In this document: positions 1 through 64,000 of the stretch, one piece after another
How positions within the stretch are numbered: position 1 is the first letter of the stretch
Layout: each line of letters starts with the position of its first letter
From: Chromobacterium violaceum ATCC 12472
Lineage (GTDB): Bacteria; Pseudomonadota; Gammaproteobacteria; Burkholderiales; Chromobacteriaceae
Length of the DNA stretch: 64,000 nt
Assembly: GCF_000007705.1 (NCBI RefSeq)
Contig: NC_005085.1
Span: forward strand, 186,001-250,000
Reading direction: 5' to 3'
The notes under the pieces: generated by a model
Told to the model about the DNA's origin: nothing
What the model saw: the letters and a program-made list of their open reading frames with translations, nothing else
The model's database searches: none
Program-made: the position numbers and the translations under genes

Positions 1-387
1 CCAGCTGAGCACCGCCTGCACGATCACCGCGCCCAGCAGCAGCTTCAGCGATAGCTGGAACACCGCCAGCACCGACCACAGCGACAGCACCATCCAGGCT
101 TGCGGCAGCGCGAAGATCTCCGGCCGCCACCACAGCAGCACCATCAGCACCCGCGCCAGCAGGCACACCAGCCAGGCCAGCAGCAGGGTGGCGGTGTCGT
201 AGCTGCGCACCGACGGCACCAGCTTGCGCGTCGGCAGCACCAGGAAGTTGGTGGCCGCCACCACGAACTGGCACAGCGGGTGCTTGAACGGCGCGTGGGC
301 GACCTGCAGGTAGAAACGCAGCACCAGCACCAGCGCGAACAGGTCGGACAGCACCTGGATCAGGGATTGCAAGGTATGGACGAACAT
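1..387 (-). CDS. yggT: YggT family inner membrane protein (C-terminal part outside window)
   Basis: The window edge cuts this gene, so only the first 129 codons are visible. The reverse-strand product starts MFVHTLQSLIQVLSDLF and is strongly hydrophobic. Membrane stretches are separated by a short polar loop (NFLVLPTRKLVPS), the usual layout of YggT/YlmG proteins. These are small integral membrane proteins with a poorly defined role in membrane or ion homeostasis. The ATG lies 9 nt after the proC stop, so it is the third gene of a yggS-proC-yggT operon, a widespread arrangement that supports the call. Confidence 0.85.
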   Translation of the reverse strand, partial: MFVHTLQSLIQVLSDLFALVLVLRFYLQVAHAPFKHPLCQFVVAATNFLVLPTRKLVPSVRSYDTATLLLAWLVCLLARVLMVLLWWRPEIFALPQAWMVLSLWSVLAVFQLSLKLLLGAVIVQAVLSW

Positions 388-396
388 GATGCGGCA

Positions 397-1200
397 TCAC
401 TCCTGGCTGAGTTCGCGGCCCATCTCGATCGAGCGGTCGCGGCAATCCATCGCGCCGGCGACGATGGCCGCCTTGACGCCTTCGGCCTCGAAGCGCGCGA
501 TCGCGCGTTCGGTGGTGCCGCCCTTGGACATCACGTTCCGGCGCAGCTCGGCCACCGGCAACGGGCTCTGCCGCGCCAGCTCCACCGCGCCGTCGAAAGT
601 CGCCAGCACCAGCTCGCGCGCCTTGTCCTCGCCGAAGCCCGCTTTCGCCGCCGCCTCTATCATGCTCTCTATGAAATAGAACACATAGGCCGGGCCGCTG
701 CCGGACACGCAGGTGATGTCGTCGATGCCGGCCTCGTCGGCCAGCCACACGGTCAGGCCGGCGGCGCGCATCACGGTCTCGGCCGCGTCGCGGTCGGCGG
801 CGGACACCGCGGCGTCGGCGTACAGGCCGGATACCCCCTTGCCGACCATGGCCGGGGTGTTGGGCATCACCCGCACGATGCGGCGGCTGCCCAGCCAGCG
901 CGCCAGCGCGTCCAGGCGGATGCCGGCGGCGATGGATACCACCAGCGCGCCGTTAAGCACAGGCGCCAGCGCCAGGCACAGCTCGCGCAGCTGCTGCGGC
1001 TTGACCGCCAGCACTACGACCTCGTCGGCGGCGAAGCGCTCGGGCAGTGCCTGGCTGCCGCTGCAGCCGAAGCCGGCGGCCAGCTGGTCCAGCTTGTCCT
1101 GCTGATGTTCGACCACGTGGATGCGATGGCCGCCCTGGCGGGCCAGCCCGCCGATGATGGCGCCGGCCATATTGCCGCCGCCGATGAATGTGATCCGCAT
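397..1200 (-). CDS. proC: Pyrroline-5-carboxylate reductase
   Basis: Catalyses the last step of proline synthesis, NAD(P)H-dependent reduction of 1-pyrroline-5-carboxylate to L-proline, in the cytoplasm. The 267-residue product has the usual family length. It opens with a Rossmann motif (FIGGGNMA, residues 5-12) and carries the P5CR signature NVMSKGGTTERAI near residues 222-234. It sits between yggS and yggT on the same strand, and all three are probably cotranscribed. No anomaly is seen. Confidence 0.97.
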   Translation of the reverse strand: MRITFIGGGNMAGAIIGGLARQGGHRIHVVEHQQDKLDQLAAGFGCSGSQALPERFAADEVVVLAVKPQQLRELCLALAPVLNGALVVSIAAGIRLDALARWLGSRRIVRVMPNTPAMVGKGVSGLYADAAVSAADRDAAETVMRAAGLTVWLADEAGIDDITCVSGSGPAYVFYFIESMIEAAAKAGFGEDKARELVLATFDGAVELARQSPLPVAELRRNVMSKGGTTERAIARFEAEGVKAAIVAGAMDCRDRSIEMGRELSQE

Positions 1201-1254
1201 AGCGTCCCCTTTATGGATGCGTCGCCCTTCGGCTCGCGCCGGGCGGCGCCGTGT

Positions 1255-1950
1255 TCAATGTTGGTAGTCGCGCTGGCCGAAGATGGCCGAACCCACCCGC
1301 ACCAGGGTGGCGCCTTCGGCCACCGCCGTCTCCAGGTCGGCCGACATGCCCATCGACAATGTGTCCAGCGCCAGGCCCTCGGCGTTCAGCTGCCGCTGCA
1401 AGCCGCGCAGGCGGGCGAACTGCGCCGCCAGCCTGGCCGTGTCTTCGGTCGGTTCCGGAATGCACATCAGGCCGCGCAGCCTCAAGCGCGGCAGCGCCGC
1501 CACCGCGCGCGCCAGCGCCGCGGCCTCCTCCGGCGCGCAGCCGCTCTTGCTGTCCTCGCCGGACACATTGACCTGCACGCAGACATTCAGCGCCGGCAGG
1601 CCGTCCGGCCGCTGCGCCGACAGGCGCTCGGCGATCTTCAGCCGGTCTATCGAATGCACCCAGTGCGCGCGCTCGGCGACGATGCGGGTCTTGTTCGACT
1701 GCAGGGGCCCGATGAAGTGCCATTCTATCTCCAGCCCGGCCAGCGCCTCGCACTTCTGTTGCAACTCCTGCACATAGTTCTCGCCGAAGGCGCGCTGGCC
1801 GCAAGCGTAGGCGGCCCGGAGCGCGTCGGCGGGGAAGGTCTTGCTCACCGCCAGCAGCGCCGCGGCGCCGGGCGCGCGGCCGGCGGCGGCGCAGGCGGCG
1901 TCCAGCCGCAGCCGCACCTGCTGGAGTCGGGAAGAAAGGGAATCGGTCAT
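1255..1950 (-). CDS. yggS: YggS family PLP-binding homeostasis protein
   Basis: Single-domain alanine-racemase-fold protein that binds pyridoxal phosphate without known catalysis and keeps B6 and amino acid pools balanced (family knowledge). The 231-residue product has the PLP lysine in LLAVSKTF (Lys37), then FGENYVQE and the phosphate-binding end with SMGMSADLE and VRVGSAIFG. I chose the ATG at 1950 (MTDSLSSRLQ) because homologues begin here; the 23 codons upstream are proline/arginine-rich and unlike the family. First gene of the yggS-proC-yggT operon, divergent from pilT. Confidence 0.94.
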   Translation of the reverse strand: MTDSLSSRLQQVRLRLDAACAAAGRAPGAAALLAVSKTFPADALRAAYACGQRAFGENYVQELQQKCEALAGLEIEWHFIGPLQSNKTRIVAERAHWVHSIDRLKIAERLSAQRPDGLPALNVCVQVNVSGEDSKSGCAPEEAAALARAVAALPRLRLRGLMCIPEPTEDTARLAAQFARLRGLQRQLNAEGLALDTLSMGMSADLETAVAEGATLVRVGSAIFGQRDYQH

Positions 1951-2018
1951 GTCGTTTTCATTTCCGTGAAGCGCCCGGCTCGGGCGCGGCGGGGATATCC
2001 GGCCGCCCGGCAAGCGCA

Positions 2019-2024
2019 TACAAT
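2019..2024 (+). promoter_or_regulatory. Candidate -10 box upstream of pilT
   Basis: TACAAT lies in the 137-bp gap between the divergent yggS and pilT starts, about 64 nt before the pilT ATG. No good -35 hexamer is visible 16-18 nt upstream, so this is a weak call. Confidence 0.3.
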
Positions 2025-2087
2025 GGATTGCGGACCGGCCATGCCAACGGAAAACCGGCGGGCGGCGATGTCATCGTGGAGAATTAT

Positions 2088-3125
2088 ATGGAAATTTCCG
2101 AGCTCCTGGCTTTTACCGTCAAGAACAAGGCCTCCGATCTGCACCTGTCGGCCGGCCTGCCGCCGATGATACGGGTCAACGGCGACATCCGCCGGATCAA
2201 TCTGCCGCCGCTGGACCACCATGACGTGCACGACATGGTGTACGACATCATGAACGACTACCAGCGCAAGACCTTCGAAGACACCTACGAGTGCGACTTC
2301 TCGTTCGAGCTGCCCGGCATCGCACGCTTCCGCGTCAACTCCTTCATCCAGAACCGCGGCATGGCCTCGGTGTTCCGGGTGATTCCCAGCAAGGTGCTGA
2401 CGCTGGAGCAGCTGTCGGCGCCGCGCATCTTCCAGGACATCGCCAACTACCCGCGCGGCCTGGTGCTGGTGACCGGCCCCACCGGCTCCGGCAAGTCGAC
2501 CACGCTGGCGGCGATGATAGACTACGTCAACGAAAACGCCTTCTCGCACATTCTTACCGTGGAAGACCCGATCGAGTTCGTCCACGAGAGCAAGAAGAGC
2601 CTGATCAACCAGCGCGAGCTGGGCCTGCAGACCCACAGCTTCGCCAACGCGCTGAAAAGCGCGCTGCGCGAGGACCCGGACGTGATCCTGGTCGGCGAAT
2701 TGCGCGACCTGGAAACGATACGGCTGGCGCTGACCGCCGCCGAGACCGGCCACCTGGTGTTCGGCACGCTGCACACCAGCAGCGCGGCCAAGACCATAGA
2801 CCGGATCGTCGACGTGTTCCCCGCCGGCGAGAAGGAAATGGTGCGCTCGATGCTGTCGGAGTCGGTGCGCGCGGTGATCGCGCAGACGCTGCTGAAGACC
2901 AAGGACGGCCAGGGCCGGGTGGCCGCGCACGAGATCATGATAGGCACGCCCGCCATCCGCAACCTGATACGCGAGAACAAGATCGCCCAGATCAACTCGA
3001 TGATACAGACCGGGCAGCAACACGGCATGCAGACGCTGGACCAGTGTCTGGCCGACCTGACCCGGCGCAACATCGTGTCGCCGGCCGAGGCGCGCGCCAA
3101 GGCCAGCCACAAGGACGCATTCTGA
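2088..3125 (+). CDS. pilT: Type IV pilus retraction ATPase PilT
   Basis: Hexameric cytoplasmic ATPase that powers pilus retraction, and so twitching motility and DNA uptake. The 345-residue product shows Walker A GPTGSGKST (130-138), the Asp box ILVGELRD (200-207), the His box TGHLVFGTLHT (220-230) and the PilT-specific C-terminal motif AIRNLIRE (289-296) needed for retraction. The start is the ATG at 2088 (MEISELLAFT), preceded by GGAG at 2078; an in-frame upstream ATG at 2028 would add 20 unrelated residues. pilU follows after 62 nt. Confidence 0.98.
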   Translation: MEISELLAFTVKNKASDLHLSAGLPPMIRVNGDIRRINLPPLDHHDVHDMVYDIMNDYQRKTFEDTYECDFSFELPGIARFRVNSFIQNRGMASVFRVIPSKVLTLEQLSAPRIFQDIANYPRGLVLVTGPTGSGKSTTLAAMIDYVNENAFSHILTVEDPIEFVHESKKSLINQRELGLQTHSFANALKSALREDPDVILVGELRDLETIRLALTAAETGHLVFGTLHTSSAAKTIDRIVDVFPAGEKEMVRSMLSESVRAVIAQTLLKTKDGQGRVAAHEIMIGTPAIRNLIRENKIAQINSMIQTGQQHGMQTLDQCLADLTRRNIVSPAEARAKASHKDAF

Positions 3126-3187
3126 GTCCCGCCCGCCGCCGCCCGGCGGGCTAGACTGTATAAGCCGCTTACGCAGGAAACGCCGCC

Positions 3188-4324
3188 ATGGAAAAAGACC
3201 AGGCCTCCAAATTCATCCACGACCTGCTCAAGCATGCGACGGGAAAGAACGCCTCCGACATCTTCATCGCCGCCGAATTTCCGCCGGCGATGAAGATAGA
3301 CGGCAAGATCACGCCGGTGGCGCCGCAGGCGCTGACCGCCCTGCAGAGCAAGGAACTGGTGCGCGCGGTGATGAACGACCGCCAGACCGAGGAGTTCGAG
3401 GCGAAGAAGGAAGCCAACTTCGCCATCAACCCGCCCGGCGTCGGCCGTTTCCGCGTCAGCGCCTTCGTCCAGCAGGGCATGGTGGGCATGGTGCTGCGCA
3501 AGATCAACACCGAGATCCCCACCTTCGACCAGCTCAACCTGCCCGAGGTGCTGAAGGACATCGCGCTGATCAAGCGCGGCCTGGTGATCTTCGTCGGCGG
3601 CACCGGCTCCGGCAAGTCCACCTCGCTGGCGGCGCTGGTGGACTGGCGCAACAGCAACAACCAGGACCACATCATCACGATCGAAGACCCGATCGAGTAC
3701 GTGCACACCCACAAGAAGTCCATCGTCACCCAGCGCGAGATCGGCGTGGACACCGAGAACTGGGAGGTCGCGCTGAAGAACACGCTGCGCCAGGCGCCGG
3801 ACGTGATCCTGATGGGGGAGATCCGCGACCGCGAAACCATGGCCTACGGCCTGCAGTTCGCCGAAACCGGCCACCTGTGCCTGGCCACGCTGCACGCCAA
3901 CAACGCCAACCAGGCGCTGGACCGCATCCTCAACTTCTTCCCCGAAGAGCGCCACCAGCAAGTGCTGATGGACCTGTCGCTGAACATGCGCGCCATCATT
4001 TCGCAGCGGCTGGTGCCGCACAAGTCCGGCCGCGGCCGGGTGGCGGCGGTGGAGATCCTGCTCAACAGCCCGCTGGTGTCGGACATGGTGTTCAAGGGCG
4101 AGATCGCCGGGCTGAAGGAGGTGATGGGACGCTCGCGCGAGGCCGGCATGCAGACTTTCGACCAATCGCTGTTCGAACTGTACGAGGCCGAGCTGATCAC
4201 TTACGAGGATGCGCTGCGCAACGCCGACTCCATCAACGACCTGCGCCTGAGAATCAAGCTGTACAGCGAGAGCGCCCGCAACCGGGACCCGCTGGAAGGC
4301 ATAGACCACCTGGATATCGTCTGA
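3188..4324 (+). CDS. pilU: Type IV pilus retraction ATPase PilU
   Basis: PilT paralogue that assists PilT-dependent retraction under load. The 378-residue product carries Walker A GGTGSGKST (137-145), an Asp box ILMGEIRD and a His box TGHLCLATLHA. It lacks the PilT AIRNLIRE motif at the matching place (it has SDMVFKGEI), which separates it from PilT. Start ATG is preceded by AGGAAACGCC. It follows pilT and is followed within 25 nt by a response-regulator/TPR gene, so the regulator may be cotranscribed with the pilus motor. Confidence 0.97.
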   Translation: MEKDQASKFIHDLLKHATGKNASDIFIAAEFPPAMKIDGKITPVAPQALTALQSKELVRAVMNDRQTEEFEAKKEANFAINPPGVGRFRVSAFVQQGMVGMVLRKINTEIPTFDQLNLPEVLKDIALIKRGLVIFVGGTGSGKSTSLAALVDWRNSNNQDHIITIEDPIEYVHTHKKSIVTQREIGVDTENWEVALKNTLRQAPDVILMGEIRDRETMAYGLQFAETGHLCLATLHANNANQALDRILNFFPEERHQQVLMDLSLNMRAIISQRLVPHKSGRGRVAAVEILLNSPLVSDMVFKGEIAGLKEVMGRSREAGMQTFDQSLFELYEAELITYEDALRNADSINDLRLRIKLYSESARNRDPLEGIDHLDIV

Positions 4325-4349
4325 GACCGGCATTCGACCGGCCCCCATC

Positions 4350-5963
4350 ATGCAATTCGACGCCACCACCACCGTACTGATCATCGAAGACTCACACACC
4401 GTGCGCCAGGGCTTGCGCACCATGCTGTCCATGGCCGGCATCACCCGCTCCGAGGCCGTCAGCAACGCCAGCGAGGCGCGCAACCGGCTGCGCGGCAAGA
4501 ATTACGACGTCGTGCTCTGCGACTACAACCTCGGCGAGGGCATGGACGGCCAGGAGCTGCTGGAGGCGATGCGCAAGGGCGGCAACCTGCCGCTGTCCAC
4601 CATCTGGATCATGATCACCGGCGAGCGCCACTACGAGCGGGTGGTGGCCGCCGCCGAAATGGCGCCCGACGACTACATCCTCAAACCGTTCGCCTCCCAG
4701 CTGCTGCTGGACCGGATGCACCTGGCCGGCCAGCGCAAGACCTTCCTCGCCCCGGCGCACAAGCTGCTGGCGCAGGGCAAGGTGGAGCAATCGATCCAGG
4801 TGCTGCTGCAGCTGGCGCGCGAAACGCAGAACCCGCAGTACCGGCTGGACGCCAAGCGCCTGGCCGCCGAGCTGCTGGTCAACGAAGGCCGCCAGGGCGA
4901 GGCGCTGAGCATCTACCAGGAACTGCTGACCCAGCGCGTGATCCCCTGGGCCAAGATGGGCGTCGCCCGCATCGTCGCCGAGCAGGGAGAAACCCAGGAA
5001 TCCAACGCGCTGCTGCGCGAAATCATCGCCGACGCGCCGCGCTACACCGACGCCTACGACCTCTTGGCGCAGAACCTGATCGACGACGGCCAGTACCAGA
5101 CCGCCGCCGTGGTGCTGGAAAAGGCGGTGGCGATCTCGCCGCGCAACTTCAACCGCCTGAAGAGCTGCGGCACCGCGCTGCTGCGCTGCGGCGACCCGTC
5201 CAAGGCCGCCGACTACCTGCAGCGGGCGGTGGAAATCGGCCGCAACAACAACTTCTTCGGCCCCGACGTGCTAGTGGACCTGCTGCAGGCCTACAGCGAG
5301 AGCGGCCAGACCCAGCAGCTGGACCGGCTGCAGGCGGAGATCGCCGGCCGCATCGACGAGCTGCCCGGCGGCAAGCTGACCATGGCGGTGTGCCGCGCGA
5401 TGACCGCGCTGGCCCAGCAGCGGCCCAGCGACGCGCTGGCGCAGCTGCAGGGCGTGGCCGGCGAGCTGCGCGCCCGCGAAACCGACTTTTCCTCCGCCCA
5501 GCGCTTCCTGTCGGCCGCGGTGAGGCTGCCGGCCGAGCTGAGCAACGAGCTGCCGCAGCAATGGGGCCACGCCATCGCGCTGCGCTTCGCCGACGGCCGC
5601 CACGAGCTGGGCACGCTGCTGGAGATCTCGCACAAGCACGAGGCCGGCCACGCCGCCATCGAGCACGCCTACGAAACGCTGCAGCAGGAGAGCAACAAGG
5701 CGGTGGAGCTGGCCGGCAACGGCAAGCTGGAAGAAGCCGCCGCCATGCTGTACCAACTGTCGCAGGACACGCTGAACGAGCGCATCAGCATGAACGCCTG
5801 CGCGCTGCTGCTGCGCACCTGCGAGAACCGCCACAAGGCGAACCGCGACTTCGCCGAGGAGCAGCATCAGGTGCAGCGGCTGATAGACTGGCTACCCGAG
5901 GACAACGAACGCGTGCGCGGCTTCCTGCGCCGGCTGCACGCGCTGAACCCGGACTGCGAATGA
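4350..5963 (+). CDS. Response regulator receiver protein with TPR repeats (copy 1)
   Basis: The 537-residue product has an N-terminal CheY-like receiver (about 1-125) followed by about 400 residues of TPR-like helical repeats and no DNA-binding or enzymatic output domain. Receiver residues are intact: acidic pair E13-D14, phospho-acceptor D58 in VVLCDYNLG, T90 in MITGER and K112 in ILKPF. The repeat part includes phrases such as YDLLAQNLIDDGQYQTAA typical of TPR. It begins 25 nt after pilU and is followed after 34 nt by a same-length paralogue. Output by protein-protein contact is my inference; a link to pilus function rests on position only. Confidence 0.85.
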   Translation: MQFDATTTVLIIEDSHTVRQGLRTMLSMAGITRSEAVSNASEARNRLRGKNYDVVLCDYNLGEGMDGQELLEAMRKGGNLPLSTIWIMITGERHYERVVAAAEMAPDDYILKPFASQLLLDRMHLAGQRKTFLAPAHKLLAQGKVEQSIQVLLQLARETQNPQYRLDAKRLAAELLVNEGRQGEALSIYQELLTQRVIPWAKMGVARIVAEQGETQESNALLREIIADAPRYTDAYDLLAQNLIDDGQYQTAAVVLEKAVAISPRNFNRLKSCGTALLRCGDPSKAADYLQRAVEIGRNNNFFGPDVLVDLLQAYSESGQTQQLDRLQAEIAGRIDELPGGKLTMAVCRAMTALAQQRPSDALAQLQGVAGELRARETDFSSAQRFLSAAVRLPAELSNELPQQWGHAIALRFADGRHELGTLLEISHKHEAGHAAIEHAYETLQQESNKAVELAGNGKLEEAAAMLYQLSQDTLNERISMNACALLLRTCENRHKANRDFAEEQHQVQRLIDWLPEDNERVRGFLRRLHALNPDCE

Positions 5964-5997
5964 GGCCGGCGCCGCGCCGGCCGACGCGAGAGGCGAC

Positions 5998-7611
5998 ATG
6001 GCATTCGATGAAAACACCACGGTCCTGATCGTCGACGACGCGCACAGCATGGCGCAGGGCATACGCGCCATCCTGGCCATGGCCGGCGTCACCCAGTCGG
6101 AAACCGCCAGCCACGCCGGCGAGGCGCAGAACCGGCTGCGCGGCCGCCGCTACGACGTGGTGCTGTGCGATTACAACCTGGGCCTGGGCATGAACGGCCA
6201 GGAGCTGCTGGAGGCGATGCGCCGCGCCGGCGCGCTGCCCTTGTCCACGCTGTGGGTGATGATCACCGGCGAGCGCAACTACGGCCAGGTGGCCAGCGCC
6301 GCCGAACTGGTCCCCGACGACTACATCCTCAAGCCCTTCACCTCGCAGCAGCTGCTGGACCGGCTGGAAGCCGCCGCCCGGCGCAAGGCCTGGCTGGCGC
6401 CGGCGCACCGGCTGCTGGACAAGGGCAAGACCGAGCAGGCGATCCAGACGCTGGGCGGACTGATCGCCGAGGCCGACAGCCGCCAACGGCGGCTGGACGC
6501 GCAGCGGCTGTGCGGCGAACTGCTGGCGCGCGAGGGGCTGCACGAGGCGGCGCTGCGGCTCTACCGCGAGGTGCTGGCCCGGGACGAGCTGCCCTGGGCC
6601 AAGATGGGCGTCGCCCGCATCCTGTCCGAGCAGGGCGACGGCGGCGGCGCCAACGCGCTGCTGGACCAAGTGATCGCCGAAGCGCCGCGCTACACCGAGG
6701 CCTACGACCTCTTGGCGCAGAACCTGACCGACGACGGCAACTACCCGGACGCCGCCGGCGCGCTGGAAAAGGCGGTGGCGATCTCGCCGCGCAACTTCAA
6801 TCGGCTGCACCACTACGGCACCGCGCTGCTGCGCAGCGGCGAAGCGACGCGGGCGGTGGAGCCGCTGCAGCGGGCGGTGGACATCGGCCGCGGCAACAGC
6901 TTCTTCGGTCCGGAAGCGATGGTCAACCTGCTGCAGGCGCGCTGCGAAAGCGGCCAGACCCAGCAGCTGGACCGGCTGCAGCACGACATCGCCGCCCGCC
7001 AGGGCGAGCTGCCCGGCGGCCCGTTGACGATGGCGGTGTGCCGCGCGCTGACCGCCTTGGCGCAGCAGCGGCCGCAGCAGGCCCAAATCCATCTGGCCGA
7101 GGGCGCGGAATGGATCGCCGCGCCGGAAACCGACTTCGGCAGCGCGTTGCGCTTCCTGTCGGCGGCGGCCAAGCTGCCGGAAGGACACGGCGCCGAGCGC
7201 GCGCCGGACTGGGCGCGATCCATCGCGCTGCGTTTCGCCGACGGCCGGCACGAGCTGGGCACGCTGCTGGAAGTGGCGGCGCCGCGGCCGGCCTGCGCCG
7301 ACGCGGTCAGCGCCGCCTACGCCGAGCTGCAGGACAAGAGCCGGGCCGCGTTGGAGCAGGCCAACCAGGGCAAGCTGGAGGCCGCCGCCGCGATGCTGCG
7401 CGGCGAGGCGATGCGGACGCTGAATTGCCGGCTCGGCATGTACGGCTGCGCGATGCTGCTGCGCATCGCCGAAAACCGGCAAGAGGCCGGCCAGGACTTC
7501 GCCGGCGAGATGCAGAGCCTGCGCGAGCTGCTGCACTGGCTGCCGCACGACAACGAGCGGGTGCGCGGCTTCGTCAAGCGCCGCCAGGCGCTGATCCGCC
7601 ACGAGGACTGA
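5998..7611 (+). CDS. Response regulator receiver protein with TPR repeats (copy 2)
   Basis: Also 537 residues and collinear with the preceding gene over its whole length, including the receiver with D13-D14, D58 in VVLCDYNLG, T90 and K112, and shared TPR phrases (WAKMGVARI, EKAVAISPRNFNRL). The pair clearly arose by tandem duplication. The first acidic position is D here and E in copy 1, so both remain phosphorylation-competent. Its stop overlaps the next ATG by one base (TGATG), implying translational coupling to the thpR-like gene. No partner kinase is nearby. Confidence 0.85.
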   Translation: MAFDENTTVLIVDDAHSMAQGIRAILAMAGVTQSETASHAGEAQNRLRGRRYDVVLCDYNLGLGMNGQELLEAMRRAGALPLSTLWVMITGERNYGQVASAAELVPDDYILKPFTSQQLLDRLEAAARRKAWLAPAHRLLDKGKTEQAIQTLGGLIAEADSRQRRLDAQRLCGELLAREGLHEAALRLYREVLARDELPWAKMGVARILSEQGDGGGANALLDQVIAEAPRYTEAYDLLAQNLTDDGNYPDAAGALEKAVAISPRNFNRLHHYGTALLRSGEATRAVEPLQRAVDIGRGNSFFGPEAMVNLLQARCESGQTQQLDRLQHDIAARQGELPGGPLTMAVCRALTALAQQRPQQAQIHLAEGAEWIAAPETDFGSALRFLSAAAKLPEGHGAERAPDWARSIALRFADGRHELGTLLEVAAPRPACADAVSAAYAELQDKSRAALEQANQGKLEAAAAMLRGEAMRTLNCRLGMYGCAMLLRIAENRQEAGQDFAGEMQSLRELLHWLPHDNERVRGFVKRRQALIRHED

Positions 7612-8135
7612 TGCGCGCCTTCCTCGCCTGCCTGCCGCCGCCCGAATGCCTGGCCCGGCTGCTGGCATGGCAGGCCGGCTTGCGGAAACAAGCCGGCGGC
7701 CGCCCGTTGCCCGCGGCCCAGCTGCATCTGACCTTGGCCTTCCTGGACGACGTGACGCCGCTGCAACTGCAGCTGGCCGCCGACTGCGCGGAAAAGGCGG
7801 CGCCCGGCCTGCCGCCGGCCATCGTGCTGGACCGCTGCGGCAGCTGGCGCGGCGTGGGGTGGTGCGGACCGGCCCGCCCGCCGCCGGCGCTGGGCGCATG
7901 GGTGTCGCAATTGAAAGCGGCGCTGGGCGCGGCCGGCATCGCCGTCGAAGCGCGGCCCTACCGCCCGCACCTGACGCTGCTGCGCGGCCTGGAGCGGCCG
8001 CTGCCGGAACAGGCGCTGCCGCCGCTGGCGCTGCCATTGGAGGAAGTGACGCTGCTGGCGTCCGAGCTGGGCGCGGGCGGCGTCCGCCATCATCGGCTGG
8101 ACGGCTGGCGGCGCGCCCCTAGCTCTTGTCGTTGA
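7611..8135 (+). CDS. thpR: RNA 2',3'-cyclic phosphodiesterase (2'-5' RNA ligase family)
   Basis: The 174-residue product belongs to the 2H phosphoesterase family. Two catalytic HxTL motifs are seen, HLTLAF in the first half and HLTLLR in the second, with typical spacing. Family members hydrolyse 2',3'-cyclic phosphate RNA ends or ligate 2'-5' RNA in vitro. The start overlaps the stop of the upstream regulator gene by one base, and the 3' end overlaps the convergent AIM24-like gene by 17 nt. The C-terminus (RRAPSSCR) lies inside that overlap. Confidence 0.9.
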   Translation: MRAFLACLPPPECLARLLAWQAGLRKQAGGRPLPAAQLHLTLAFLDDVTPLQLQLAADCAEKAAPGLPPAIVLDRCGSWRGVGWCGPARPPPALGAWVSQLKAALGAAGIAVEARPYRPHLTLLRGLERPLPEQALPPLALPLEEVTLLASELGAGGVRHHRLDGWRRAPSSCR

Positions 8136-8904
8136 ACAGGCCGCCCAGCAGCGAGCCCTGTTCCTTGGATTCCCCGCCGGCGCGCGGCGCGGCGGCGACG
8201 ATGCGGTCGGCCAGCCGCGACAGGGGCAGCGATTGCAACCACACCCGCCCCGGGCCGGTCAGCCTGGCGAAGAACAGCCCCTCGCCGCCGAACAGCGCGC
8301 TTTTCAGCTTGCCGACATATTCGATGTCGAAATCGACGCTGGGCTGGTAGGCGACCACGCAGCCGGTGTCCACCCGCACCGTCTCGCCCGGGCGCAGCTG
8401 CAGCTCGGTCAGCGCGCCGCCGGCGTGCAGGAACACATAGCCGTCGCCCTCCAGCTTCTGCATGATGAAGCCCTCGCCGCCGAACAGGCCGGTGCCGATG
8501 CGCTTCTGCCAGGCCAGCCCCAGGCTGACGCCCTTGGCGCCGGCCAGAAAGCTGTCCTTCTGCGCGTACAGCGTGCCGCCCAGCTCCAGCAGGTGCACCG
8601 GCACGATCTTGCCCGGCGTCGCGGCGGCGAAGGCGACCTTGCGCCGCTCGGCCGACTGGTTGGCGAACACGGTGGTGAACACCGACTCGCCGGTCAGCAG
8701 CCGCTTGCCGGCGCCCAGCAGCGAGCCCAGCACGCCGCCGTCGCGGCCCGAGCCGTCGCCGAACACGGTGTCCATCGCGATGCCGTCCTGCATGTAGTAC
8801 AGCGCGCCGGCCTCGCCGACCGCCGCCTCGCCGGGGTCCAGCTCCACCTCGACGTACTGCATGTCGTCGCCGAACACCCGGTAGTCGATCACGTCCATCG
8901 TCAT
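8119..8904 (-). CDS. AIM24 / TIGR00266 family protein
   Basis: The 261-residue product is glycine- and beta-rich, with repeated turns such as GEAGALYYMQDGI, LFGGEGFIMQKLEGDGYVFLHAGG and FGGEGLFFARLTGPGRVWLQSLPL, characteristic of the AIM24/TIGR00266 double-psi-like beta fold. Function in bacteria is unknown. The ATG at 8904 overlaps the moaE stop (ATGA) and is preceded by GGGGGAG, so it is translationally coupled to moaE, although no molybdenum cofactor role is known for the family. It ends in GLLGGLFNDKS, convergent with thpR. Confidence 0.85.
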   Translation of the reverse strand: MTMDVIDYRVFGDDMQYVEVELDPGEAAVGEAGALYYMQDGIAMDTVFGDGSGRDGGVLGSLLGAGKRLLTGESVFTTVFANQSAERRKVAFAAATPGKIVPVHLLELGGTLYAQKDSFLAGAKGVSLGLAWQKRIGTGLFGGEGFIMQKLEGDGYVFLHAGGALTELQLRPGETVRVDTGCVVAYQPSVDFDIEYVGKLKSALFGGEGLFFARLTGPGRVWLQSLPLSRLADRIVAAAPRAGGESKEQGSLLGGLFNDKS

Positions 8905-9377
8905 GATTGCTCCCCCTGCGCGTTCCAGCGCGCCGCCGCCGCCTCGTCGCTGGCCTTGGCGTCCACCCAGTGGCGGCTGCCGTCGGCCAGGATCTCGCAT
9001 TTCCAGAACGGCGCCTGCCGCTTCAGATAGTCCATCAGGAAGGCGGCGGCCTCGAAGGCGTCGCGGCGGTGGCCGCTGGCCACCACCACCAACACGATGT
9101 CGTCGCCCAGCGCCAGCCGGCCGACGCGGTGGATCAGCGTCACGCCCTTCAGCGACCAGCGCGCGCGCGCTTGGCGGACGATGTCGGCCAGCGCCTTTTC
9201 GGTCATGCCCGGGTAATGCTCGAGCTCCAGCGCCACCACGTCCTGGCGGTCGCCGTAATCGCGCACCAGGCCGGTGAAGCTGACCACCGCGCCGCAGGCC
9301 GGATTGACCGACCAGCGCCTGACCTCGGCGCCGACGTCGAAGCCCTCGGTCTGCACCCGGATATGGTTGACCGTCAT
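8901..9377 (-). CDS. moaE: Molybdopterin synthase catalytic subunit MoaE
   Basis: Large subunit of molybdopterin synthase, converting cyclic pyranopterin monophosphate to molybdopterin with sulfur carried on MoaD. The 158-residue product has the expected length and motifs: AVVSFTGLVRD near the start, HRVGRL in the middle and the active-site lysine region KRQAPFWK near residue 126. It starts one base after the moaD stop and overlaps the downstream AIM24-like gene, giving a tight moaD-moaE-AIM24 unit. Confidence 0.97.
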   Translation of the reverse strand: MTVNHIRVQTEGFDVGAEVRRWSVNPACGAVVSFTGLVRDYGDRQDVVALELEHYPGMTEKALADIVRQARARWSLKGVTLIHRVGRLALGDDIVLVVVASGHRRDAFEAAAFLMDYLKRQAPFWKCEILADGSRHWVDAKASDEAAAARWNAQGEQS

Positions 9378-9378
9378 C

Positions 9379-9630
9379 TCAGCCCCCGGTCACCGGCGGA
9401 AACACCGCCACTTCGTCGCCGTCGGCCAAGGGCGTGTCCAGTCCCGCCATTTCCTGGTTCACCGCCACCCGGAACACCTTGTCCGCCGCCAGCTCCAGCG
9501 TCCAGACCTGGCCGCGCTGGCGCAATTCGGCCAGCAGCTCGGCCACGTTGGCCGCCTCGCTGTCCAATTGCTCGCTCTCCACGCCCAGCGTCTCGCGCAG
9601 CCTGGCGAAATACAGCAGGCTCAATTTCAT
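9379..9630 (-). CDS. moaD: Molybdopterin synthase sulfur carrier subunit MoaD
   Basis: Small ubiquitin-like sulfur carrier. The 83-residue product ends in the required diglycine (FPPVTGG), which is adenylated and thiocarboxylated. The ATG at 9630 (MKLSLLYFARLRE) is chosen because homologues begin here and GGGAGG precedes it. The frame stays open up to an ATG at 9804, but that stretch crosses an intrinsic terminator and is unlike MoaD. moaE follows with a one-base gap. Confidence 0.96.
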   Translation of the reverse strand: MKLSLLYFARLRETLGVESEQLDSEAANVAELLAELRQRGQVWTLELAADKVFRVAVNQEMAGLDTPLADGDEVAVFPPVTGG

Positions 9631-9721
9631 GCGTCCCTCCCGGTTCTTGTCCGAATACCGGCAGTGTATGCAAACCGCCGGGCCGGGCCAATGCCGGCGC
9701 GCAAACATCGGCCCGGCGGCC

Positions 9722-9747
9722 AAAAAAAAACCCGCCGCGAGGGCGGG
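9722..9747 (-). terminator. Intrinsic terminator (reverse strand)
   Basis: A GC hairpin CCCGCC-CTCG-GGCGGG type (9731-9747) is followed on the reverse strand by nine Ts (9730-9722). It lies 170 nt past the fba stop and 92 nt before the moaD start, so it could end fba, end a short RNA, or act as an attenuator before moaD. Confidence 0.85.
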
Positions 9748-9827
9748 TCGGGCAGTCAGTATGGCCATCGGCGCGTGCAATTGAGCGCGAGCCGAAATTG
9801 GCATACAAATCCCTTTCCTGAAATGAC
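9722..9827 (-). ncRNA. Candidate small RNA or transcribed attenuator leader
   Basis: A reverse-strand promoter (-35 TTGCAA at 9857-9862, 17-bp spacer, -10 AATAAT at 9834-9839) would start a transcript near 9827, and the terminator at 9747-9722 would end it after about 106 nt. The 5' part has AGGAAAGG and an ATG at 9804 in frame with moaD, but no stop before the terminator. Both a free-standing sRNA and a moaD attenuator fit. I recognise no Rfam family, and the Moco riboswitch shape was not evident. Confidence 0.4.
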
Positions 9828-9833
9828 AAATGG

Positions 9834-9862
9834 ATTATTGCTTTTCCGGCAAAGGCTTGCAA
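9834..9862 (-). promoter_or_regulatory. Candidate sigma70 promoter (reverse strand)
   Basis: On the reverse strand, TTGCAA (4/6 to the -35 consensus) and AATAAT (5/6 to the -10 consensus) are separated by exactly 17 bp. The stretch is AT-richer than its surroundings. Confidence 0.5.
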
Positions 9863-9886
9863 GCGTTTTTACATCCAGCTTACAAA
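9857..9886. promoter_or_regulatory. Candidate OmpR-family operator (shared motif, copy 1)
   Basis: TTGCAA-GCG-TTTTTAC-N7-TTACAAA. The two TTAC half-sites are 11 bp apart, the spacing of direct-repeat sites for OmpR/PhoP-type regulators. Nearly the same string recurs at 37201-37227. It abuts the -35 of the reverse-strand promoter. The regulator is not identified; ompR at 40116 is one candidate. Confidence 0.35.
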
Positions 9887-9917
9887 CCCCGCCGCCGCAT
9901 CCATCGCCATCCGGCGC

Positions 9918-10982
9918 TCAGCGCACGATCTGCGCGAGTTCGCCCTTCAGGTAGCGATTGGCCATGGTGTCCAGGTTGATGGCCTTGATCTTGCTGGCCT
10001 GGCCGGCGGCGCCGAAGGCTTCGTAACGGGCGATGCAGATGTCGCGCATCGCTTCGATGGTCTTGGCCAGGTATTTGCGCGGATCGAACTCGGCCGGGTT
10101 CTTAGCCAGGAACTGGCGGATGGCGCCGGTGGATGCCAGGCGCAGGTCGGTGTCGATATTGACCTTGCGCACGCCGTGCTTGATGCCCTCGACGATTTCC
10201 TCGACCGGCACGCCGTAGGTTTCGCCGATATCGCCGCCGAATTCGTTGATGATCTTCAGCCATTCCTGCGGCACGCTGGAGGAGCCGTGCATCACCAGGT
10301 GGGTGTTGGGGATGCGGGCGTGGATTTCCTTGATGCGGTCGATGCGCAGCACGTCGCCGGTGGGCTTCTTGGTGAACTTGTAGGCGCCGTGGCTGGTGCC
10401 GATGGCGATCGCCAGCGCGTCCACGCCGGTGTCCTTGACAAAACGGGCGGCTTCTTCCGGGTCGGTCAAGAGCTGGCTGTGGTCGAGCACGCCTTCGGCG
10501 CCGACGCCGTCTTCCTCGCCGGCCATGCCGGTTTCCAGGCTGCCCAGGCAGCCGATCTCGCCTTCCACCGACACGCCGCAGGCGTGGGCGAAGTTGACCA
10601 CGGTGCGGGTGACGCCGACGTTGTAGTCGTAGTCGGCCGGGGTCTTGCCGTCGGATTTCAGCGAGCCGTCCATCATCACCGAGGAGAAGCCCAGCTGGAT
10701 GGAACGCTGACAGACGTCCGGGCTGGTGCCGTGGTCCTGGTGCATCACCACCGGGATGTGCGGGAATTCTTCCACCGCGGCCAGGATCATGTGGCGCAGG
10801 AAGGGCGCGCCGGCGTATTTGCGGGCGCCGGCCGAGGCCTGCACGATCACCGGCGCGTCGACCTTGTCGGCGGCTTCCATGATGGCGCGCATCTGCTCCA
10901 GGTTGTTGACGTTGAAAGCCGGCAGGCCGTAGCTGTATTCAGCCGCGTGGTCCAGCAGCTGGCGCATGGAAACGAGTGCCAT
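9918..10982 (-). CDS. fba: Fructose-bisphosphate aldolase, class II
   Basis: Zinc-dependent cleavage of fructose 1,6-bisphosphate to DHAP and glyceraldehyde 3-phosphate (also the reverse and Calvin-type reactions). The 354-residue product has class II signatures: [10 protein letters not shown] with a metal-ligand histidine, [12 protein letters not shown], the SHGAYK metal/phosphate region, and NIDTDLR. The length fits the CbbA/Fba subgroup of beta-proteobacteria. GAGGGAGAG precedes the ATG. It is the last of the tkt-gap-pgk-fba block and is separated from pgk by an exporter gene. Confidence 0.97.
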
Positions 10983-11066
10983 GAATCTCTCCCTCGGGAA
11001 GCCCCGCAGTTCGCGGGGCCGGTTCGAAAAAAACGGCTGACGATGGCGGATCGGCAGCCGTGATGG

Positions 11067-11696
11067 TTATTGTCGAGACAGGCCGGTCAGCAGCAGGCCG
11101 GCGCCGACGAAGGCGCCGCCGCTGAAGCGGTTGACCAGCCGCAGCCGCCGCGCGCTGTTCAGCCAGCGCGCGAGCCGGGCGCCGCTGCTGGCATAGGTCA
11201 GCTGCCAGCAGGACTCTATCAGGTAAAACGTGGCCGCCAGGATGGCCAGCTGCGGCCCCTGCGGCTGGTGCGCGTTCATGAACTGGGGAAACAGCGCGGT
11301 GAAGAAGATGAAGGCCTTGGGGTTGCTCATGGCCACCAGGAAGCCGCGGCGGAACAACGCCCACGGGCCGTGCCTGCCGCTGTCGTCCTCGCGCAGCTCG
11401 GCCACCGGCTGCGGCAGGCTGCGCCAGGTCTTGACGCCCAGGTAGACCAGGTACAGCGCGCCGGCGTACTTGACGATGGAGAACAAGAGTTCGGACGTCG
11501 CCAGCAGCGCGCCGAGGCCGGCCACCGACCCCAGCATGATCAGGCCCAGCGCCGTCATCAGCCCGAAGCAGGTCATCAGCGTGCGGCGCACGCCGTAATG
11601 GATGCCATGCGTCATCGCCAGCAGCATGTTGGGGCCGGGCGTGGCGGAGACGAAGAACACGGTGGTGACGAACAACAGCCAGGTTTGCCAGGACAT
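11067..11696 (-). CDS. LysE/RhtB family amino acid exporter
   Basis: The 209-residue inner membrane protein has about six hydrophobic segments and the family signature near the N-terminus (SATPGPNMLLAMTHGI). Members export amino acids such as lysine, threonine or homoserine lactone; the substrate cannot be told here. It stands between pgk and fba on the same strand but with gaps of 234 and 84 nt, so cotranscription is uncertain. Start ATG has AGGAGAAGAG just upstream. Confidence 0.9.
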   Translation of the reverse strand: MSWQTWLLFVTTVFFVSATPGPNMLLAMTHGIHYGVRRTLMTCFGLMTALGLIMLGSVAGLGALLATSELLFSIVKYAGALYLVYLGVKTWRSLPQPVAELREDDSGRHGPWALFRRGFLVAMSNPKAFIFFTALFPQFMNAHQPQGPQLAILAATFYLIESCWQLTYASSGARLARWLNSARRLRLVNRFSGGAFVGAGLLLTGLSRQ

Positions 11697-11891
11697 CTCT
11701 TCTCCTCAGTTTCCGCGGGTATCCGTTTTCCTGTTTCCAATCTTACGCTTATCGCCCGCCGCGCGCCGCGATTTGCCGAAACGGCGCAGCCGCCGGGGCC
11801 GCCGCGCCGGCTTTCGTCCTGCGTGTCCGGCGTGGCGGACAAGGCCGGCATTATCCCCGATGGCGCTTGCCTTGTCCTCGGCCCGATGCGG

Positions 11892-11923
11892 AAAAAAGGC
11901 CATGCCGGCAAGCCAGCATGGCC
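11892..11923 (-). terminator. Intrinsic terminator after pgk
   Basis: On the reverse strand GGCCATGC and GCATGGCC (11923-11898) form an 8-bp stem with a 10-nt loop, followed by six Ts (11897-11892). It begins 8 nt past the pgk stop. Confidence 0.85.
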
Positions 11924-11930
11924 CTGTCGC

Positions 11931-13106
11931 TTACTGCGCGCGCTCGGCCAGGATGGCCACCGCCGGCAGCTCCTTGCCTTCCAGGAACTCCAGGAAGGCG
12001 CCGCCGCCGGTCGAGATGTAGCTGATGTCGTCGGTGATGCCGTACTTGGCGATCGCCGCCAGCGTATCGCCGCCGCCGGCGATCGAAAACGCCTTGGACT
12101 GGGCGATGGCTTGGGCCAGCGTCTTGGTGCCGTTGCCGAACTGGTCGAACTCGAACACGCCGACCGGGCCGTTCCACACCACGGTGCCGGCCTGGGCGAT
12201 GATGGCGGCCAGCTGTTTGGCAGCGTCCGGGCCGATGTCGAGGATCATGTCGTCGGCGACCACTTCCGCCACGTTCTTGGTGGCCGCGGCGGCGGTTTCG
12301 GCGAATTCCTTGGCGCACACCACGTCGGCCGGCAGCGGCACGTCGCCGCCGCGGGCGCGGATCTTGGCGATCACGCGGCGGGCGTCTTCCACCAGATCGG
12401 CCTCGGCCAGCGATTTGCCGATGGCCTTGCCCTCGGCCAGCAGGAAGGTGTTGGCGATGCCGCCGCCGACGATCAGCTGGTCCACCTTGTCGGCCAGCGC
12501 TTCCAGGATGGTCAGCTTGGTCGACACTTTGGAGCCGGCGACGATGGCCACCAGCGGGCGGGCCGGCGCCTGCAGCGCTTTGCCCAGCGCGTCGAGCTCG
12601 GCCGACAGCAGCAGGCCGGCGCAGGCGACCGGCGCGAACTTGGCCACCGCGTGGGTGGAGGCCTCGGCGCGGTGCGCGGTGCCGAAGGCGTCGTGGACGA
12701 AGACGTCGCACAGCGCGGCGTAAGCGCGGCCCAGCTCGTCGTTGTTCTTCTTCTCGCCCTTGTTCAGGCGCACGTTCTCCAGCATCGCCACTTCGCCCGG
12801 CGCAAGCTCGACGCCGGCGTGGAAGTCGGCGATCAGGCGCACCGGCTTGCCCAGCAGCTCGGACAGGCGGGCCACCACCGGCGCCAGGCTGTCCTCCGGC
12901 TTGGGCTCGCCCTCGGTCGGACGGCCGAGATGGGTCATCAGCAGCACGGCGGCGCCGGCCTTCAGGCAGTGTTCGATGGTGGGCAGGCTGGCGCGGATGC
13001 GGGTGTCGTCGCCGATCACGCCGTTCTTCAGCGGCACGTTCATGTCCACGCGGATCAGCGCGCGCTTGCCGGAAAGATTCTGTTCGGAGAGTTTGTTGAA
13101 TTTCAT
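11931..13106 (-). CDS. pgk: Phosphoglycerate kinase
   Basis: Catalyses ATP-forming phosphoryl transfer from 1,3-bisphosphoglycerate. The 391-residue product has the N-terminal signature [13 protein letters not shown], the central hinge, [13 protein letters not shown], and the nucleotide-binding C-terminus [13 protein letters not shown] with [15 protein letters not shown] chose the ATG at 13106 ([10 protein letters not shown]); a GTG four codons upstream is possible. It lies downstream of gap with a 307-bp gap, which suggests its own promoter. Confidence 0.97.
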
Positions 13107-13413
13107 CGTTTCACTCACTCGGTTTGGATGCGGAACGGTCCGGCAAGCGGCAGGCCGCCGGTCTTGCGGAACAAGCTAGGGCGAAACCACGGGCAATCCG
13201 TTTCGACGCGCGGGCTGTTGCAAAATTTCCCGTCCGCCGCCGCCGTATCCGGCGCGCCGGGCGCGCGGGACCGATGATCACCCCTATCCGGCAGTGTATG
13301 CCGATTAGGCGGCGTCACTTTAACACCAATCAAATTTTTTGCGCGCTTTATGTAACAAAACAACAGGGCGAATGGCATGAAACCGCCGCCCGCCCCGTCG
13401 TTTCCCGCCCGCG
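13107..13413. other. Gap between gap and pgk
   Basis: No gene is seen in these 307 bp. The part from 13320 to 13372 is AT-rich for this genome and may hold the pgk promoter, reading on the reverse strand. A convincing -35/-10 pair or terminator for gap was not found. Confidence 0.5.
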
Positions 13414-14424
13414 TCAGCGGCCGAACATCGCGCGCGCGGTGCGCAGCATCTGGCAGCTGAAGCCCCACTCGTTGTCGTACCAGGCCAGCACCTTGACCAG
13501 ATTGCCGCCGGTGACCTTGGTCAGCGTGGCGTCGAAGGTGGAGGCTTCCTCGGTGTGGTTGAAGTCGCCGGACACCAGGGGCAGGGTGTTGAAGCCCAGG
13601 ATGCCCTTCATGCTGCCCTTGGCCGCGCCCTGCAGGATTTCGTTGATCTCGTCCTTGCAGGTGTCGCGCATCGCGGTGAAGGTCAGGTCCACCAGCGACA
13701 CGTTGATGGTCGGCACGCGCACCGCGAAGCCGTCCAGCTTGCCCTTCAGCTCCGGCAGCACCAGGCCGACGGCCTTGGCCGCGCCGGTCTTGGTCGGGAT
13801 CATGTTGTCGGTGGCGGAACGGGCGCGGCGCAGATCCTTGTGCTTGACGTCGGTCAGCACCTGATCGTTGGTGAAGGCGTGGATGGTGGTCATCAGGCCC
13901 TTCTTGATGCCGATCGCATCGTTCAGCGCCTTGGCCACCGGCGCCAGGCAGTTGGTGGTGCAGCTGGCGTTGGACACCACGGTCATCTCCGGCGTCAGCG
14001 TGTCGTGGTTGACGCCGTAGACGATGGTGGCGTCGACGTCGTCGCCGCCCGGCGCGGAGATCAGCACCTTCTTGGCGCCGGCGTTCAAGTGGGCCTGGCA
14101 CTTTTCCTTGGTGGTGAAGGCGCCGGTGCACTCCAGCACCAGGTCGACATCCAGCGCCTGCCACGGCAGCTCGGCCGGGTTGCGGGTGCTGAAGAACGGA
14201 ATCTTGTCGCCATTCAGGATCAGGTGTTCGCCATCCTGCTCGACGCTGCCGGGGAAACGGCCGTGCACGGTGTCGAACTGGGTCAGGTGGGCATTGATGT
14301 TCAGATCGCCGGAGGCGTTGACCGCCACCACCTTGAAGTCGTCGTGCAACTTGTTTTCGTAGATGGCGCGCAGAACTTGGCGGCCGATGCGGCCGTAACC
14401 GTTGATGGCGAGGCGGATGGTCAT
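13414..14424 (-). CDS. gapA: Glyceraldehyde-3-phosphate dehydrogenase, type I
   Basis: Oxidises and phosphorylates glyceraldehyde 3-phosphate to 1,3-bisphosphoglycerate with NAD(P). The 336-residue product has the nucleotide-binding start [15 protein letters not shown] and the catalytic cysteine Cys155 in [12 protein letters not shown]. The residue after the second beta strand is not the usual aspartate-bearing NAD motif but VAVNASGD, so cofactor preference should not be assumed. It lies between tkt and pgk on the same strand; the tkt terminator separates it from tkt. Confidence 0.97.
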
Positions 14425-14477
14425 GCTTCTCTCTTCTCCAGGGTACTGAATGTAGTGCCGGCACTACACGACACGGC

Positions 14478-14509
14478 AAAAAAAGACCACCGAGCCGCCC
14501 CGGTGGTCT
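14478..14509 (-). terminator. Intrinsic terminator after tkt
   Basis: On the reverse strand AGACCACCG and CGGTGGTCT (14509-14484) form a 9-bp stem around an 8-nt GC loop, followed by a run of Ts (14483-14478). It begins 10 nt past the tkt stop and precedes gap, so gap needs its own promoter or readthrough. Confidence 0.9.
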
Positions 14510-14518
14510 GTTTACGTC

Positions 14519-16507
14519 TTAACGCAGAACGGCGCGGATCTTGGCGACCACGTTTTCCACGGTGAAGCCGAATTCCTTGAACAGCTGGCCGGCCGGCGCG
14601 GATTCGCCGAAGTGGTCGATGCCGACCACGTCGCCTTCCAGGCCGACGTACTTGCGCCAGAAGTCCGGATGGCCGGCCTCCACCGCCACGCGCGGCAGGC
14701 CAGCCGGCAGCACGCTCTGCTGCCAGGCCTTGTCCTGGGCGTCGAACACATTGGTGCAGGGCATGGACACCACGCGCACCGGCACGCCCTCGGCGGCCAG
14801 CGTTTCCTGCGCCTTCAGCGCCAGCTCCACTTCGGAGCCGGTGGCGATCAGCACCGCGCGCGCGTTCTCGGCGTCGCGCAGCACGTAGCCACCCTTCTTG
14901 ATCGCGGCGGTCTGCGCGGCGTCGCGGGCGACGAAGGGCAGGTTCTGCCGGCTCAGCACCAGGCTGGACGGGGTGGTTTTCTGCTCGATGGCGTGCGCCC
15001 AGGCCACCGCGGTCTCGGTGGTGTCGCACGGGCGCCAGGTGTGGTGGTTGGGGATGTAGCGCAGCGTGGCGGTCTGCTCCACCGGCTGGTGGGTCGGGCC
15101 GTCTTCGCCGAGGCCGATCGAATCGTGGGTGAACACGAAGATCGGGTTGATCTTCATCAGCGAGGCCATGCGCAGCGCGTTGCGGGCGTATTCGCTGAAC
15201 ATCAGGAAGGTGCCGCCGTACGGGCGCAGGCCGCCGTGCAGCGTCATGCCGTTGATGATGGCGGCCATGCCGAACTCGCGCACGCCGTAGCTGATGTAGT
15301 TGCCGTTGCCTTCGCCGTCTATCCACTGGCTGCCGGACCAGTTGGTCAGGTTGGAGCCGGTCAGGTCGGCGGAGCCGCCGACGAACTCCGGCAGGGACGG
15401 GGAGAACGCTTCCAGCGCGATCTGGCTGGCCTTGCGGGTGGCCACGGTCTGGGCGGCGTCGGCGATCTTGGCGACGGCGGCGGCCTGGGCTTCGGCCCAG
15501 CCGGCCGGCAGCTCGCCCGCCATCCGGCGCTCGAACTCGGCGGCCAGCTGCGGATGGGCGGCGCGGTAGGCGTCGAAGCGCTTGTTCCATTCGATCTCGG
15601 CGACGGCGCCCTGATCGCGGGCGCTCCATTCGGCGTAGATCTCGGACGGGATTTCGAACGGCGCGTGCGGCCACTTCAGCAGCTCGCGCGCGGCGGCGAT
15701 CTCGGCGGCGCCCAGCGGCGCGCCGTGGCAGTCGTGGCTGCCCTGCTTGTTGGGGGCGCCGAAGCCGATGGTGGTCTTGCAGCAGATCAGCGTCGGCTTG
15801 TCGGCGCTCTTCTTGGCGGTGGCGATCGCGGTGGCGATCTCGGCCGGGTCGTGGCCGTTGACGTTGCGGATCACCTGCCAGCCGTAGGCTTCGAAGCGGG
15901 CCGGGGTGTCGTCGCTGAACCAGCCTTCGACGTGGCCGTCGATGGAGATGCCGTTGTCGTCCCAGAAGGCGACCAGCTTGTTCAGGCCCCAGGTGCCGGC
16001 CAGCGAGCAGGCCTCGTGGCTGATGCCTTCCATCAGGCAGCCGTCGCCCAGGAAGACATACGTGTGATGGTTGACGATTTCGTGGCCGTCGCGGTTGAAT
16101 TGGGCGGCCAGCATCTTTTCGGCCAGCGCCATGCCGACGGCGTTGGTGATGCCCTGGCCCAGCGGACCGGTGGTGGTTTCCACGCCCGGCGCGTAGCCGT
16201 ATTCCGGGTGGCCCGGGGTTTTGGAATGCAGCTGGCGGAAGTTCTTGAGGTCGTCGATGGAAAGATCGTAGCCGGTCAGATGCAGCAGGCTGTAGATCAG
16301 CATCGAGCCGTGGCCGTTGGAGAGGACGAAGCGGTCGCGGTCGGCCCAGGCCGGGTTGGCCGGGTTGTGCTTCAGGTGATCGCGCCACAGGACTTCGGCG
16401 ATGTCCGCCATGCCCATCGGGGCGCCGGGGTGGCCGGATTTGGCTTTTTCCACGGCGTCCATGGAGAGGAAGCGGATGGCGTTGGCAAGCTCGGTGCGGG
16501 TAACCAT
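14519..16507 (-). CDS. tkt: Transketolase
   Basis: TPP-dependent two-carbon transfer in the pentose phosphate pathway. The 662-residue product shows the N-terminal [20 protein letters not shown] stretch, the TPP-binding [13 protein letters not shown], and the central [11 protein letters not shown] and TRQNLP-like pyrimidine region (LSRQNLPF). Length is typical. First gene in the reverse-strand carbon block tkt-gap-pgk-fba. Confidence 0.98.
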
Positions 16508-16747
16508 GCAGGTAAAACCTCAAGACTATTGGGAACCGGTACGACGGTCCATCCCTCGCGCTCGATGCTGCTGGCGACAGGGGCACGCCGTCGCAAAACC
16601 GCGAGATTATCGCCGATTTTGCCCTTTCCCGGCAACCAGCCGCCCGGGCGCGAATTGAGTACAATCAAGCATAATCGGCAATCAAGCACAGTCGTTCGAC
16701 ATATTCGATCAACATCTCGCGCCCCGCGCGCCTTCCCGGAGAAGCCC

Positions 16748-17485
16748 ATGCAGCAACCCAATAGTCCGCCCACCCATCGCAAAGTCGAAGCCGGCCGCGG
16801 CTGGCGCTGGTTCGTGGAAGCCTTCCAGATCGTGCGCCAACAACCGCTGACCTGGGTGCTGCTGACCCTGGTCTATCTGCTGATCCAGATCGCGCTCAGC
16901 GTGGTGCCGGTGCTCGGCGATCTCGCCAGCGCGCTGATCGGCCCCTTGTTCGCCGCCGGCTTCGTGCTGGCCGCCGCCAAGTCCGAGCGCGGCGAGGAGC
17001 TGGAGCTGGCCGACCTGTTCGCCGCCTTCCGCCTGATGCCCGGCCCGCTGCTGCTGCTGGGCGCGATGATTTTCGGCCTGATGCTGGCCCTGATCGTGAT
17101 CGGCGTGGCGATGGGCGTGTCCGGCGGCCTGATGGGCGGCCTGCTCGGCAAGGCCACCGCGTCGAGCGCGTCGACCATGGCGACCGGCGGCGCCGTCATC
17201 GTGCTGGCGCTGCTGGTGATGGTCGGCGGCGTGCTGGTGGGCATGGCCTACTGGTTCGCGCCGACGCTGGTGGCGCTGAACCGCGTCGAGCCCTGGCCGG
17301 CGCTGCGCGCCAGCCTGAAGGCCTGCCTGAGCAACTGGCTGCCGCTGCTGGTGGCCAGCCTGGTGCTGGGCGTCAGCTGCCTGGTGGCGCTGCTGCCGCT
17401 GGGCCTGGGCCTGCTGCTGTGGCTGCCGGTGGCCTTCGTCACCGCCTACACCGGCTGGCGCGACGTGTTCGCCGCGCAACAATAA
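16748..17485 (+). CDS. BPSS1780-family membrane protein
   Basis: The 245-residue integral membrane protein has about five or six hydrophobic segments after a short polar N-terminus (HRKVEAGRGWRWFVEAF). The WRWFVEAF motif and overall layout fit the BPSS1780 family of beta-proteobacteria; function is unknown. The middle is rich in alanine, methionine and glycine (GVSGGLMGGLLGKATASSAS). ATG at 16748 is preceded by GGAGAAGCCC. Divergent from tkt, with a terminator after it. Confidence 0.8.
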   Translation: MQQPNSPPTHRKVEAGRGWRWFVEAFQIVRQQPLTWVLLTLVYLLIQIALSVVPVLGDLASALIGPLFAAGFVLAAAKSERGEELELADLFAAFRLMPGPLLLLGAMIFGLMLALIVIGVAMGVSGGLMGGLLGKATASSASTMATGGAVIVLALLVMVGGVLVGMAYWFAPTLVALNRVEPWPALRASLKACLSNWLPLLVASLVLGVSCLVALLPLGLGLLLWLPVAFVTAYTGWRDVFAAQQ

Positions 17486-17526
17486 GGTCGCGCCGCGCGA
17501 CGGACTGCGTTGCGCAGCCAAGCACA

Positions 17527-17558
17527 ACGGGCAGGGCCTGACGGCGCCTGCCCGTTTT
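17527..17558 (+). terminator. Intrinsic terminator
   Basis: ACGGGCAGG (17527-17535) pairs with CCTGCCCGT (17547-17555) around an 11-nt loop, followed by a short T run. It lies 41 nt after the BPSS1780-family gene and 12 nt before the stop of the convergent methyltransferase; it may work in both directions. Confidence 0.65.
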
Positions 17559-17569
17559 CGCGTCCGCGC

Positions 17570-18235
17570 TCAGCCCTCGACGATGGCCAGCGCGAAGCCG
17601 TCGTAGCCCTTGCCGCCCACGGTCTGGATCGCGGTGGCGGACAGCCGCGGATGGCTGCCCAGCAGCTCGATGAAGCGGCGGGTGCCGACGATGGCCGGAT
17701 CGGGATTGTCCGGATTGGCCACCTCGCCCTGGCGCGCGACGTTGTCGCCGACGATCACCGTGCCCGGCCGCGACAGCCGCAGCGCCAGCTCCAGATACAC
17801 CGGGTTGTTCGGCTTGTCAGCGTCGATGAACACCAGGTCGAACGGCGCGGCGCCGTCGTCTATCAAGCGTTGCAGCGAGTCCGCGGCGGCGCCCTGGATG
17901 ATGTCCACCTTGCCGGCCACGCCGGCGCGCGCCAGGTTGGCGGCCGCCACCTCCACGTGCCGCGATTCGTATTCCAACGTCACCAGCCGGCCATTCTCCG
18001 GCAGCGCGCGCGCCAGCCAGATCGCGCTGTAGCCGCCCAGGGTGCCGATTTCCAGAATCCGCCGCGCGCCGTGGATGCGCGCCAGCAGGTTCAAGAACTT
18101 GCCCTGGTTGGGCGCCACGCTGATCGCCGGCAGCCCGGCGGCGGCGCTGTCCGCCAGCGCCGCCTCCAGCGCGGCGTCCTGATGCACCAGCTGTCGGCAG
18201 AAATAATCGTCCACCGCGTCCCATCGCGCTTGCAT
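17570..18235 (-). CDS. SAM-dependent O-methyltransferase (catechol/caffeoyl-CoA type)
   Basis: The 221-residue product has the class I SAM-binding motif LEIGTLGGYSAIWLA and the metal-ligand motif FIDADKPNN of the cation-dependent O-methyltransferase-3 family, which methylates catechol-like substrates. The substrate is unknown. The ATG at 18235 (MQARWDAVDD) is chosen because GGGAG sits 6 nt upstream. In-frame ATGs at 18241 and 18256 are alternatives; the last overlaps the GST stop (TGATG). Downstream of and probably coupled to the GST gene. Confidence 0.88.
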   Translation of the reverse strand: MQARWDAVDDYFCRQLVHQDAALEAALADSAAAGLPAISVAPNQGKFLNLLARIHGARRILEIGTLGGYSAIWLARALPENGRLVTLEYESRHVEVAAANLARAGVAGKVDIIQGAAADSLQRLIDDGAAPFDLVFIDADKPNNPVYLELALRLSRPGTVIVGDNVARQGEVANPDNPDPAIVGTRRFIELLGSHPRLSATAIQTVGGKGYDGFALAIVEG

Positions 18236-18255
18236 CGTCATCTCCCGGTTCTCCA

Positions 18256-18873
18256 TCAGGCCACGCCCTCGCCGCCGTGGGCCAGGTAGGCGGGGCGGCG
18301 GCGCAGGCGCTCGAAATAGGCTTCGGCTTTCGGCAGGGCCGGCTTGTCGAACGGCGTCAGCAGCCAGCGCTGCACCGACACGCCCAGCGCGATGTCGGCC
18401 AGCGTGAAATCCTCGCCCAACAGCCAGACTTCGCCCAATTGCGACTCCAGCACCGCCATCTGCTTGTTCCACGCCGCCGCGCTGTCGGCGATGCGCGCCG
18501 GATCTCGGTGCTCGGGGCTGTTGCGGCTCAGCGCGTGGAAGGCGTAGCTCCAGGCGGGATTCAGGTCGGCGATCTGCCAGTCCATCCAGCGCTCGACTTG
18601 CGCCCGACCGGCCGGATCGGCGGGCAGCAGGTCGCGCCGGCCGTGCTTGGCGGCCAGATAGCGGCAGATGGCGTTGGATTCGGACAGCGCGACGTCGCCG
18701 TCCACCAGCGCCGGGATCATCGCAAACGGGTTCAGCGCCAGGAATGCCGGATCGGAGACCGGCCGCACGCCGCGCCCCCAATCCTCGCGTTCGTAATCGA
18801 GACCGATTTCATGGCAGGTCCACAGCACCTTGCGGACGTTGATCGAGCTGCTGCGGCCGAGTATGCGGAGCAT
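18256..18873 (-). CDS. Glutathione S-transferase family protein
   Basis: The 205-residue product has a thioredoxin-like N-terminal domain (MLRILGRSSSINVRKVLW, with serines near residue 8 as likely catalytic residues) ending in the SNAICRYLA motif, and an all-helical C-terminal domain. It matches the beta-proteobacterial GST families used in detoxification. The substrate is unknown. It starts 15 nt after AGGAAGCC and its stop touches a potential start of the O-methyltransferase gene. Confidence 0.9.
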   Translation of the reverse strand: MLRILGRSSSINVRKVLWTCHEIGLDYEREDWGRGVRPVSDPAFLALNPFAMIPALVDGDVALSESNAICRYLAAKHGRRDLLPADPAGRAQVERWMDWQIADLNPAWSYAFHALSRNSPEHRDPARIADSAAAWNKQMAVLESQLGEVWLLGEDFTLADIALGVSVQRWLLTPFDKPALPKAEAYFERLRRRPAYLAHGGEGVA

Positions 18874-18956
18874 GGCGGCTTCCTCTAGATGGGGGAGCCG
18901 CCAGTATAATCCGATTCATGCCGTATGATTATTCCGCCGCCGCGCGCGAGGCGGGA

Positions 18957-19226
18957 TCAGGCCTCTTCCAGCCCGGCGCGCAGCAAGCGGGCGTGCAGTA
19001 CCATGTTCTCCAGCGTCAGCCTGGCCGTCGCGGCCAGGTAGACCAGCATGCGCTTGGCGTCGTCCGGCTCCTCGGCGCGGAACACCAGCTCGCGCTCCAG
19101 CAGCGAGTCGACGATCAGTTCGCGCAGATTGCTTTCGTCGAACGGCAGGTCGGCGTAATCGATCGGGTCTTCCGCCTCCACGTCCTCCATCAGGCACAAC
19201 AGGCTTTCGCGACTGAGCATGTCCAT
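18957..19226 (-). CDS. Small acidic hypothetical protein
   Basis: An 89-residue product starting MDMLSRESLLCLMEDVEAED, rich in leucine, glutamate and aspartate, and predicted mostly helical with no signal peptide. GGGAGGGGACC precedes the ATG and codon use matches neighbours, so I treat it as real. It lies alone between GST (same strand) and the divergent WYL regulator. I do not recognise the family. Confidence 0.65.
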   Translation of the reverse strand: MDMLSRESLLCLMEDVEAEDPIDYADLPFDESNLRELIVDSLLERELVFRAEEPDDAKRMLVYLAATARLTLENMVLHARLLRAGLEEA

Positions 19227-19324
19227 GGTCCCCTCCCGCGTGCGGCCCGCCGGGCCCTTGATTCAGTGTAGCCGCCCGCGCGTTGGCGCTACACTTGGCA
19301 ACCCAGCAGCCGACGATCACATCC

Positions 19325-20047
19325 ATGCGCAAAGCCGAACGCCTGTTCCAACTGGTCAACCTGATCCGCGCCCGCCAGCCCATCACCGCGGCGGAGCTGG
19401 CCGCACGGCTGGGCGTGTCGGCGCGCAGCATCTACCGCTACATCGACGACCTGTCGGTCAACGGTATTCCGGTCTACGGCGAGGCCGGCGTCGGCTACCG
19501 GCTGGACGAGAACTTCGAGCTGCCGCCGCTGACGCTGACCTCGGCCGAGCTGGAAGCGCTGACGCTGGCGATGGACATGCTGTCGCGCGCGGTGGGCAAC
19601 GACCTCAGCCGGGCGGCGCAGAGCCTGCTGGCCAAGATCTACGCCAGCCTGCCCGACGCGCGCGCCAGCGACGGCGACGGCGCGGTGCTGGCGTTCACCG
19701 AGCCGTTCGACGCCGCGCACAAAACGCGCTGGGACCAGCTGCGGCTGGCCATCGCCGAACGCGCGCCGCTGGAAATCGACTACTTCAGCCTGGCCCAGGC
19801 GCGCACCCGGCGCGCGGTGTTTCCGCTGGGCCTGCTGTACTGGGGCGGCAAGTGGACGCTGGTGGCCTGGTGCGGCCTGCGCGGCGACTACCGCAGCTTC
19901 CGCGTCGACTTGATCCAGGCGCTGCGGCGAACGGTCTCCGCGCCGCCGCCGGCCCATGCCAGCCTGGCCGATTACCTCCGCCGCCAGCAGGAAGCGTGGC
20001 GGCGCGAGAAGGCTACTGACAATACGCTGTCAGCAGGGGCATTCTAA
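19325..20047 (+). CDS. YafY-family HTH/WYL transcriptional regulator
   Basis: The 240-residue product has an N-terminal winged HTH (MRKAERLFQLVNLIRARQPITAAELAARLGVS-type, about 1-60) and a WYL sensor domain (about 130-215, with IDYFSLAQARTRRAVFPLGLLYW and FRVDLI). YafY-type regulators respond to an unknown ligand, possibly nucleic acid or a small molecule. The start at 19325 removes 14 unrelated residues read from an upstream TTG. A VOC-domain gene follows 58 nt downstream and a palindrome overlaps the 3' end, suggesting local control. Confidence 0.9.
   Translation: MRKAERLFQLVNLIRARQPITAAELAARLGVSARSIYRYIDDLSVNGIPVYGEAGVGYRLDENFELPPLTLTSAELEALTLAMDMLSRAVGNDLSRAAQSLLAKIYASLPDARASDGDGAVLAFTEPFDAAHKTRWDQLRLAIAERAPLEIDYFSLAQARTRRAVFPLGLLYWGGKWTLVAWCGLRGDYRSFRVDLIQALRRTVSAPPPAHASLADYLRRQQEAWRREKATDNTLSAGAF
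20016..20033. promoter_or_regulatory. Candidate operator palindrome before VOC gene
   Basis: CTGACA-N6-TGTCAG overlaps the last codons of the WYL regulator and lies about 73 bp before the VOC gene start. An inverted repeat of this form beside a YafY/WYL regulator is a natural operator candidate. Binding by this regulator is inferred, not shown. Confidence 0.45.
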
Positions 20048-20105
20048 ACTGTCGCATGGGCGCGGCAGTTCCAGCCATTCCGGCGCCCAAAACGAAAGGA
20101 AAACC

Positions 20106-20495
20106 ATGCCCTCCCATCCCTTCTGCGTCCGGCTCGCCGTGCAGGACGCCGGCGCCACGCTCGACTTCTTCGAGTCGCTAGGCTATGAAGTCTCCCGCGA
20201 CAGCGTCTCCCGGCACGAGACGGTGTACGCGATCCGCGAGGGCGGCGCCACGCTGTTCACCGTGCAGCCGCGCGCAGGCGCCTGCGCCTTTCTGCCGCGC
20301 TCGGCCCCTGGCCCCTCGCCGGCCAGCGCCGTTTTCTACCTGCGCGTCGACGACATCTTCGCCAAGCTGGACCAGGCGGGCGACAAGATAGACATCATCG
20401 CCAAGTACGAGGACGATCACTGCCGGATCTGCTACTTCCCGGACCCGGACGGCTACGTGTTCGCCTTCATCGAGCAGGAGGCGTGCGCGGCCTGA
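20106..20495 (+). CDS. VOC-family (glyoxalase/bleomycin-resistance fold) protein
   Basis: The 129-residue product has the paired beta-alpha-beta-beta-beta VOC fold signature, ending in RICYFPDPDGYVFAFIEQ, which carries the glutamate typical of the metal site. It starts MPSHPFCVRLAVQDAGATL, with AAAGGA 8 nt upstream. The substrate is unknown. It follows the WYL regulator on the same strand and is probably its target. Confidence 0.87.
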   Translation: MPSHPFCVRLAVQDAGATLDFFESLGYEVSRDSVSRHETVYAIREGGATLFTVQPRAGACAFLPRSAPGPSPASAVFYLRVDDIFAKLDQAGDKIDIIAKYEDDHCRICYFPDPDGYVFAFIEQEACAA

Positions 20496-20855
20496 CGGCG
20501 TCTTTCCCTGCCGCCGCCGCGGCAAGGCCGGGCCTACGAAAACCATGCGTGCCTCTTCGCGGTGCCGGCCTGGCCGCCGGCGCCATTCGTTCGGCCTGAA
20601 CCTTCCGGCCGCCTAGCCCGCCAGCGCGCCGGAAAACCGGCGCTGCGCTTATCCACAGGCCGGCTTGCGCTCGGGATTTATCCACAGCGCCTCACCGCGG
20701 CGGGCCGCGGGCGTCCTCTCCAGGCCCATCCAAGCCAAGGGACGGCCATGACCCGCTTCGCCCTTTGCCGCGCCGGCGCCGGTCCGCAGATGGCCCCGCG
20801 CCCCATGACGGCGTATCCTGAAGACATCATCGTCCGCATGCCGGGAGGCGCGAAC
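20496..20855. other. Gap between VOC gene and MgtC-like gene
   Basis: No gene is supported in these 360 bp, although one frame stays open into the next gene. It holds two perfect DnaA boxes (20649-20657 and 20678-20686). Confidence 0.6.
20649..20686 (+). repeat. Pair of DnaA boxes spaced 29 bp
   Basis: Two perfect TTATCCACA sequences begin at 20649 and 20678, in the same orientation, 29 bp apart start to start. Similar pairs occur at 22977-23014 and 60327-60365. Confidence 0.8.
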
Positions 20856-22112
20856 ATGATCTACCCGGACTGGCTGCCGCCGGAAGCCACGCAAATCCTC
20901 GTGGTGCTGTTCCTGTCCTTCCTGATCGGACTGGAACGGGAGGAGCGCAAGAGCAACGGCGACCCCTACGCCTTCGGCGGCGTGCGCACCTACCCGCTGA
21001 TCGGCCTGATCGGCTACGCGATGTCGGCGCTGTCCGGCGGCGAGCTGCTGCCGCTGGCGCTGGGCTTCATCGTGGTGGCCGCCTTCCTGCTGCTGTCCTA
21101 CTGGCACAAGCTGGACGCCTCCGGCCAATCCGGCGTCACCAGCCAAATGTCCGGTCTGGCCACCTATCTGATCGGCGCGCTGGTGTACCGCGAACTGTTC
21201 TGGCTGGCCACCACGCTGACCGTCGCCAGCCTGCTGCTGCTGGAGTTCAAGACCCGGCTGGAGAACCTGGCCCGCCGCATCGATCCGGCCGACATCCTCA
21301 CCGTCACCCAGTTCCTGCTGCTGGCGGCGGTGATCCTGCCGCTGCTGCCCAACGCGCCGCTGGGCCGCTTCCATGTCAACCCGTTCCAGGCGTGGCTGGT
21401 GGTGGTGGCCGTCAGCGCCGTGTCCTACGGCAGCTATTTGCTGCAGCGGCTGCGCCAGGACCGCGGCGGCCTGCTGCTGGCGGCGCTGGCCGGCGGCGCC
21501 TACTCGTCCACGGTGACCACGGTGGCGCTGGCGCGCCGTTCCGCCGAGGCGGACGCGCCCAGGTTGTACGCCGGCGCCATCCTGATGGCTTCCGGCGTGA
21601 TGTACCTGCGGCTGGCGGTATTCCTGGCCTTGTTCAATCCGGCGCTGCTGCAGCGGCTGTGGCCGCCGTTCCTGCTGCTGGCGGCGGCGGCGCTGGCCGG
21701 CGGCTGGCTGTGGGCGAAAAGCGGCCACGCCGTGCCTCTGCGCGACGGCGGCTACCGGCCGCACAACCCGCTGGAAATCGGCGCCGCGCTGCTGTTCGCG
21801 CTGCTGTTCCTCGCCATGCTGGCCGCCACCCGGCTGGCCAGCCAGTACCTGGGCGCCGGCGGCGTGTACGCGCTGGCCGCGGCGATGGGCGTCAGCGACG
21901 TCGACCCCTTCATCATGGGCATCACCCAGTCCACGCCCGCGCTGACGCCGCTGCCGGTAGCCGCCTCGGCCATCCTGATCGCCGCCGCCGCCAATAACGT
22001 CGCCAAAGGCGTCTACGCCCGCGCGCTGGGCGCGCGCGAAGCGGGCCGGCAAAGCCTGTGGCTGCTGCTGGCGCTGGCGGGAGCGGGGCTGCTGCCGCTG
22101 GCCTGGGTGTGA
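20856..22112 (+). CDS. MgtC/SapB-like membrane protein with DUF4010 domain
   Basis: The 418-residue inner membrane protein has about 11-12 hydrophobic segments. The N-terminus (LSFLIGLEREERK, VRTYPLIGLIG) matches the MgtC/SapB N-terminal region, and the long C-terminal part matches DUF4010 (SVTTVALARRS-like and GVSDVDPFIMGI). Function is unknown. The ATG at 20856 has GGGAGG 8 nt upstream, whereas earlier in-frame ATGs lack a site. Confidence 0.87.
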   Translation: MIYPDWLPPEATQILVVLFLSFLIGLEREERKSNGDPYAFGGVRTYPLIGLIGYAMSALSGGELLPLALGFIVVAAFLLLSYWHKLDASGQSGVTSQMSGLATYLIGALVYRELFWLATTLTVASLLLLEFKTRLENLARRIDPADILTVTQFLLLAAVILPLLPNAPLGRFHVNPFQAWLVVVAVSAVSYGSYLLQRLRQDRGGLLLAALAGGAYSSTVTTVALARRSAEADAPRLYAGAILMASGVMYLRLAVFLALFNPALLQRLWPPFLLLAAAALAGGWLWAKSGHAVPLRDGGYRPHNPLEIGAALLFALLFLAMLAATRLASQYLGAGGVYALAAAMGVSDVDPFIMGITQSTPALTPLPVAASAILIAAAANNVAKGVYARALGAREAGRQSLWLLLALAGAGLLPLAWV

Positions 22113-22145
22113 AACGGGTCCTCGGGGCAGACCCGCGCTGCTACA

Positions 22146-22973
22146 ATGCGCATTCCCATCCCCTGGCTTCCCTCCATGCACCAGCGACTCTGTTCCACCC
22201 TTGCCGGCTGGCCTGCACTGGCCTCGCTGTCCCTGCTGCTGGCCAATGACTGGTGGCTGAAACAGCACCATCCCGGCTGGCTCAGCGGCAAGCTGTCCGA
22301 TTTTGCCGGCTTGGCGCTCGTCGGCATGCTGGCGCTGGCGATCTGGCCCAAGCGCTTCGCGACAGTCAGCGCCGGCATCGCGCTGGCCTGGCTGTGGTGG
22401 AAAAGCCCGCAGTCCACGCCTGCGATCGCCGCCGTCAACCACTGGCTGCCCTTCCGGGTCGCCCGCGTCGTCGACTACAGCGACCTGATCGCGCTGTCCG
22501 CGCTGCCGCTGAGCCGGCTAGCCGTCGTACACCGGGAACGGCTGGCTTTGGCCGCCCCCGCTTCTCGCCGTTGGCTGGCGCCGCCTCTCGCATTCACCGC
22601 CCTGCTGGCCTGCGCGGCATCCGCGACTCCCTATAGCGAGCAGTACAGCGTGCGCACCCGCATCCAGGCCGCGCATCTGGACCGCGCCAAAACGATGGAA
22701 GCGCTGAATGCGGTAGCCGCCCAATATCAGCTTCGTTGCCAACAGTGCGATCCGGCACAAGACAAGGGTTTATACGAGGGCAGCACCAAACCCCATTTGC
22801 TTCTGCGCTACCAGTACACTTCCAGCCAGGAAATCCGCTTCGATATCTGGGCGGTATTGCCTGGCGTGTTCAACGGCAGCGAGCGCGAGCGGCTGAAAGC
22901 GATACGCGGCAGCATCCTCCGCGAGATGGCGCTGCGCATCCCCAAACTGGATTATCTGGAAGCCATCAACTGA
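22146..22973 (+). CDS. Hypothetical membrane protein
   Basis: The 275-residue product has three or four hydrophobic stretches in the first 160 residues, including LASLSLLLANDWWLKQ and LVGMLALAIWPKRF, then a soluble C-terminal region with a CQQC pair. I do not recognise the family. A TACAAT box ends immediately before the start codon, so translation may begin at the second ATG (MHQRLC, 22176) instead. A DnaA-box pair flanks its stop. Confidence 0.6.
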   Translation: MRIPIPWLPSMHQRLCSTLAGWPALASLSLLLANDWWLKQHHPGWLSGKLSDFAGLALVGMLALAIWPKRFATVSAGIALAWLWWKSPQSTPAIAAVNHWLPFRVARVVDYSDLIALSALPLSRLAVVHRERLALAAPASRRWLAPPLAFTALLACAASATPYSEQYSVRTRIQAAHLDRAKTMEALNAVAAQYQLRCQQCDPAQDKGLYEGSTKPHLLLRYQYTSSQEIRFDIWAVLPGVFNGSERERLKAIRGSILREMALRIPKLDYLEAIN

Positions 22974-22976
22974 GTG

Positions 22977-23014
22977 TTACCCACAGGCATCGCGCCGCGG
23001 AACACTTATCCACA
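22977..23014 (+). repeat. Pair of DnaA-like boxes spaced 29 bp
   Basis: TTACCCACA (22977, one mismatch) and TTATCCACA (23006, perfect), 29 bp apart in the same orientation, lie just after the stop of the hypothetical membrane gene. Confidence 0.7.
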
Positions 23015-23043
23015 GTTCGCGCACGCCACCCGCCGCGGCAGGC

Positions 23044-23547
23044 TCAATGCCTATCCGCCAGCGGCGCATGCCTGATCAGACACAGCGTCTGCGGCAGCAA
23101 GGCGGCCCACATCAGCGCCAGCAAGGGCAGCAGCAGCCACCAGGCCGCGCCGGGCTGCAGCGCCTGCGACTTGAACGCCGCGTAGCGCGCCAGCGGCGCG
23201 GCGAGCCCGCCCAGCATCATCAGCAAACGCGGCGATGGCCGCCAGGACTGCAGCAGCCACAGCCACCAGCAAGCGAAACTCAACCACCACACCATCATCC
23301 ACAAGGGCAGCGCGCCGACGCCGGCAAAGCGCAGCAGGCCGGACGCAGCCAGCGCCAGATCCAGCAGGCAGCCGACGCCGGCCAGCAGCAGCGCCCGCCC
23401 GCGCAGGCCGCTAGGCAGGGCCTCCCACAGCAGCAACGCCGCGGCCAGCGTCACCATCACCCAGCGGTCGCGGCACAGCGTCAGCAGCAGCCACCAGCCG
23501 CCGAAGGCGAGGCTGGCGAGAACGGGTTTGATCCAGGGTGTCTTCAT
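23044..23547 (-). CDS. DUF2878-like membrane protein
   Basis: The 167-residue product is very hydrophobic with about five membrane segments and many tryptophans (FGGWWLLLTLCRDRW, LWMMVWWLSFACWWLWLL). Size and layout fit the DUF2878 family, of unknown function, though the family call is tentative. The ATG at 23547 overlaps the stop of the upstream lipoprotein gene (ATGA), indicating coupling. Confidence 0.65.
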   Translation of the reverse strand: MKTPWIKPVLASLAFGGWWLLLTLCRDRWVMVTLAAALLLWEALPSGLRGRALLLAGVGCLLDLALAASGLLRFAGVGALPLWMMVWWLSFACWWLWLLQSWRPSPRLLMMLGGLAAPLARYAAFKSQALQPGAAWWLLLPLLALMWAALLPQTLCLIRHAPLADRH

Positions 23548-24026
23548 CTGAACGCCAACGGTTTTTCTGTCTTCGCCTGCCGCTTGCCATCCGGGCAAGG
23601 ACGCGCGGTATCGCCATGCCAGGCAGGCTCTTCATCCGGGTAACCGTACAGCCAGACGAATTCGCCGTCGCGGCAGCCAGCCTGCAGGCGGCGCTCGCCG
23701 CCAAATTGCGAGGCCAACACCAGTTGGCCATCCTCCTCGCGCCAGCGCCCGTAATCATGGTCTCCCGGCGGAGCGCCACCGTCGTCGGACACAGTCTCCC
23801 AGGCGTAATAGCCATTGGCGGCCAGGGTCAGCTGCTGCTGCACCACGGTCAAACCGTAGTACTGCCAGAACTGGCTGCCCTCCTGCGGCAACGCGCGGCC
23901 CAGTTCTTCGGCCTGGCGGTTGATGCGCTCGCTTGCGCCGGGCCAGCAGGCGGCAAGCAGGCCGCAAGCGCTTGCGGTCCAGACGACAGCCGCCGCCTTG
24001 CTAAACGCGGTTTTCCATTTTGGCAT
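23544..24026 (-). CDS. Putative lipoprotein of unknown function
   Basis: The 160-residue product has a signal peptide ending in a lipobox-like GLLAAC (Cys27), so it is probably lipid-anchored to the envelope. The body has YGRWREEDGQLVLASQFGGE, closely resembling [19 protein letters not shown] in the next gene upstream. The two are therefore likely paralogues, though otherwise diverged. Function is unknown. It overlaps the downstream membrane gene by 4 nt and lies 43 nt after its paralogue. Confidence 0.65.
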   Translation of the reverse strand: MPKWKTAFSKAAAVVWTASACGLLAACWPGASERINRQAEELGRALPQEGSQFWQYYGLTVVQQQLTLAANGYYAWETVSDDGGAPPGDHDYGRWREEDGQLVLASQFGGERRLQAGCRDGEFVWLYGYPDEEPAWHGDTARPCPDGKRQAKTEKPLAFR

Positions 24027-24069
24027 TTGGGTTCTTTGTTTTTGGATTCACGCGGTCCGCCATCCGGCA

Positions 24070-24589
24070 TCAAGCGCCCGGACAATCGCTGGCCAGGCCT
24101 CCCCGCCACAAAGTCTCAGCTTCTTTTTCCGCGCCGGGAAGCGGCGGAGGCAAGTCCCAACGATCCTGATGCCAGGCCTGCACTCGTCGCGCCATATCCC
24201 TAGGATGGGGAGAGCGGGTCAGATAATACTGCCCCTGAAAACACTGCCGATGCCAGCGTGCCGGCGCTTCGCCGCCGAACTGAGGCTGCAGCGTCAGTTC
24301 GCCGCGCGCCTCCTGCCAGTGGCCGACCTCGGCCACATCGACGCGGCCGTCTACGTCGTCCGCCATCGCATAAATCTGGTAACGGCCGTCGCGCGCCAGC
24401 TGCAGTTGCGCGCTGTCATGCCGCGGGCCGCTGCGCCAGACTTCGCTTGGCTGCTTGTCCAGGCCTGCGCTCAAGCGTTGCAGGCAGGCGGCGCGGCTCT
24501 GCCAGAAACATTCGGCGGGCCGCCTGGACTGTTGCCACAACCACCCGCAACCCAGCAGCATGGCCATCAGCAGCCAGAAGCAGCGCGCC

Positions 24590-24600
<11 letters not shown>
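24070..24600 (-). CDS. Putative lipoprotein/secreted protein, paralogue of the next gene
   Basis: The 176-residue product begins [18 protein letters not shown], an export signal with a lipobox-like LLGC. The middle carries a W-x-E-x-G-x-L-x-x-x-QFGGE block shared with the 160-residue neighbour. Its start overlaps the metH stop by 11 nt, so it is at the end of a metH transcript. Function is unknown. Confidence 0.65.
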
Positions 24601-28303
<3,703 letters not shown>

Positions 28304-28426
28304 GGCGATGGCTGGTATTTTGTCTAAAACGAAATCAAAAGCTGGTAAGGGTTGGCGTCAATTCATCTTAACATCGCCGCTCTGCGCGTCTGTCCCTCGG
28401 CAATAGAATATTGAGAGAGCTCCCTT

Positions 28427-29185
28427 ATGGCCAGTTTGCATAAGAAATGGCTGGTTTGGCTGGTTTTATTTTCCGCTTCGGCGCAGGCGGAGCCATCGCC
28501 GTTGAGAATCGGCGTCTCGGATACCGACGCCGCGCCGATCGCCGTGCTGTCCGAAGACGGTTCCACGCTGAGCGGCGGCCTGGCGCGCGAACTGGGCGTG
28601 CTGCTGGCCGACGAAATGGGCATGAAGCCGCAGTTCACGCTGCTCGCCCGCCGCCGGGTGGAGCCGGCGATAGAGAGCGGCAAGGTGGACATCATCTGCA
28701 ACGCCAACCCGGACTGGTACAGCAACTCCGCCCGCCTGGGCTGGAGCCATGAAACCTATCCGCTGGTGGAGCGCGTGCTGTCGCTAAAGAGCCAGCCCTC
28801 CTTGCGCCAGCTGGACGATTTGGCCGGCAAGCGCATCGGCGTCATCCACGGTTTCCATTACCCGGCGCTGGAATACCTGTGGTCCGCCAACCGCAGCGAG
28901 CGCGTCACCGAAGCCCGCTTCGACCTGCTGCCCAAATCGCTGGAGAAACGACTGAGCGACGTGGCCATCGTCACCGAGCTGACCTATGTCTGGTGGGCCC
29001 GCGGCCACGCCCAGGAGGCCGCCAGCTTCAAGGTCCATCCGCTGGTGGTGTCCTCGCAGCCGACCATGTGCGCGCTGTCGCAGCGCTCGCCGGTCAAGCT
29101 GGACGCTTTGAACCGCGCGATCGAGCGCCTGCACAAGAGCGGCAGGCTGAAAACGCTGATGTCCCACTACCTGTGGCAGGAGTAG
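28427..29185 (+). CDS. Periplasmic solute-binding protein family 3 (orphan)
   Basis: The 252-residue product has a signal peptide (MASLHKKWLVWLVLFSASAQA) and the bilobed SBP_bac_3 pattern: LRIGVSDTDAAP near the start and LDDLAGKRIGVIHGF in the middle. No transporter permease or ATPase is adjacent, so it may serve a distant ABC transporter or a signalling role. Divergent from metH, which lies 123 bp away, and upstream of uvrD. Confidence 0.82.
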   Translation: MASLHKKWLVWLVLFSASAQAEPSPLRIGVSDTDAAPIAVLSEDGSTLSGGLARELGVLLADEMGMKPQFTLLARRRVEPAIESGKVDIICNANPDWYSNSARLGWSHETYPLVERVLSLKSQPSLRQLDDLAGKRIGVIHGFHYPALEYLWSANRSERVTEARFDLLPKSLEKRLSDVAIVTELTYVWWARGHAQEAASFKVHPLVVSSQPTMCALSQRSPVKLDALNRAIERLHKSGRLKTLMSHYLWQE

Positions 29186-29312
29186 CGCCCGCGCCAGCCT
29201 GAGCCACAGGCCCGCGCGCCGCTGCGAACGTTCGGATTCGCTCGGCCGTCCGGAACGGGATGCCGGACTCGCATGCTAAAATGGCGTTTTTGCAGCGAAA
29301 AAGCGTCCCGAC

Positions 29313-31454
29313 ATGAGCGATCTGTTAGCCGGCCTGAACCCCGAACAACTGCGCGCCGTCACCTGGCCCGCCAAGAGCGCGCTGGTGCTGGCCGGCGCCG
29401 GCAGCGGCAAGACCCGGGTGCTGACCACCCGCATCGCCTGGCTGTTGTCCACCGGACAGACCTCTCCGGCCGGCGTGCTGGCGGTGACCTTCACCAACAA
29501 GGCGGCGCGCGAGATGCAGACCCGGCTGTCGGCGCTGGTGCCGGTCAACGTCCGCAATATGTGGATAGGCACCTTCCACGGCCTGTGCAACCGCTTCCTG
29601 CGCATCCACTACCGCGACGCCGGCCTGCCGCAAACCTTCCAGATCCTGGACTCCGCCGACCAGCAGGCCGCGATCAAGCGCCTGCTGAAAAGCCTGGAGC
29701 TGTCGGACGAGAAATACCCGCCGCGCGCAGTGCAGTCCTTCATCAACGGCAACAAGGAAGCCGGCCTGCGCGCCGAATCGCTGCCGCCGGCGCTGAACCC
29801 GTACGAGGCCAAGCTGGTGGAGCTGTACGCCGCCTACGACGCCCAGTGCCGGCGCGAGGGCGTGGTGGACTTCGCCGAGCTGCTGCTCAGAAGCTACGAG
29901 CTGTTGTCGCGCAACGAGGCGCTGCGCGCCCATTACAGCAGCCGCTTTTCCCACATCCTGGTGGATGAGTTCCAGGACACCAACCGCCTGCAATACGCGT
30001 GGCTGAAGCTGCTGGCCGGCGAGCACGGCGCGCTGTTCGCGGTCGGCGACGACGACCAGAGCATCTACGCCTTCCGCGGCGCCGAGGTCGGCAATATGCG
30101 CGCGCTGCTGTCCGACTTCCACGTGGCCGAGCCGGTGCGCCTGGAGCAGAACTACCGCTCGATGGGCAACATCCTCAACGCCGCCAACGCGCTGATCGAA
30201 CAGAACGACGGCCGGCTGGGCAAGAACCTGTGGACCGATGCCGGCGAGGGCGACAAGATCCGCTTCTTCCAGGCCGGCAGCGACGGCGAGGAGGCCGAGT
30301 TCATCGTCGACGAGGCGAAGAGCCTGCACCGCGACGGCCTGGCGCTGTCCGACATCGCCGTGCTCTACCGCTCCAACGCCCAGTCGCGGCTGCTGGAGCA
30401 CGTGCTGGTCAACGCCCAGATCCCCTACCGCATCTACGGCGGCCTGCGCTTCTTCGAACGCCAGGAGATCAAGCACGCGCTGGCCTATCTCAGGCTAGTG
30501 GCCAACCCGGACGACGACAACGCGCTGCTCAGGGTGATCAACGTGCCGGCGCGCGGCATCGGCGCGCGCAGCGTGGAAAACCTGCAGGCCGCCAGCCGCG
30601 AGCAGGGCGTCACGCTGTGGCAGGCGGCCTGCCAGAGCGGCGGCGGCCGCACCGCCGCCAAGATCGGCGAGTTCGTGCTGCTGATCGAAAAACTGCGCGA
30701 GCAGTGCCGCGACTTCAACCTGGCCGAGACCATCAGCCTGGTGATAGACCGCAGCGGCCTGCGCGACATGTACGAGCAGGACAAGAAGGACGGCGAGGAG
30801 CGCCTGGCCAACCTGGACGAGCTGGTCAACGCCGCCGCCAGCTTCCTGCCCGACCAGCCGGAACAGGCGCTGACCGAGTTCCTGGCCGCCGCCAGCCTGG
30901 AAGCCGGCGAGCACCAGGCCGACGCCGGCAGCGACGCGCTGCAGCTGATGACGGTGCACGCGGCCAAGGGCCTGGAATTCGACGCGGTGTTCGTCAGCGG
31001 CCTGGAAGAAGGCCTGTTCCCGCACGAGAACAGCGTGATGGACGGCAAGGGCCTGCAGGAAGAGCGCCGGCTGATGTACGTGGCCATCACCCGCGCCCGC
31101 AAGCGGCTGTACCTCAGCAGCGCGCAGAGCCGGATGCTGCACGGCCAGAGCCGCTACCCCATCCCGTCGCGCTTCATCGACGAGATCCCGGCCGAACTGA
31201 TCCATTCGCTGTCTGCTACAGTGAAAGCACCCGTTGCGCCGCAACAGGCGAGGCGCGCCGCCGCCGCGCCGCGCCGGCAGGCGGAAAACGCCTACGGCCT
31301 GTCCATCGGCCAGGCGGTCAGCCACGCCAAGTTCGGCATCGGCGTGGTGATAGACGCCGAGGGCAACGGGGAGGATGTGCGGCTGCAGATCAATTTCGCC
31401 GAACACGGCGTCAAATGGCTGGATCTGCGCTATGCGAAACTGACTCCGGCCTGA
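29313..31454 (+). CDS. uvrD: DNA helicase II (UvrD)
   Basis: 3'-5' SF1 helicase of nucleotide excision and mismatch repair. The 713-residue product has Walker A LAGAGSGKTRV (27-36), motif II VDEFQDTN, QNYRSMGNIL, LMTVHAAKGLEF and MYVAITRARKRLYL. The C-terminus has the UvrD-type tail (FGIGVVIDAEGNGEDVRLQINF, then WLDLRYAKL) rather than Rep. Start ATG is close to a promoter-like AT stretch. Confidence 0.96.
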   Translation: MSDLLAGLNPEQLRAVTWPAKSALVLAGAGSGKTRVLTTRIAWLLSTGQTSPAGVLAVTFTNKAAREMQTRLSALVPVNVRNMWIGTFHGLCNRFLRIHYRDAGLPQTFQILDSADQQAAIKRLLKSLELSDEKYPPRAVQSFINGNKEAGLRAESLPPALNPYEAKLVELYAAYDAQCRREGVVDFAELLLRSYELLSRNEALRAHYSSRFSHILVDEFQDTNRLQYAWLKLLAGEHGALFAVGDDDQSIYAFRGAEVGNMRALLSDFHVAEPVRLEQNYRSMGNILNAANALIEQNDGRLGKNLWTDAGEGDKIRFFQAGSDGEEAEFIVDEAKSLHRDGLALSDIAVLYRSNAQSRLLEHVLVNAQIPYRIYGGLRFFERQEIKHALAYLRLVANPDDDNALLRVINVPARGIGARSVENLQAASREQGVTLWQAACQSGGGRTAAKIGEFVLLIEKLREQCRDFNLAETISLVIDRSGLRDMYEQDKKDGEERLANLDELVNAAASFLPDQPEQALTEFLAAASLEAGEHQADAGSDALQLMTVHAAKGLEFDAVFVSGLEEGLFPHENSVMDGKGLQEERRLMYVAITRARKRLYLSSAQSRMLHGQSRYPIPSRFIDEIPAELIHSLSATVKAPVAPQQARRAAAAPRRQAENAYGLSIGQAVSHAKFGIGVVIDAEGNGEDVRLQINFAEHGVKWLDLRYAKLTPA

Positions 31455-31517
31455 GCCGGAACGCGCGCCGCCGACACTGCAATCCGCAACCACAGGACAG
31501 CGAGCCGACGAGGCGTC

Positions 31518-33233
31518 ATGAGCGAAACCACTCCCACCCCGGCGGCGGCGCCGGAACCGGTCCACCACGTGAAGGCCGCGCCGGCGCGCAGCGCGGCTTA
31601 CGACAATCCCTACGCCAAGCGGCTGTTCCTGATCATAGACAGCCTGCCGCAGATGCAGCGGGCGCTGGCGATGACGCTGTCGTCGTTCGGCGCCAACACC
31701 GTCGAATACGCGTCCAAGGCCAGCGATGCGCTGGCCAAGATGGCCAAGTACGAGTTCGACGTGGTGCTGTGCGACTACGACCTGGGCAACGGCTACGACG
31801 GGCTCTACCTGTTCGAAGAGATCCGGGAGCGCAACCTGCTCAAGCAGTCCTGCGTGTTCATGATCGTCACCGGCGAGCGGCGCGCCCAGCGGGTGATTTC
31901 CGCCGCCGAGCTGGCGCCGGACGACTACCTGCTCAAGCCGTTCACCGGCGAGGTGCTGCGCGATCGGCTGGAGCGGGCGATGCGCAAGCGCGAGGCCTTC
32001 CGGCTGGTGGATGAAAACATCCTGCGCCACGACTACCTGTCCGCCATCGAAACCTGCGGCCGCAAGATAGAGGAAAACGGCGAATTCGCGCTCGACTTCA
32101 TGCGGCTGAAAGGCTCGCTGGCGCTGAAGATCAACGATTTCGACACCGCGCGCGACGCCTATATGCAGGTGTTGCGGCTGCGCCCCGCCACCTGGGCCAA
32201 AATGGGTCTGGCCAAGTCGCTGGCCGGGCTGAAGTCCCACGACGAGGCGCGGCTGCTGTTCGAAGCGGTGCTGGCCGACAACAACCAGGTGATGGAAGCC
32301 TACGACTGGCTGGCGCGGCTCTACCGCGGCAACCACGACCTCGGCCGCGCCCAGCACACGCTGCAGACCGCCGCCGACATGTCGCCGGTGGTGTTCCGCC
32401 GCCAGCAGCAGCTGGCCCAGGTCGCGGTGCTCAACCACGACCTCGCCGCCGCCGAAGCCGCCTGCCAGCAGACGCTGGACATCGCCAAGTACACCTGGCA
32501 CCGCAGCCCCACCCACTACGCGGCGCTGCTGCGCGTCCAGCTGGCGCGCGGCGACAACGGCAACGCCGTCCGCACGCTGGCCAACCTCAAGCACGATTAC
32601 CGCTACAACGAGGAAGGCGAATGGCTGGCCGGAGTGATGGACAGCCAGCTGCAGGCCAAGAACGGCAATGCCGACAAGGCGCGCGAGCTGCTGGAAGCCG
32701 CCGGCGAGCGCTTCAAGCAGCTGGCGCCCAAGCTGGACCAGGAGTCGCAGCTGGAATACGCGCGCGCCTGCTACCAGCAGGGGCGGGACGGCCAGGGCAA
32801 CGCGGTGATGGAATACCTGGTGCGCAACCACCACGACGACGAGGACATGCTGGAGCACTTCGGCGACATGTTCGAGGAAATCGGCCTGAGCCAAGCCGGC
32901 CGCCAGCTGATCGCGCAGAACGTCAAATCGGTGCTGGAACTGAACAACCAGGCGGTGCGCGAAGCGCAGTCGGGCCAGTTCGACGCGGCGATCGAACGCT
33001 TCGTCAAGGCGCTGGACGAGATGCCGCAAAACGTGCAGATCATGCTCAACCTGATCAACGCGGTGCTGGCCTACGTCAGCCAGAACGGCTGGCACGAAAG
33101 CCATATGCGCCGGGCCTACGAACTGCTGGGCAAGGTGCGCGACACGGCGCCCACCAACAACAAGTTCCAGAAGATCCTGCAATCCTGGCGGCTGCTGGTG
33201 GACAAGATGGACAAGCCGCAATGGGCGCTTTGA
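31518..33233 (+). CDS. Response regulator receiver protein with TPR repeats (copy 3)
   Basis: The 571-residue product resembles the two regulators beside pilU but has a 34-residue proline/alanine N-terminal extension. Receiver residues: D86 in VVLCDYDLG, T118 in MIVTGER and K140 in YLLKPF. The acidic pair is altered: D41 is followed by S42 (IIDSLPQ), so metal binding may be weaker. TPR-like repeats fill residues about 160-560. The AlgR-type gene begins inside its last 13 bases, so the two are translationally coupled. Confidence 0.82.
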   Translation: MSETTPTPAAAPEPVHHVKAAPARSAAYDNPYAKRLFLIIDSLPQMQRALAMTLSSFGANTVEYASKASDALAKMAKYEFDVVLCDYDLGNGYDGLYLFEEIRERNLLKQSCVFMIVTGERRAQRVISAAELAPDDYLLKPFTGEVLRDRLERAMRKREAFRLVDENILRHDYLSAIETCGRKIEENGEFALDFMRLKGSLALKINDFDTARDAYMQVLRLRPATWAKMGLAKSLAGLKSHDEARLLFEAVLADNNQVMEAYDWLARLYRGNHDLGRAQHTLQTAADMSPVVFRRQQQLAQVAVLNHDLAAAEAACQQTLDIAKYTWHRSPTHYAALLRVQLARGDNGNAVRTLANLKHDYRYNEEGEWLAGVMDSQLQAKNGNADKARELLEAAGERFKQLAPKLDQESQLEYARACYQQGRDGQGNAVMEYLVRNHHDDEDMLEHFGDMFEEIGLSQAGRQLIAQNVKSVLELNNQAVREAQSGQFDAAIERFVKALDEMPQNVQIMLNLINAVLAYVSQNGWHESHMRRAYELLGKVRDTAPTNNKFQKILQSWRLLVDKMDKPQWAL

Positions 33234-33949
33234 GCGCGCTGCGGGCGCTGGTGGTCGACGACGAGGCGCTGGCCTGCGACCGGCTGCGCCAGCTGCTGGC
33301 CGACTGCGGCGTCGAGCAGGTCGATTGCCTGGCCGACGGCCAGGCGGCGCTGGACTGGCTGGCGCGCCATCCGGTCGACGTGCTGCTGCTGGACATCAGC
33401 ATGCCCGGCCTGGACGGCATCTCGCTGGCCCGGCAGCTGCGCCAGCAGGCGCTGGCCCCGGCGCTGGTGTTCAGCACCGCGCACGACCACTTCGCGGTGG
33501 AGGCGTTCGAACTGGACGCCGCCGACTACCTGCTCAAGCCGGTGCGGCGCGAACGGCTGGAACAGGCGCTGCGGCGCGCGCTGGCGCGCCGGCAGGGCCA
33601 GCCTCAGACCAGCTTCACCGTGCGCCAGCGCGGCCGGCTGCTCAACGTGCCCTTCGCCGACGCGCGCTACCTGAAGGCCGAACTCAAATACGTCACCCTG
33701 GTCACCCCCGACAGCGAATACCTGCTGGACGACGCGCTGGTGGCGCTGGAACAGCGTCTGGGCGATTCGGCGCTGCGCATCCACCGCAACTGCCTGGTGA
33801 TGCGCCACGCGGTGCAGGAACTGTGCCGCGGCGGGGAGAACGACGGCGACGAACAATGGATTGTCAGACTGCGCGACATTCCGGCGCCGCTGCCGGTCAG
33901 CCGCCGCCAGATTCACGCGCTGCGCGCCGCGCTGAGCGTATCCAATTGA
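33221..33949 (+). CDS. LytTR-type response regulator (AlgR/LytR family)
   Basis: The 242-residue product has a receiver domain (D13-D14, D58 in LLLDISMPGLDG, T86, K106) and a C-terminal LytTR DNA-binding domain (about 138-240, ARYLKAELKYVTLVT and HRNCLVMR). It belongs to the AlgR/LytR group; in other proteobacteria AlgR controls pilus, alginate and biofilm genes. No AlgZ/LytS-type kinase is adjacent. The ATG overlaps the TPR-regulator stop by 13 nt, with no strong site of its own. Confidence 0.88.
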   Translation: MGALSALRALVVDDEALACDRLRQLLADCGVEQVDCLADGQAALDWLARHPVDVLLLDISMPGLDGISLARQLRQQALAPALVFSTAHDHFAVEAFELDAADYLLKPVRRERLEQALRRALARRQGQPQTSFTVRQRGRLLNVPFADARYLKAELKYVTLVTPDSEYLLDDALVALEQRLGDSALRIHRNCLVMRHAVQELCRGGENDGDEQWIVRLRDIPAPLPVSRRQIHALRAALSVSN

Positions 33950-34054
33950 TTACGTACTATTACTTAAAACCGGCTTTACCCGATTTATTGCTAAAAAATA
34001 GGCACCTGTTCTTATAGAATCGTTCACTGCTGAATATATGTCGATGGTTTTAAC

Positions 34055-35575
34055 ATGCACGCAAGACTGGTCTATGCTGGGTGCCTCGTCCTATGGCTGA
34101 TACTGAGCGCGCTCGCCGCCCTGTCCATCGCCAGCCGCTCGCTGCTGGGCGCCGAACAGCAGTTCAACAGCCAGCTCCAGCAACTGACCGAACAGCTGAA
34201 ACAGCGATTGCTCGCCAATGAGACCATACTAGACAGCTACGCCACCTTCAGCGCCATCGACCGCCACAGCGAAAGCCGCCAGAAACATCCCTTCGTCGCG
34301 CAATTGCTGCGCCGCTATCCGCAAATCACCACGCTGGCCCACATCGAACGCGTGCCCGCCGGCCAGGTCGCCGGCTACAACCACGCGCTGCAGCGCGACT
34401 ACGGCGCCGCTTACCGGCTGCGCGGCTTCGCCGGCGAAACCGGTCCCCTGCCGGAACAAGACGCCTATTTCCCGCTGATGTTCGCCGAACCGCAATCCCA
34501 GGCCAATCGCCAGCTGGCGGGCCGGGACGCCTGGCAGCAGCCGCGGCTGCGCGAAGCGCTGCAGGACAGCATCAACAGCGGCCGCACCACGCTGTCGCGC
34601 CAGTTCCGGCTGCTGCCGCAAGGCGATCCCGGCTACGCGCTGCTGCGCGGCATGGACGACCATCAGGACGACCAGTTGATCGGTCTGCTGCCGCAGCATT
34701 TCGTGATGCTGTTCGTCCGGGCGGATTCGCTGCTGCCCACCGACATCGCGCTGCAGCCGGGCATGGAAGTCCGCCTGCACCACCGCGACGATCCCGCGCA
34801 GCCGACGGAAGGCCAGGCGCTGCATCTGGGCGGCGCCCACCCGAGCGCGCTGGAAAAACTGCTGTTCCCGCGGCTGGAAACCAGCCAGCTGCTGGGCGGC
34901 GGCAGCCAGCCGCTGCGGCTGACGCTGAGCTGGCAACAGGGTTGGGCGCAGATCGGCCTGTTCGAATGGACGGTGTGGCTGCTGCTGTCGCTGCTGCTGG
35001 GCCTGGGCATAGGCCTGGCCGGCTTCAGCTTCGTGCGCAGCAGCGACAGCCGCCGCCAGCGCGAAAGCCAGTTGTTCCACCTCGCCAACCACGATCGCCT
35101 GACCGGACTGGCCAACCGCAACCTGTTCTACGACCGGCTGCAGCACGCGATCACACGGCTGGACCGCAGCGGCAAGCGGCTGGGCCTGCTGTTCCTCGAC
35201 CTGGACCGTTTCAAGCCGGTCAACGACACCTATGGCCACGTGGTCGGAGACCGCGTGCTGCAGTTGATCGCCGCCCGCATCCGCGACGTGATCCGCAACG
35301 AGGACACCGTCGCCCGCATCGGCGGCGACGAGTTCGTGATCCTGATGGAGGACATCGAGTCCAACCGCGAGGCCGACAAGGTGGCGGCGCGGTTGAAGCA
35401 GGCGATACAGATGCCGTATCAGGTCGATCAGCACCGGGTGCTGGTCGGGGTCAGCATCGGCATCGCCTACTACCCGGAAGACGGCCTGCTGATAGACGAG
35501 CTGCTGGCGGTGGCCGACCGCAAGATGTACGGCAACAAGCAATCGCCCAGCCGCCATTCCGAAATCGTGGATTAG
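34055..35575 (+). CDS. CHASE-like sensor diguanylate cyclase
   Basis: The 506-residue membrane protein has an N-terminal membrane segment (about 5-27), a periplasmic CHASE-like sensor (about 45-290), a second membrane segment (304-327) and a cytoplasmic GGDEF domain. The active motif is GGDEF at 423-427, and the inhibitory I-site RNED lies at 414-417, exactly 5 residues earlier, so it should make c-di-GMP and be product-inhibited. The ligand is unknown. A bidirectional terminator follows the stop. Confidence 0.88.
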   Translation: MHARLVYAGCLVLWLILSALAALSIASRSLLGAEQQFNSQLQQLTEQLKQRLLANETILDSYATFSAIDRHSESRQKHPFVAQLLRRYPQITTLAHIERVPAGQVAGYNHALQRDYGAAYRLRGFAGETGPLPEQDAYFPLMFAEPQSQANRQLAGRDAWQQPRLREALQDSINSGRTTLSRQFRLLPQGDPGYALLRGMDDHQDDQLIGLLPQHFVMLFVRADSLLPTDIALQPGMEVRLHHRDDPAQPTEGQALHLGGAHPSALEKLLFPRLETSQLLGGGSQPLRLTLSWQQGWAQIGLFEWTVWLLLSLLLGLGIGLAGFSFVRSSDSRRQRESQLFHLANHDRLTGLANRNLFYDRLQHAITRLDRSGKRLGLLFLDLDRFKPVNDTYGHVVGDRVLQLIAARIRDVIRNEDTVARIGGDEFVILMEDIESNREADKVAARLKQAIQMPYQVDQHRVLVGVSIGIAYYPEDGLLIDELLAVADRKMYGNKQSPSRHSEIVD

Positions 35576-35592
35576 GCCTCGCCGCCGACATG

Positions 35593-35630
35593 AAAAACGC
35601 GCCGCCGGACCCAGCTCCGGCGGCGCGTTT
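35593..35630. terminator. Bidirectional intrinsic terminator
   Basis: ACGCGCCGCCGGA (35597-35609) pairs with TCCGGCGGCGCGT (35616-35628) over 13 bp around a 6-nt loop. The stem is flanked by five As on the left and Ts on the right, serving the CHASE-GGDEF gene and the convergent ohr gene. Confidence 0.9.
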
Positions 35631-35646
35631 ACATTCGTACGCCCGA

Positions 35647-36075
35647 TTACGCCAACGTCAGCTCCACTTCGATATTGCCGCGCGTGGCGTTGGAATACGG
35701 GCAGATGCCGTGCGCGGCCTCGATCAGCCTCAGGCCGGCGTCGCGCTCCAGCCCGGGCAGCGATACCGCCAGCTTGGCCGCGATGCCGAAGCCGTGGGCG
35801 ATCGGCCCGATCGACACCTTGCCGGTTACCGACACCTCGGCCGGCAGCCGCACGCCGGCCTGCTGGGCGGCCACCTTCAACGCGCCGATGAAGCAGGCGG
35901 AATAGCCGGCCGCGAACAGCTGCTCCGGATTGGTGCCGTCGCCGCCCAGGCCGCCCAGCTCGCGCGGGGTGCTCAACTTCACCTGCAGCGCGCCGTCGCT
36001 GGATTCGGCCCGGCCGTCGCGGCCCCCGGTGGCGGTGGCTTCGGCGGTATACAGTACTTTTTGCAGAGGGTTCAT
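35647..36075 (-). CDS. ohr: Organic hydroperoxide resistance protein Ohr
   Basis: Thiol peroxidase that reduces organic and lipid hydroperoxides using dihydrolipoyl/lipoamide partners. The 142-residue product has both redox cysteines (Cys61 in [10 protein letters not shown] and Cys125 in [12 protein letters not shown]). It lies directly downstream of ohrR with a palindrome in the 86-bp gap, so expression is very likely OhrR-controlled. Confidence 0.96.
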
Positions 36076-36125
36076 CTGGCTCTCCTTGGCTTGACGCCGT
36101 TGCGATTAAAATAATGAGCTATTTA

Positions 36126-36137
36126 ATAGTGCACTAT
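36126..36137. promoter_or_regulatory. OhrR operator candidate upstream of ohr
   Basis: ATAGTGCACTAT, a perfect 12-bp palindrome, lies about 50 bp upstream of the ohr start, just past the end of ohrR. Its core is identical to the one upstream of ohrR. Confidence 0.7.
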
Positions 36138-36161
36138 CTAACTATCAAAACCCTGACGGGT

Positions 36162-36617
36162 TCATTGCAGCAGCCGGTCGCGCAGATCGCACAGCGACTG
36201 CCTCAATCCGGCGATATCGTCCAGTTGCATTCCGCTCCGGCACAACAATTGCAGCGGAATGCCTTCGGCCTGCGCGCGCAGGGCGCGTCCGGCCTCGGTC
36301 AGCCGCACAATCACCACCCGCTCGTCGCTGGACAGCCGGCTGCGCTCCAGCCAGCCGGCGGCTTCCATCCGCTTCAGCAGCGGCGTCAGCGTCGCCGAGT
36401 CGAGGTACAGCCGCTCGCCGATGTCCGACACCGAGCGCTCGTCCTGTTCCCACAGCACCAGCAGCACCAGATATTGCGGATAGGTGACGCCCAGCGGCTT
36501 CAGGCTGTCGCGGTACGTCTTGTTCATCGCCAGCGAGGCGGAATACAGCGCGAAGCAGAGTTGCTGGTCCAGCCGCAAAAGCGCGTCCTGCGGCGGGCAC
36601 GTGTTTTCTTGTTCCAT
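36162..36617 (-). CDS. ohrR: OhrR, MarR-family peroxide-sensing repressor
   Basis: The 151-residue product is a MarR-fold winged helix. The conserved sensing cysteine is Cys21 ([13 protein letters not shown]), the position oxidised by organic hydroperoxides in OhrR proteins; Cys7 and two C-terminal cysteines are also present. The HTH/wing region is [22 protein letters not shown] and [11 protein letters not shown]. It sits upstream of ohr on the same strand, and palindromes flank it. Confidence 0.94.
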
Positions 36618-36627
36618 GGCCGCATAA

Positions 36628-36645
36628 TAAATAGTGCACTATTTA
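36628..36645. promoter_or_regulatory. OhrR operator candidate upstream of ohrR
   Basis: An 18-bp perfect palindrome (TAAATAGTGCACTATTTA) ends 11 nt upstream of the ohrR start, with the same TAGTGCACTA core as the site before ohr. This suggests autorepression. Confidence 0.8.
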
Positions 36646-36711
36646 ATTGCAAGCAATTTATTATTATGCGGAACCGCGACGCGCCCGCGCCAAGCGGGCG
36701 CGAAACCGCGA

Positions 36712-37119
36712 TCAGGCGGCCGCCCGCACCGGGCCGCGTCCCAGATCGGCCAGCGAGCGGCACACCTGGTGCCAGTCGCCCAGGCTGCGCACGCCCTGCA
36801 GAATGATGCGCGCCAGCGAATCGTTGCAGACGGAGGGACCGAACTGCATCAGCATCTCATGCAGCGCGAAACGCAGGGTATGGCTGTCCTGCAGCAAGGC
36901 GTCCACCTCCTCGCGCACCTCCTGGCTGACCCGCATGTCGCCCAGCGCGTCCAGCTGCACCTGGTGGCGCGGGCAGAAGCCGGACCGGATCAATGCCAGG
37001 TCGTCGTTGATGTCCTGGGCGAACAGCAGCGCGCTGTGCTGCAGGTAGCCGCAGGCGACGATCAGGCTTTCCAGCGAATGCGGGGCCACGGTCGGGCCTC
37101 CTGCCGGAAGGGTGGTCAT
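36712..37119 (-). CDS. Conserved hypothetical protein
   Basis: The 135-residue product begins MTTLPAGGPTVAPHSLESL and has an AGAGGAG ribosome site 7 nt before the ATG at 37119. The body is helical and includes LIVACGYLQHSALLFAQDIN and SLARIILQGVRSLGDWHQV, with no signal peptide or recognised motif. It is alone on its strand. A direct-repeat site of OmpR-like form lies about 80 bp upstream. I do not recognise it. Confidence 0.65.
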   Translation of the reverse strand: MTTLPAGGPTVAPHSLESLIVACGYLQHSALLFAQDINDDLALIRSGFCPRHQVQLDALGDMRVSQEVREEVDALLQDSHTLRFALHEMLMQFGPSVCNDSLARIILQGVRSLGDWHQVCRSLADLGRGPVRAAA

Positions 37120-37200
37120 GATGGTTCTCCTCTTGTAATTGGATTTTGCGGCTATTTGAGCATCGCACCCACGGACATGACAATGGCCAGGCGTCGCGGG

Positions 37201-37227
37201 TTGCAAGCTTTTACTCGAGATTTACAA
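37201..37227. promoter_or_regulatory. Candidate OmpR-family operator (shared motif, copy 2)
   Basis: TTGCAA-GC-TTTTAC-N6-TTTACAA, with TTAC half-sites 11 bp apart, matches the copy at 9857-9886. It sits about 80 bp before the reverse-strand hypothetical gene and about 80 bp before the YqiA-like gene. Confidence 0.35.
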
Positions 37228-37304
37228 GGAAATGAAGCACTTGCGGCAAAGACAAACGCCGGCCGGCGTCGTACCATCGAGACACTTTCATACCGGCTTC
37301 CATC

Positions 37305-37886
37305 ATGCACATCGTCTATCTGCACGGCTTCAATTCCGGCCCGCAATCGTTGAAAGCGGGCGAAACCGCATCCTGGCTGCGCCAGCACGCGCCCGACATC
37401 GTCCTGCACTGCCCGCGGCTTTCGCCCCATCCCGCCGAAGCGGCCCGGCAGGCCGACGAACTCATCGCCGGCCTGCCGGCCGACACGCTGTTGATCGGCA
37501 GCTCGCTGGGCGGTTTCTACGCCACCCTGCTGGCGGAACGGCACGACCGCCCCGCGGCGCTGATCAATCCGGCGGTGCGGCCGGACCGGGACCTGGAACG
37601 CTTCCGCGGCGAACAGACCAACCCTTACACCGGCGAGGTCTACACGCTGGGAGACGACGATCTGCGGGCGCTGCAGGAACAAAGGACGGCGGCGCCGGCC
37701 GCCGGCCGCTACTGGCTGCTGCTGGGCAGCCGCGACGAGACGCTGGACTGGCGCGAGGCGGCCGTCCATTACCGCCACAGCCGGCAGACTGTATTCAACG
37801 GCGACGACCACCGGCTGAACAACTGGCCCAAGGTATTGCCGGAGGTGGTCGCCTGGGCGCGCCGGCAACTGTCCAGCCGCGCTTGA
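37305..37886 (+). CDS. YqiA/YcfP-family alpha/beta hydrolase (esterase)
   Basis: The 193-residue product starts MHIVYLHGFNSGPQSLKA and has the nucleophile elbow GSSLGGF (Ser67). The catalytic His is likely in NGDDHRLNNWP. It matches the YqiA family of small esterases, whose natural substrate is unknown. It is followed after 79 nt by a quinone oxidoreductase gene on the same strand. Confidence 0.9.
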   Translation: MHIVYLHGFNSGPQSLKAGETASWLRQHAPDIVLHCPRLSPHPAEAARQADELIAGLPADTLLIGSSLGGFYATLLAERHDRPAALINPAVRPDRDLERFRGEQTNPYTGEVYTLGDDDLRALQEQRTAAPAAGRYWLLLGSRDETLDWREAAVHYRHSRQTVFNGDDHRLNNWPKVLPEVVAWARRQLSSRA

Positions 37887-37965
37887 CGGCCTGTCCAGCC
37901 GCCCGCGCTTGCGGGCCCCGCGCGAGCGGGCGCAGACTATGCCATCCACTCGCAAAGGAAACGCC

Positions 37966-38940
37966 ATGAGCCAAGCTATCGTTTTCGCCGAAACCGGCGG
38001 CCCGGAAGTGCTGCGCCTGCAGAGCGCGGAGGTCGGTCAGCCCGGACCCGGCCAGGCGCGGGTGCGCCACACTGCGATCGGCGTCAATTTCATCGACACC
38101 TATCAGCGCAGCGGCCTGTATCCGACGCCGCTGCCCAGCGGCCTGGGCAGCGAGGCGGCCGGCGTGGTGGAAGCGGTGGGCGAGGGCGTGGCCGGCCTCA
38201 GGCCCGGCGACCGCGTCGCCTACGCCGGCGGCCCGCTGGGCGCCTATTCGACCGAGCGGCTGATCGCCGCCGAACACCTGGTCAAGCTGCCCGACGGCAT
38301 CGCCGACGAGACCGCCGCCTGCGCGATGCTGCAGGGGATGACTGTCGAATACCTGGTTCAGCGCACGTTTCCCGTTCAGCCGGGCCAGACCGTGTTGTGG
38401 CACGCCGCCGCCGGCGGCGTCGGCCAGATCGCGCTGCAATGGCTGTCGGCGATGGGCGTCCAGGTGATCGCCACCGTGGGCTCGCAGGCCAAGGCCGAGA
38501 TCGCGCGCAGCCTGGGCGCCGCCCACGTGATCCTGTACCGCGAGGAAGACGTGGCGGCACGGGTGAGGGAAATCACCGGTGGCAGGGGCGTGCCGGTGGT
38601 GTTCGATTCGGTGGGCAAGGATACTTTCGAATCGTCGCTGGACAGCCTGGCGCCGAGGGGAATGATGATCACCTTCGGCAACGCTTCCGGCCCGGTGCCG
38701 GCGCTGTCGCCGCTGGAATTGACCAAGCGCGGCTCGCTGTTCCTGACCCGTCCCAAACTGGGCGACTACATCGCCTCCCGGACCGATCTGGAAGCTTCGT
38801 CGGCGGCGCTGTTCAGCCGGCTGCGGGACGGCACGATCAAGCTTTCGCCGTCTCACCGCTATCCATTGGCGGAAGCGGCGCAGGCGCACCGCGACCTCGA
38901 GGCGCGACGCACTACCGGCTCCATCATCCTGCAGCCCTGA
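37966..38940 (+). CDS. qor: NADPH:quinone oxidoreductase (Qor-like)
   Basis: Zeta-crystallin-type zinc-independent MDR enzyme that reduces quinones with NADPH. The 324-residue product has the N-terminal VNFIDTYQRSGLYPTPLP, a Rossmann segment AAGGVGQIALQW, and a C-terminal catalytic half. No zinc ligands are present. The ATG at 37966 has AAAGGAAACGCC upstream. It is convergent with a secreted Cys-rich protein gene 8 nt away. Confidence 0.93.
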   Translation: MSQAIVFAETGGPEVLRLQSAEVGQPGPGQARVRHTAIGVNFIDTYQRSGLYPTPLPSGLGSEAAGVVEAVGEGVAGLRPGDRVAYAGGPLGAYSTERLIAAEHLVKLPDGIADETAACAMLQGMTVEYLVQRTFPVQPGQTVLWHAAAGGVGQIALQWLSAMGVQVIATVGSQAKAEIARSLGAAHVILYREEDVAARVREITGGRGVPVVFDSVGKDTFESSLDSLAPRGMMITFGNASGPVPALSPLELTKRGSLFLTRPKLGDYIASRTDLEASSAALFSRLRDGTIKLSPSHRYPLAEAAQAHRDLEARRTTGSIILQP

Positions 38941-38948
38941 TCTCCCGG

Positions 38949-39401
38949 CTACTCGTCCAGCGGCGGCGCAGGGCGTCTGCAACCGTGGCGGCGGCCCGCG
39001 GCGCAAGCCGCGTCGTCCGCCGCGCAGGGCTGCCCGCCGCGCGCGGAGCAGGCCGCCGGCGGCAGCCTCTCGTCCACGCAGGCGCGGCGCTGCGCGCCCA
39101 GCATGCCTTCGCACGACGATTGCGCCGCCATCAGCGCTTCGCAGCGCCTGGCGTCGCGCTGCCGCTGGCAGCCCAGAGGCGGGGTGTAATAGGCGAGGCA
39201 GCCGCGGCGGCCGGCCTCGGGCAGATCCAGGCAACTACGCAGGCCCTGCAGGTGCGCCTGGCATCGTTGCGGGGCGACGGCCCCGGCGCACTCGTCCTTC
39301 GCCGCCCATCCGGCAAGCGGAAAGGCCAACAAACCGCACAGCAACAGGCCGATTCCAGCCCTACCCGCCGCGCCTGGGCCGCGCGTCCCCCCTTGCCTCA
39401 T
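38949..39401 (-). CDS. Secreted cysteine-rich protein of unknown function
   Basis: The 150-residue product has a hydrophobic signal peptide (GIGLLLCGLLAFPLAGWAA) followed by about 12 cysteines spaced every 7-11 residues, the last in HGCRRP. The regular spacing suggests repeated disulfide-linked helical hairpins in an exported protein. The ATG at 39401 is preceded by AGGACAGGACG. It is 28 nt downstream of a second small secreted protein. The family is not recognised. Confidence 0.6.
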   Translation of the reverse strand: MRQGGTRGPGAAGRAGIGLLLCGLLAFPLAGWAAKDECAGAVAPQRCQAHLQGLRSCLDLPEAGRRGCLAYYTPPLGCQRQRDARRCEALMAAQSSCEGMLGAQRRACVDERLPPAACSARGGQPCAADDAACAAGRRHGCRRPAPPLDE

Positions 39402-39429
39402 CGTCCTGTCCTTTCCCGAGCGGACGGAA

Positions 39430-39768
39430 TCAATCGGATTGGTTTTGCATCTGCTCTTGCCGGCGTTTATCCTGCCAAAAATTGGGCCTGCTGGGTATCG
39501 ACTTGACGTGGCCATCCGGCGGAGGCAGCAGCCGGCTGGATTGATGCTGGACCGGATCGAAGCCGATGTCGCCGTTGCGCGCGGCCTCGCGCTGGCGCAG
39601 ATTGCGCAAGCGGCGCTTGTCCGGGCATGGCTGATCGTCGCCGCAGGCGCGCGCCGACGGCCGGTGCTCGGCATGCCTGCCGGGCCCCGGGCCGGGGAAG
39701 GGCTGAGCCAGCGCGGCCTGCTGCGCCAGCAGGCCGCCCAGCGCCAGCATGATCAGATATCGCTTCAT
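39430..39768 (-). CDS. Small secreted protein of unknown function
   Basis: The 112-residue product has a clear signal peptide (MKRYLIMLALGGLLAQQAALA) then a proline/glycine-rich start and a basic, glutamine-rich mature part with two cysteines (ARACGDDQPCP). It has the look of a small secreted or periplasmic protein and forms a probable two-gene unit with the cysteine-rich gene downstream. Family not recognised. Confidence 0.6.
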   Translation of the reverse strand: MKRYLIMLALGGLLAQQAALAQPFPGPGPGRHAEHRPSARACGDDQPCPDKRRLRNLRQREAARNGDIGFDPVQHQSSRLLPPPDGHVKSIPSRPNFWQDKRRQEQMQNQSD

Positions 39769-40115
39769 GTCGACATTCTATCCTGTCTGTCGGCCACGCT
39801 GCCATCGCCGCTCGGGAGGGCAAAACGCAGGCGTGGCAAGGTATTGAACGCGGATCGGCGGCGGAGGGGGCCGTAGACCGGCAGGGGCGGATTCGGCCAG
39901 CGTCATGAAAATATTGCATATTTTCCACTTGAAACGACTTCGGCGCCGGCCATTTGTTCCAGCTTAAGCGCAAGCGTTTGCGCGGACGTCAATGGGGAGC
40001 TCACAATTGTTAACGACTGTATCGCGACGTGGCGGCTTAACATCTGTAAAAACAAGGCGCCCCAGCGCATGCCATGCCGCGCTAAGCTGGCAGCCGGAAC
40101 ACTAAGGAACAGCAT
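39769..40115. other. Gap upstream of ompR
   Basis: No gene is supported in these 347 bp. It holds a 19-bp inverted repeat (39907-39925) and a GTAAAAAC half-site at 40046-40053 that resembles the OmpR-type motif found elsewhere in the window. The ompR promoter probably lies here. Confidence 0.5.
39907..39925. promoter_or_regulatory. Inverted repeat upstream of ompR
   Basis: GAAAATAT-TGC-ATATTTTC is a perfect 8-bp inverted repeat with a 3-nt centre. It is very AT-rich in a GC-rich setting, about 190 bp before ompR. The protein that might bind it is unknown. Confidence 0.45.
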
Positions 40116-40847
40116 ATGGAACACAATAAAATCCTGGTCGTCGACGACGACGCTAAGCTGCGCGAACTGCTGACCCGCTACCTGACCCAGCAGGGTTACA
40201 TCGTGGAAACGCTGCCCGATCCCAAGGACCTGGACCGCAAGCTGGCGCGCAACCGTCCCGATCTGATCGTGCTGGACGTGATGATGCCCGGCGAAGACGG
40301 CCTGGCGGTGGTGCGCCGGCTGCGCGCCCAGGGCGAGACCCTGCCGGTAATCATGCTGACCGCGCGCGGCGAGGACATCGACCGCATCCTGGGCCTGGAA
40401 ATGGGCGCCGACGACTACCTGCCCAAGCCCTTCAACCCGCGCGAGCTGACCGCCCGCATCCAGTCGGTGCTGCGCCGCCACCACGCCACGCCGGCGCTGG
40501 CCGCGCTGCACAACGCCGACGACGTGGTGGAATTCGGCGAGTTCGTGCTCAATCTCGGCCAGCGCGAGCTGCGCCGCGCCGGCCAGCCGGTCTCGCTGAC
40601 CAGCGCCGAATTCGCGGTGCTGTCGGTGCTGGTCAGCCATCCGCGCCGCCCGCTGACCCGCGAGCAGCTGATGGAGCTGGCGCTGGGCAAGGGCAACGGC
40701 GAATCGCTGGACCGCAGCATCGACGTGCACATCTCCCGCCTGCGTAAGGCGCTGGAAAGCGGCGACAGCGACAGCCAGCTGCGCTACATCCAGACGGTTT
40801 GGGGCTACGGCTACGTGTTCGTGCCGGACGGCTCGCCTAGGGAGTAA
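40116..40847 (+). CDS. ompR: OmpR, DNA-binding response regulator
   Basis: The 243-residue product has a receiver (D10-D12, phosphorylated D54 in IVLDVMMPGEDG, T82, K104) and a C-terminal winged-helix domain (about 140-238, with SRLRKALESG and TVWGYGYVF). It closely fits OmpR of proteobacteria, which regulates outer membrane and osmotic or acid responses. It is 3 nt upstream of the EnvZ-type kinase gene, a standard operon. Confidence 0.94.
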   Translation: MEHNKILVVDDDAKLRELLTRYLTQQGYIVETLPDPKDLDRKLARNRPDLIVLDVMMPGEDGLAVVRRLRAQGETLPVIMLTARGEDIDRILGLEMGADDYLPKPFNPRELTARIQSVLRRHHATPALAALHNADDVVEFGEFVLNLGQRELRRAGQPVSLTSAEFAVLSVLVSHPRRPLTREQLMELALGKGNGESLDRSIDVHISRLRKALESGDSDSQLRYIQTVWGYGYVFVPDGSPRE

Positions 40848-40850
40848 GCC

Positions 40851-42185
40851 TTGTTACGCAAGCTGCTGGGTTCCCTGTTTTTCCGGTTGGCGCTGCTAGT
40901 GGTCACCGTGGTGATCACCACCCAGCTGTTCACCATCTGGCTGGCCAACAACGAGCGCCACAAACTGCTGGAGCGGCAGCTGTACATCCAGGTGCTGGAT
41001 ACCTTGTCCTTCCTCGAGGACTCGATGACCGGCATGGTCGACGAGGAGCGGCAGGCCTTCCTCGACAACTACAACCGTCCCGGCCTGCCCAGCCTGCTGC
41101 CGTTCAACGCCGACCGCGGCCAGCAGTTCAGCGAGGATCTGCCCAAGATAGGCGCGATGCTGGCGCAAAGGCTGTCGCACGACCTGAACGAGCCGGTGCA
41201 GGCCCATTACGCGCGCCGGGTCGACCACAGCGAGCTGTGGGTGCACGTCCATGTGCTGGATCAGCCGTACTGGCTGGTGATTCCCTTCGGCCGCTACCGC
41301 GACCGCATGATCAGCCCGATGCTGCAGGCGTCCCTGCTGGCGGCGCTGTTCGCCACGCTGCTGGCCTCGCTGATGGCCTGGCGCATCACGCGGCCGATCA
41401 GCCAGGTGGTGCAGGCCAGCCGCCAACTGGCGGGCGGCTCGATGCCGCAGGCGATTCCGGAAACCGGCCCGCGCGAGATGCAGCTCCTGGCGCACAACTT
41501 CAACGGCATGGCCCAGGCGCTGGACAACGCCGCGCGCGAGCGGCGGCTGATGCTGGCCGGGCTGTCGCACGACCTGCGCACGCCGCTGACCCGGCTGAAG
41601 CTGACGCTGGAGATGCAGGAAGCCAGCACCGACCAGCACGACATGCTGTCCGACATCGACGAGTTGTCGCGCATCGTCCGCCAGTTCATCGACTTTGCCC
41701 GCGCCGAGGAAACCAGCCGGCTGGAGCCAGTGGCGCTGGCCGACCTGGCCGCCAGCGTGGTCGCGCGCTTCCGGCGCGAGGACATGGACGTGCGCCTGGA
41801 CATCCGCGACGAAATCGAGCTCAAGGCCGATGCGCTGGCGCTGGAGCGGCTGCTGAGCAATCTGTTGGAGAACGCGCGCCGCTACGGCCGCCCGCCGGTG
41901 ATCGTCAGGCTGGAGAAAGCCGCCGGCGAAGCCGCGCTCAGCGTGATCGACCACGGCGACGGCATCCCGGCCGCGCTGCGCGAAACCGCGCTGGCGCCGT
42001 TCGAACGGCTGGCCGAACACCGCGGCACCGACGGCGGCAGCGGCCTCGGCCTCGCCATCGTCTCCCGGGTTGCCAAGCAGCACGGCGGCGCGCTGGAGCT
42101 CACCGACGAGGACGGCGGCTTCAAGGTGGCCATCCGCCTGCCGCTCAGCGAAAGCGCAGCATCATCCACAGCCCGGCCAGGCTGA
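40851..42185 (+). CDS. envZ: EnvZ-type sensor histidine kinase
   Basis: Partner kinase of OmpR. The 444-residue product starts at a TTG (no ATG fits; AGGGAG lies upstream), with a transmembrane segment at 10-30, a periplasmic sensor of about 125 residues, a second segment at 156-178, a HAMP domain, phospho-accepting His240 in GLSHDLRTPLTRLK, and an ATPase domain with the N box NLLENARRYGRPP, DHGDGIP and GSGLGLAIV. Its last 41 nt overlap the convergent small transporter gene. Confidence 0.93.
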   Translation: MLRKLLGSLFFRLALLVVTVVITTQLFTIWLANNERHKLLERQLYIQVLDTLSFLEDSMTGMVDEERQAFLDNYNRPGLPSLLPFNADRGQQFSEDLPKIGAMLAQRLSHDLNEPVQAHYARRVDHSELWVHVHVLDQPYWLVIPFGRYRDRMISPMLQASLLAALFATLLASLMAWRITRPISQVVQASRQLAGGSMPQAIPETGPREMQLLAHNFNGMAQALDNAARERRLMLAGLSHDLRTPLTRLKLTLEMQEASTDQHDMLSDIDELSRIVRQFIDFARAEETSRLEPVALADLAASVVARFRREDMDVRLDIRDEIELKADALALERLLSNLLENARRYGRPPVIVRLEKAAGEAALSVIDHGDGIPAALRETALAPFERLAEHRGTDGGSGLGLAIVSRVAKQHGGALELTDEDGGFKVAIRLPLSESAASSTARPG

Positions 42186-42561
42186 GCCCCAGGCCGGCCA
42201 GCCTGGCCGGCGACACCTGTTCGCGGAACAGCCAGTAGCCAAGCGGCAGCAGCAGCGCGGTGCTCAGCACATTGGAGCTGAGCGCCGCGTAGCCCAGGTT
42301 CCAGCCGGCGCGGTAGGCCAGCAGGAAGCCCATCTCGATGCCCAATATCCCCAAGGCCACGCCCAGGCTGCTCCAGTTCAGCGCCGACATGCCGCGCTGC
42401 CCCGCCGGCAGCCACCACATGCCCGCCAGGCACAGCAGCATCGCCAGGCCGTAGCTGACCGCCAGCGAAAAAAAGGGGTTCAGCGCCTGCGGCATCTGCT
42501 TGATCGACAAGTGGTAAACGACGGAACCCGCCACGGCCAGCAATAGTGCGGCGAAAAACAT
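42145..42561 (-). CDS. Small DMT/EamA-type transporter (half-size)
   Basis: The 138-residue product has four hydrophobic segments and a single EamA/SMR-like repeat, starting MFFAALLLAVAGSVVYHL. It is about half the size of a standard 10-TM EamA exporter, so it probably works as a dimer. The substrate is unknown. It overlaps the 3' end of envZ by 41 nt and is divergent from a LysR gene. Confidence 0.75.
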   Translation of the reverse strand: MFFAALLLAVAGSVVYHLSIKQMPQALNPFFSLAVSYGLAMLLCLAGMWWLPAGQRGMSALNWSSLGVALGILGIEMGFLLAYRAGWNLGYAALSSNVLSTALLLPLGYWLFREQVSPARLAGLGLSLAGLWMMLRFR

Positions 42562-42662
42562 GTCCTTCTCCCGGCAGCAATCGATATCGACAGTCCGATG
42601 CTAAACATTCGCTGCCGTTATAGGTAGACTGGAAAAACAGAGCACTGTTATAAGAAAACGAT

Positions 42663-43526
42663 ATGACCGGCGACATCGACACCGGGCTGCTGCGCGCGCT
42701 GGCCGCCGTGGCCCGCCACGGCAGCATCAACCGCGCCGCCGCCGAACTGGGCCATAGCCAGCCGGCCTTGAGCCTGCAGCTGCGCAAGCTGGAGCGGCAC
42801 TGCGGCCAGACCTTGCTGCAACGCTCCACCCGCGGCGTGACGCTGACGCCGGCCGGCCAGGCGCTGCTGCCCTACGCCGAGCGCATCGTCTGCCTGGCGG
42901 AACAGATGCTGCCGGGCGCGCCGGCCGCCGCCGCGCGCTCCTGCCGGGTCGGGCTGATAGAAGACGTGGTCAGCCGCCACCTGCCCCGCGTGCTGGCCGA
43001 TTTCGCCGCCGCCCGTCCAGGCCTGAAACTGGAAGCCAGAGTCGCGCCGGGAAGGGAACTCAGCGCCGCCTACCGCCGCGGGGAACTGGATCTGCTGATC
43101 GCCAACCCGCGCCTGTGCGGGCTGGAGCAGGCGCCGGCCTGGTCGATGGAATGCGCGCTGCCGTGGCTGGCGGCCGGCGGCGTCTGTCCCGACGAGGACG
43201 AGCTGCCGCTGGTGCTGTTCGCCGCGCCATGCAGCTGGCGCGACGCGATGCTGCAGGCGCTGCAATTGGCCGGCCGCCGCCACCGGGTGGTATTCGAGAG
43301 CTCTAGCCTGCTGGCGGTGCAGGCCGCGCTGGAAGCGGGGCTCGGCGTCGGCGCCTTGCTCCCCGACGTCGCCAACGACGCGCTGCGGCCGTTGCCGCCG
43401 GGCTGCCTGCCCGCCTTGCCGCCGGTGCCGCTGGCGCTGTACCGGCATGCCGGCCGCGACGGCGATCCCGAGCTGGAAACGCTCAGCCGGCTGTTCTTCC
43501 GCGAATTGAGCCGCCTGTCCGCCTAA
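42663..43526 (+). CDS. LysR-family transcriptional regulator
   Basis: The 287-residue product has the LysR HTH near the N-terminus (HGSINRAAAELGHSQPALSLQ, residues about 20-40) and a type 2 periplasmic-binding effector domain. It is divergent from the small EamA gene, with 101 bp between, and ends 4 nt inside the stop of the convergent EamA gene. The usual LysR rule would make the divergent transporter a target. Ligand unknown. Confidence 0.92.
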   Translation: MTGDIDTGLLRALAAVARHGSINRAAAELGHSQPALSLQLRKLERHCGQTLLQRSTRGVTLTPAGQALLPYAERIVCLAEQMLPGAPAAAARSCRVGLIEDVVSRHLPRVLADFAAARPGLKLEARVAPGRELSAAYRRGELDLLIANPRLCGLEQAPAWSMECALPWLAAGGVCPDEDELPLVLFAAPCSWRDAMLQALQLAGRRHRVVFESSSLLAVQAALEAGLGVGALLPDVANDALRPLPPGCLPALPPVPLALYRHAGRDGDPELETLSRLFFRELSRLSA

Positions 43527-44386
43527 CGCCGCGCGTTGAGCGCCAATACCCCGGCCAGGATCAGCGCCGCGCCCAGCACCATCCCGGCGCCGATGGCCTC
43601 GCCGAGAAACAGCGCGCCCCACAGCACGCCGAACACCGGCACCAGGTAAGTGACGCCGCTGGCGCGGGTGGCGCCCAGGCGGTTGATCAGGCGGTAGAAA
43701 ATCAGATAGGCCAACGCGGTGCAAAACGCCGCCAGCAGCAGCAAGGCGGTCCAGGCCTGCGGCGGCGGCGGGAGCGCCGGCCAGCTTAGCCATGCCAGCG
43801 GCAGCATCAGCAGCGCGCCGCTGGCCAATCCGCCGCAAGCGGTCACCAGGGGCGGCATGCCGGGCAGCCAGCGCCTGGCCATGTGCCCGGCCCAGCCGTA
43901 GCTGGCGGTGGCGCCCAGCATCGCCAGCACCGGCGCCAGCGAACGGACCTCGAAACGCGCGCCGTGTCCGGCCAGCAGCGCCAACACGCCGGCCAAGCCT
44001 AGGCCCAGCCCGGCCATCCGCCGCGGCGACAGCCGCTCGCCGGCCAGCGGCCACGCCCACAGCGCGGTCATCAGCGGCGTGGTGGCGTTCAGCACCGAGG
44101 CCATGCCGGCCGGCAAGGATAGCTGCGCCCAGGCGATCAGGCTGAATGGAAACGCGGTGAAAAACACGCCGACCGCGGCCACCGGCAGCCAGTTATCGCG
44201 CCACAGCGGCCACAAGCCGCGCCACAACAGCAAGGGCAGCAGCAGACAGGCGGCCAGGCCCACCCGCAGCGCGATCAGCGGCAGCGGCCCGAAAGCCGGC
44301 GCGGCGACGCGCATGAACAGGAAAGATCCGCCCCACAGCGCCGCCAGCAGCGCAAGCCAGGCGAACTCCCGCTTCTGCCCGCTCAC
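43523..44386 (-). CDS. EamA/DMT superfamily exporter
   Basis: The 287-residue product has ten hydrophobic segments in two EamA repeats (start WLALLAALWGGSFLFMR, then PLMTALWAWPLAGERLS and YLVPVFGVLWGALFLGE). Substrates of such exporters are amino acids or metabolites; none is indicated here. The start is a GTG at 44386 overlapping the stop of the AraC-MGMT gene (GTGA), so it is coupled to it. Confidence 0.87.
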   Translation of the reverse strand: MSGQKREFAWLALLAALWGGSFLFMRVAAPAFGPLPLIALRVGLAACLLLPLLLWRGLWPLWRDNWLPVAAVGVFFTAFPFSLIAWAQLSLPAGMASVLNATTPLMTALWAWPLAGERLSPRRMAGLGLGLAGVLALLAGHGARFEVRSLAPVLAMLGATASYGWAGHMARRWLPGMPPLVTACGGLASGALLMLPLAWLSWPALPPPPQAWTALLLLAAFCTALAYLIFYRLINRLGATRASGVTYLVPVFGVLWGALFLGEAIGAGMVLGAALILAGVLALNARR

Positions 44387-45258
44387 GCCGTCGCTTCCTC
44401 GCGGCTCAGCCGCGCGCTCTCCCAGCCGATCAGGTCCAGCTTGCGTTCCTCGCCCCAGCGGTAGCCGCCCACCGCGCCCTCGGCGCGGATCACCCGGTGG
44501 CAGGGAATCAGCCAGGCCACCGGATTGGCGCCCACCGCGTTGCCCACCGCGCGCGCGGCGCCCGGCCGCCCGATCTTTTCCGCCAGCTGGCCATAGCCGA
44601 TCAAACCGCCGTAGGGCACGGTCAACAAGGCCCGCCACACCTGGATCTGGAAATTGCTGCCCTGCACCCGGAGCGCCAGCGGCGGGCCGTCCGCCTCGGC
44701 CAGCGGATCGAACAGCCGGCGGCACAGCGCGCCTCCCTGGCCGGGTACATGGCGCAGCGCGGCGCGCGGCCATTGCGCGCGCAGCCAGGCTTCGGCCTCG
44801 CCGTCTCCGGACAAGAACTGCAGCGCGCACACGCCGCGCGCGGTCTGCGCCAGCAAGACCGGGCCGAAGCGGGTGGATTCGACGCTCCAGGCGATGTCCA
44901 GCCCGGCGCCGCCCTGCTGGTATTCGCCGGGCGTCATCGCCTCCAGCGTGACGAACAGATCGTGCAGCCGGCCGCCGCCGGACAGGCCCAGCTCGTGCGA
45001 CAAGGGCAGCACCGGCGCGCCGGCCGCCAGCCGCGCCTTGGCCGCCTCGCAGGTCAGCTGCTGGATGAAGCGCTTGGGGCTGACGCCGGCCCAGCGGCTG
45101 AACAACCGCTGCAGCCGCGATTCCGACAGGCAGAGCGCGGCGGCCACCTCGGCCAGCTGCGGCTGCTCGCCGGCATGGGCGACCAGGTAGCGGATCGCGT
45201 CGCGGACGCGGGCGTAGTCGCGGCCGGCCTCGGCATCGGCGGACAGCATGGCTTCCAT
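44383..45258 (-). CDS. AraC-domain methylated-DNA--protein-cysteine methyltransferase
   Basis: The 291-residue product joins an AraC HTH domain (about 1-115, with LAEVAAALCLSESRLQRLFS) to an O6-methylguanine-DNA methyltransferase domain with active Cys253 in IPCHRVIRAEG. It corresponds to the C-terminal two thirds of E. coli Ada but lacks the N-terminal zinc-binding phosphotriester domain, so it should repair O6-methylguanine but not sense methyl phosphotriesters. It could still bind DNA as a regulator. It lies between a DUF1203 gene and an EamA gene. Confidence 0.9.
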   Translation of the reverse strand: MEAMLSADAEAGRDYARVRDAIRYLVAHAGEQPQLAEVAAALCLSESRLQRLFSRWAGVSPKRFIQQLTCEAAKARLAAGAPVLPLSHELGLSGGGRLHDLFVTLEAMTPGEYQQGGAGLDIAWSVESTRFGPVLLAQTARGVCALQFLSGDGEAEAWLRAQWPRAALRHVPGQGGALCRRLFDPLAEADGPPLALRVQGSNFQIQVWRALLTVPYGGLIGYGQLAEKIGRPGAARAVGNAVGANPVAWLIPCHRVIRAEGAVGGYRWGEERKLDLIGWESARLSREEATA

Positions 45259-45259
45259 G

Positions 45260-45739
45260 TCATTGGCTCCGGTTCAGCCGCAGCGCATAGCAGCCGTGCG
45301 CGGGAAAACGCAGCATCGCGAACGCGATTTCCGGCCGCGCCGCCCAGCGCGCCAGCATCGCCTCCGCCTCTCGCGTCGGCAGCAAAACCGCTTCCAGCAT
45401 CGCTTGCCCGCTGTCATAGGCGCGCAGCGCCACGCCCTCGCCGAGGTAGGCGTCTTCGCCGGCGCGGCGCAGCAGCGCCGACAGCCCGGGCAAAGCCGCC
45501 GACTGCGGCTCCGCGGCCAGGAAAACCGGTCCGTACTCGCGGTAGGGGCCGGCTTGGCGGAACGGGCTGTAGCTCGCCAGGATCAGCGCTTCGCCCGGCC
45601 GGGCGCGGCGCAGCGCGTCGCGGAACGGTTCGCCGCCTGCGGCCGCCCGCCGGCATACCGGCTGGCCGAGCGCGTCGACGCCTTCGCGCCGCGCCCGCTC
45701 GACGAAAGCCGGGTCCAGGGTTTCCACTTGCCAGGCCAT
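45260..45739 (-). CDS. DUF1203 domain-containing protein
   Basis: The 159-residue product starts MAWQVETLDPAFVER and includes CRRAAAGGEPFRDALRRARPGEALILASYSPF-type residues and PYREYGPVFLA, characteristic of DUF1203. Function is unknown; similar genes often sit beside AraC/MGMT genes. AAGGAGAG precedes the ATG at 45739. It runs into the next gene with a one-base gap. Confidence 0.85.
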   Translation of the reverse strand: MAWQVETLDPAFVERARREGVDALGQPVCRRAAAGGEPFRDALRRARPGEALILASYSPFRQAGPYREYGPVFLAAEPQSAALPGLSALLRRAGEDAYLGEGVALRAYDSGQAMLEAVLLPTREAEAMLARWAARPEIAFAMLRFPAHGCYALRLNRSQ

Positions 45740-45827
45740 GCCGCTCTCCTTCGAATCATTGCGATGTCCGAAGTCTATGGCGGCGCGCGTCCGGCGGCGA
45801 CCCGATTCTTGCCGTCTTCGCGAGTAA

Positions 45828-46430
45828 TCAGCCGGCGTGCAGCAGCGAGTACTGGATTTCCGACAGCGCCTGCGGCACGCGGATGAAGGACAGCGGCCGT
45901 CCCAGCAGCCGCGCCATGTGCGAGGTGGAGAACAAGCCGCACAGCTCATGGTGGCCGTTGAAGGCATTCACTTCCACCACCAGTGCGTGCTGGCGGCCCA
46001 GATGCCGCATGGTGGCGATCAGCTGGCCGACGCTGGCGGCGGCCACGTCGGCCAGGTTCAGCGCATCCAGCCGGCTGCGGGGCGTCATCACATCGGCGAT
46101 CTGGATGTCGGCGTGATGCTTGCCATGCTCCTTCATGCACTGGATGGGCCGCTCGCCCAGCAGGTCGACCGCGGTGACGAGGCCGAGCAGGCTGCCGTCG
46201 TCGTCGTGGACGAACAGCAGGCGGATGCCGTGGCTGACCATGCGCTGGTGGGCTTCGCGCAAATCGGCGTCGGCGCGTATGCCTATCGGGTTGACCAGCC
46301 TCAGATCGGTCATCACGCTCAAGGCCGGGCTGTCCATGTCTATCGGCGGGTGGGGGCGCTGGTCCAGTCTCACCAGGTCGGTGGTGCGCGGCAGAGTCAG
46401 GGTGGGCAAGGGAGAAAAATCTTTAGCCAT
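45828..46430 (-). CDS. CBS-domain protein
   Basis: The 200-residue product starts MAKDFSPLPTLTLPRTTD and has a CBS pair (about 45-195, with DADLREAHQRMVSHGIRLLFVHD and IADVMTPRSRLDALN). CBS pairs usually bind adenosine ligands or regulate partners; no catalytic domain is attached. GAGGAG precedes the ATG at 46430. It is divergent from the UbiC-fold/PheC operon across a 161-bp gap. Confidence 0.85.
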   Translation of the reverse strand: MAKDFSPLPTLTLPRTTDLVRLDQRPHPPIDMDSPALSVMTDLRLVNPIGIRADADLREAHQRMVSHGIRLLFVHDDDGSLLGLVTAVDLLGERPIQCMKEHGKHHADIQIADVMTPRSRLDALNLADVAAASVGQLIATMRHLGRQHALVVEVNAFNGHHELCGLFSTSHMARLLGRPLSFIRVPQALSEIQYSLLHAG

Positions 46431-46591
46431 GGCGGCTCCTCGCAGGGCAGACTCGGAAAGGCGGAAACGGGCCGGCCCGCCCAGTGCGGTCGACCCTGTT
46501 TTCAACTTAGCGGAAATCCGCCGCCTAGTATTGAACTTTGCGTTTACTATCGCCCTCATTAGTGTGTTTATTCTACTTTTGGTGAAAATCG

Positions 46592-47323
46592 ATGAAGCAT
46601 CTCGTCCCGACTGTCTCCGACTCCACCCGACTGCGCCGACGGTTGTCGGCCTGGATGCTGCCCGCCGCGCTGCTGCTGGGCGGCCAGGCCCACGCCGACG
46701 CCTGGTCCTACCCGGGCTGGCAGGATGGCGCTGCCACCCGCGTCAAGGCGCAGGCGCTGCTGCAGACGCTGAACGCGACGCTGCTGAGCAATCCCAGCGC
46801 CACCCGCACGCTGCAGCAATGGTGCGGCGACCACAAGCTGGCCCCCGAAGCCCGCATCCGCGCGTTGCGCGACACCGCCACCCGCAAGCCCGCCGACGCC
46901 GAAATCCGCCAGCAACTGCGGGTGGGCGCCGACGAGCCGATAGGCTACCGCCGCGTGCAGCTGGCCTGCGGCGACCGCGTGCTGTCGGAAGCCGACAACT
47001 GGTACGTGCCCTCGCGGCTGACCGTCGAGATGAACCGCCTGCTGGACACCAGCGACACGCCGTTCGGCACCGCGGTCAAGGCGCTGAATTTCACCCGCCG
47101 CACCGAAAGCGCCAAACTGCTGTGGTCGCCGCTGCCGCAGGGCTGGGAAACCCGCCCGCTGCCCACCGCGGACGCCGGGCGCGGCCTGGACATCCCGGAA
47201 CAGGTGCTGCAGCACCGCGCGGTGCTGTACAAGGACGGCAACACGCCGTTCAGCCTGGTGGTGGAAACCTACCGCCGCGACCTGTTCGCCTTTGCGCTGA
47301 ACCCGCAGGAAAACGGCCGATGA
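46592..47323 (+). CDS. Secreted chorismate-lyase (UbiC)-fold protein
   Basis: The 243-residue product has a signal peptide (about 1-36, ending GGQAHA) and then a domain resembling chorismate pyruvate-lyase: GYRRVQL near Arg120 aligns with the catalytic Arg of E. coli UbiC, WYVPSRLT and DTPFGTAV match its fold, and SLVVETYR (Glu225) aligns with its catalytic Glu. The alignment is by eye. It is translationally coupled to pheC (ATGA), whose product is also periplasmic. Substrate could be chorismate or prephenate; true activity is unproven. Confidence 0.65.
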   Translation: MKHLVPTVSDSTRLRRRLSAWMLPAALLLGGQAHADAWSYPGWQDGAATRVKAQALLQTLNATLLSNPSATRTLQQWCGDHKLAPEARIRALRDTATRKPADAEIRQQLRVGADEPIGYRRVQLACGDRVLSEADNWYVPSRLTVEMNRLLDTSDTPFGTAVKALNFTRRTESAKLLWSPLPQGWETRPLPTADAGRGLDIPEQVLQHRAVLYKDGNTPFSLVVETYRRDLFAFALNPQENGR

Positions 47324-48090
47324 GCGGCCGCCGGATCGCCGCCGCCTGCCTGGCGGCGCTGCTGCTGAGTCCGGCCGCCCAGGCCGACCGGCTGGACGAC
47401 ATCCTCGCCCGCGGCGAACTGCGCGTCGGCACCACCGGCGACTACCTGCCGTTCAGCGGCCGCGACGCCGCCAGCGGGCAATACCGCGGCCTGGACATCG
47501 ACATGGCCGAGGACCTGGCGCGCGCGCTGGGCGTGAAGCTGCAGCTGGTGCCCACCAGTTGGCCGACGCTGATGCGCGACCAGCGCGACGGCAAGTTCGA
47601 CATCGCGATGAGCGGCATATCCGTCAGCCTGGAGCGCCAGAAGCAGGCGTTGTATTCCGCCGCCTACCTGAACGACGGCAAGACGCCGATCGCCCGCTGC
47701 GAGAACGCGGCCCGCTTCCAGACGCTGGAACAGCTGAACAGCAAGCAAACGCGGCTGGCGGTCAACCCCGGCGGCACCAACGAGCGTTTCGCCCGTCAGC
47801 GCCTGCCCAATGCCAGTTTGACGGTTTTCCCCGACAATACGCGAATTTTCCAGCAGATCATCGATGGAAAAGCCGACGCCATGGTGACCGACGCGGTGGA
47901 AACCCGCTACCAGCAGAAACTGCATCCGGAGCTGTGCGCGATCCACCCGGACAAACCGTTCGACTTCTCGCAGAAAGCCTACCTGTTGCCCAACGACTGG
48001 CGCTGGAAAGCCTGGGTCGACCAATGGCTGAGCCAGCGGCTGCAGGACGGCGGCTTCGCCAGGCTGTCCGCCAAGTGGCTGGGCCAATAG
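47320..48090 (+). CDS. pheC: Periplasmic cyclohexadienyl dehydratase (PheC)
   Basis: Converts prephenate to phenylpyruvate and arogenate to phenylalanine outside the cytoplasm. The 256-residue product has a signal peptide (about 1-22, ending AQADR) and closely follows the known Pseudomonas PheC, with GELRVGTTGDYLPFS, KFDIAMSGISVSLERQ, VNPGGTNERFARQ and HPELCAIHPDKPFDF. It belongs to the solute-binding protein fold. A terminator follows 34 nt later. The gene is coupled to the upstream UbiC-fold gene. Confidence 0.9.
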   Translation: MSGRRIAAACLAALLLSPAAQADRLDDILARGELRVGTTGDYLPFSGRDAASGQYRGLDIDMAEDLARALGVKLQLVPTSWPTLMRDQRDGKFDIAMSGISVSLERQKQALYSAAYLNDGKTPIARCENAARFQTLEQLNSKQTRLAVNPGGTNERFARQRLPNASLTVFPDNTRIFQQIIDGKADAMVTDAVETRYQQKLHPELCAIHPDKPFDFSQKAYLLPNDWRWKAWVDQWLSQRLQDGGFARLSAKWLGQ

Positions 48091-48124
48091 GCCGCTCCGG
48101 CCGGTTCTGCGCCCGCAAACCATG

Positions 48125-48152
48125 AAAAAACCGCCCGAAAGGGCGGTTTTTT
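48125..48152. terminator. Bidirectional intrinsic terminator
   Basis: AAAAAACCGCCC pairs with GGGCGGTTTTTT around a GAAA loop (stem CCGCCC 48131-48136, GGGCGG 48141-48146). It ends the pheC operon and serves the convergent waaA gene. Confidence 0.95.
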
Positions 48153-49426
48153 CATTTTTCGCTTCCTGCGGACATCGCTTCGCGGATCAGCGCCAGCATT
48201 CTCTCGCTGGCGCCGCGGTGGGCGTCGCGGAAACGCACGGCGCCCTGGCGCATCGCCTCGCCGGCGGCCGGATCGTCCATCAGAGACAAAGCCGTCGACA
48301 CCAGCGCGGCCGCGTCTCCCACCTGGCGGCCCGCGCCGGCCGCCAGCGAATCGGCGGCGGCCTGCTGGAAATTGAACACCGACGGACCGAACAGCGCCGG
48401 CACGCCCACCTGGGCCGGCTCGATCAGGTTGTGGCAACCGTAAGGCAGCAGGCTGCCGCCGATGAAGGCGACGTCGCAGGCCCCAAGGTAGCCGAACATC
48501 TCGCCCATGCTGTCGCCCAGCCATACCCGGGTGTCGGCGGCGATGGCGGCGCCGCCGCTGCGGCGCTGCGATTTCAAGCCGCGTTCGGCTGCCAGCTTTT
48601 CCACCTCGTCCCAGCGTTCCGGATGGCGCGGCACCAGCACCAGCAGGGTGTCGCCGACGGCGGCGCCGGCGGCCAGCCAGGCGTCCAGGATCAGCGCTTC
48701 TTCGCCGTCGCGGGTGCTGGCGCACAGCAGCGCGCGCCGCCCGCCGGCCATGGCGCGGAAATCGGCGGCCAGATGACGTTGCGCTTCCGGCACCTCGATA
48801 TCATATTTGCTGCTGCCGCAAACAGAGACACTCCGAGCACCTAACTGCCGCAAACGATCGGCATCTTCAGCCGTTTGCGCGGCAACGGCGGTCAATTTAG
48901 CGATTGCCGGAGAAATCAGGCCGGCAATCTTGCGATAACCGTTCAGCGATTTTTCAGACAATCTGGCATTGGCCAGCAGCAACGGAATCCGCTGCGCCGC
49001 GGCCGCGTGGATCAGGTTGGGCCAGATTTCGGTTTCCATCAGCACGCCGCAGCGCGGCCGGTAGGCGCGCAGAAAATCGGCGGCGGCCTGCGGATAATCG
49101 TAGGGCAGGTAGCGGACCTCGGCATCCGGGTACAGCTGCTCGGCGGTGGCGCGGCCGGTCGGCGTCATCTGGGTCAGCAGCAGCGGCGCGTCCGGCCATT
49201 CGCGGCGTATCGCCGCCACCAAGGGCTGGGCGGCGCGCGTTTCGCCGACCGACACCGCGTGGATCCAGATCGCGCCGGTCGCGCTGGGCGACAGGGCCTG
49301 GCCGAAGCGCTCGTCCCAATGCTCCAGATAGGCCGGCGCCTTGCGCGCCCGCTTCTTCAGATAGCGCCGCACCAGCGGCGTCAACGCGCGCCACAGGCCG
49401 TTGTACAGCGCCAGCTGCCAGCTCAT
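48152..49426 (-). CDS. waaA: 3-deoxy-D-manno-octulosonic acid (Kdo) transferase
   Basis: Adds Kdo to lipid A precursor at the inner membrane. The 424-residue product has an N-terminal membrane anchor region, IWIHAVSVGETRAAQPL, and the C-terminal glycosyltransferase lobe with IGGSLLPYGCHNLIEPA. The ATG at 49426 overlaps the waaC stop (ATGA), so waaC-waaA is one unit. It ends at the terminator shared with pheC. Confidence 0.96.
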   Translation of the reverse strand: MSWQLALYNGLWRALTPLVRRYLKKRARKAPAYLEHWDERFGQALSPSATGAIWIHAVSVGETRAAQPLVAAIRREWPDAPLLLTQMTPTGRATAEQLYPDAEVRYLPYDYPQAAADFLRAYRPRCGVLMETEIWPNLIHAAAAQRIPLLLANARLSEKSLNGYRKIAGLISPAIAKLTAVAAQTAEDADRLRQLGARSVSVCGSSKYDIEVPEAQRHLAADFRAMAGGRRALLCASTRDGEEALILDAWLAAGAAVGDTLLVLVPRHPERWDEVEKLAAERGLKSQRRSGGAAIAADTRVWLGDSMGEMFGYLGACDVAFIGGSLLPYGCHNLIEPAQVGVPALFGPSVFNFQQAAADSLAAGAGRQVGDAAALVSTALSLMDDPAAGEAMRQGAVRFRDAHRGASERMLALIREAMSAGSEK

Positions 49427-50382
49427 GGCCAATCCAGCCTCGTTTGCAACGCCGCCAGCGCCTCGTCCACGGTCGGACACTGGCCGATATTGCCCAGATT
49501 GGTCGCCCACGGCGTTTCCACCACGCCGGTCTGCTGCGGATCGGTATCGGTATAGATGGCCGCCACCGGCACGTTCAGGGCATTGGCCAGATGGACGAGG
49601 CCGGTGTCGACTCCGACGACGGCGCTGGCGTTGCCCAGCAGACCGGCGGCCTCTACCAGGCTCATCTTGGGCGCCACCACGGCGGCCGGCAGCCTGGCGG
49701 CCAGCCTTTGCGCGCGCGCCTTTTCCTTGTCGTTGCCCCAGGGCAGCACCGTCACCATGTCGTGCTGAGTGGATAACCTGGTGCCCAGCTCCACCCAGCG
49801 CGCTTCCGGCCATTCCTTGGACGCGCGGCTGGTGGCGTGCAGCAGCACTGCGTAGCGGCCGCTGAGCATCCAGCCCGGCCGCTCGCCGCGGCGGATGCCG
49901 AACTGCGGCGGACCGTCCGGCGCGTAGCCGAAGCTGAGGCCGAACAGCAGCCGGTTGCGGTCTATCGCCGACAGCTTGCGCGAAACCTTGTGCTTCTTGT
50001 CGTAAAACAGGCTGGCCAGCGCCTCGCGGGCACTGCCCCAACCCAGGCCAGCCAAAGGGGCGCCGGCCCAGCGGGCGGGGATCGCGCTCTTGATCAGACC
50101 CTGGCTGTCGAGCACCAGGTCGAAGCGGGCGTCGCGCAGTTTTTGCTTCAAGGCCTTCAATTCGCGCCAGGCGGACGGCTGCCACAAGCGGCGGCGCCAG
50201 CTGCGCCAGCTCAAGGTCAGCACCTCGTCCACCTGCGGATGCAGGCGGGCGATGTCGGCGAAGCTTTCCTCGGTCAACCAGCTCAAGCGGATATTCGGGT
50301 AATGCGTCTTCAGCTCGGTAATGGCCGGCCAGGTGTGGATAAGGTCGCCCATCGACGAGGTGCGCACGATCAGCACATTCAT
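49423..50382 (-). CDS. waaC: Lipopolysaccharide heptosyltransferase I
   Basis: Adds the first heptose to Kdo2-lipid A. The 319-residue product is GT9 family: MNVLIVRTSSMGDLIHTWPA at the start, HATSRASKEWPEARW and GVDTGLVHLANALNVPV in the C-terminal donor-binding lobe. I chose the ATG at 50382; two more in-frame ATGs lie just upstream. A TACAAT box overlaps the earliest of these, so the message may be nearly leaderless. A perfect DnaA box lies inside the 5' end. Confidence 0.95.
   Translation of the reverse strand: MNVLIVRTSSMGDLIHTWPAITELKTHYPNIRLSWLTEESFADIARLHPQVDEVLTLSWRSWRRRLWQPSAWRELKALKQKLRDARFDLVLDSQGLIKSAIPARWAGAPLAGLGWGSAREALASLFYDKKHKVSRKLSAIDRNRLLFGLSFGYAPDGPPQFGIRRGERPGWMLSGRYAVLLHATSRASKEWPEARWVELGTRLSTQHDMVTVLPWGNDKEKARAQRLAARLPAAVVAPKMSLVEAAGLLGNASAVVGVDTGLVHLANALNVPVAAIYTDTDPQQTGVVETPWATNLGNIGQCPTVDEALAALQTRLDWP
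50334..50342 (-). promoter_or_regulatory. DnaA box inside waaC
   Basis: A perfect TTATCCACA on the reverse strand, within the first codons of waaC, at the left edge of the DnaA-box cluster. Confidence 0.6.
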
Positions 50383-50444
50383 CATGGCGCGCATTGTACC
50401 CGAGCGGGGCTGTGGTTAACCAAGTAAAATCCCTCGTGACCGGA

Positions 50445-50615
50445 TGTGGATAAACAGCTGTGAATAAGTTCGGCTGGATTTATCCACAATTCACCCAACC
50501 ATTGCGCAATGCAATAATCCAATGCCTATCAACAGGACAAACCTATGAAGCAAAGGGCTTTTTCGTAATTGTCCACATCAAAAGGCTACCTTCAGCAGTT
50601 TCATCATTTTATAGT
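50445..50615 (+). repeat. DnaA-box module, copy 1
   Basis: Contains TGTGGATAA (50445), TTATCCACAA (50480), CAAAC (50538), TTGTCCACAT (50569) and CAGTTTCATCATTTTATA (50596). The same elements occur in the same order in copy 2, at offsets of 257-258 bp, with small indels between. Confidence 0.75.
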
Positions 50616-50701
50616 TGCGCTAATGAAAAACCGCTGAGACGAGACAAGCTGCACGCAAAAAAAGTCTTGCACAAGCAAGTCGGCAAAACTGGATCAACAA
50701 C

Positions 50702-50872
50702 TGTGGACAACCATGAGTCTGCAGAAAACGTAAAAGTTATCCACAACTGCTCACCCGATTGACGGTAGCCCTGACAACAGCTTTGCACGACTTCCAAACA
50801 TTTGAAAACAAAAGGATAAATGCACTTATCCACATGAAGAAGCCGTCTTCTACCAGTTTCTTCATTTTATAA
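50702..50872 (+). repeat. DnaA-box module, copy 2
   Basis: Contains TGTGGACAA (50702), TTATCCACAA (50737), CAAAC (50795), TTATCCACAT (50826) and CAGTTTCTTCATTTTATA (50854), aligned with copy 1. It ends directly before the glycosyltransferase start. Confidence 0.75.
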
Positions 50873-50890
50873 ATGGGAAAACATGAAAAG

Positions 50891-51649
50891 ATGCGAGTCG
50901 CAATCAGCGCGGTGCTTATCACCAAAAACGCAGGCAAACAGCTTGAGCAATGTCTGCAGAGCTTGAGCTTCGCCGACGAGATCGTGGTTGTGGATTCCGG
51001 CAGCAGCGATAGCACATTGGCAATAGCCTCAGCCTATAAGGCGAAAGTTATCCACCAGGAATGGCTGGGATTCGGTCCGCAGAAGCAATTCGCGGTCAGC
51101 CAGGCCAGCCACGACTGGGTGCTGTGCCTGGATGCGGATGAATACCTTTCTGAAGAATTGTCCTTGTCTATCAACAAGATACGGGAAAATCCACAGGCGG
51201 CCGCCTACCGCTTCCCGCGCTGCAACCGTTTCATGGGCCGTTTCCTGAAACACGGCGAAGGCTACCCGGACTGGTCGCTGCGCCTGTTCGACCGCCACCG
51301 CGCGCGCTGGTCTGACGACGCGGTGCACGAGTACGTGATCTGCGACGGTCCTGTGGAAAAGCTGGCCGGCGACCTGATGCACGAATCAGGCGAAGACATC
51401 GCGCTCTACTTGTCCAAGCAGAACCGCTACACCTCGCTGCAAGCGGAGCAACTACATGCGCGCGGCAAGAAGGTCGGCGCCGGCAAGCTGCTGTTCAGCC
51501 CGCTGCTGCGCTTTTTCAAGTTCTACTTCGTCCGCCGCGGCTTTCTGGATGGACTGCCCGGCCTGGTGCACATCTCGATCGGCTGCTTCAACAGCTATAT
51601 CAAGTACGCGAAGCTGATCGAACTCCGCCGTCTGGACAAAGACCGCTGA
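50891..51649 (+). CDS. Family 2 glycosyltransferase (LPS core type)
   Basis: The 252-residue product has an N-terminal GT-A fold (MRVAISAVLITKNAGKQ, VVDSGSSDST) and the metal-binding DAD motif in VLCLDADEY (D81, D83). It resembles WaaE/LgtF-type enzymes that add a beta-glucose to heptose I of the LPS core, fitting its place near waaC-waaA. The exact sugar and linkage are not proven. The ATG at 50891 is used; an ATG at 50873 would add six residues. No strong ribosome site precedes either. Confidence 0.88.
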   Translation: MRVAISAVLITKNAGKQLEQCLQSLSFADEIVVVDSGSSDSTLAIASAYKAKVIHQEWLGFGPQKQFAVSQASHDWVLCLDADEYLSEELSLSINKIRENPQAAAYRFPRCNRFMGRFLKHGEGYPDWSLRLFDRHRARWSDDAVHEYVICDGPVEKLAGDLMHESGEDIALYLSKQNRYTSLQAEQLHARGKKVGAGKLLFSPLLRFFKFYFVRRGFLDGLPGLVHISIGCFNSYIKYAKLIELRRLDKDR

Positions 51650-51760
51650 CGACATGCCAGCCTGCCCAGGGGCGAAGCGGGCTTGGCTGATCACGCGGAA
51701 TGACATTTGGTTTATTTGGCGGATTCCCTTAGCATGGAGCTTTGCTTCGGGAACGAACAA

Positions 51761-52207
51761 ATGGATGCCATCCTCATCCGGCTCATGACGGAAGCCGATA
51801 TCGGCGCCGTGGCTCGCTTGTGCGGCGATCTGGACTATCCGACCACTCCCGAGCAGCTGACGGCCCGCTACGCCGCCGTGCGCGCCGCGGCGGACAACGA
51901 AATCTGGGTCGCGGAACTGGGCGGCGAGGTGGTTGGCTGGATCCACGGCCACGGCGGCCATCTGCTGGAAGCGGACAGCTATGTCGAAATCGGCGGCATT
52001 GTCGTCGATCCGGCCTGCCGCAGCCTGGGCATCGGCCGCTTGCTGCTGGAAACCTGCGAGCAATGGGCGCAGGACCGCGGCTATGCCCGCATTCGGCTGC
52101 GCTCCGGCATCCATCGCACCTGGGCCCACGCTTTCTACCATCGCCTCGGCTACCAGCAGAAAAGCACCGGCATCACTTTCGCGCTCGACCTGCCGCGGCG
52201 CGATTGA
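51761..52207 (+). CDS. GNAT-family acetyltransferase
   Basis: The 148-residue product has the GNAT core with IGGIVVDPACRSLGIGRLLLE (acetyl-CoA binding) and AHAFYHRLGYQQ near the end. Substrate unknown. The ATG at 51761 (MDAILIRLM) is preferred; in-frame ATG 51734 and a TTG at 51707 are possible. It is upstream of a same-strand S66 peptidase gene. Confidence 0.85.
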   Translation: MDAILIRLMTEADIGAVARLCGDLDYPTTPEQLTARYAAVRAAADNEIWVAELGGEVVGWIHGHGGHLLEADSYVEIGGIVVDPACRSLGIGRLLLETCEQWAQDRGYARIRLRSGIHRTWAHAFYHRLGYQQKSTGITFALDLPRRD

Positions 52208-52245
52208 GCGCGGCCGGCCTATCCACACGCTCCAGGACCACACGC

Positions 52246-53241
52246 ATGCCGATCCGTTTTCCCGCTCCGCTCCAGCCCGGCGACGCCATCGCCGTCACCG
52301 CTTTTTCCTCCGGCGTCCATCCAAGGCTGCATGGCCGGCTGGACGACGCGCTGAACGAGCTGCGCGCGCGCGGCTACCGGGTGGTGGAGGGCGAGTGCCT
52401 GCGGGACGAGAAACACGACGCCAGCGCGCCGGCCGCGGCGCGGCTGGGCGAATTGCGGCGCTTCCTGTTCGACCCCGAGATCCGCGCCATCCTGCCGCCC
52501 TGGGGCGGCGAGCGGGCGATCGAGCTGCTGCCGGGTCTGGATTTCGCCGCGCTGGCCGGGCTGCCGCCGAAGTGGATCGCCGGTTTCTCCGACGTCTCCA
52601 CCCTGATGGCGCCGCTGACGCTATGCGCCGGCTGGGCGACGCTGCACGGCCCCAACCTGATGGACCTGCCTTTGAAAGACAGGCTGTTCGGCAACGAGGC
52701 GCTGCTGGCGGCGCTGGAGACCGGCATGCCGCCGGCGCAGGAACCGCATGGCCAGTACTGGCGCTGGGACGAGCCGGGCCGGCAGTTCGCCAACCGTGTG
52801 AGGCTCCTGGGCGGCGGCAGCGGAAAAATGGAAGGACGATTGATAGGCGGTTGCCTGGATGTGCTGGCATCGCTGCAGGGCACGCCGTATTTCGATCTGG
52901 ACGCGTTCAAGGCCGAGCCGGCCATCCTGTACCTGGAAAACTGCGAACTCGCGCCCTGCGGCGTTTTAAGGGCCTTGGCGGGCCTCAGGCTGTCCGGGAC
53001 GCTGGATGGCCTCTCCGGGCTGGTGTTGGGCCGCAGCGGCGCCCAGGATGCCGCGGACGGGCAAGCATTGCGCTATCAGGACGCCTTGCGCGCCGCGCTG
53101 GACGGTTTGCCCTATCCGGTAGTCATCGATGCCGACATCGGCCACGTGCCGCCGCAATGGAGCCTGCTCAACGGCGCCTGGGCGGTGTTGGAGGTGTTTG
53201 GCGAGGGGCGGGCCAGGCTGGAGCAGCGCGCGGCGCGCTGA
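52246..53241 (+). CDS. S66-family peptidase (LD-carboxypeptidase/MccF-like)
   Basis: The 331-residue product has the S66 layout: N-terminal AIVATAF-type strand, then Ser115 in AGFSDVSTL (nucleophile), a Glu in LYLENCE and a His in DIGHVPPQWS, forming the Ser-Glu-His triad. Family members cut LD-peptides of murein recycling or, as in MccF, release acyl-sulfonamide-like antibiotics. The choice between these is open. It begins 38 nt after the GNAT gene. Confidence 0.87.
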   Translation: MPIRFPAPLQPGDAIAVTAFSSGVHPRLHGRLDDALNELRARGYRVVEGECLRDEKHDASAPAAARLGELRRFLFDPEIRAILPPWGGERAIELLPGLDFAALAGLPPKWIAGFSDVSTLMAPLTLCAGWATLHGPNLMDLPLKDRLFGNEALLAALETGMPPAQEPHGQYWRWDEPGRQFANRVRLLGGGSGKMEGRLIGGCLDVLASLQGTPYFDLDAFKAEPAILYLENCELAPCGVLRALAGLRLSGTLDGLSGLVLGRSGAQDAADGQALRYQDALRAALDGLPYPVVIDADIGHVPPQWSLLNGAWAVLEVFGEGRARLEQRAAR

Positions 53242-53247
53242 CGGCGT

Positions 53248-53688
53248 TTACAGCGCCATCCGGTAGAAAACCACGCGCTCGGTTTCCTCGAAGCCCAGCG
53301 CCTGGTGCGCTTGCTGCGAAACCAGGTTGTCCAGGGCGGTGTCGGACGCGAGCTCCGCGCAGCCGCGGTCCCGCGACCAGTCTTTTGCCGCGCCCAGCAG
53401 CCGGCCGGCGACGCCGGTCCGGCGATGCGCCGGCGCCACGTACAGGCCTTCGATGAAGCCGACCGGCGAATGGTGCGTTCCATTGACGTAGTCATGACGA
53501 AGCGCGACCTCGATCAGCCCGATCGCGCCGCATGAAGCGTCTGTTGCGACGAAGGCCGCGTAACGGGCCGGCTCGGCCGTTTGCGCGTCGATCTCGCGCC
53601 GGTGTTCATCGGATGGGCAATCCGGCCACAGCGCGGCGCGCAGCGCCAGCCAGACGTCCGGACGGGAGCAGGCGGGGGCGATGGTCAT
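53248..53688 (-). CDS. Aminoglycoside 6'-N-acetyltransferase-like protein
   Basis: The 146-residue product closely follows AAC(6')-I type enzymes of Gram-negatives, with WLALRAALWPDCPSDEH, RHDYVNGTHHSPVGFIEGLYV and ASDTALDNLVSQQAHQALGFEETERVV. These acetylate the 6'-amino group of aminoglycosides. Resistance in this organism is an inference. It sits in an ordinary chromosomal context, coupled by a 4-bp overlap to the upstream CorC-like gene, so it looks intrinsic rather than acquired. Confidence 0.85.
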   Translation of the reverse strand: MTIAPACSRPDVWLALRAALWPDCPSDEHRREIDAQTAEPARYAAFVATDASCGAIGLIEVALRHDYVNGTHHSPVGFIEGLYVAPAHRRTGVAGRLLGAAKDWSRDRGCAELASDTALDNLVSQQAHQALGFEETERVVFYRMAL

Positions 53689-54995
53689 ATCGACTCGAAC
53701 TCAGGCTGCGGCAGGTGGTGGCGCTGCACCAGGATCTTGTCCACCCGGGTGCGGTCCATGTCCACCACCTCGAAGCTGAAGCCGTTCCATTCGAAACGGT
53801 CGGTGACGCTGGGCACGCGGCCCAGCTGGTACAGCATCACGCCGGCCAGGGTGTGGATATTGCCGCCGGCCTCGCCCGGCAGCGGCGCTTCCAGCTCGAA
53901 GAACTCGCGGAAACGGTCCAGCGACACCATGCCGTCCACCAGCCAGCTGCCATCCTCTCTTTGTACGATCTCGTCTTCTTCGCCGTCGATAGCCGGCAGA
54001 TCGCCGACGATGGCTTCCATCACGTTGTTGATCGACACCAGGCCTTCCAGCTCGCCGTACTCGTCGACCACCAGCGCGCTGTGGCTGCGCGCCTGCTTGA
54101 ACTGCTCCAGCAGCTGCATCAGCGAGCAGGTGGACGGCACGTACAGCGGCGGCGACAGCTCGGCGGCGAAATCCAGCGCCTCGCCCCTGAGCAGGCGGTC
54201 CAGCAGCGTCTTGGCGTTGAGCATGCCTATCACCTGGTCGGTGTCGCCGCGGCAGACCGGGAAATGGCTGAACGGATGGCCCAACAGCAGCTCGCGGTTG
54301 CGTTCCGGGCCGTCTTCCAGGTCCAGGATCACCACGTCCTTGCGCGGCGTCATCACCGCCGACGCCTTGCGGTTGTCCAGGCGGAAGATGTTTTCCACCA
54401 GCTCCTGTTCGGCGCGGTCGAACACGCCCTCGTCGGCGCCTTGCTCCATCAGCGTGCGGATCTCGTCCTCGGTGATGGACGGCTCGTCGCTCTTCTTCGC
54501 GCCCAGCACGCGCAGCAGGCCGTCGGTGACGCGGCTGAACACCTGCACCAGCGGCGCGCTCGCGCGCGACAGCAGCAGCATCGGCCGCGCCAGCGCCATC
54601 GCCACCCGTTCCGGGTTCAGCAGCGCCAGCCGCTTGGGCACCAGCTCGCCCAGGATCAGCGACAGCGTGGTGATGAACAGCACCATGGCGACGACCGACA
54701 GCGGCTTGGCGTACGGCGCCAGCGGCGCGTAGCGGGCCAGCGATTCGCGCAGGTGCTCGGACAGCGCCGCCTCGCCGTAGACGCCGGACAGGATGCTGAT
54801 CGAGGTGATGCCGATCTGGATGGTGGACAGGAAGCGGGTGGGCTCGGCGGCCAGCGCCAGCGCGGCGCGGGCGCCGCGGTGGCCGTCGTCGGCCCTTTGC
54901 TGCAGCCTGATCTTGCGCGAGGAGACGATGGCGATCTCGGCCATCGCGAATACCGCGTTCAACAGGATCAGGCCCAGCAGCAGTAGAATTTCCAC
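53685..54995 (-). CDS. CNNM/CorC-HlyC family membrane protein
   Basis: The 436-residue product has the three-part layout DUF21 membrane domain (about 1-195, three or four segments), CBS pair (about 210-330) and CorC_HlyC C-terminal domain (about 345-430). Such proteins are magnesium or cobalt transport-related, or called hemolysin-family by similarity; hemolytic activity is not implied. It overlaps the downstream AAC(6')-like gene by 4 nt. Confidence 0.93.
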   Translation of the reverse strand: MEILLLLGLILLNAVFAMAEIAIVSSRKIRLQQRADDGHRGARAALALAAEPTRFLSTIQIGITSISILSGVYGEAALSEHLRESLARYAPLAPYAKPLSVVAMVLFITTLSLILGELVPKRLALLNPERVAMALARPMLLLSRASAPLVQVFSRVTDGLLRVLGAKKSDEPSITEDEIRTLMEQGADEGVFDRAEQELVENIFRLDNRKASAVMTPRKDVVILDLEDGPERNRELLLGHPFSHFPVCRGDTDQVIGMLNAKTLLDRLLRGEALDFAAELSPPLYVPSTCSLMQLLEQFKQARSHSALVVDEYGELEGLVSINNVMEAIVGDLPAIDGEEDEIVQREDGSWLVDGMVSLDRFREFFELEAPLPGEAGGNIHTLAGVMLYQLGRVPSVTDRFEWNGFSFEVVDMDRTRVDKILVQRHHLPQPEFESI

Positions 54996-55077
54996 GATGA
55001 GGAAAGGGGAAAGTGGGAGAGCTACTAGCTTAGGGCAAGCCGCCCGCCGCGCAAAGCGGCGCGGCGGAGAATCGGAT

Positions 55078-55803
55078 TCAGAACAGGCAGCTTTGCGCGG
55101 CGGGGGCCGTCGCCCAGCGCACCGGCTGGCGGCCGCGGGCGATCAGCCAGGCGTTGACCTGGGAGAAGTGGCGGCAGCCGTGGAAACCGCGGCTGGCCGA
55201 CAGCGGCGACGGGTGGGCGGCGGTCAGCACCAGGTGGCGGGAGGCGTCGATGCGTTCGGCCTTGGTCTGCGCCCAGTTGCCCCACAGCAGGAACACGCAG
55301 CCGGGGTTGTCGCGGTTCACCGCGTCGATCAGCGCGTCGCTGACCGTTTGCCAGCCCAGCTTGCCGTGGCTGCCGGCCTTGTCCCGCTCGACGGTCAGCA
55401 CGCTGTTGAGCAGCAGCACGCCCTGTTGCGCCCAGTGGGTGAGATCGCCGCTGGCGGGCACGCCGAGGCCGAGATCGGCCGCCAGCTCCTTGTAGATGTT
55501 GCGCAGGGACGGCGGCACGCGCGCGCCGTCCGGCACCGAGAACGACAGGCCCATCGCCTCGCCGTCGCCGTGGTACGGATCCTGGCCCAGGATCACCACC
55601 TTGACGTCGGCCGGCGCGGCGAAAGCCAGCGCGTTGAACACCTGGGGCGGCGGCGGGAACAGCGTCTTGCCGTCCTGCTGCTGCAAGACCAGCAGGCGGT
55701 CGATTTCGGCCAGGCGGGCGGCGACGGCGGCTTGGTCCAATACCGCTTCCCAGTCGGGATGGATGCGGGCGAGGGCGGGGGCGAGGTAGGTCAATGAGGG
55801 CAT
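55078..55803 (-). CDS. ung: Uracil-DNA glycosylase
   Basis: Removes uracil from DNA. The 241-residue product has the catalytic loop ILGQDPYHGD (Asp75) and HPSPLSASRGF (leucine loop). Length and motifs are typical of family 1. The ATG at 55803 (MPSLTYLAPAL) is used because the 27 codons upstream are not Ung-like. It is a single gene between the CorC-like gene and the rhodanese terminator. Confidence 0.97.
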   Translation of the reverse strand: MPSLTYLAPALARIHPDWEAVLDQAAVAARLAEIDRLLVLQQQDGKTLFPPPPQVFNALAFAAPADVKVVILGQDPYHGDGEAMGLSFSVPDGARVPPSLRNIYKELAADLGLGVPASGDLTHWAQQGVLLLNSVLTVERDKAGSHGKLGWQTVSDALIDAVNRDNPGCVFLLWGNWAQTKAERIDASRHLVLTAAHPSPLSASRGFHGCRHFSQVNAWLIARGRQPVRWATAPAAQSCLF

Positions 55804-55872
55804 ATCGGGTTCTTTGCGGCGGATCGCCAGGCGGTTAACGTGGCTTGGAATGGCGGTGGCGCGATTCGTTCC

Positions 55873-55900
55873 AAAACAAAACACCGCCCGGGGGCGGTGT
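55873..55900 (-). terminator. Intrinsic terminator after rhodanese gene
   Basis: On the reverse strand ACACCGCC and GGCGGTGT (55900-55881) pair around a short GC loop, followed by a T-rich tract (TTTTGTTTT, 55880-55872). It lies 43 nt past the rhodanese stop. Confidence 0.8.
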
Positions 55901-55942
55901 CAGGCAGGGTGGGTCACCCCAATGGGGCGACGCGCCAAGACA

Positions 55943-56269
55943 TCAATACCGGGCGACGGCCGGGTCCACCTGGACCGACCAGGCGTCGATGCCGCCCTGC
56001 AGGTTGATCACGTCGTCGAAGCCGGCGTTCTGCAGGAACAGCGCCACCTGGGCGCTGCGCATGCCGTGGTGGCAGATGGCGACGATGGGCGCGTCGTCGG
56101 GCAGTTCGCTCATCCGGATCGGGATCAGATTCATCGGGATGTGGACACTGCCTTCGATGTGCGCGAGCTGATATTCCCAGCCCTCGCGCACGTCCAGCAG
56201 CACCGGCCGCGCGGCCTGGGGATCTGCCAGTTGCGCGGCGAGCGCCGGGGCGGTGATTTCGCGCAGCAT
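55943..56269 (-). CDS. Rhodanese-like sulfurtransferase
   Basis: The 108-residue single-domain product has the catalytic cysteine Cys66 in the loop CHHGMRS, LLDVREGWEYQLAHI at the start and GIDAWSVQVDP at the end. This GlpE-type layout transfers sulfane sulfur; donor and acceptor are unknown. It starts 2 nt after the PCMT-like gene, so the two are cotranscribed. Confidence 0.92.
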   Translation of the reverse strand: MLREITAPALAAQLADPQAARPVLLDVREGWEYQLAHIEGSVHIPMNLIPIRMSELPDDAPIVAICHHGMRSAQVALFLQNAGFDDVINLQGGIDAWSVQVDPAVARY

Positions 56270-56271
56270 GA

Positions 56272-56934
56272 TCAGAAGCTGAAACGGGCGGGTTCCACCG
56301 CCTCGAATTTCTTCAGCCGCTCGACACAGGTTTCGAACAGCGCGGTTTCGCGGAAGCTGGTGTTGGTCTCGCGCTCGATCAGCTTGCAGGCCATCACCGG
56401 CAGATCGCCGGCCACCAGGATCAGGCGGCCGCCGACAGCCAGCTGGTTCTTCAGTTCCTGCGGCACGACCGGCAGCGAGCCGCCGACCACGATCACGTCG
56501 TAAGGCGCTTGCTCGGCCAGGCCCAGCACGCCGTCGCCCTCGACCAGGGTGACGTTGGCGATGCCGGCCTTCTTCAGATTGGCGGCGGCAAGCGCTTTTT
56601 GCGCCGGATCGATCTCCACGCTCACCACCTGCTTGCCCATCTTGGCCAGCAGCGCGGTCAGATAGCCGCTGCCGGTGCCGATCTCCAGGATCTTGTCGCT
56701 CGGCTGGATGGCGGCGTCCTGCACCAGGCGCGCTTCCATCTTCGGCTGCAGCATCTTGCTGCCGTTGGGCAGCGGCAGCTCGGTGTCGACGAAGGCCAGC
56801 TGGCGCTGATTGTCGGCGACGAAGTCCTCGCGTTTCACGTGAAACAGCAGATCCAGCACGTTGGTATCCAGAACATCCCACGGGCGAATCTGCTGTTCGA
56901 CCATGTTGAAACGGGTTTTTTCGAAATCCATCAA
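56272..56934 (-). CDS. Protein-L-isoaspartate O-methyltransferase family protein
   Basis: The 220-residue product has the SAM-binding motif ILEIGTGSGYLTALLA, and VVSVEIDPAQ after it, plus PCMT-type context (MVEQQIRPWDV at the N-terminus). The family repairs isoaspartate residues, but this branch differs from E. coli Pcm at the N-terminus, so function is likely but not certain. It is followed by the rhodanese gene. Confidence 0.9.
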   Translation of the reverse strand: MMDFEKTRFNMVEQQIRPWDVLDTNVLDLLFHVKREDFVADNQRQLAFVDTELPLPNGSKMLQPKMEARLVQDAAIQPSDKILEIGTGSGYLTALLAKMGKQVVSVEIDPAQKALAAANLKKAGIANVTLVEGDGVLGLAEQAPYDVIVVGGSLPVVPQELKNQLAVGGRLILVAGDLPVMACKLIERETNTSFRETALFETCVERLKKFEAVEPARFSF

Positions 56935-59170
<2,236 letters not shown>

Positions 59171-59220
59171 GGCATGAGCGTTTTCTGGTATTTCGAGTAA
59201 TTTGTTTGGCATAAGATGGC

Positions 59221-59246
59221 GGCGGGCCGGTGCATCGCCGGCCGCC
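59221..59246 (+). terminator. GC-rich stem-loop after thiC
   Basis: GGCGGGCCGG and CCGGCCGCC pair around a 7-nt loop, 51 nt after the thiC stop. No T run follows, so it is a weak or Rho-aided terminator candidate. It lies upstream of the Spo0M-like gene. Confidence 0.35.
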
Positions 59247-59273
59247 TTCACTCGGATTGCCAAGAAAAAAAAC

Positions 59274-59981
59274 ATGCTGAAATCGTTTTTTGCCGCCGCC
59301 GATAGCGGCGGCGCCACCGTGGATACCCGGTTGCTGAATCCGCGCCTGCGGGCCGGCGAGACGCTGCGCGGCGAGGTCGTGGTCAGCGGAGGAGCCGTCG
59401 ACCAGGACATCGCCAGGATAGCGCTGCTGTTGCTGGCCGAGGCTGAGCGCGGCGGCGGGGAACGCCGCGAGGCGCTGACGCTGGCCAGCCTGCCGGTCAG
59501 CGGACCGTGCCGGATTCCGGCGGCTTGCCAATGGAGGCTGCCGTTCCAGCTGACGCTGCCGGAAGATACCCCCGTCAACTGTCATCCGGCCCTGGGCGGC
59601 GAGCCGCTGGTGTGGATCCATACCGATCTGGCGCTGAACAGGCCGCGCGACGCCGGCGGCGGCGATCGGCTGCAGGTGCTGCCGACGCGGCAGGCGGAGA
59701 CGGTGCTGCGGGCTTTCTCCAGCCTGGGTTGGGAATTGTCCGGCCCCGCCCGCGCGACCGGCTCGCCGGTGTGCCGGCAGTGGTTCGAACTGCGGCCGCG
59801 CGACGCCGGCTGGAACTGGAACGGCATCGCGCTGACCTTCGTGTCCGATGGCCGGGGCGTTTCCCACGCGATGGTCGAAATCGACGCCGCGGATGGCGAG
59901 CACTGCCTGAGCCTGCGGATGGAGCCGGATTGGGAAGACAGGGATTGGGAGCTGGAAATCCGCGCCAGATTGGGATGGTGA
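59274..59981 (+). CDS. Spo0M-family (arrestin-like) protein
   Basis: The 235-residue product begins MLKSFFAAADSGGATVDTRL and has a beta-rich layout with LRAGETLRGEVVVSGGAVDQDI near the start, matching the Spo0M family of arrestin-fold proteins. Its role outside sporulating bacteria is unknown. The start follows an A-rich stretch rather than a clear ribosome site. A terminator follows the stop. Confidence 0.85.
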   Translation: MLKSFFAAADSGGATVDTRLLNPRLRAGETLRGEVVVSGGAVDQDIARIALLLLAEAERGGGERREALTLASLPVSGPCRIPAACQWRLPFQLTLPEDTPVNCHPALGGEPLVWIHTDLALNRPRDAGGGDRLQVLPTRQAETVLRAFSSLGWELSGPARATGSPVCRQWFELRPRDAGWNWNGIALTFVSDGRGVSHAMVEIDAADGEHCLSLRMEPDWEDRDWELEIRARLGW

Positions 59982-59986
59982 GCGCC

Positions 59987-60011
59987 AAAACCGGCCGATG
60001 GGGCCGGTTTT
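59987..60011. terminator. Bidirectional intrinsic terminator
   Basis: CCGGCC (59991-59996) pairs with GGCCGG (60002-60007), flanked by four As on the left and four Ts on the right. It lies 5 nt after the Spo0M-like stop. Confidence 0.8.
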
Positions 60012-60082
60012 CCGCTTGCTGGCGGACAGAGGCTGCCGCGGAGGTCTAGCATGAGGGAGTGGACCAGCCCAGGGAGTCAGCG

Positions 60083-60322
60083 ATGGACACCAGCAATCAC
60101 TTGTTGCCCGGCCTGTTTCGCCAGCTGGGCCTGGAAGACGAGCCGGCCGCCATCCGCGCCTTCATCGACAGCCACCCGCTGCCGCCTCGCGTCCCCTTGC
60201 CCGAGGCGCCGTTCTGGACGCCCGCGCAGGCGGCTTTCTTGCGTCAGGCGCTGGAATGCGACGCCGAATGGAGCGAGGCGGCGGACGAGCTGGCGGTGCT
60301 GTTGCAACAGGGCGAAGCGTAG
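60083..60322 (+). CDS. DUF2789 family protein
   Basis: The 79-residue product starts MDTSNHLLPGLFRQLGLEDE and ends with PFWTPAQAAFLRQALECDAEWSEAADEL, the pattern of the small DUF2789 family (function unknown). The ATG at 60083 has AGGGAG 7 nt upstream; an earlier in-frame start at 60059 is less supported. Confidence 0.85.
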   Translation: MDTSNHLLPGLFRQLGLEDEPAAIRAFIDSHPLPPRVPLPEAPFWTPAQAAFLRQALECDAEWSEAADELAVLLQQGEA

Positions 60323-60326
60323 CGTG

Positions 60327-60365
60327 TGTGGATAAAGTCGAGAACGGACGGTGGCTTGTGGATAA
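60327..60365 (-). repeat. Pair of DnaA boxes spaced 30 bp
   Basis: Two perfect TGTGGATAA sequences (reverse complement TTATCCACA) at 60327 and 60357, 30 bp apart in the same orientation, just after the DUF2789 stop. Confidence 0.8.
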
Positions 60366-60395
60366 GCCGCCGTATGCCGTTTTCCGCGCCAGCGC

Positions 60396-60780
60396 CTATA
60401 CGGCGGCGACGTAAACCCAAGTGCGCCGGCCGTCGTCGATCGCCGCCGTCGCCTTCCCATTGCCGCCATAGCGGCCGGATGTCGATGAAGAAGATGCCGT
60501 CCTCGCCCAGCCTCACGCCGGGTTCGGACGGCGCGCCGAAGGTTTTCAGCGTATTCGCGCCGAAGCGGGCGTAGACATCGTGCCAGCTTCGCAGCATGCC
60601 GGCCGATATTGTCGGCGATGCCGCGCACGGCGTTCCGTGTGCGCCGGCGAACGTCAAGCATGGCATCGCGCTGGTCGGCCGCGCCGACGGCTTCTTGCGG
60701 CCAAGCGGCTGGCTGGAAGGCTTGAATCCGGCGAAGGGCATTGAATGTCAGTCCCGCGGCATATAGCTTTAAGGGATACC
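60396..60780 (-). pseudogene. Frameshifted remnant of an unidentified gene
   Basis: Three successive reverse-strand frames read like one protein. From about 60780 to 60590: YAAGLTFNALRRIQAF and DVRRRTRNAVRGIADNIG. Then, in the +1 frame: SWHDVYARFGANTLKTFG and EDGIFFIDIR. Then, in the remaining frame: GNGKATAAIDDGRRTWVYVA, ending at TAG (60398-60396). Two single-base shifts would join them. No start is seen at the upstream end, where the promoter region of the globin-GGDEF gene begins. The family is not recognised. Confidence 0.45.
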
Positions 60781-60798
60781 GTGCAGACGGGGAGCGGG

Positions 60799-61926
60799 AT
60801 GAAACAGACCGATCAAACCCTGCTGGAACAGCTGCGCATCACCGAGTTCGAGATCGAGCAGCGCAAGCATCTGTTCGCGTTGGCGCCGCGCGACGAAATG
60901 CTGCTGCGCGCGGCGGGCAACCTGGTGGAATCGCATCTGGAAGAACTGGTGACGCGATTTTACGAGCTGCAGACCAGCACGCCGGAAATCGCGCTGCTGA
61001 TCGGCGACGCCGACACGCTGCAGCGGCTGCGCAGCGCGCAGCGCCGCTACGTGGTCGACCTGTTCAGCGGCATCTACGATCTGGAATACGTGAACATCCG
61101 CTTGCGCATCGGACTGGTGCACAAGCGCATCGGCGTCGAGCCCAAGCTGTACCTGGCCGCGGTGGATTCGTTGAAGTTCCTGCTGGCGGAAAAGCTGACC
61201 GAGCTGATACCGGATGCCGAGGTTCGGCTGCACACCTTGCAGGCGCTGGACAAGCTGATGATGTTCGACGTGGCGCTGGTGTTCGAGACCTATATCCGCA
61301 GCCTGGTGGCGGAGATCGAAACCTCGCGCAACAAGTCCGAGCAGTACGCGCGCACGCTGGAGGAAAAGGTGGCGACGCGCACCCGCCAGCTGGAGGAGCT
61401 GTCGCGCACCGATCCCTTGACCGGACTGCTCAACCGGCGCTATCTGGACGAGACGCTGACCCGGGTGCTGCGCAGCGCGCAGCGCCGCCGCGAAAAAGTG
61501 GCGCTGGTGTATCTGGACGTCGACCATTTCAAGCTGCTCAACGACAGCGAAGGCCACCAGCGCGGCGACGAGGTGCTGCGCCTGCTGGGCGAGACCATCA
61601 GCCGCATCACCCGCCTCGAGGACGGCTGCTTCCGCTACGGCGGCGACGAGTTCTGCATCGTGCTGCCCAATTGCGACCAGAAGCAGGCGGAAGAAACCTT
61701 TCTCCAGCGCCTGGTCGACGAACTCGCCACCATCTTGCCGGGCTTGAGCCTGAGCGTCGGCTGTTCGGAAACCGGGCCCGACGATTTCGTGCTGCCGGAG
61801 GAGCTGCTGGGCAAGGCCGACCAGCGCATGTACGAGATGAAGCAGCGCCACCGGATGGATCCGGCGGCCGGCCCGGGCAAGGCCGATGAGAAAGCCAGCG
61901 AGGACGCGCCGGTAGTCGGGCGCTAG
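60799..61926 (+). CDS. Globin-coupled sensor diguanylate cyclase
   Basis: The 375-residue product has an N-terminal protoglobin domain (about 15-175, proximal heme ligand His108 in LVHKRIGVE), a coiled linker, and a GGDEF domain with GGDEF at 281-285 and I-site RLED at 272-275. It should sense O2 (or NO/CO) through heme and make c-di-GMP, as in DosC/YddV-type proteins. The ATG at 60799 has GGGGAG upstream. Its stop overlaps that of the convergent GGEEF gene. Confidence 0.92.
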   Translation: MKQTDQTLLEQLRITEFEIEQRKHLFALAPRDEMLLRAAGNLVESHLEELVTRFYELQTSTPEIALLIGDADTLQRLRSAQRRYVVDLFSGIYDLEYVNIRLRIGLVHKRIGVEPKLYLAAVDSLKFLLAEKLTELIPDAEVRLHTLQALDKLMMFDVALVFETYIRSLVAEIETSRNKSEQYARTLEEKVATRTRQLEELSRTDPLTGLLNRRYLDETLTRVLRSAQRRREKVALVYLDVDHFKLLNDSEGHQRGDEVLRLLGETISRITRLEDGCFRYGGDEFCIVLPNCDQKQAEETFLQRLVDELATILPGLSLSVGCSETGPDDFVLPEELLGKADQRMYEMKQRHRMDPAAGPGKADEKASEDAPVVGR

Positions 61927-63050
61927 TGCCGGCGCACCCGGTCGCGTCCGTCCTGCTTGGCCAGGTACAAGGCTTGGTCGGCTTTCTGCTGGGCCTCGGC
62001 GAAATCCTGGCGGCGGCAATCCCATTCGTGCGCGCCGGCGGAGAAGGTGCAGCGCAGTTCCGGATGGCCGGGCAGCGGCGCCAGCTGGCGGAAAGCCTGC
62101 AGCAGCCGTTCCGCCGCCTGCACGGCGTCGTCGATGTCGGCGTCCGGCATCAGCAGGCAGAACTCCTCCCCGCCGTAACGGATCAGCATGTCGTTGTCGC
62201 GGATGCCGCTGCGCAGCACCATCGCCAGCGCCTGCAGCACCGCGTCGCCGGCCGGGTGGCCGTAGCGGTCGTTGACCGACTTGAAATGGTCGATGTCCAG
62301 CATCACCACGCACACGCGCTCCACCGAGGCTTCCAGCGTGCGCAGCCAGTATTGCAGCGCGCGGCGGTTGCCGGCGCCGGTCAGCGGATCCAGGTTGGCG
62401 GCGTCCTCCAGCCGGTTGTGCTGGCGCTGCAGCACGATGTTGAGAAAGCCCACCGCGCCGCAGACCTGGGCGGCGGCGGCGAAGGCCAGCGCCAGTTGAT
62501 GCAGTTGATCCAGATTGTCCGGCTGGATCGGCGTCGCCTGCAGCCTGAGATAGAAATCGCTGGCGTCGCGCCAGATAAACAGCAGCGCGCCCAGCAGAAA
62601 CAGCAGCGCGGTGGGGCTGAAGCGGTTGCGGCTGACCAGGCGCTCGGCGCGCTGGTATAGCCAGGCCGCGGCCAGATAGAGGATGGGGATCTCGGCGCTT
62701 TCCAGCGCCAGCATCAGCGGGGGATAAGGCAGCAGCTTGTCCAGCGCCGACACCGCGCCGAAGGCCAGCCACAGCCAGTTGGGCGGCTTGAGGCCGGTGA
62801 CGCGGGCGATGATGGTCAGCTGCAGCGCGATGCCGGCGTTGCTCATGCCGCTGCCCAGCGCCAGGCGCAGCATTTCTCCCTTGCCGGGCTCCACGTAGCC
62901 TTCCACCAGCATGCCGGCGGCCAGCAGCAGCGAGGCCTGCAGCCAGCGGCGCCGCGCCCGCATCAGGTCGGAGCGCACGCTGTGCTGCCAGGTGATGAGA
63001 CCGATGCTGGCGACCGCCAGCGAAACCATGATCAGCAGGGAATTGGACAT
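61923..63050 (-). CDS. Membrane diguanylate cyclase (GGEEF)
   Basis: The 375-residue product has about six or seven membrane segments in the first 210 residues and a C-terminal GGDEF domain with an active GGEEF at 293-297 and I-site RDND at 284-287. The sensor part has no recognised ligand-binding domain. Convergent with the globin-coupled cyclase, with a 4-bp overlap of stops. Confidence 0.9.
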   Translation of the reverse strand: MSNSLLIMVSLAVASIGLITWQHSVRSDLMRARRRWLQASLLLAAGMLVEGYVEPGKGEMLRLALGSGMSNAGIALQLTIIARVTGLKPPNWLWLAFGAVSALDKLLPYPPLMLALESAEIPILYLAAAWLYQRAERLVSRNRFSPTALLFLLGALLFIWRDASDFYLRLQATPIQPDNLDQLHQLALAFAAAAQVCGAVGFLNIVLQRQHNRLEDAANLDPLTGAGNRRALQYWLRTLEASVERVCVVMLDIDHFKSVNDRYGHPAGDAVLQALAMVLRSGIRDNDMLIRYGGEEFCLLMPDADIDDAVQAAERLLQAFRQLAPLPGHPELRCTFSAGAHEWDCRRQDFAEAQQKADQALYLAKQDGRDRVRRH

Positions 63051-63117
63051 GCGGGCCTGTTGCGGGAGGAGAGAGCCATCGTCTCATCCTAGCAAAGGCG
63101 TTTTTACGCTGTCACGG

Positions 63118-63687
63118 TCAGAAGCGGGCGGTCACCTTGCGGCGCACGCTGTAGTCGGGGCGCAGGCAGGCCTCCGCGTCGAGGAAATAGCGGTTGCTGT
63201 CCAGCATGAAGTGCGGGTCGTTGCCGGGCTCTGGGTCGGACCAGCGCTGGAACAAGCGGTCCACCTGCTCGGGCAGGCGGCAGGCGGCCAGTTCGGCGCG
63301 GAAAGGGCGTTCGGCGAAGATGCGGGCGATCTCCGCCAGCAGTTGCAGGTGCGGCGCGCGGGTGTCGCGAGGCAACAGCAGCACCAGCGCGCCGCGCACG
63401 GCTTCCTGGTCCGGGGCGCCGAAGTCCAGCCCCCGTTTCAGGCCGATGAACAGCGCGCGCGCTCCGGCCAGGCCTTCCACGCGGGCATGGGGCAAGGCCA
63501 GGCCGTGGCCCAGCGCCGTGCTGCCGGTGGCCTCGCGCTGTTGCAGCGCCGCCTGCAGCGCCGGCGCGTTCAGCGCGTGGCGCTGGCCCAGCTGACGGGC
63601 GGCGTATTCGAACAGCTGGCGTTTATCCGGTATGTCGACGTCCAGCAGGATGTCGCCGCAGCGACAGATGTCGGCCAGGGTTTGCAT
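63118..63687 (-). CDS. PtsN-like EIIA domain protein with C-terminal extension
   Basis: The 189-residue product has a PTS EIIA-Fru/Ntr fold with the phospho-accepting His67 in GLALPHARV. Residues after about 150 form an extension (PGNDPHFMLDSNRYFLD and beyond) not found in PtsN. No other PTS gene is adjacent, so it may be a regulatory EIIA rather than a sugar-transport part. AGGAGAAGG precedes the ATG. Confidence 0.82.
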   Translation of the reverse strand: MQTLADICRCGDILLDVDIPDKRQLFEYAARQLGQRHALNAPALQAALQQREATGSTALGHGLALPHARVEGLAGARALFIGLKRGLDFGAPDQEAVRGALVLLLPRDTRAPHLQLLAEIARIFAERPFRAELAACRLPEQVDRLFQRWSDPEPGNDPHFMLDSNRYFLDAEACLRPDYSVRRKVTARF

Positions 63688-63784
63688 GGACCTTCTCCTG
63701 TGTGGGGATGCAGGCTCATGCTAGGTCGGCGTGTCTAAATTGAAGCTAAATAAATGGCGGCCGGACATCAAAATGTCGTCAACG

Positions 63785-64000
63785 CTATTCCTTCTTCGGC
63801 AGGATCGCGCCCTTGAGCGCCGACGCCTGCTCCTTGAGCTTGTCCATCTGCTGTTTCAGCTCCGGATTCTGGGCGGCGGCGGAGGCGGCCAGCTTGGCGG
63901 TGCCCAACGCGGCGCTGGCCTGTTCCTTCAACTGGCCGAGCGGCGCGCTGGCGTTGTCCACGCCCTGATGGACGCTGCCGATGGCGGCGGAGGCGGCCTG
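63785..64000 (-). CDS. Hypothetical protein, N-terminal part outside window
   Basis: Only the last 71 codons are visible. The product is alanine-, glutamine- and lysine-rich and helical (SVHQGVDNASAPLGQLKEQA, then LKQQMDKLKEQASALKGA), ending ILPKKE. It looks like an amphipathic coiled-coil protein; no family is assigned. Confidence 0.6.
   Translation of the reverse strand, partial: QAASAAIGSVHQGVDNASAPLGQLKEQASAALGTAKLAASAAAQNPELKQQMDKLKEQASALKGAILPKKE

Follow-up and report, generated by a model that had tools for sequence, protein, structure and literature searches.

The bipartite origins of H. pylori and B. subtilis are made of two DnaA-box clusters with dnaA between both parts, and the origin of E. 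coli lies away from dnaA. The DnaA-dependent oriC is already known, and so are origins distant from dnaA, such as that of Synechococcus lividus PCC 6715, which lies far from dnaA according to an excerpt of DoriC 10.0 (PMC6323995). Excerpts of two further papers describe a basal unwinding system composed of a DnaA box, a spacer and DnaA-trios (PMC8287927) and the double DnaA boxes of E. coli, in which the pairs are 2-3 bp apart (PMC11317965).

We analysed a stretch of 64,000 nucleotides of the Chromobacterium violaceum ATCC 12472 chromosome (the window) and describe in it an AT-rich gap, at 50395-50890, whose sequence marks it as almost certainly the core of the single, main, present-day chromosomal oriC. 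This gap resembles other bacterial origins in having a box cluster in an AT-rich gap, a skew minimum, a dif-like site opposite and conservation in relatives, and it is unlike them in adjoining waaC instead of dnaA and in carrying two direct copies of a three-box module with a tail. The literature searched, in excerpts, yielded no description of the tandem two-module plan, of the link to waaC or of the fixed-gap box doublets described below. Excerpts of PMC3135505, PMC1193525, PMC3899952 and PMC3566124 gave no report of the position of the Chromobacterium origin; the first of them gives an Ori-Finder oriC with eight boxes for Laribacter.

The DnaA-box array beside waaC

An earlier note on this DNA had described perfect and near-match DnaA boxes in an AT-rich gap, and all of them were found again, in numbers far above chance. 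Perfect TTATCCACA boxes lie in the gap at 50445 (-), 50480 (+), 50737 (+) and 50826 (+), and boxes with one mismatch at 50411, 50459, 50569 and 50702; the fifth perfect box that the note had placed inside waaC, at 50334, is also there, on the (-) strand. In the window, 10 perfect boxes are observed against 0.11 expected from dinucleotide shuffles. The genome, a single contig of 4,751,080 bases, contains 37, against 15 for the reversed pattern, and five of the 37 fall within 501 bp, at 236,334-236,834 of the genome. With up to one mismatch allowed, this locus has nine boxes per 520 bp and the runner-up site three, in a scan of 800 kb of the 4.75 Mb that included all of 36-436 kb; genome-wide placement refers to perfect boxes only. 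By both measures the locus is an outlier in box density, a cluster well over background as is expected of an oriC. Nowhere else in the 800 kb did the count exceed three such boxes per 520 bp, so that this sample offers no second candidate for the origin.

The features of the locus are listed below in window coordinates. Unless another basis is given in brackets, each rests on the box search and on the relatives described further on.

50395..50890, no strand: proposed oriC core, the AT-rich gap with waaC and the glycosyltransferase gene diverging on its sides (GC, skew minimum, conservation of the array)
49423..50394, (-): waaC-like heptosyltransferase gene, the constant neighbour of the array (Pfam Glyco_transf_9, E 1.1e-51)
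50334..50342, (-): outlying perfect DnaA box in waaC, offset -60 (most relatives, though not all, carry a box between -54 and -60)
50411..50419, (-): conserved weak box TTAACCACA
50445..50453, (-): module 1 box a, perfect
50459..50467, (-): module 1 extra box TTATTCACA
50480..50488, (+): module 1 box b, perfect, 35 bp from box a
50569..50577, (+): module 1 box c TTGTCCACA, 89 bp from box b
50578..50620, (+): AT-rich tail of module 1 CTTCAGCAGTTTCATCATTTTATAG, putative unwinding element (repeat D5, tails of the relatives)
50702..50710, (-): module 2 box a TTGTCCACA
50737..50745, (+): module 2 box b, perfect, 35 bp from box a
50826..50834, (+): module 2 box c, perfect, 89 bp from box b
50835..50878, (+): AT-rich tail of module 2 CTTCTACCAGTTTCTTCATTTTATAAAT, putative unwinding element (repeat D5; conserved better than the tail of module 1)
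50873..51649, (+): family 2 glycosyltransferase gene (Pfam Glycos_transf_2, E 2.4e-19)
51048..51056, (+): outlying box TTATCCACC, offset +654 (most relatives have one at about this offset)

The closest named relatives of waaC are from Chromobacterium species (74-93% identity). For the glycosyltransferase gene, the ATG at 50891 appears from the sequence to be a likelier start than 50873. A box near +654 is also present in the five Chromobacterium loci that lack the glycosyltransferase.

Both modules follow one plan: a box on the (-) strand, 35 bp, a box on the (+) strand, 88-90 bp, a second (+) box and then a conserved AT-rich tail. That the gap consists of two imperfect copies offset by 257-258 bp, as had been proposed, is borne out by repeats at offsets of 257 and 258 bp that were detected mechanically between the two copies. 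It is borne out as well by an alignment of the copies with their boxes masked (as N): its score of 85 is better than that of all 1000 shuffles of one copy, in which the masking letters were shuffled singly (mean 48.4, sd 5.5, maximum 67).

GC makes up 0.43 of 50395-50872 and 0.67 of the window as a whole, and the lowest-GC 478-bp stretch of the window falls in the gap (0.414), the next one being at 0.554. Among 100-bp stretches, those at 50793 and 50514 rank second and third least stable of the window in duplex stability, and short stretches of lower stability are also present elsewhere in it. The boxes are in this way adjoined by an AT-rich, unstable region, another feature of an oriC. Two low-stability stretches in the window, 33939-34038 and 36047-36146, have no DnaA box of up to one mismatch.

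Strand skew, the dif-like site and dnaA

The gap is at 236.4-236.9 kb of the genome, which puts about 236 kb between it and dnaA. The numbering of the contig begins at dnaA (base 245), and dnaA, dnaN and gyrB stand together at its start (Pfam). Such a group is the usual place of an origin and, together with the numbering, would suit a main origin at dnaA, with the gap as a secondary, ancient or plasmid-derived one. GC skew, however, does not change there. It is negative in all 11 samples taken from 2.75 Mb onwards, across the contig end, as far as 20 kb, and in nine of the ten blocks between 36 and 236 kb (the exception, 136-156 kb, is slightly positive, +0.007), and it is positive in all ten blocks of 236-436 kb and in all nine samples of 0.5-2.5 Mb. 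Cumulative skew reaches its minimum at 239 kb, within a plateau that spans about 234-245 kb. No change of sign was found at dnaA, where the 20-kb samples on both sides share it, and the 3.3 kb around the contig start contain a single box of up to one mismatch.

A search with a dif consensus gave a sole match, with two mismatches, at 2,619,359 (zero for the reversed control). This dif-like site misses the antipode of the gap (2,612 kb) by 7 kb and that of dnaA (2,376 kb) by 244 kb. The skew switch and a position roughly opposite dif and the terminus, both expected of an oriC, are found at the gap and not at dnaA. With one box in 3.3 kb and a constant skew sign, we rejected dnaA as the site of the main origin, and consider a merely secondary, ancient or plasmid-derived origin at the gap to be improbable in the extreme. 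Of the roles that the earlier note had offered (DnaA reservoir, secondary or ancient origin, control of the neighbouring genes), that of an origin stands, and its qualification as secondary or ancient does not, because skew, dif-like site and conservation point to the main one.

Dense strong boxes far from dnaA would also be expected of a datA-like site, either a reservoir of DnaA or a place of its inactivation, near the origin but off it. The gap, though, lies within a few kb of both the skew minimum and the point opposite the dif-like site, and a reservoir alone would leave the skew switch unexplained. A datA or DARS locus binds DnaA away from the origin and alters its nucleotide state, and for the gap its place at the skew switch argues against such a function. 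A datA-like site is for us a very unlikely explanation of the array, which we regard as most probably the origin.

Two observations concern the region of dnaA itself. A transposase-type gene (L072, 5504-6664; Pfam rve_3, rve and HTH_21) lies about 4 kb downstream of dnaA, and among 20 spread samples the lowest GC (0.567) is that of the contig's initial 20 kb.

Conservation within and beyond the family

The comparison set consisted of 62 loci upstream of a waaC orthologue, from 60 distinct family genomes of ten genera, two genomes being present twice. The 61st family genome (G046), with no orthologous waaC match, was left out, and it is the one exception to the adjacency of waaC orthologue and array, which holds in 60 of 61. 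When the module was searched for by its order, strands and spacings, with up to two mismatches per box, exactly two modules were found beside waaC in all 62 loci (60 genomes), 244 to 340 bp from each other, and in 800 kb of the C. violaceum genome only the two of the gap matched. Both copies are kept in every locus compared, and this conservation in relatives is again what an oriC should show. Neither of the outcomes that the earlier note had named as refuting, an ordinary box density or a gap that no relative conserves, was obtained. The boxes of C. violaceum stand at offsets of about -60, 17, 51, 65, 86, 175, 308, 343, 432 and 654 from the start of waaC; most relatives keep most of them, strand included, and the whole set shifts where the waaC start differs.

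Both neighbouring genes diverge from the gap with boxes upstream of each, and DnaA of E. coli also regulates transcription (PMC11317965, in excerpt), as would suit DnaA-controlled promoters for waaC and the glycosyltransferase. Yet a glycosyltransferase match (E up to 1e-5) is absent in 11 of the 62 loci, where both modules are intact, and control of this gene is therefore unlikely as their main role. The skew and the dif-like site also speak against promoter control, to which we give next to no credence as the explanation of the array; it may be an extra role beside that of origin.

Ten of the 13 relatives with one or two contigs were sampled for skew, in four blocks each. The two blocks nearest to the array were negative and positive, as at the gap of C. 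violaceum, in nine of ten, the exception being G059 (inner left block, +0.0036). All four blocks were as expected in seven, that is, in all except G059, G013 (outer right block, -0.0235) and G033 (sign reversed in the two outer blocks). In relatives with both genes on the same contig, waaC is about 14-296 kb from dnaA.

Outside the family, we followed the inverted pair of perfect boxes 35 bp apart, which occurs in 24 of a sample of 399 genomes of the order: eight of the own family, five of family f51 and 11 of three other families. In f51 the pair adjoins waaC in five of five genomes, three of them with a glycosyltransferase match too; a third box stands 87-90 bp on in all five loci, and two modules are present in four (up to two mismatches). 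In G260 of this family all four blocks show the skew switch as well. In G152, also of f51 (L239, about 1411-1628), the array adjoining waaC contains runs of boxes spaced at about 11-12 bp, denser than in Chromobacterium.

In the other three families the pair adjoins dnaA in 11 of 11 genomes, with a third box at module distance in one (one mismatch) or two (up to two mismatches). The 35-bp pair alone is therefore not specific, and we rejected it as a marker for the order. Nor is the link with waaC general, since 13 distant waaC loci (L152-L167 without L153, L158 and L160), among them Silvimonas, Polynucleobacter, Pseudomonas and other distant matches, hold at most two boxes of up to one mismatch per 520 bp. 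The five loci of family f44 have same-strand boxes 23 or 32 bp apart; dnaA adjoins two of them, and a waaC match was found in none of the five. An inverted pair of perfect boxes 27 bp apart was observed in L029 (about 1501-1536; genome 3,645,337-3,645,372), and a 27-bp pair of the same orientation in at least three relatives among the matches listed (G001, G002, G003).

Tails, box doublets and a model of initiation

The tail after each third box is likely to be an unwinding site. The family consensus of the module 2 tail is CTTCTACCAGTTTCTTCAATTTA. Under the strict trio rule, as given in the excerpt of PMC8287927, a box is followed by a spacer of 0-16 bp and at least three trios. The third boxes of C. 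violaceum are followed by trio runs of 1 and 2 only. In the family the rule holds for 14 of 60 module 1 tails and 23 of 60 module 2 tails, no enrichment over shuffle means of 40% and 33%, and in f51 for five of nine. A spacer of up to 28 bp raises the count to 47 of 60 for module 1, more than in any of 200 shuffles (maximum 73%), and to 36 of 60 for module 2, which is inside the shuffle range. Since shuffles do as well under the strict rule, we rejected strict DnaA-trios as a reading of the tails and do not claim trios for them.

DnaA boxes also occur in the window as dispersed doublets:

20649..20686, (+): doublet of perfect boxes, gap 20 bp
22977..23014, (+): doublet, gap 20 bp, one box with one mismatch (one-mismatch search)
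60327..60365, (-): doublet of perfect boxes, gap 21 bp, some 10 kb away from the origin

A search of the 61 family genomes for two direct perfect boxes, with gaps of 16-25 bp allowed, gave 156 pairs in 37 genomes (six of the ten genera) and zero control matches. Among the 150 pairs listed of the 156, the gap is 20 bp in 102 and 21 bp in 48. When gaps of 11-31 bp were allowed, all 21 pairs from the 13 genomes that represent the family in the order sample were at 20 or 21 bp; outside the family, five of the 38 pairs listed have such a gap, and one control match was seen (G369). Of the 14 genomes of the family assembled in one or two contigs, eight carry doublets, 37 pairs in total, which are not independent because many are probably homologous between genomes. 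Their median position is 2.3% of the replichore from the gap, with 24 within 10% and none beyond 50%. They face the gap in 31 of 37 cases, against 28 of 37 for dnaA, and their median distance is 56 kb to the gap against 246 kb to dnaA. With 45 pairs added from the origin contigs of draft genomes, 70 of 82 face the gap; in C. violaceum, five of seven do. That the doublets form a system for DnaA titration or recharging is a guess.

At the proposed origin, DnaA would occupy the strong boxes in both direct copies of the module, and its assembly, on the same strand as the third box, would extend into the conserved AT-rich tail. The duplex would be opened at the tail, and the DnaB helicase would then be loaded for two forks, with divergent transcription of waaC and the glycosyltransferase gene supplying negative supercoiling to the gap. 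In this scheme we infer DnaA binding, the unwinding role of the tails and the participation of both modules. A more far-reaching version, possible although we rather doubt it, is a twin origin, where a DnaA complex could form on each module and melt the tail next to it, perhaps one per fork, and the 20/21-bp doublets, close to the origin and facing it, would be a dedicated system of DnaA titration or recharging tuned to that origin.

The proposed position places the origin for Chromobacterium and its family, so that numbering based on dnaA would be off by about 14-296 kb, and it bears on replication timing, gene dosage and growth-rate estimates based on sequencing. An origin in two copies across ten genera would offer a natural test of the minimal origin and of two unwinding sites for two forks, and the doublets could expose a system of DnaA control outside the E. 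coli and Bacillus models.

Compared with the described systems, the locus shares its two clusters with the bipartite origins of H. pylori and B. subtilis, but the Chromobacterium copies are direct repeats within a single gap of 0.5 kb. As far as the excerpted source goes, the origin of S. lividus PCC 6715 is similar in being a box cluster off dnaA; it is a single case, whereas here a plan with waaC as constant neighbour extends over a family. The double boxes of E. coli, as excerpted, have a fixed pair spacing like the doublets of the Chromobacterium family, with a gap of 2-3 bp instead of 20-21 bp. Finally, the modules resemble the system of PMC8287927 in that each third box precedes a spacer of some 13 bp and then a T-rich strand that is conserved, and differ from it in that the strict trio rule is not enriched in the family of Chromobacterium.
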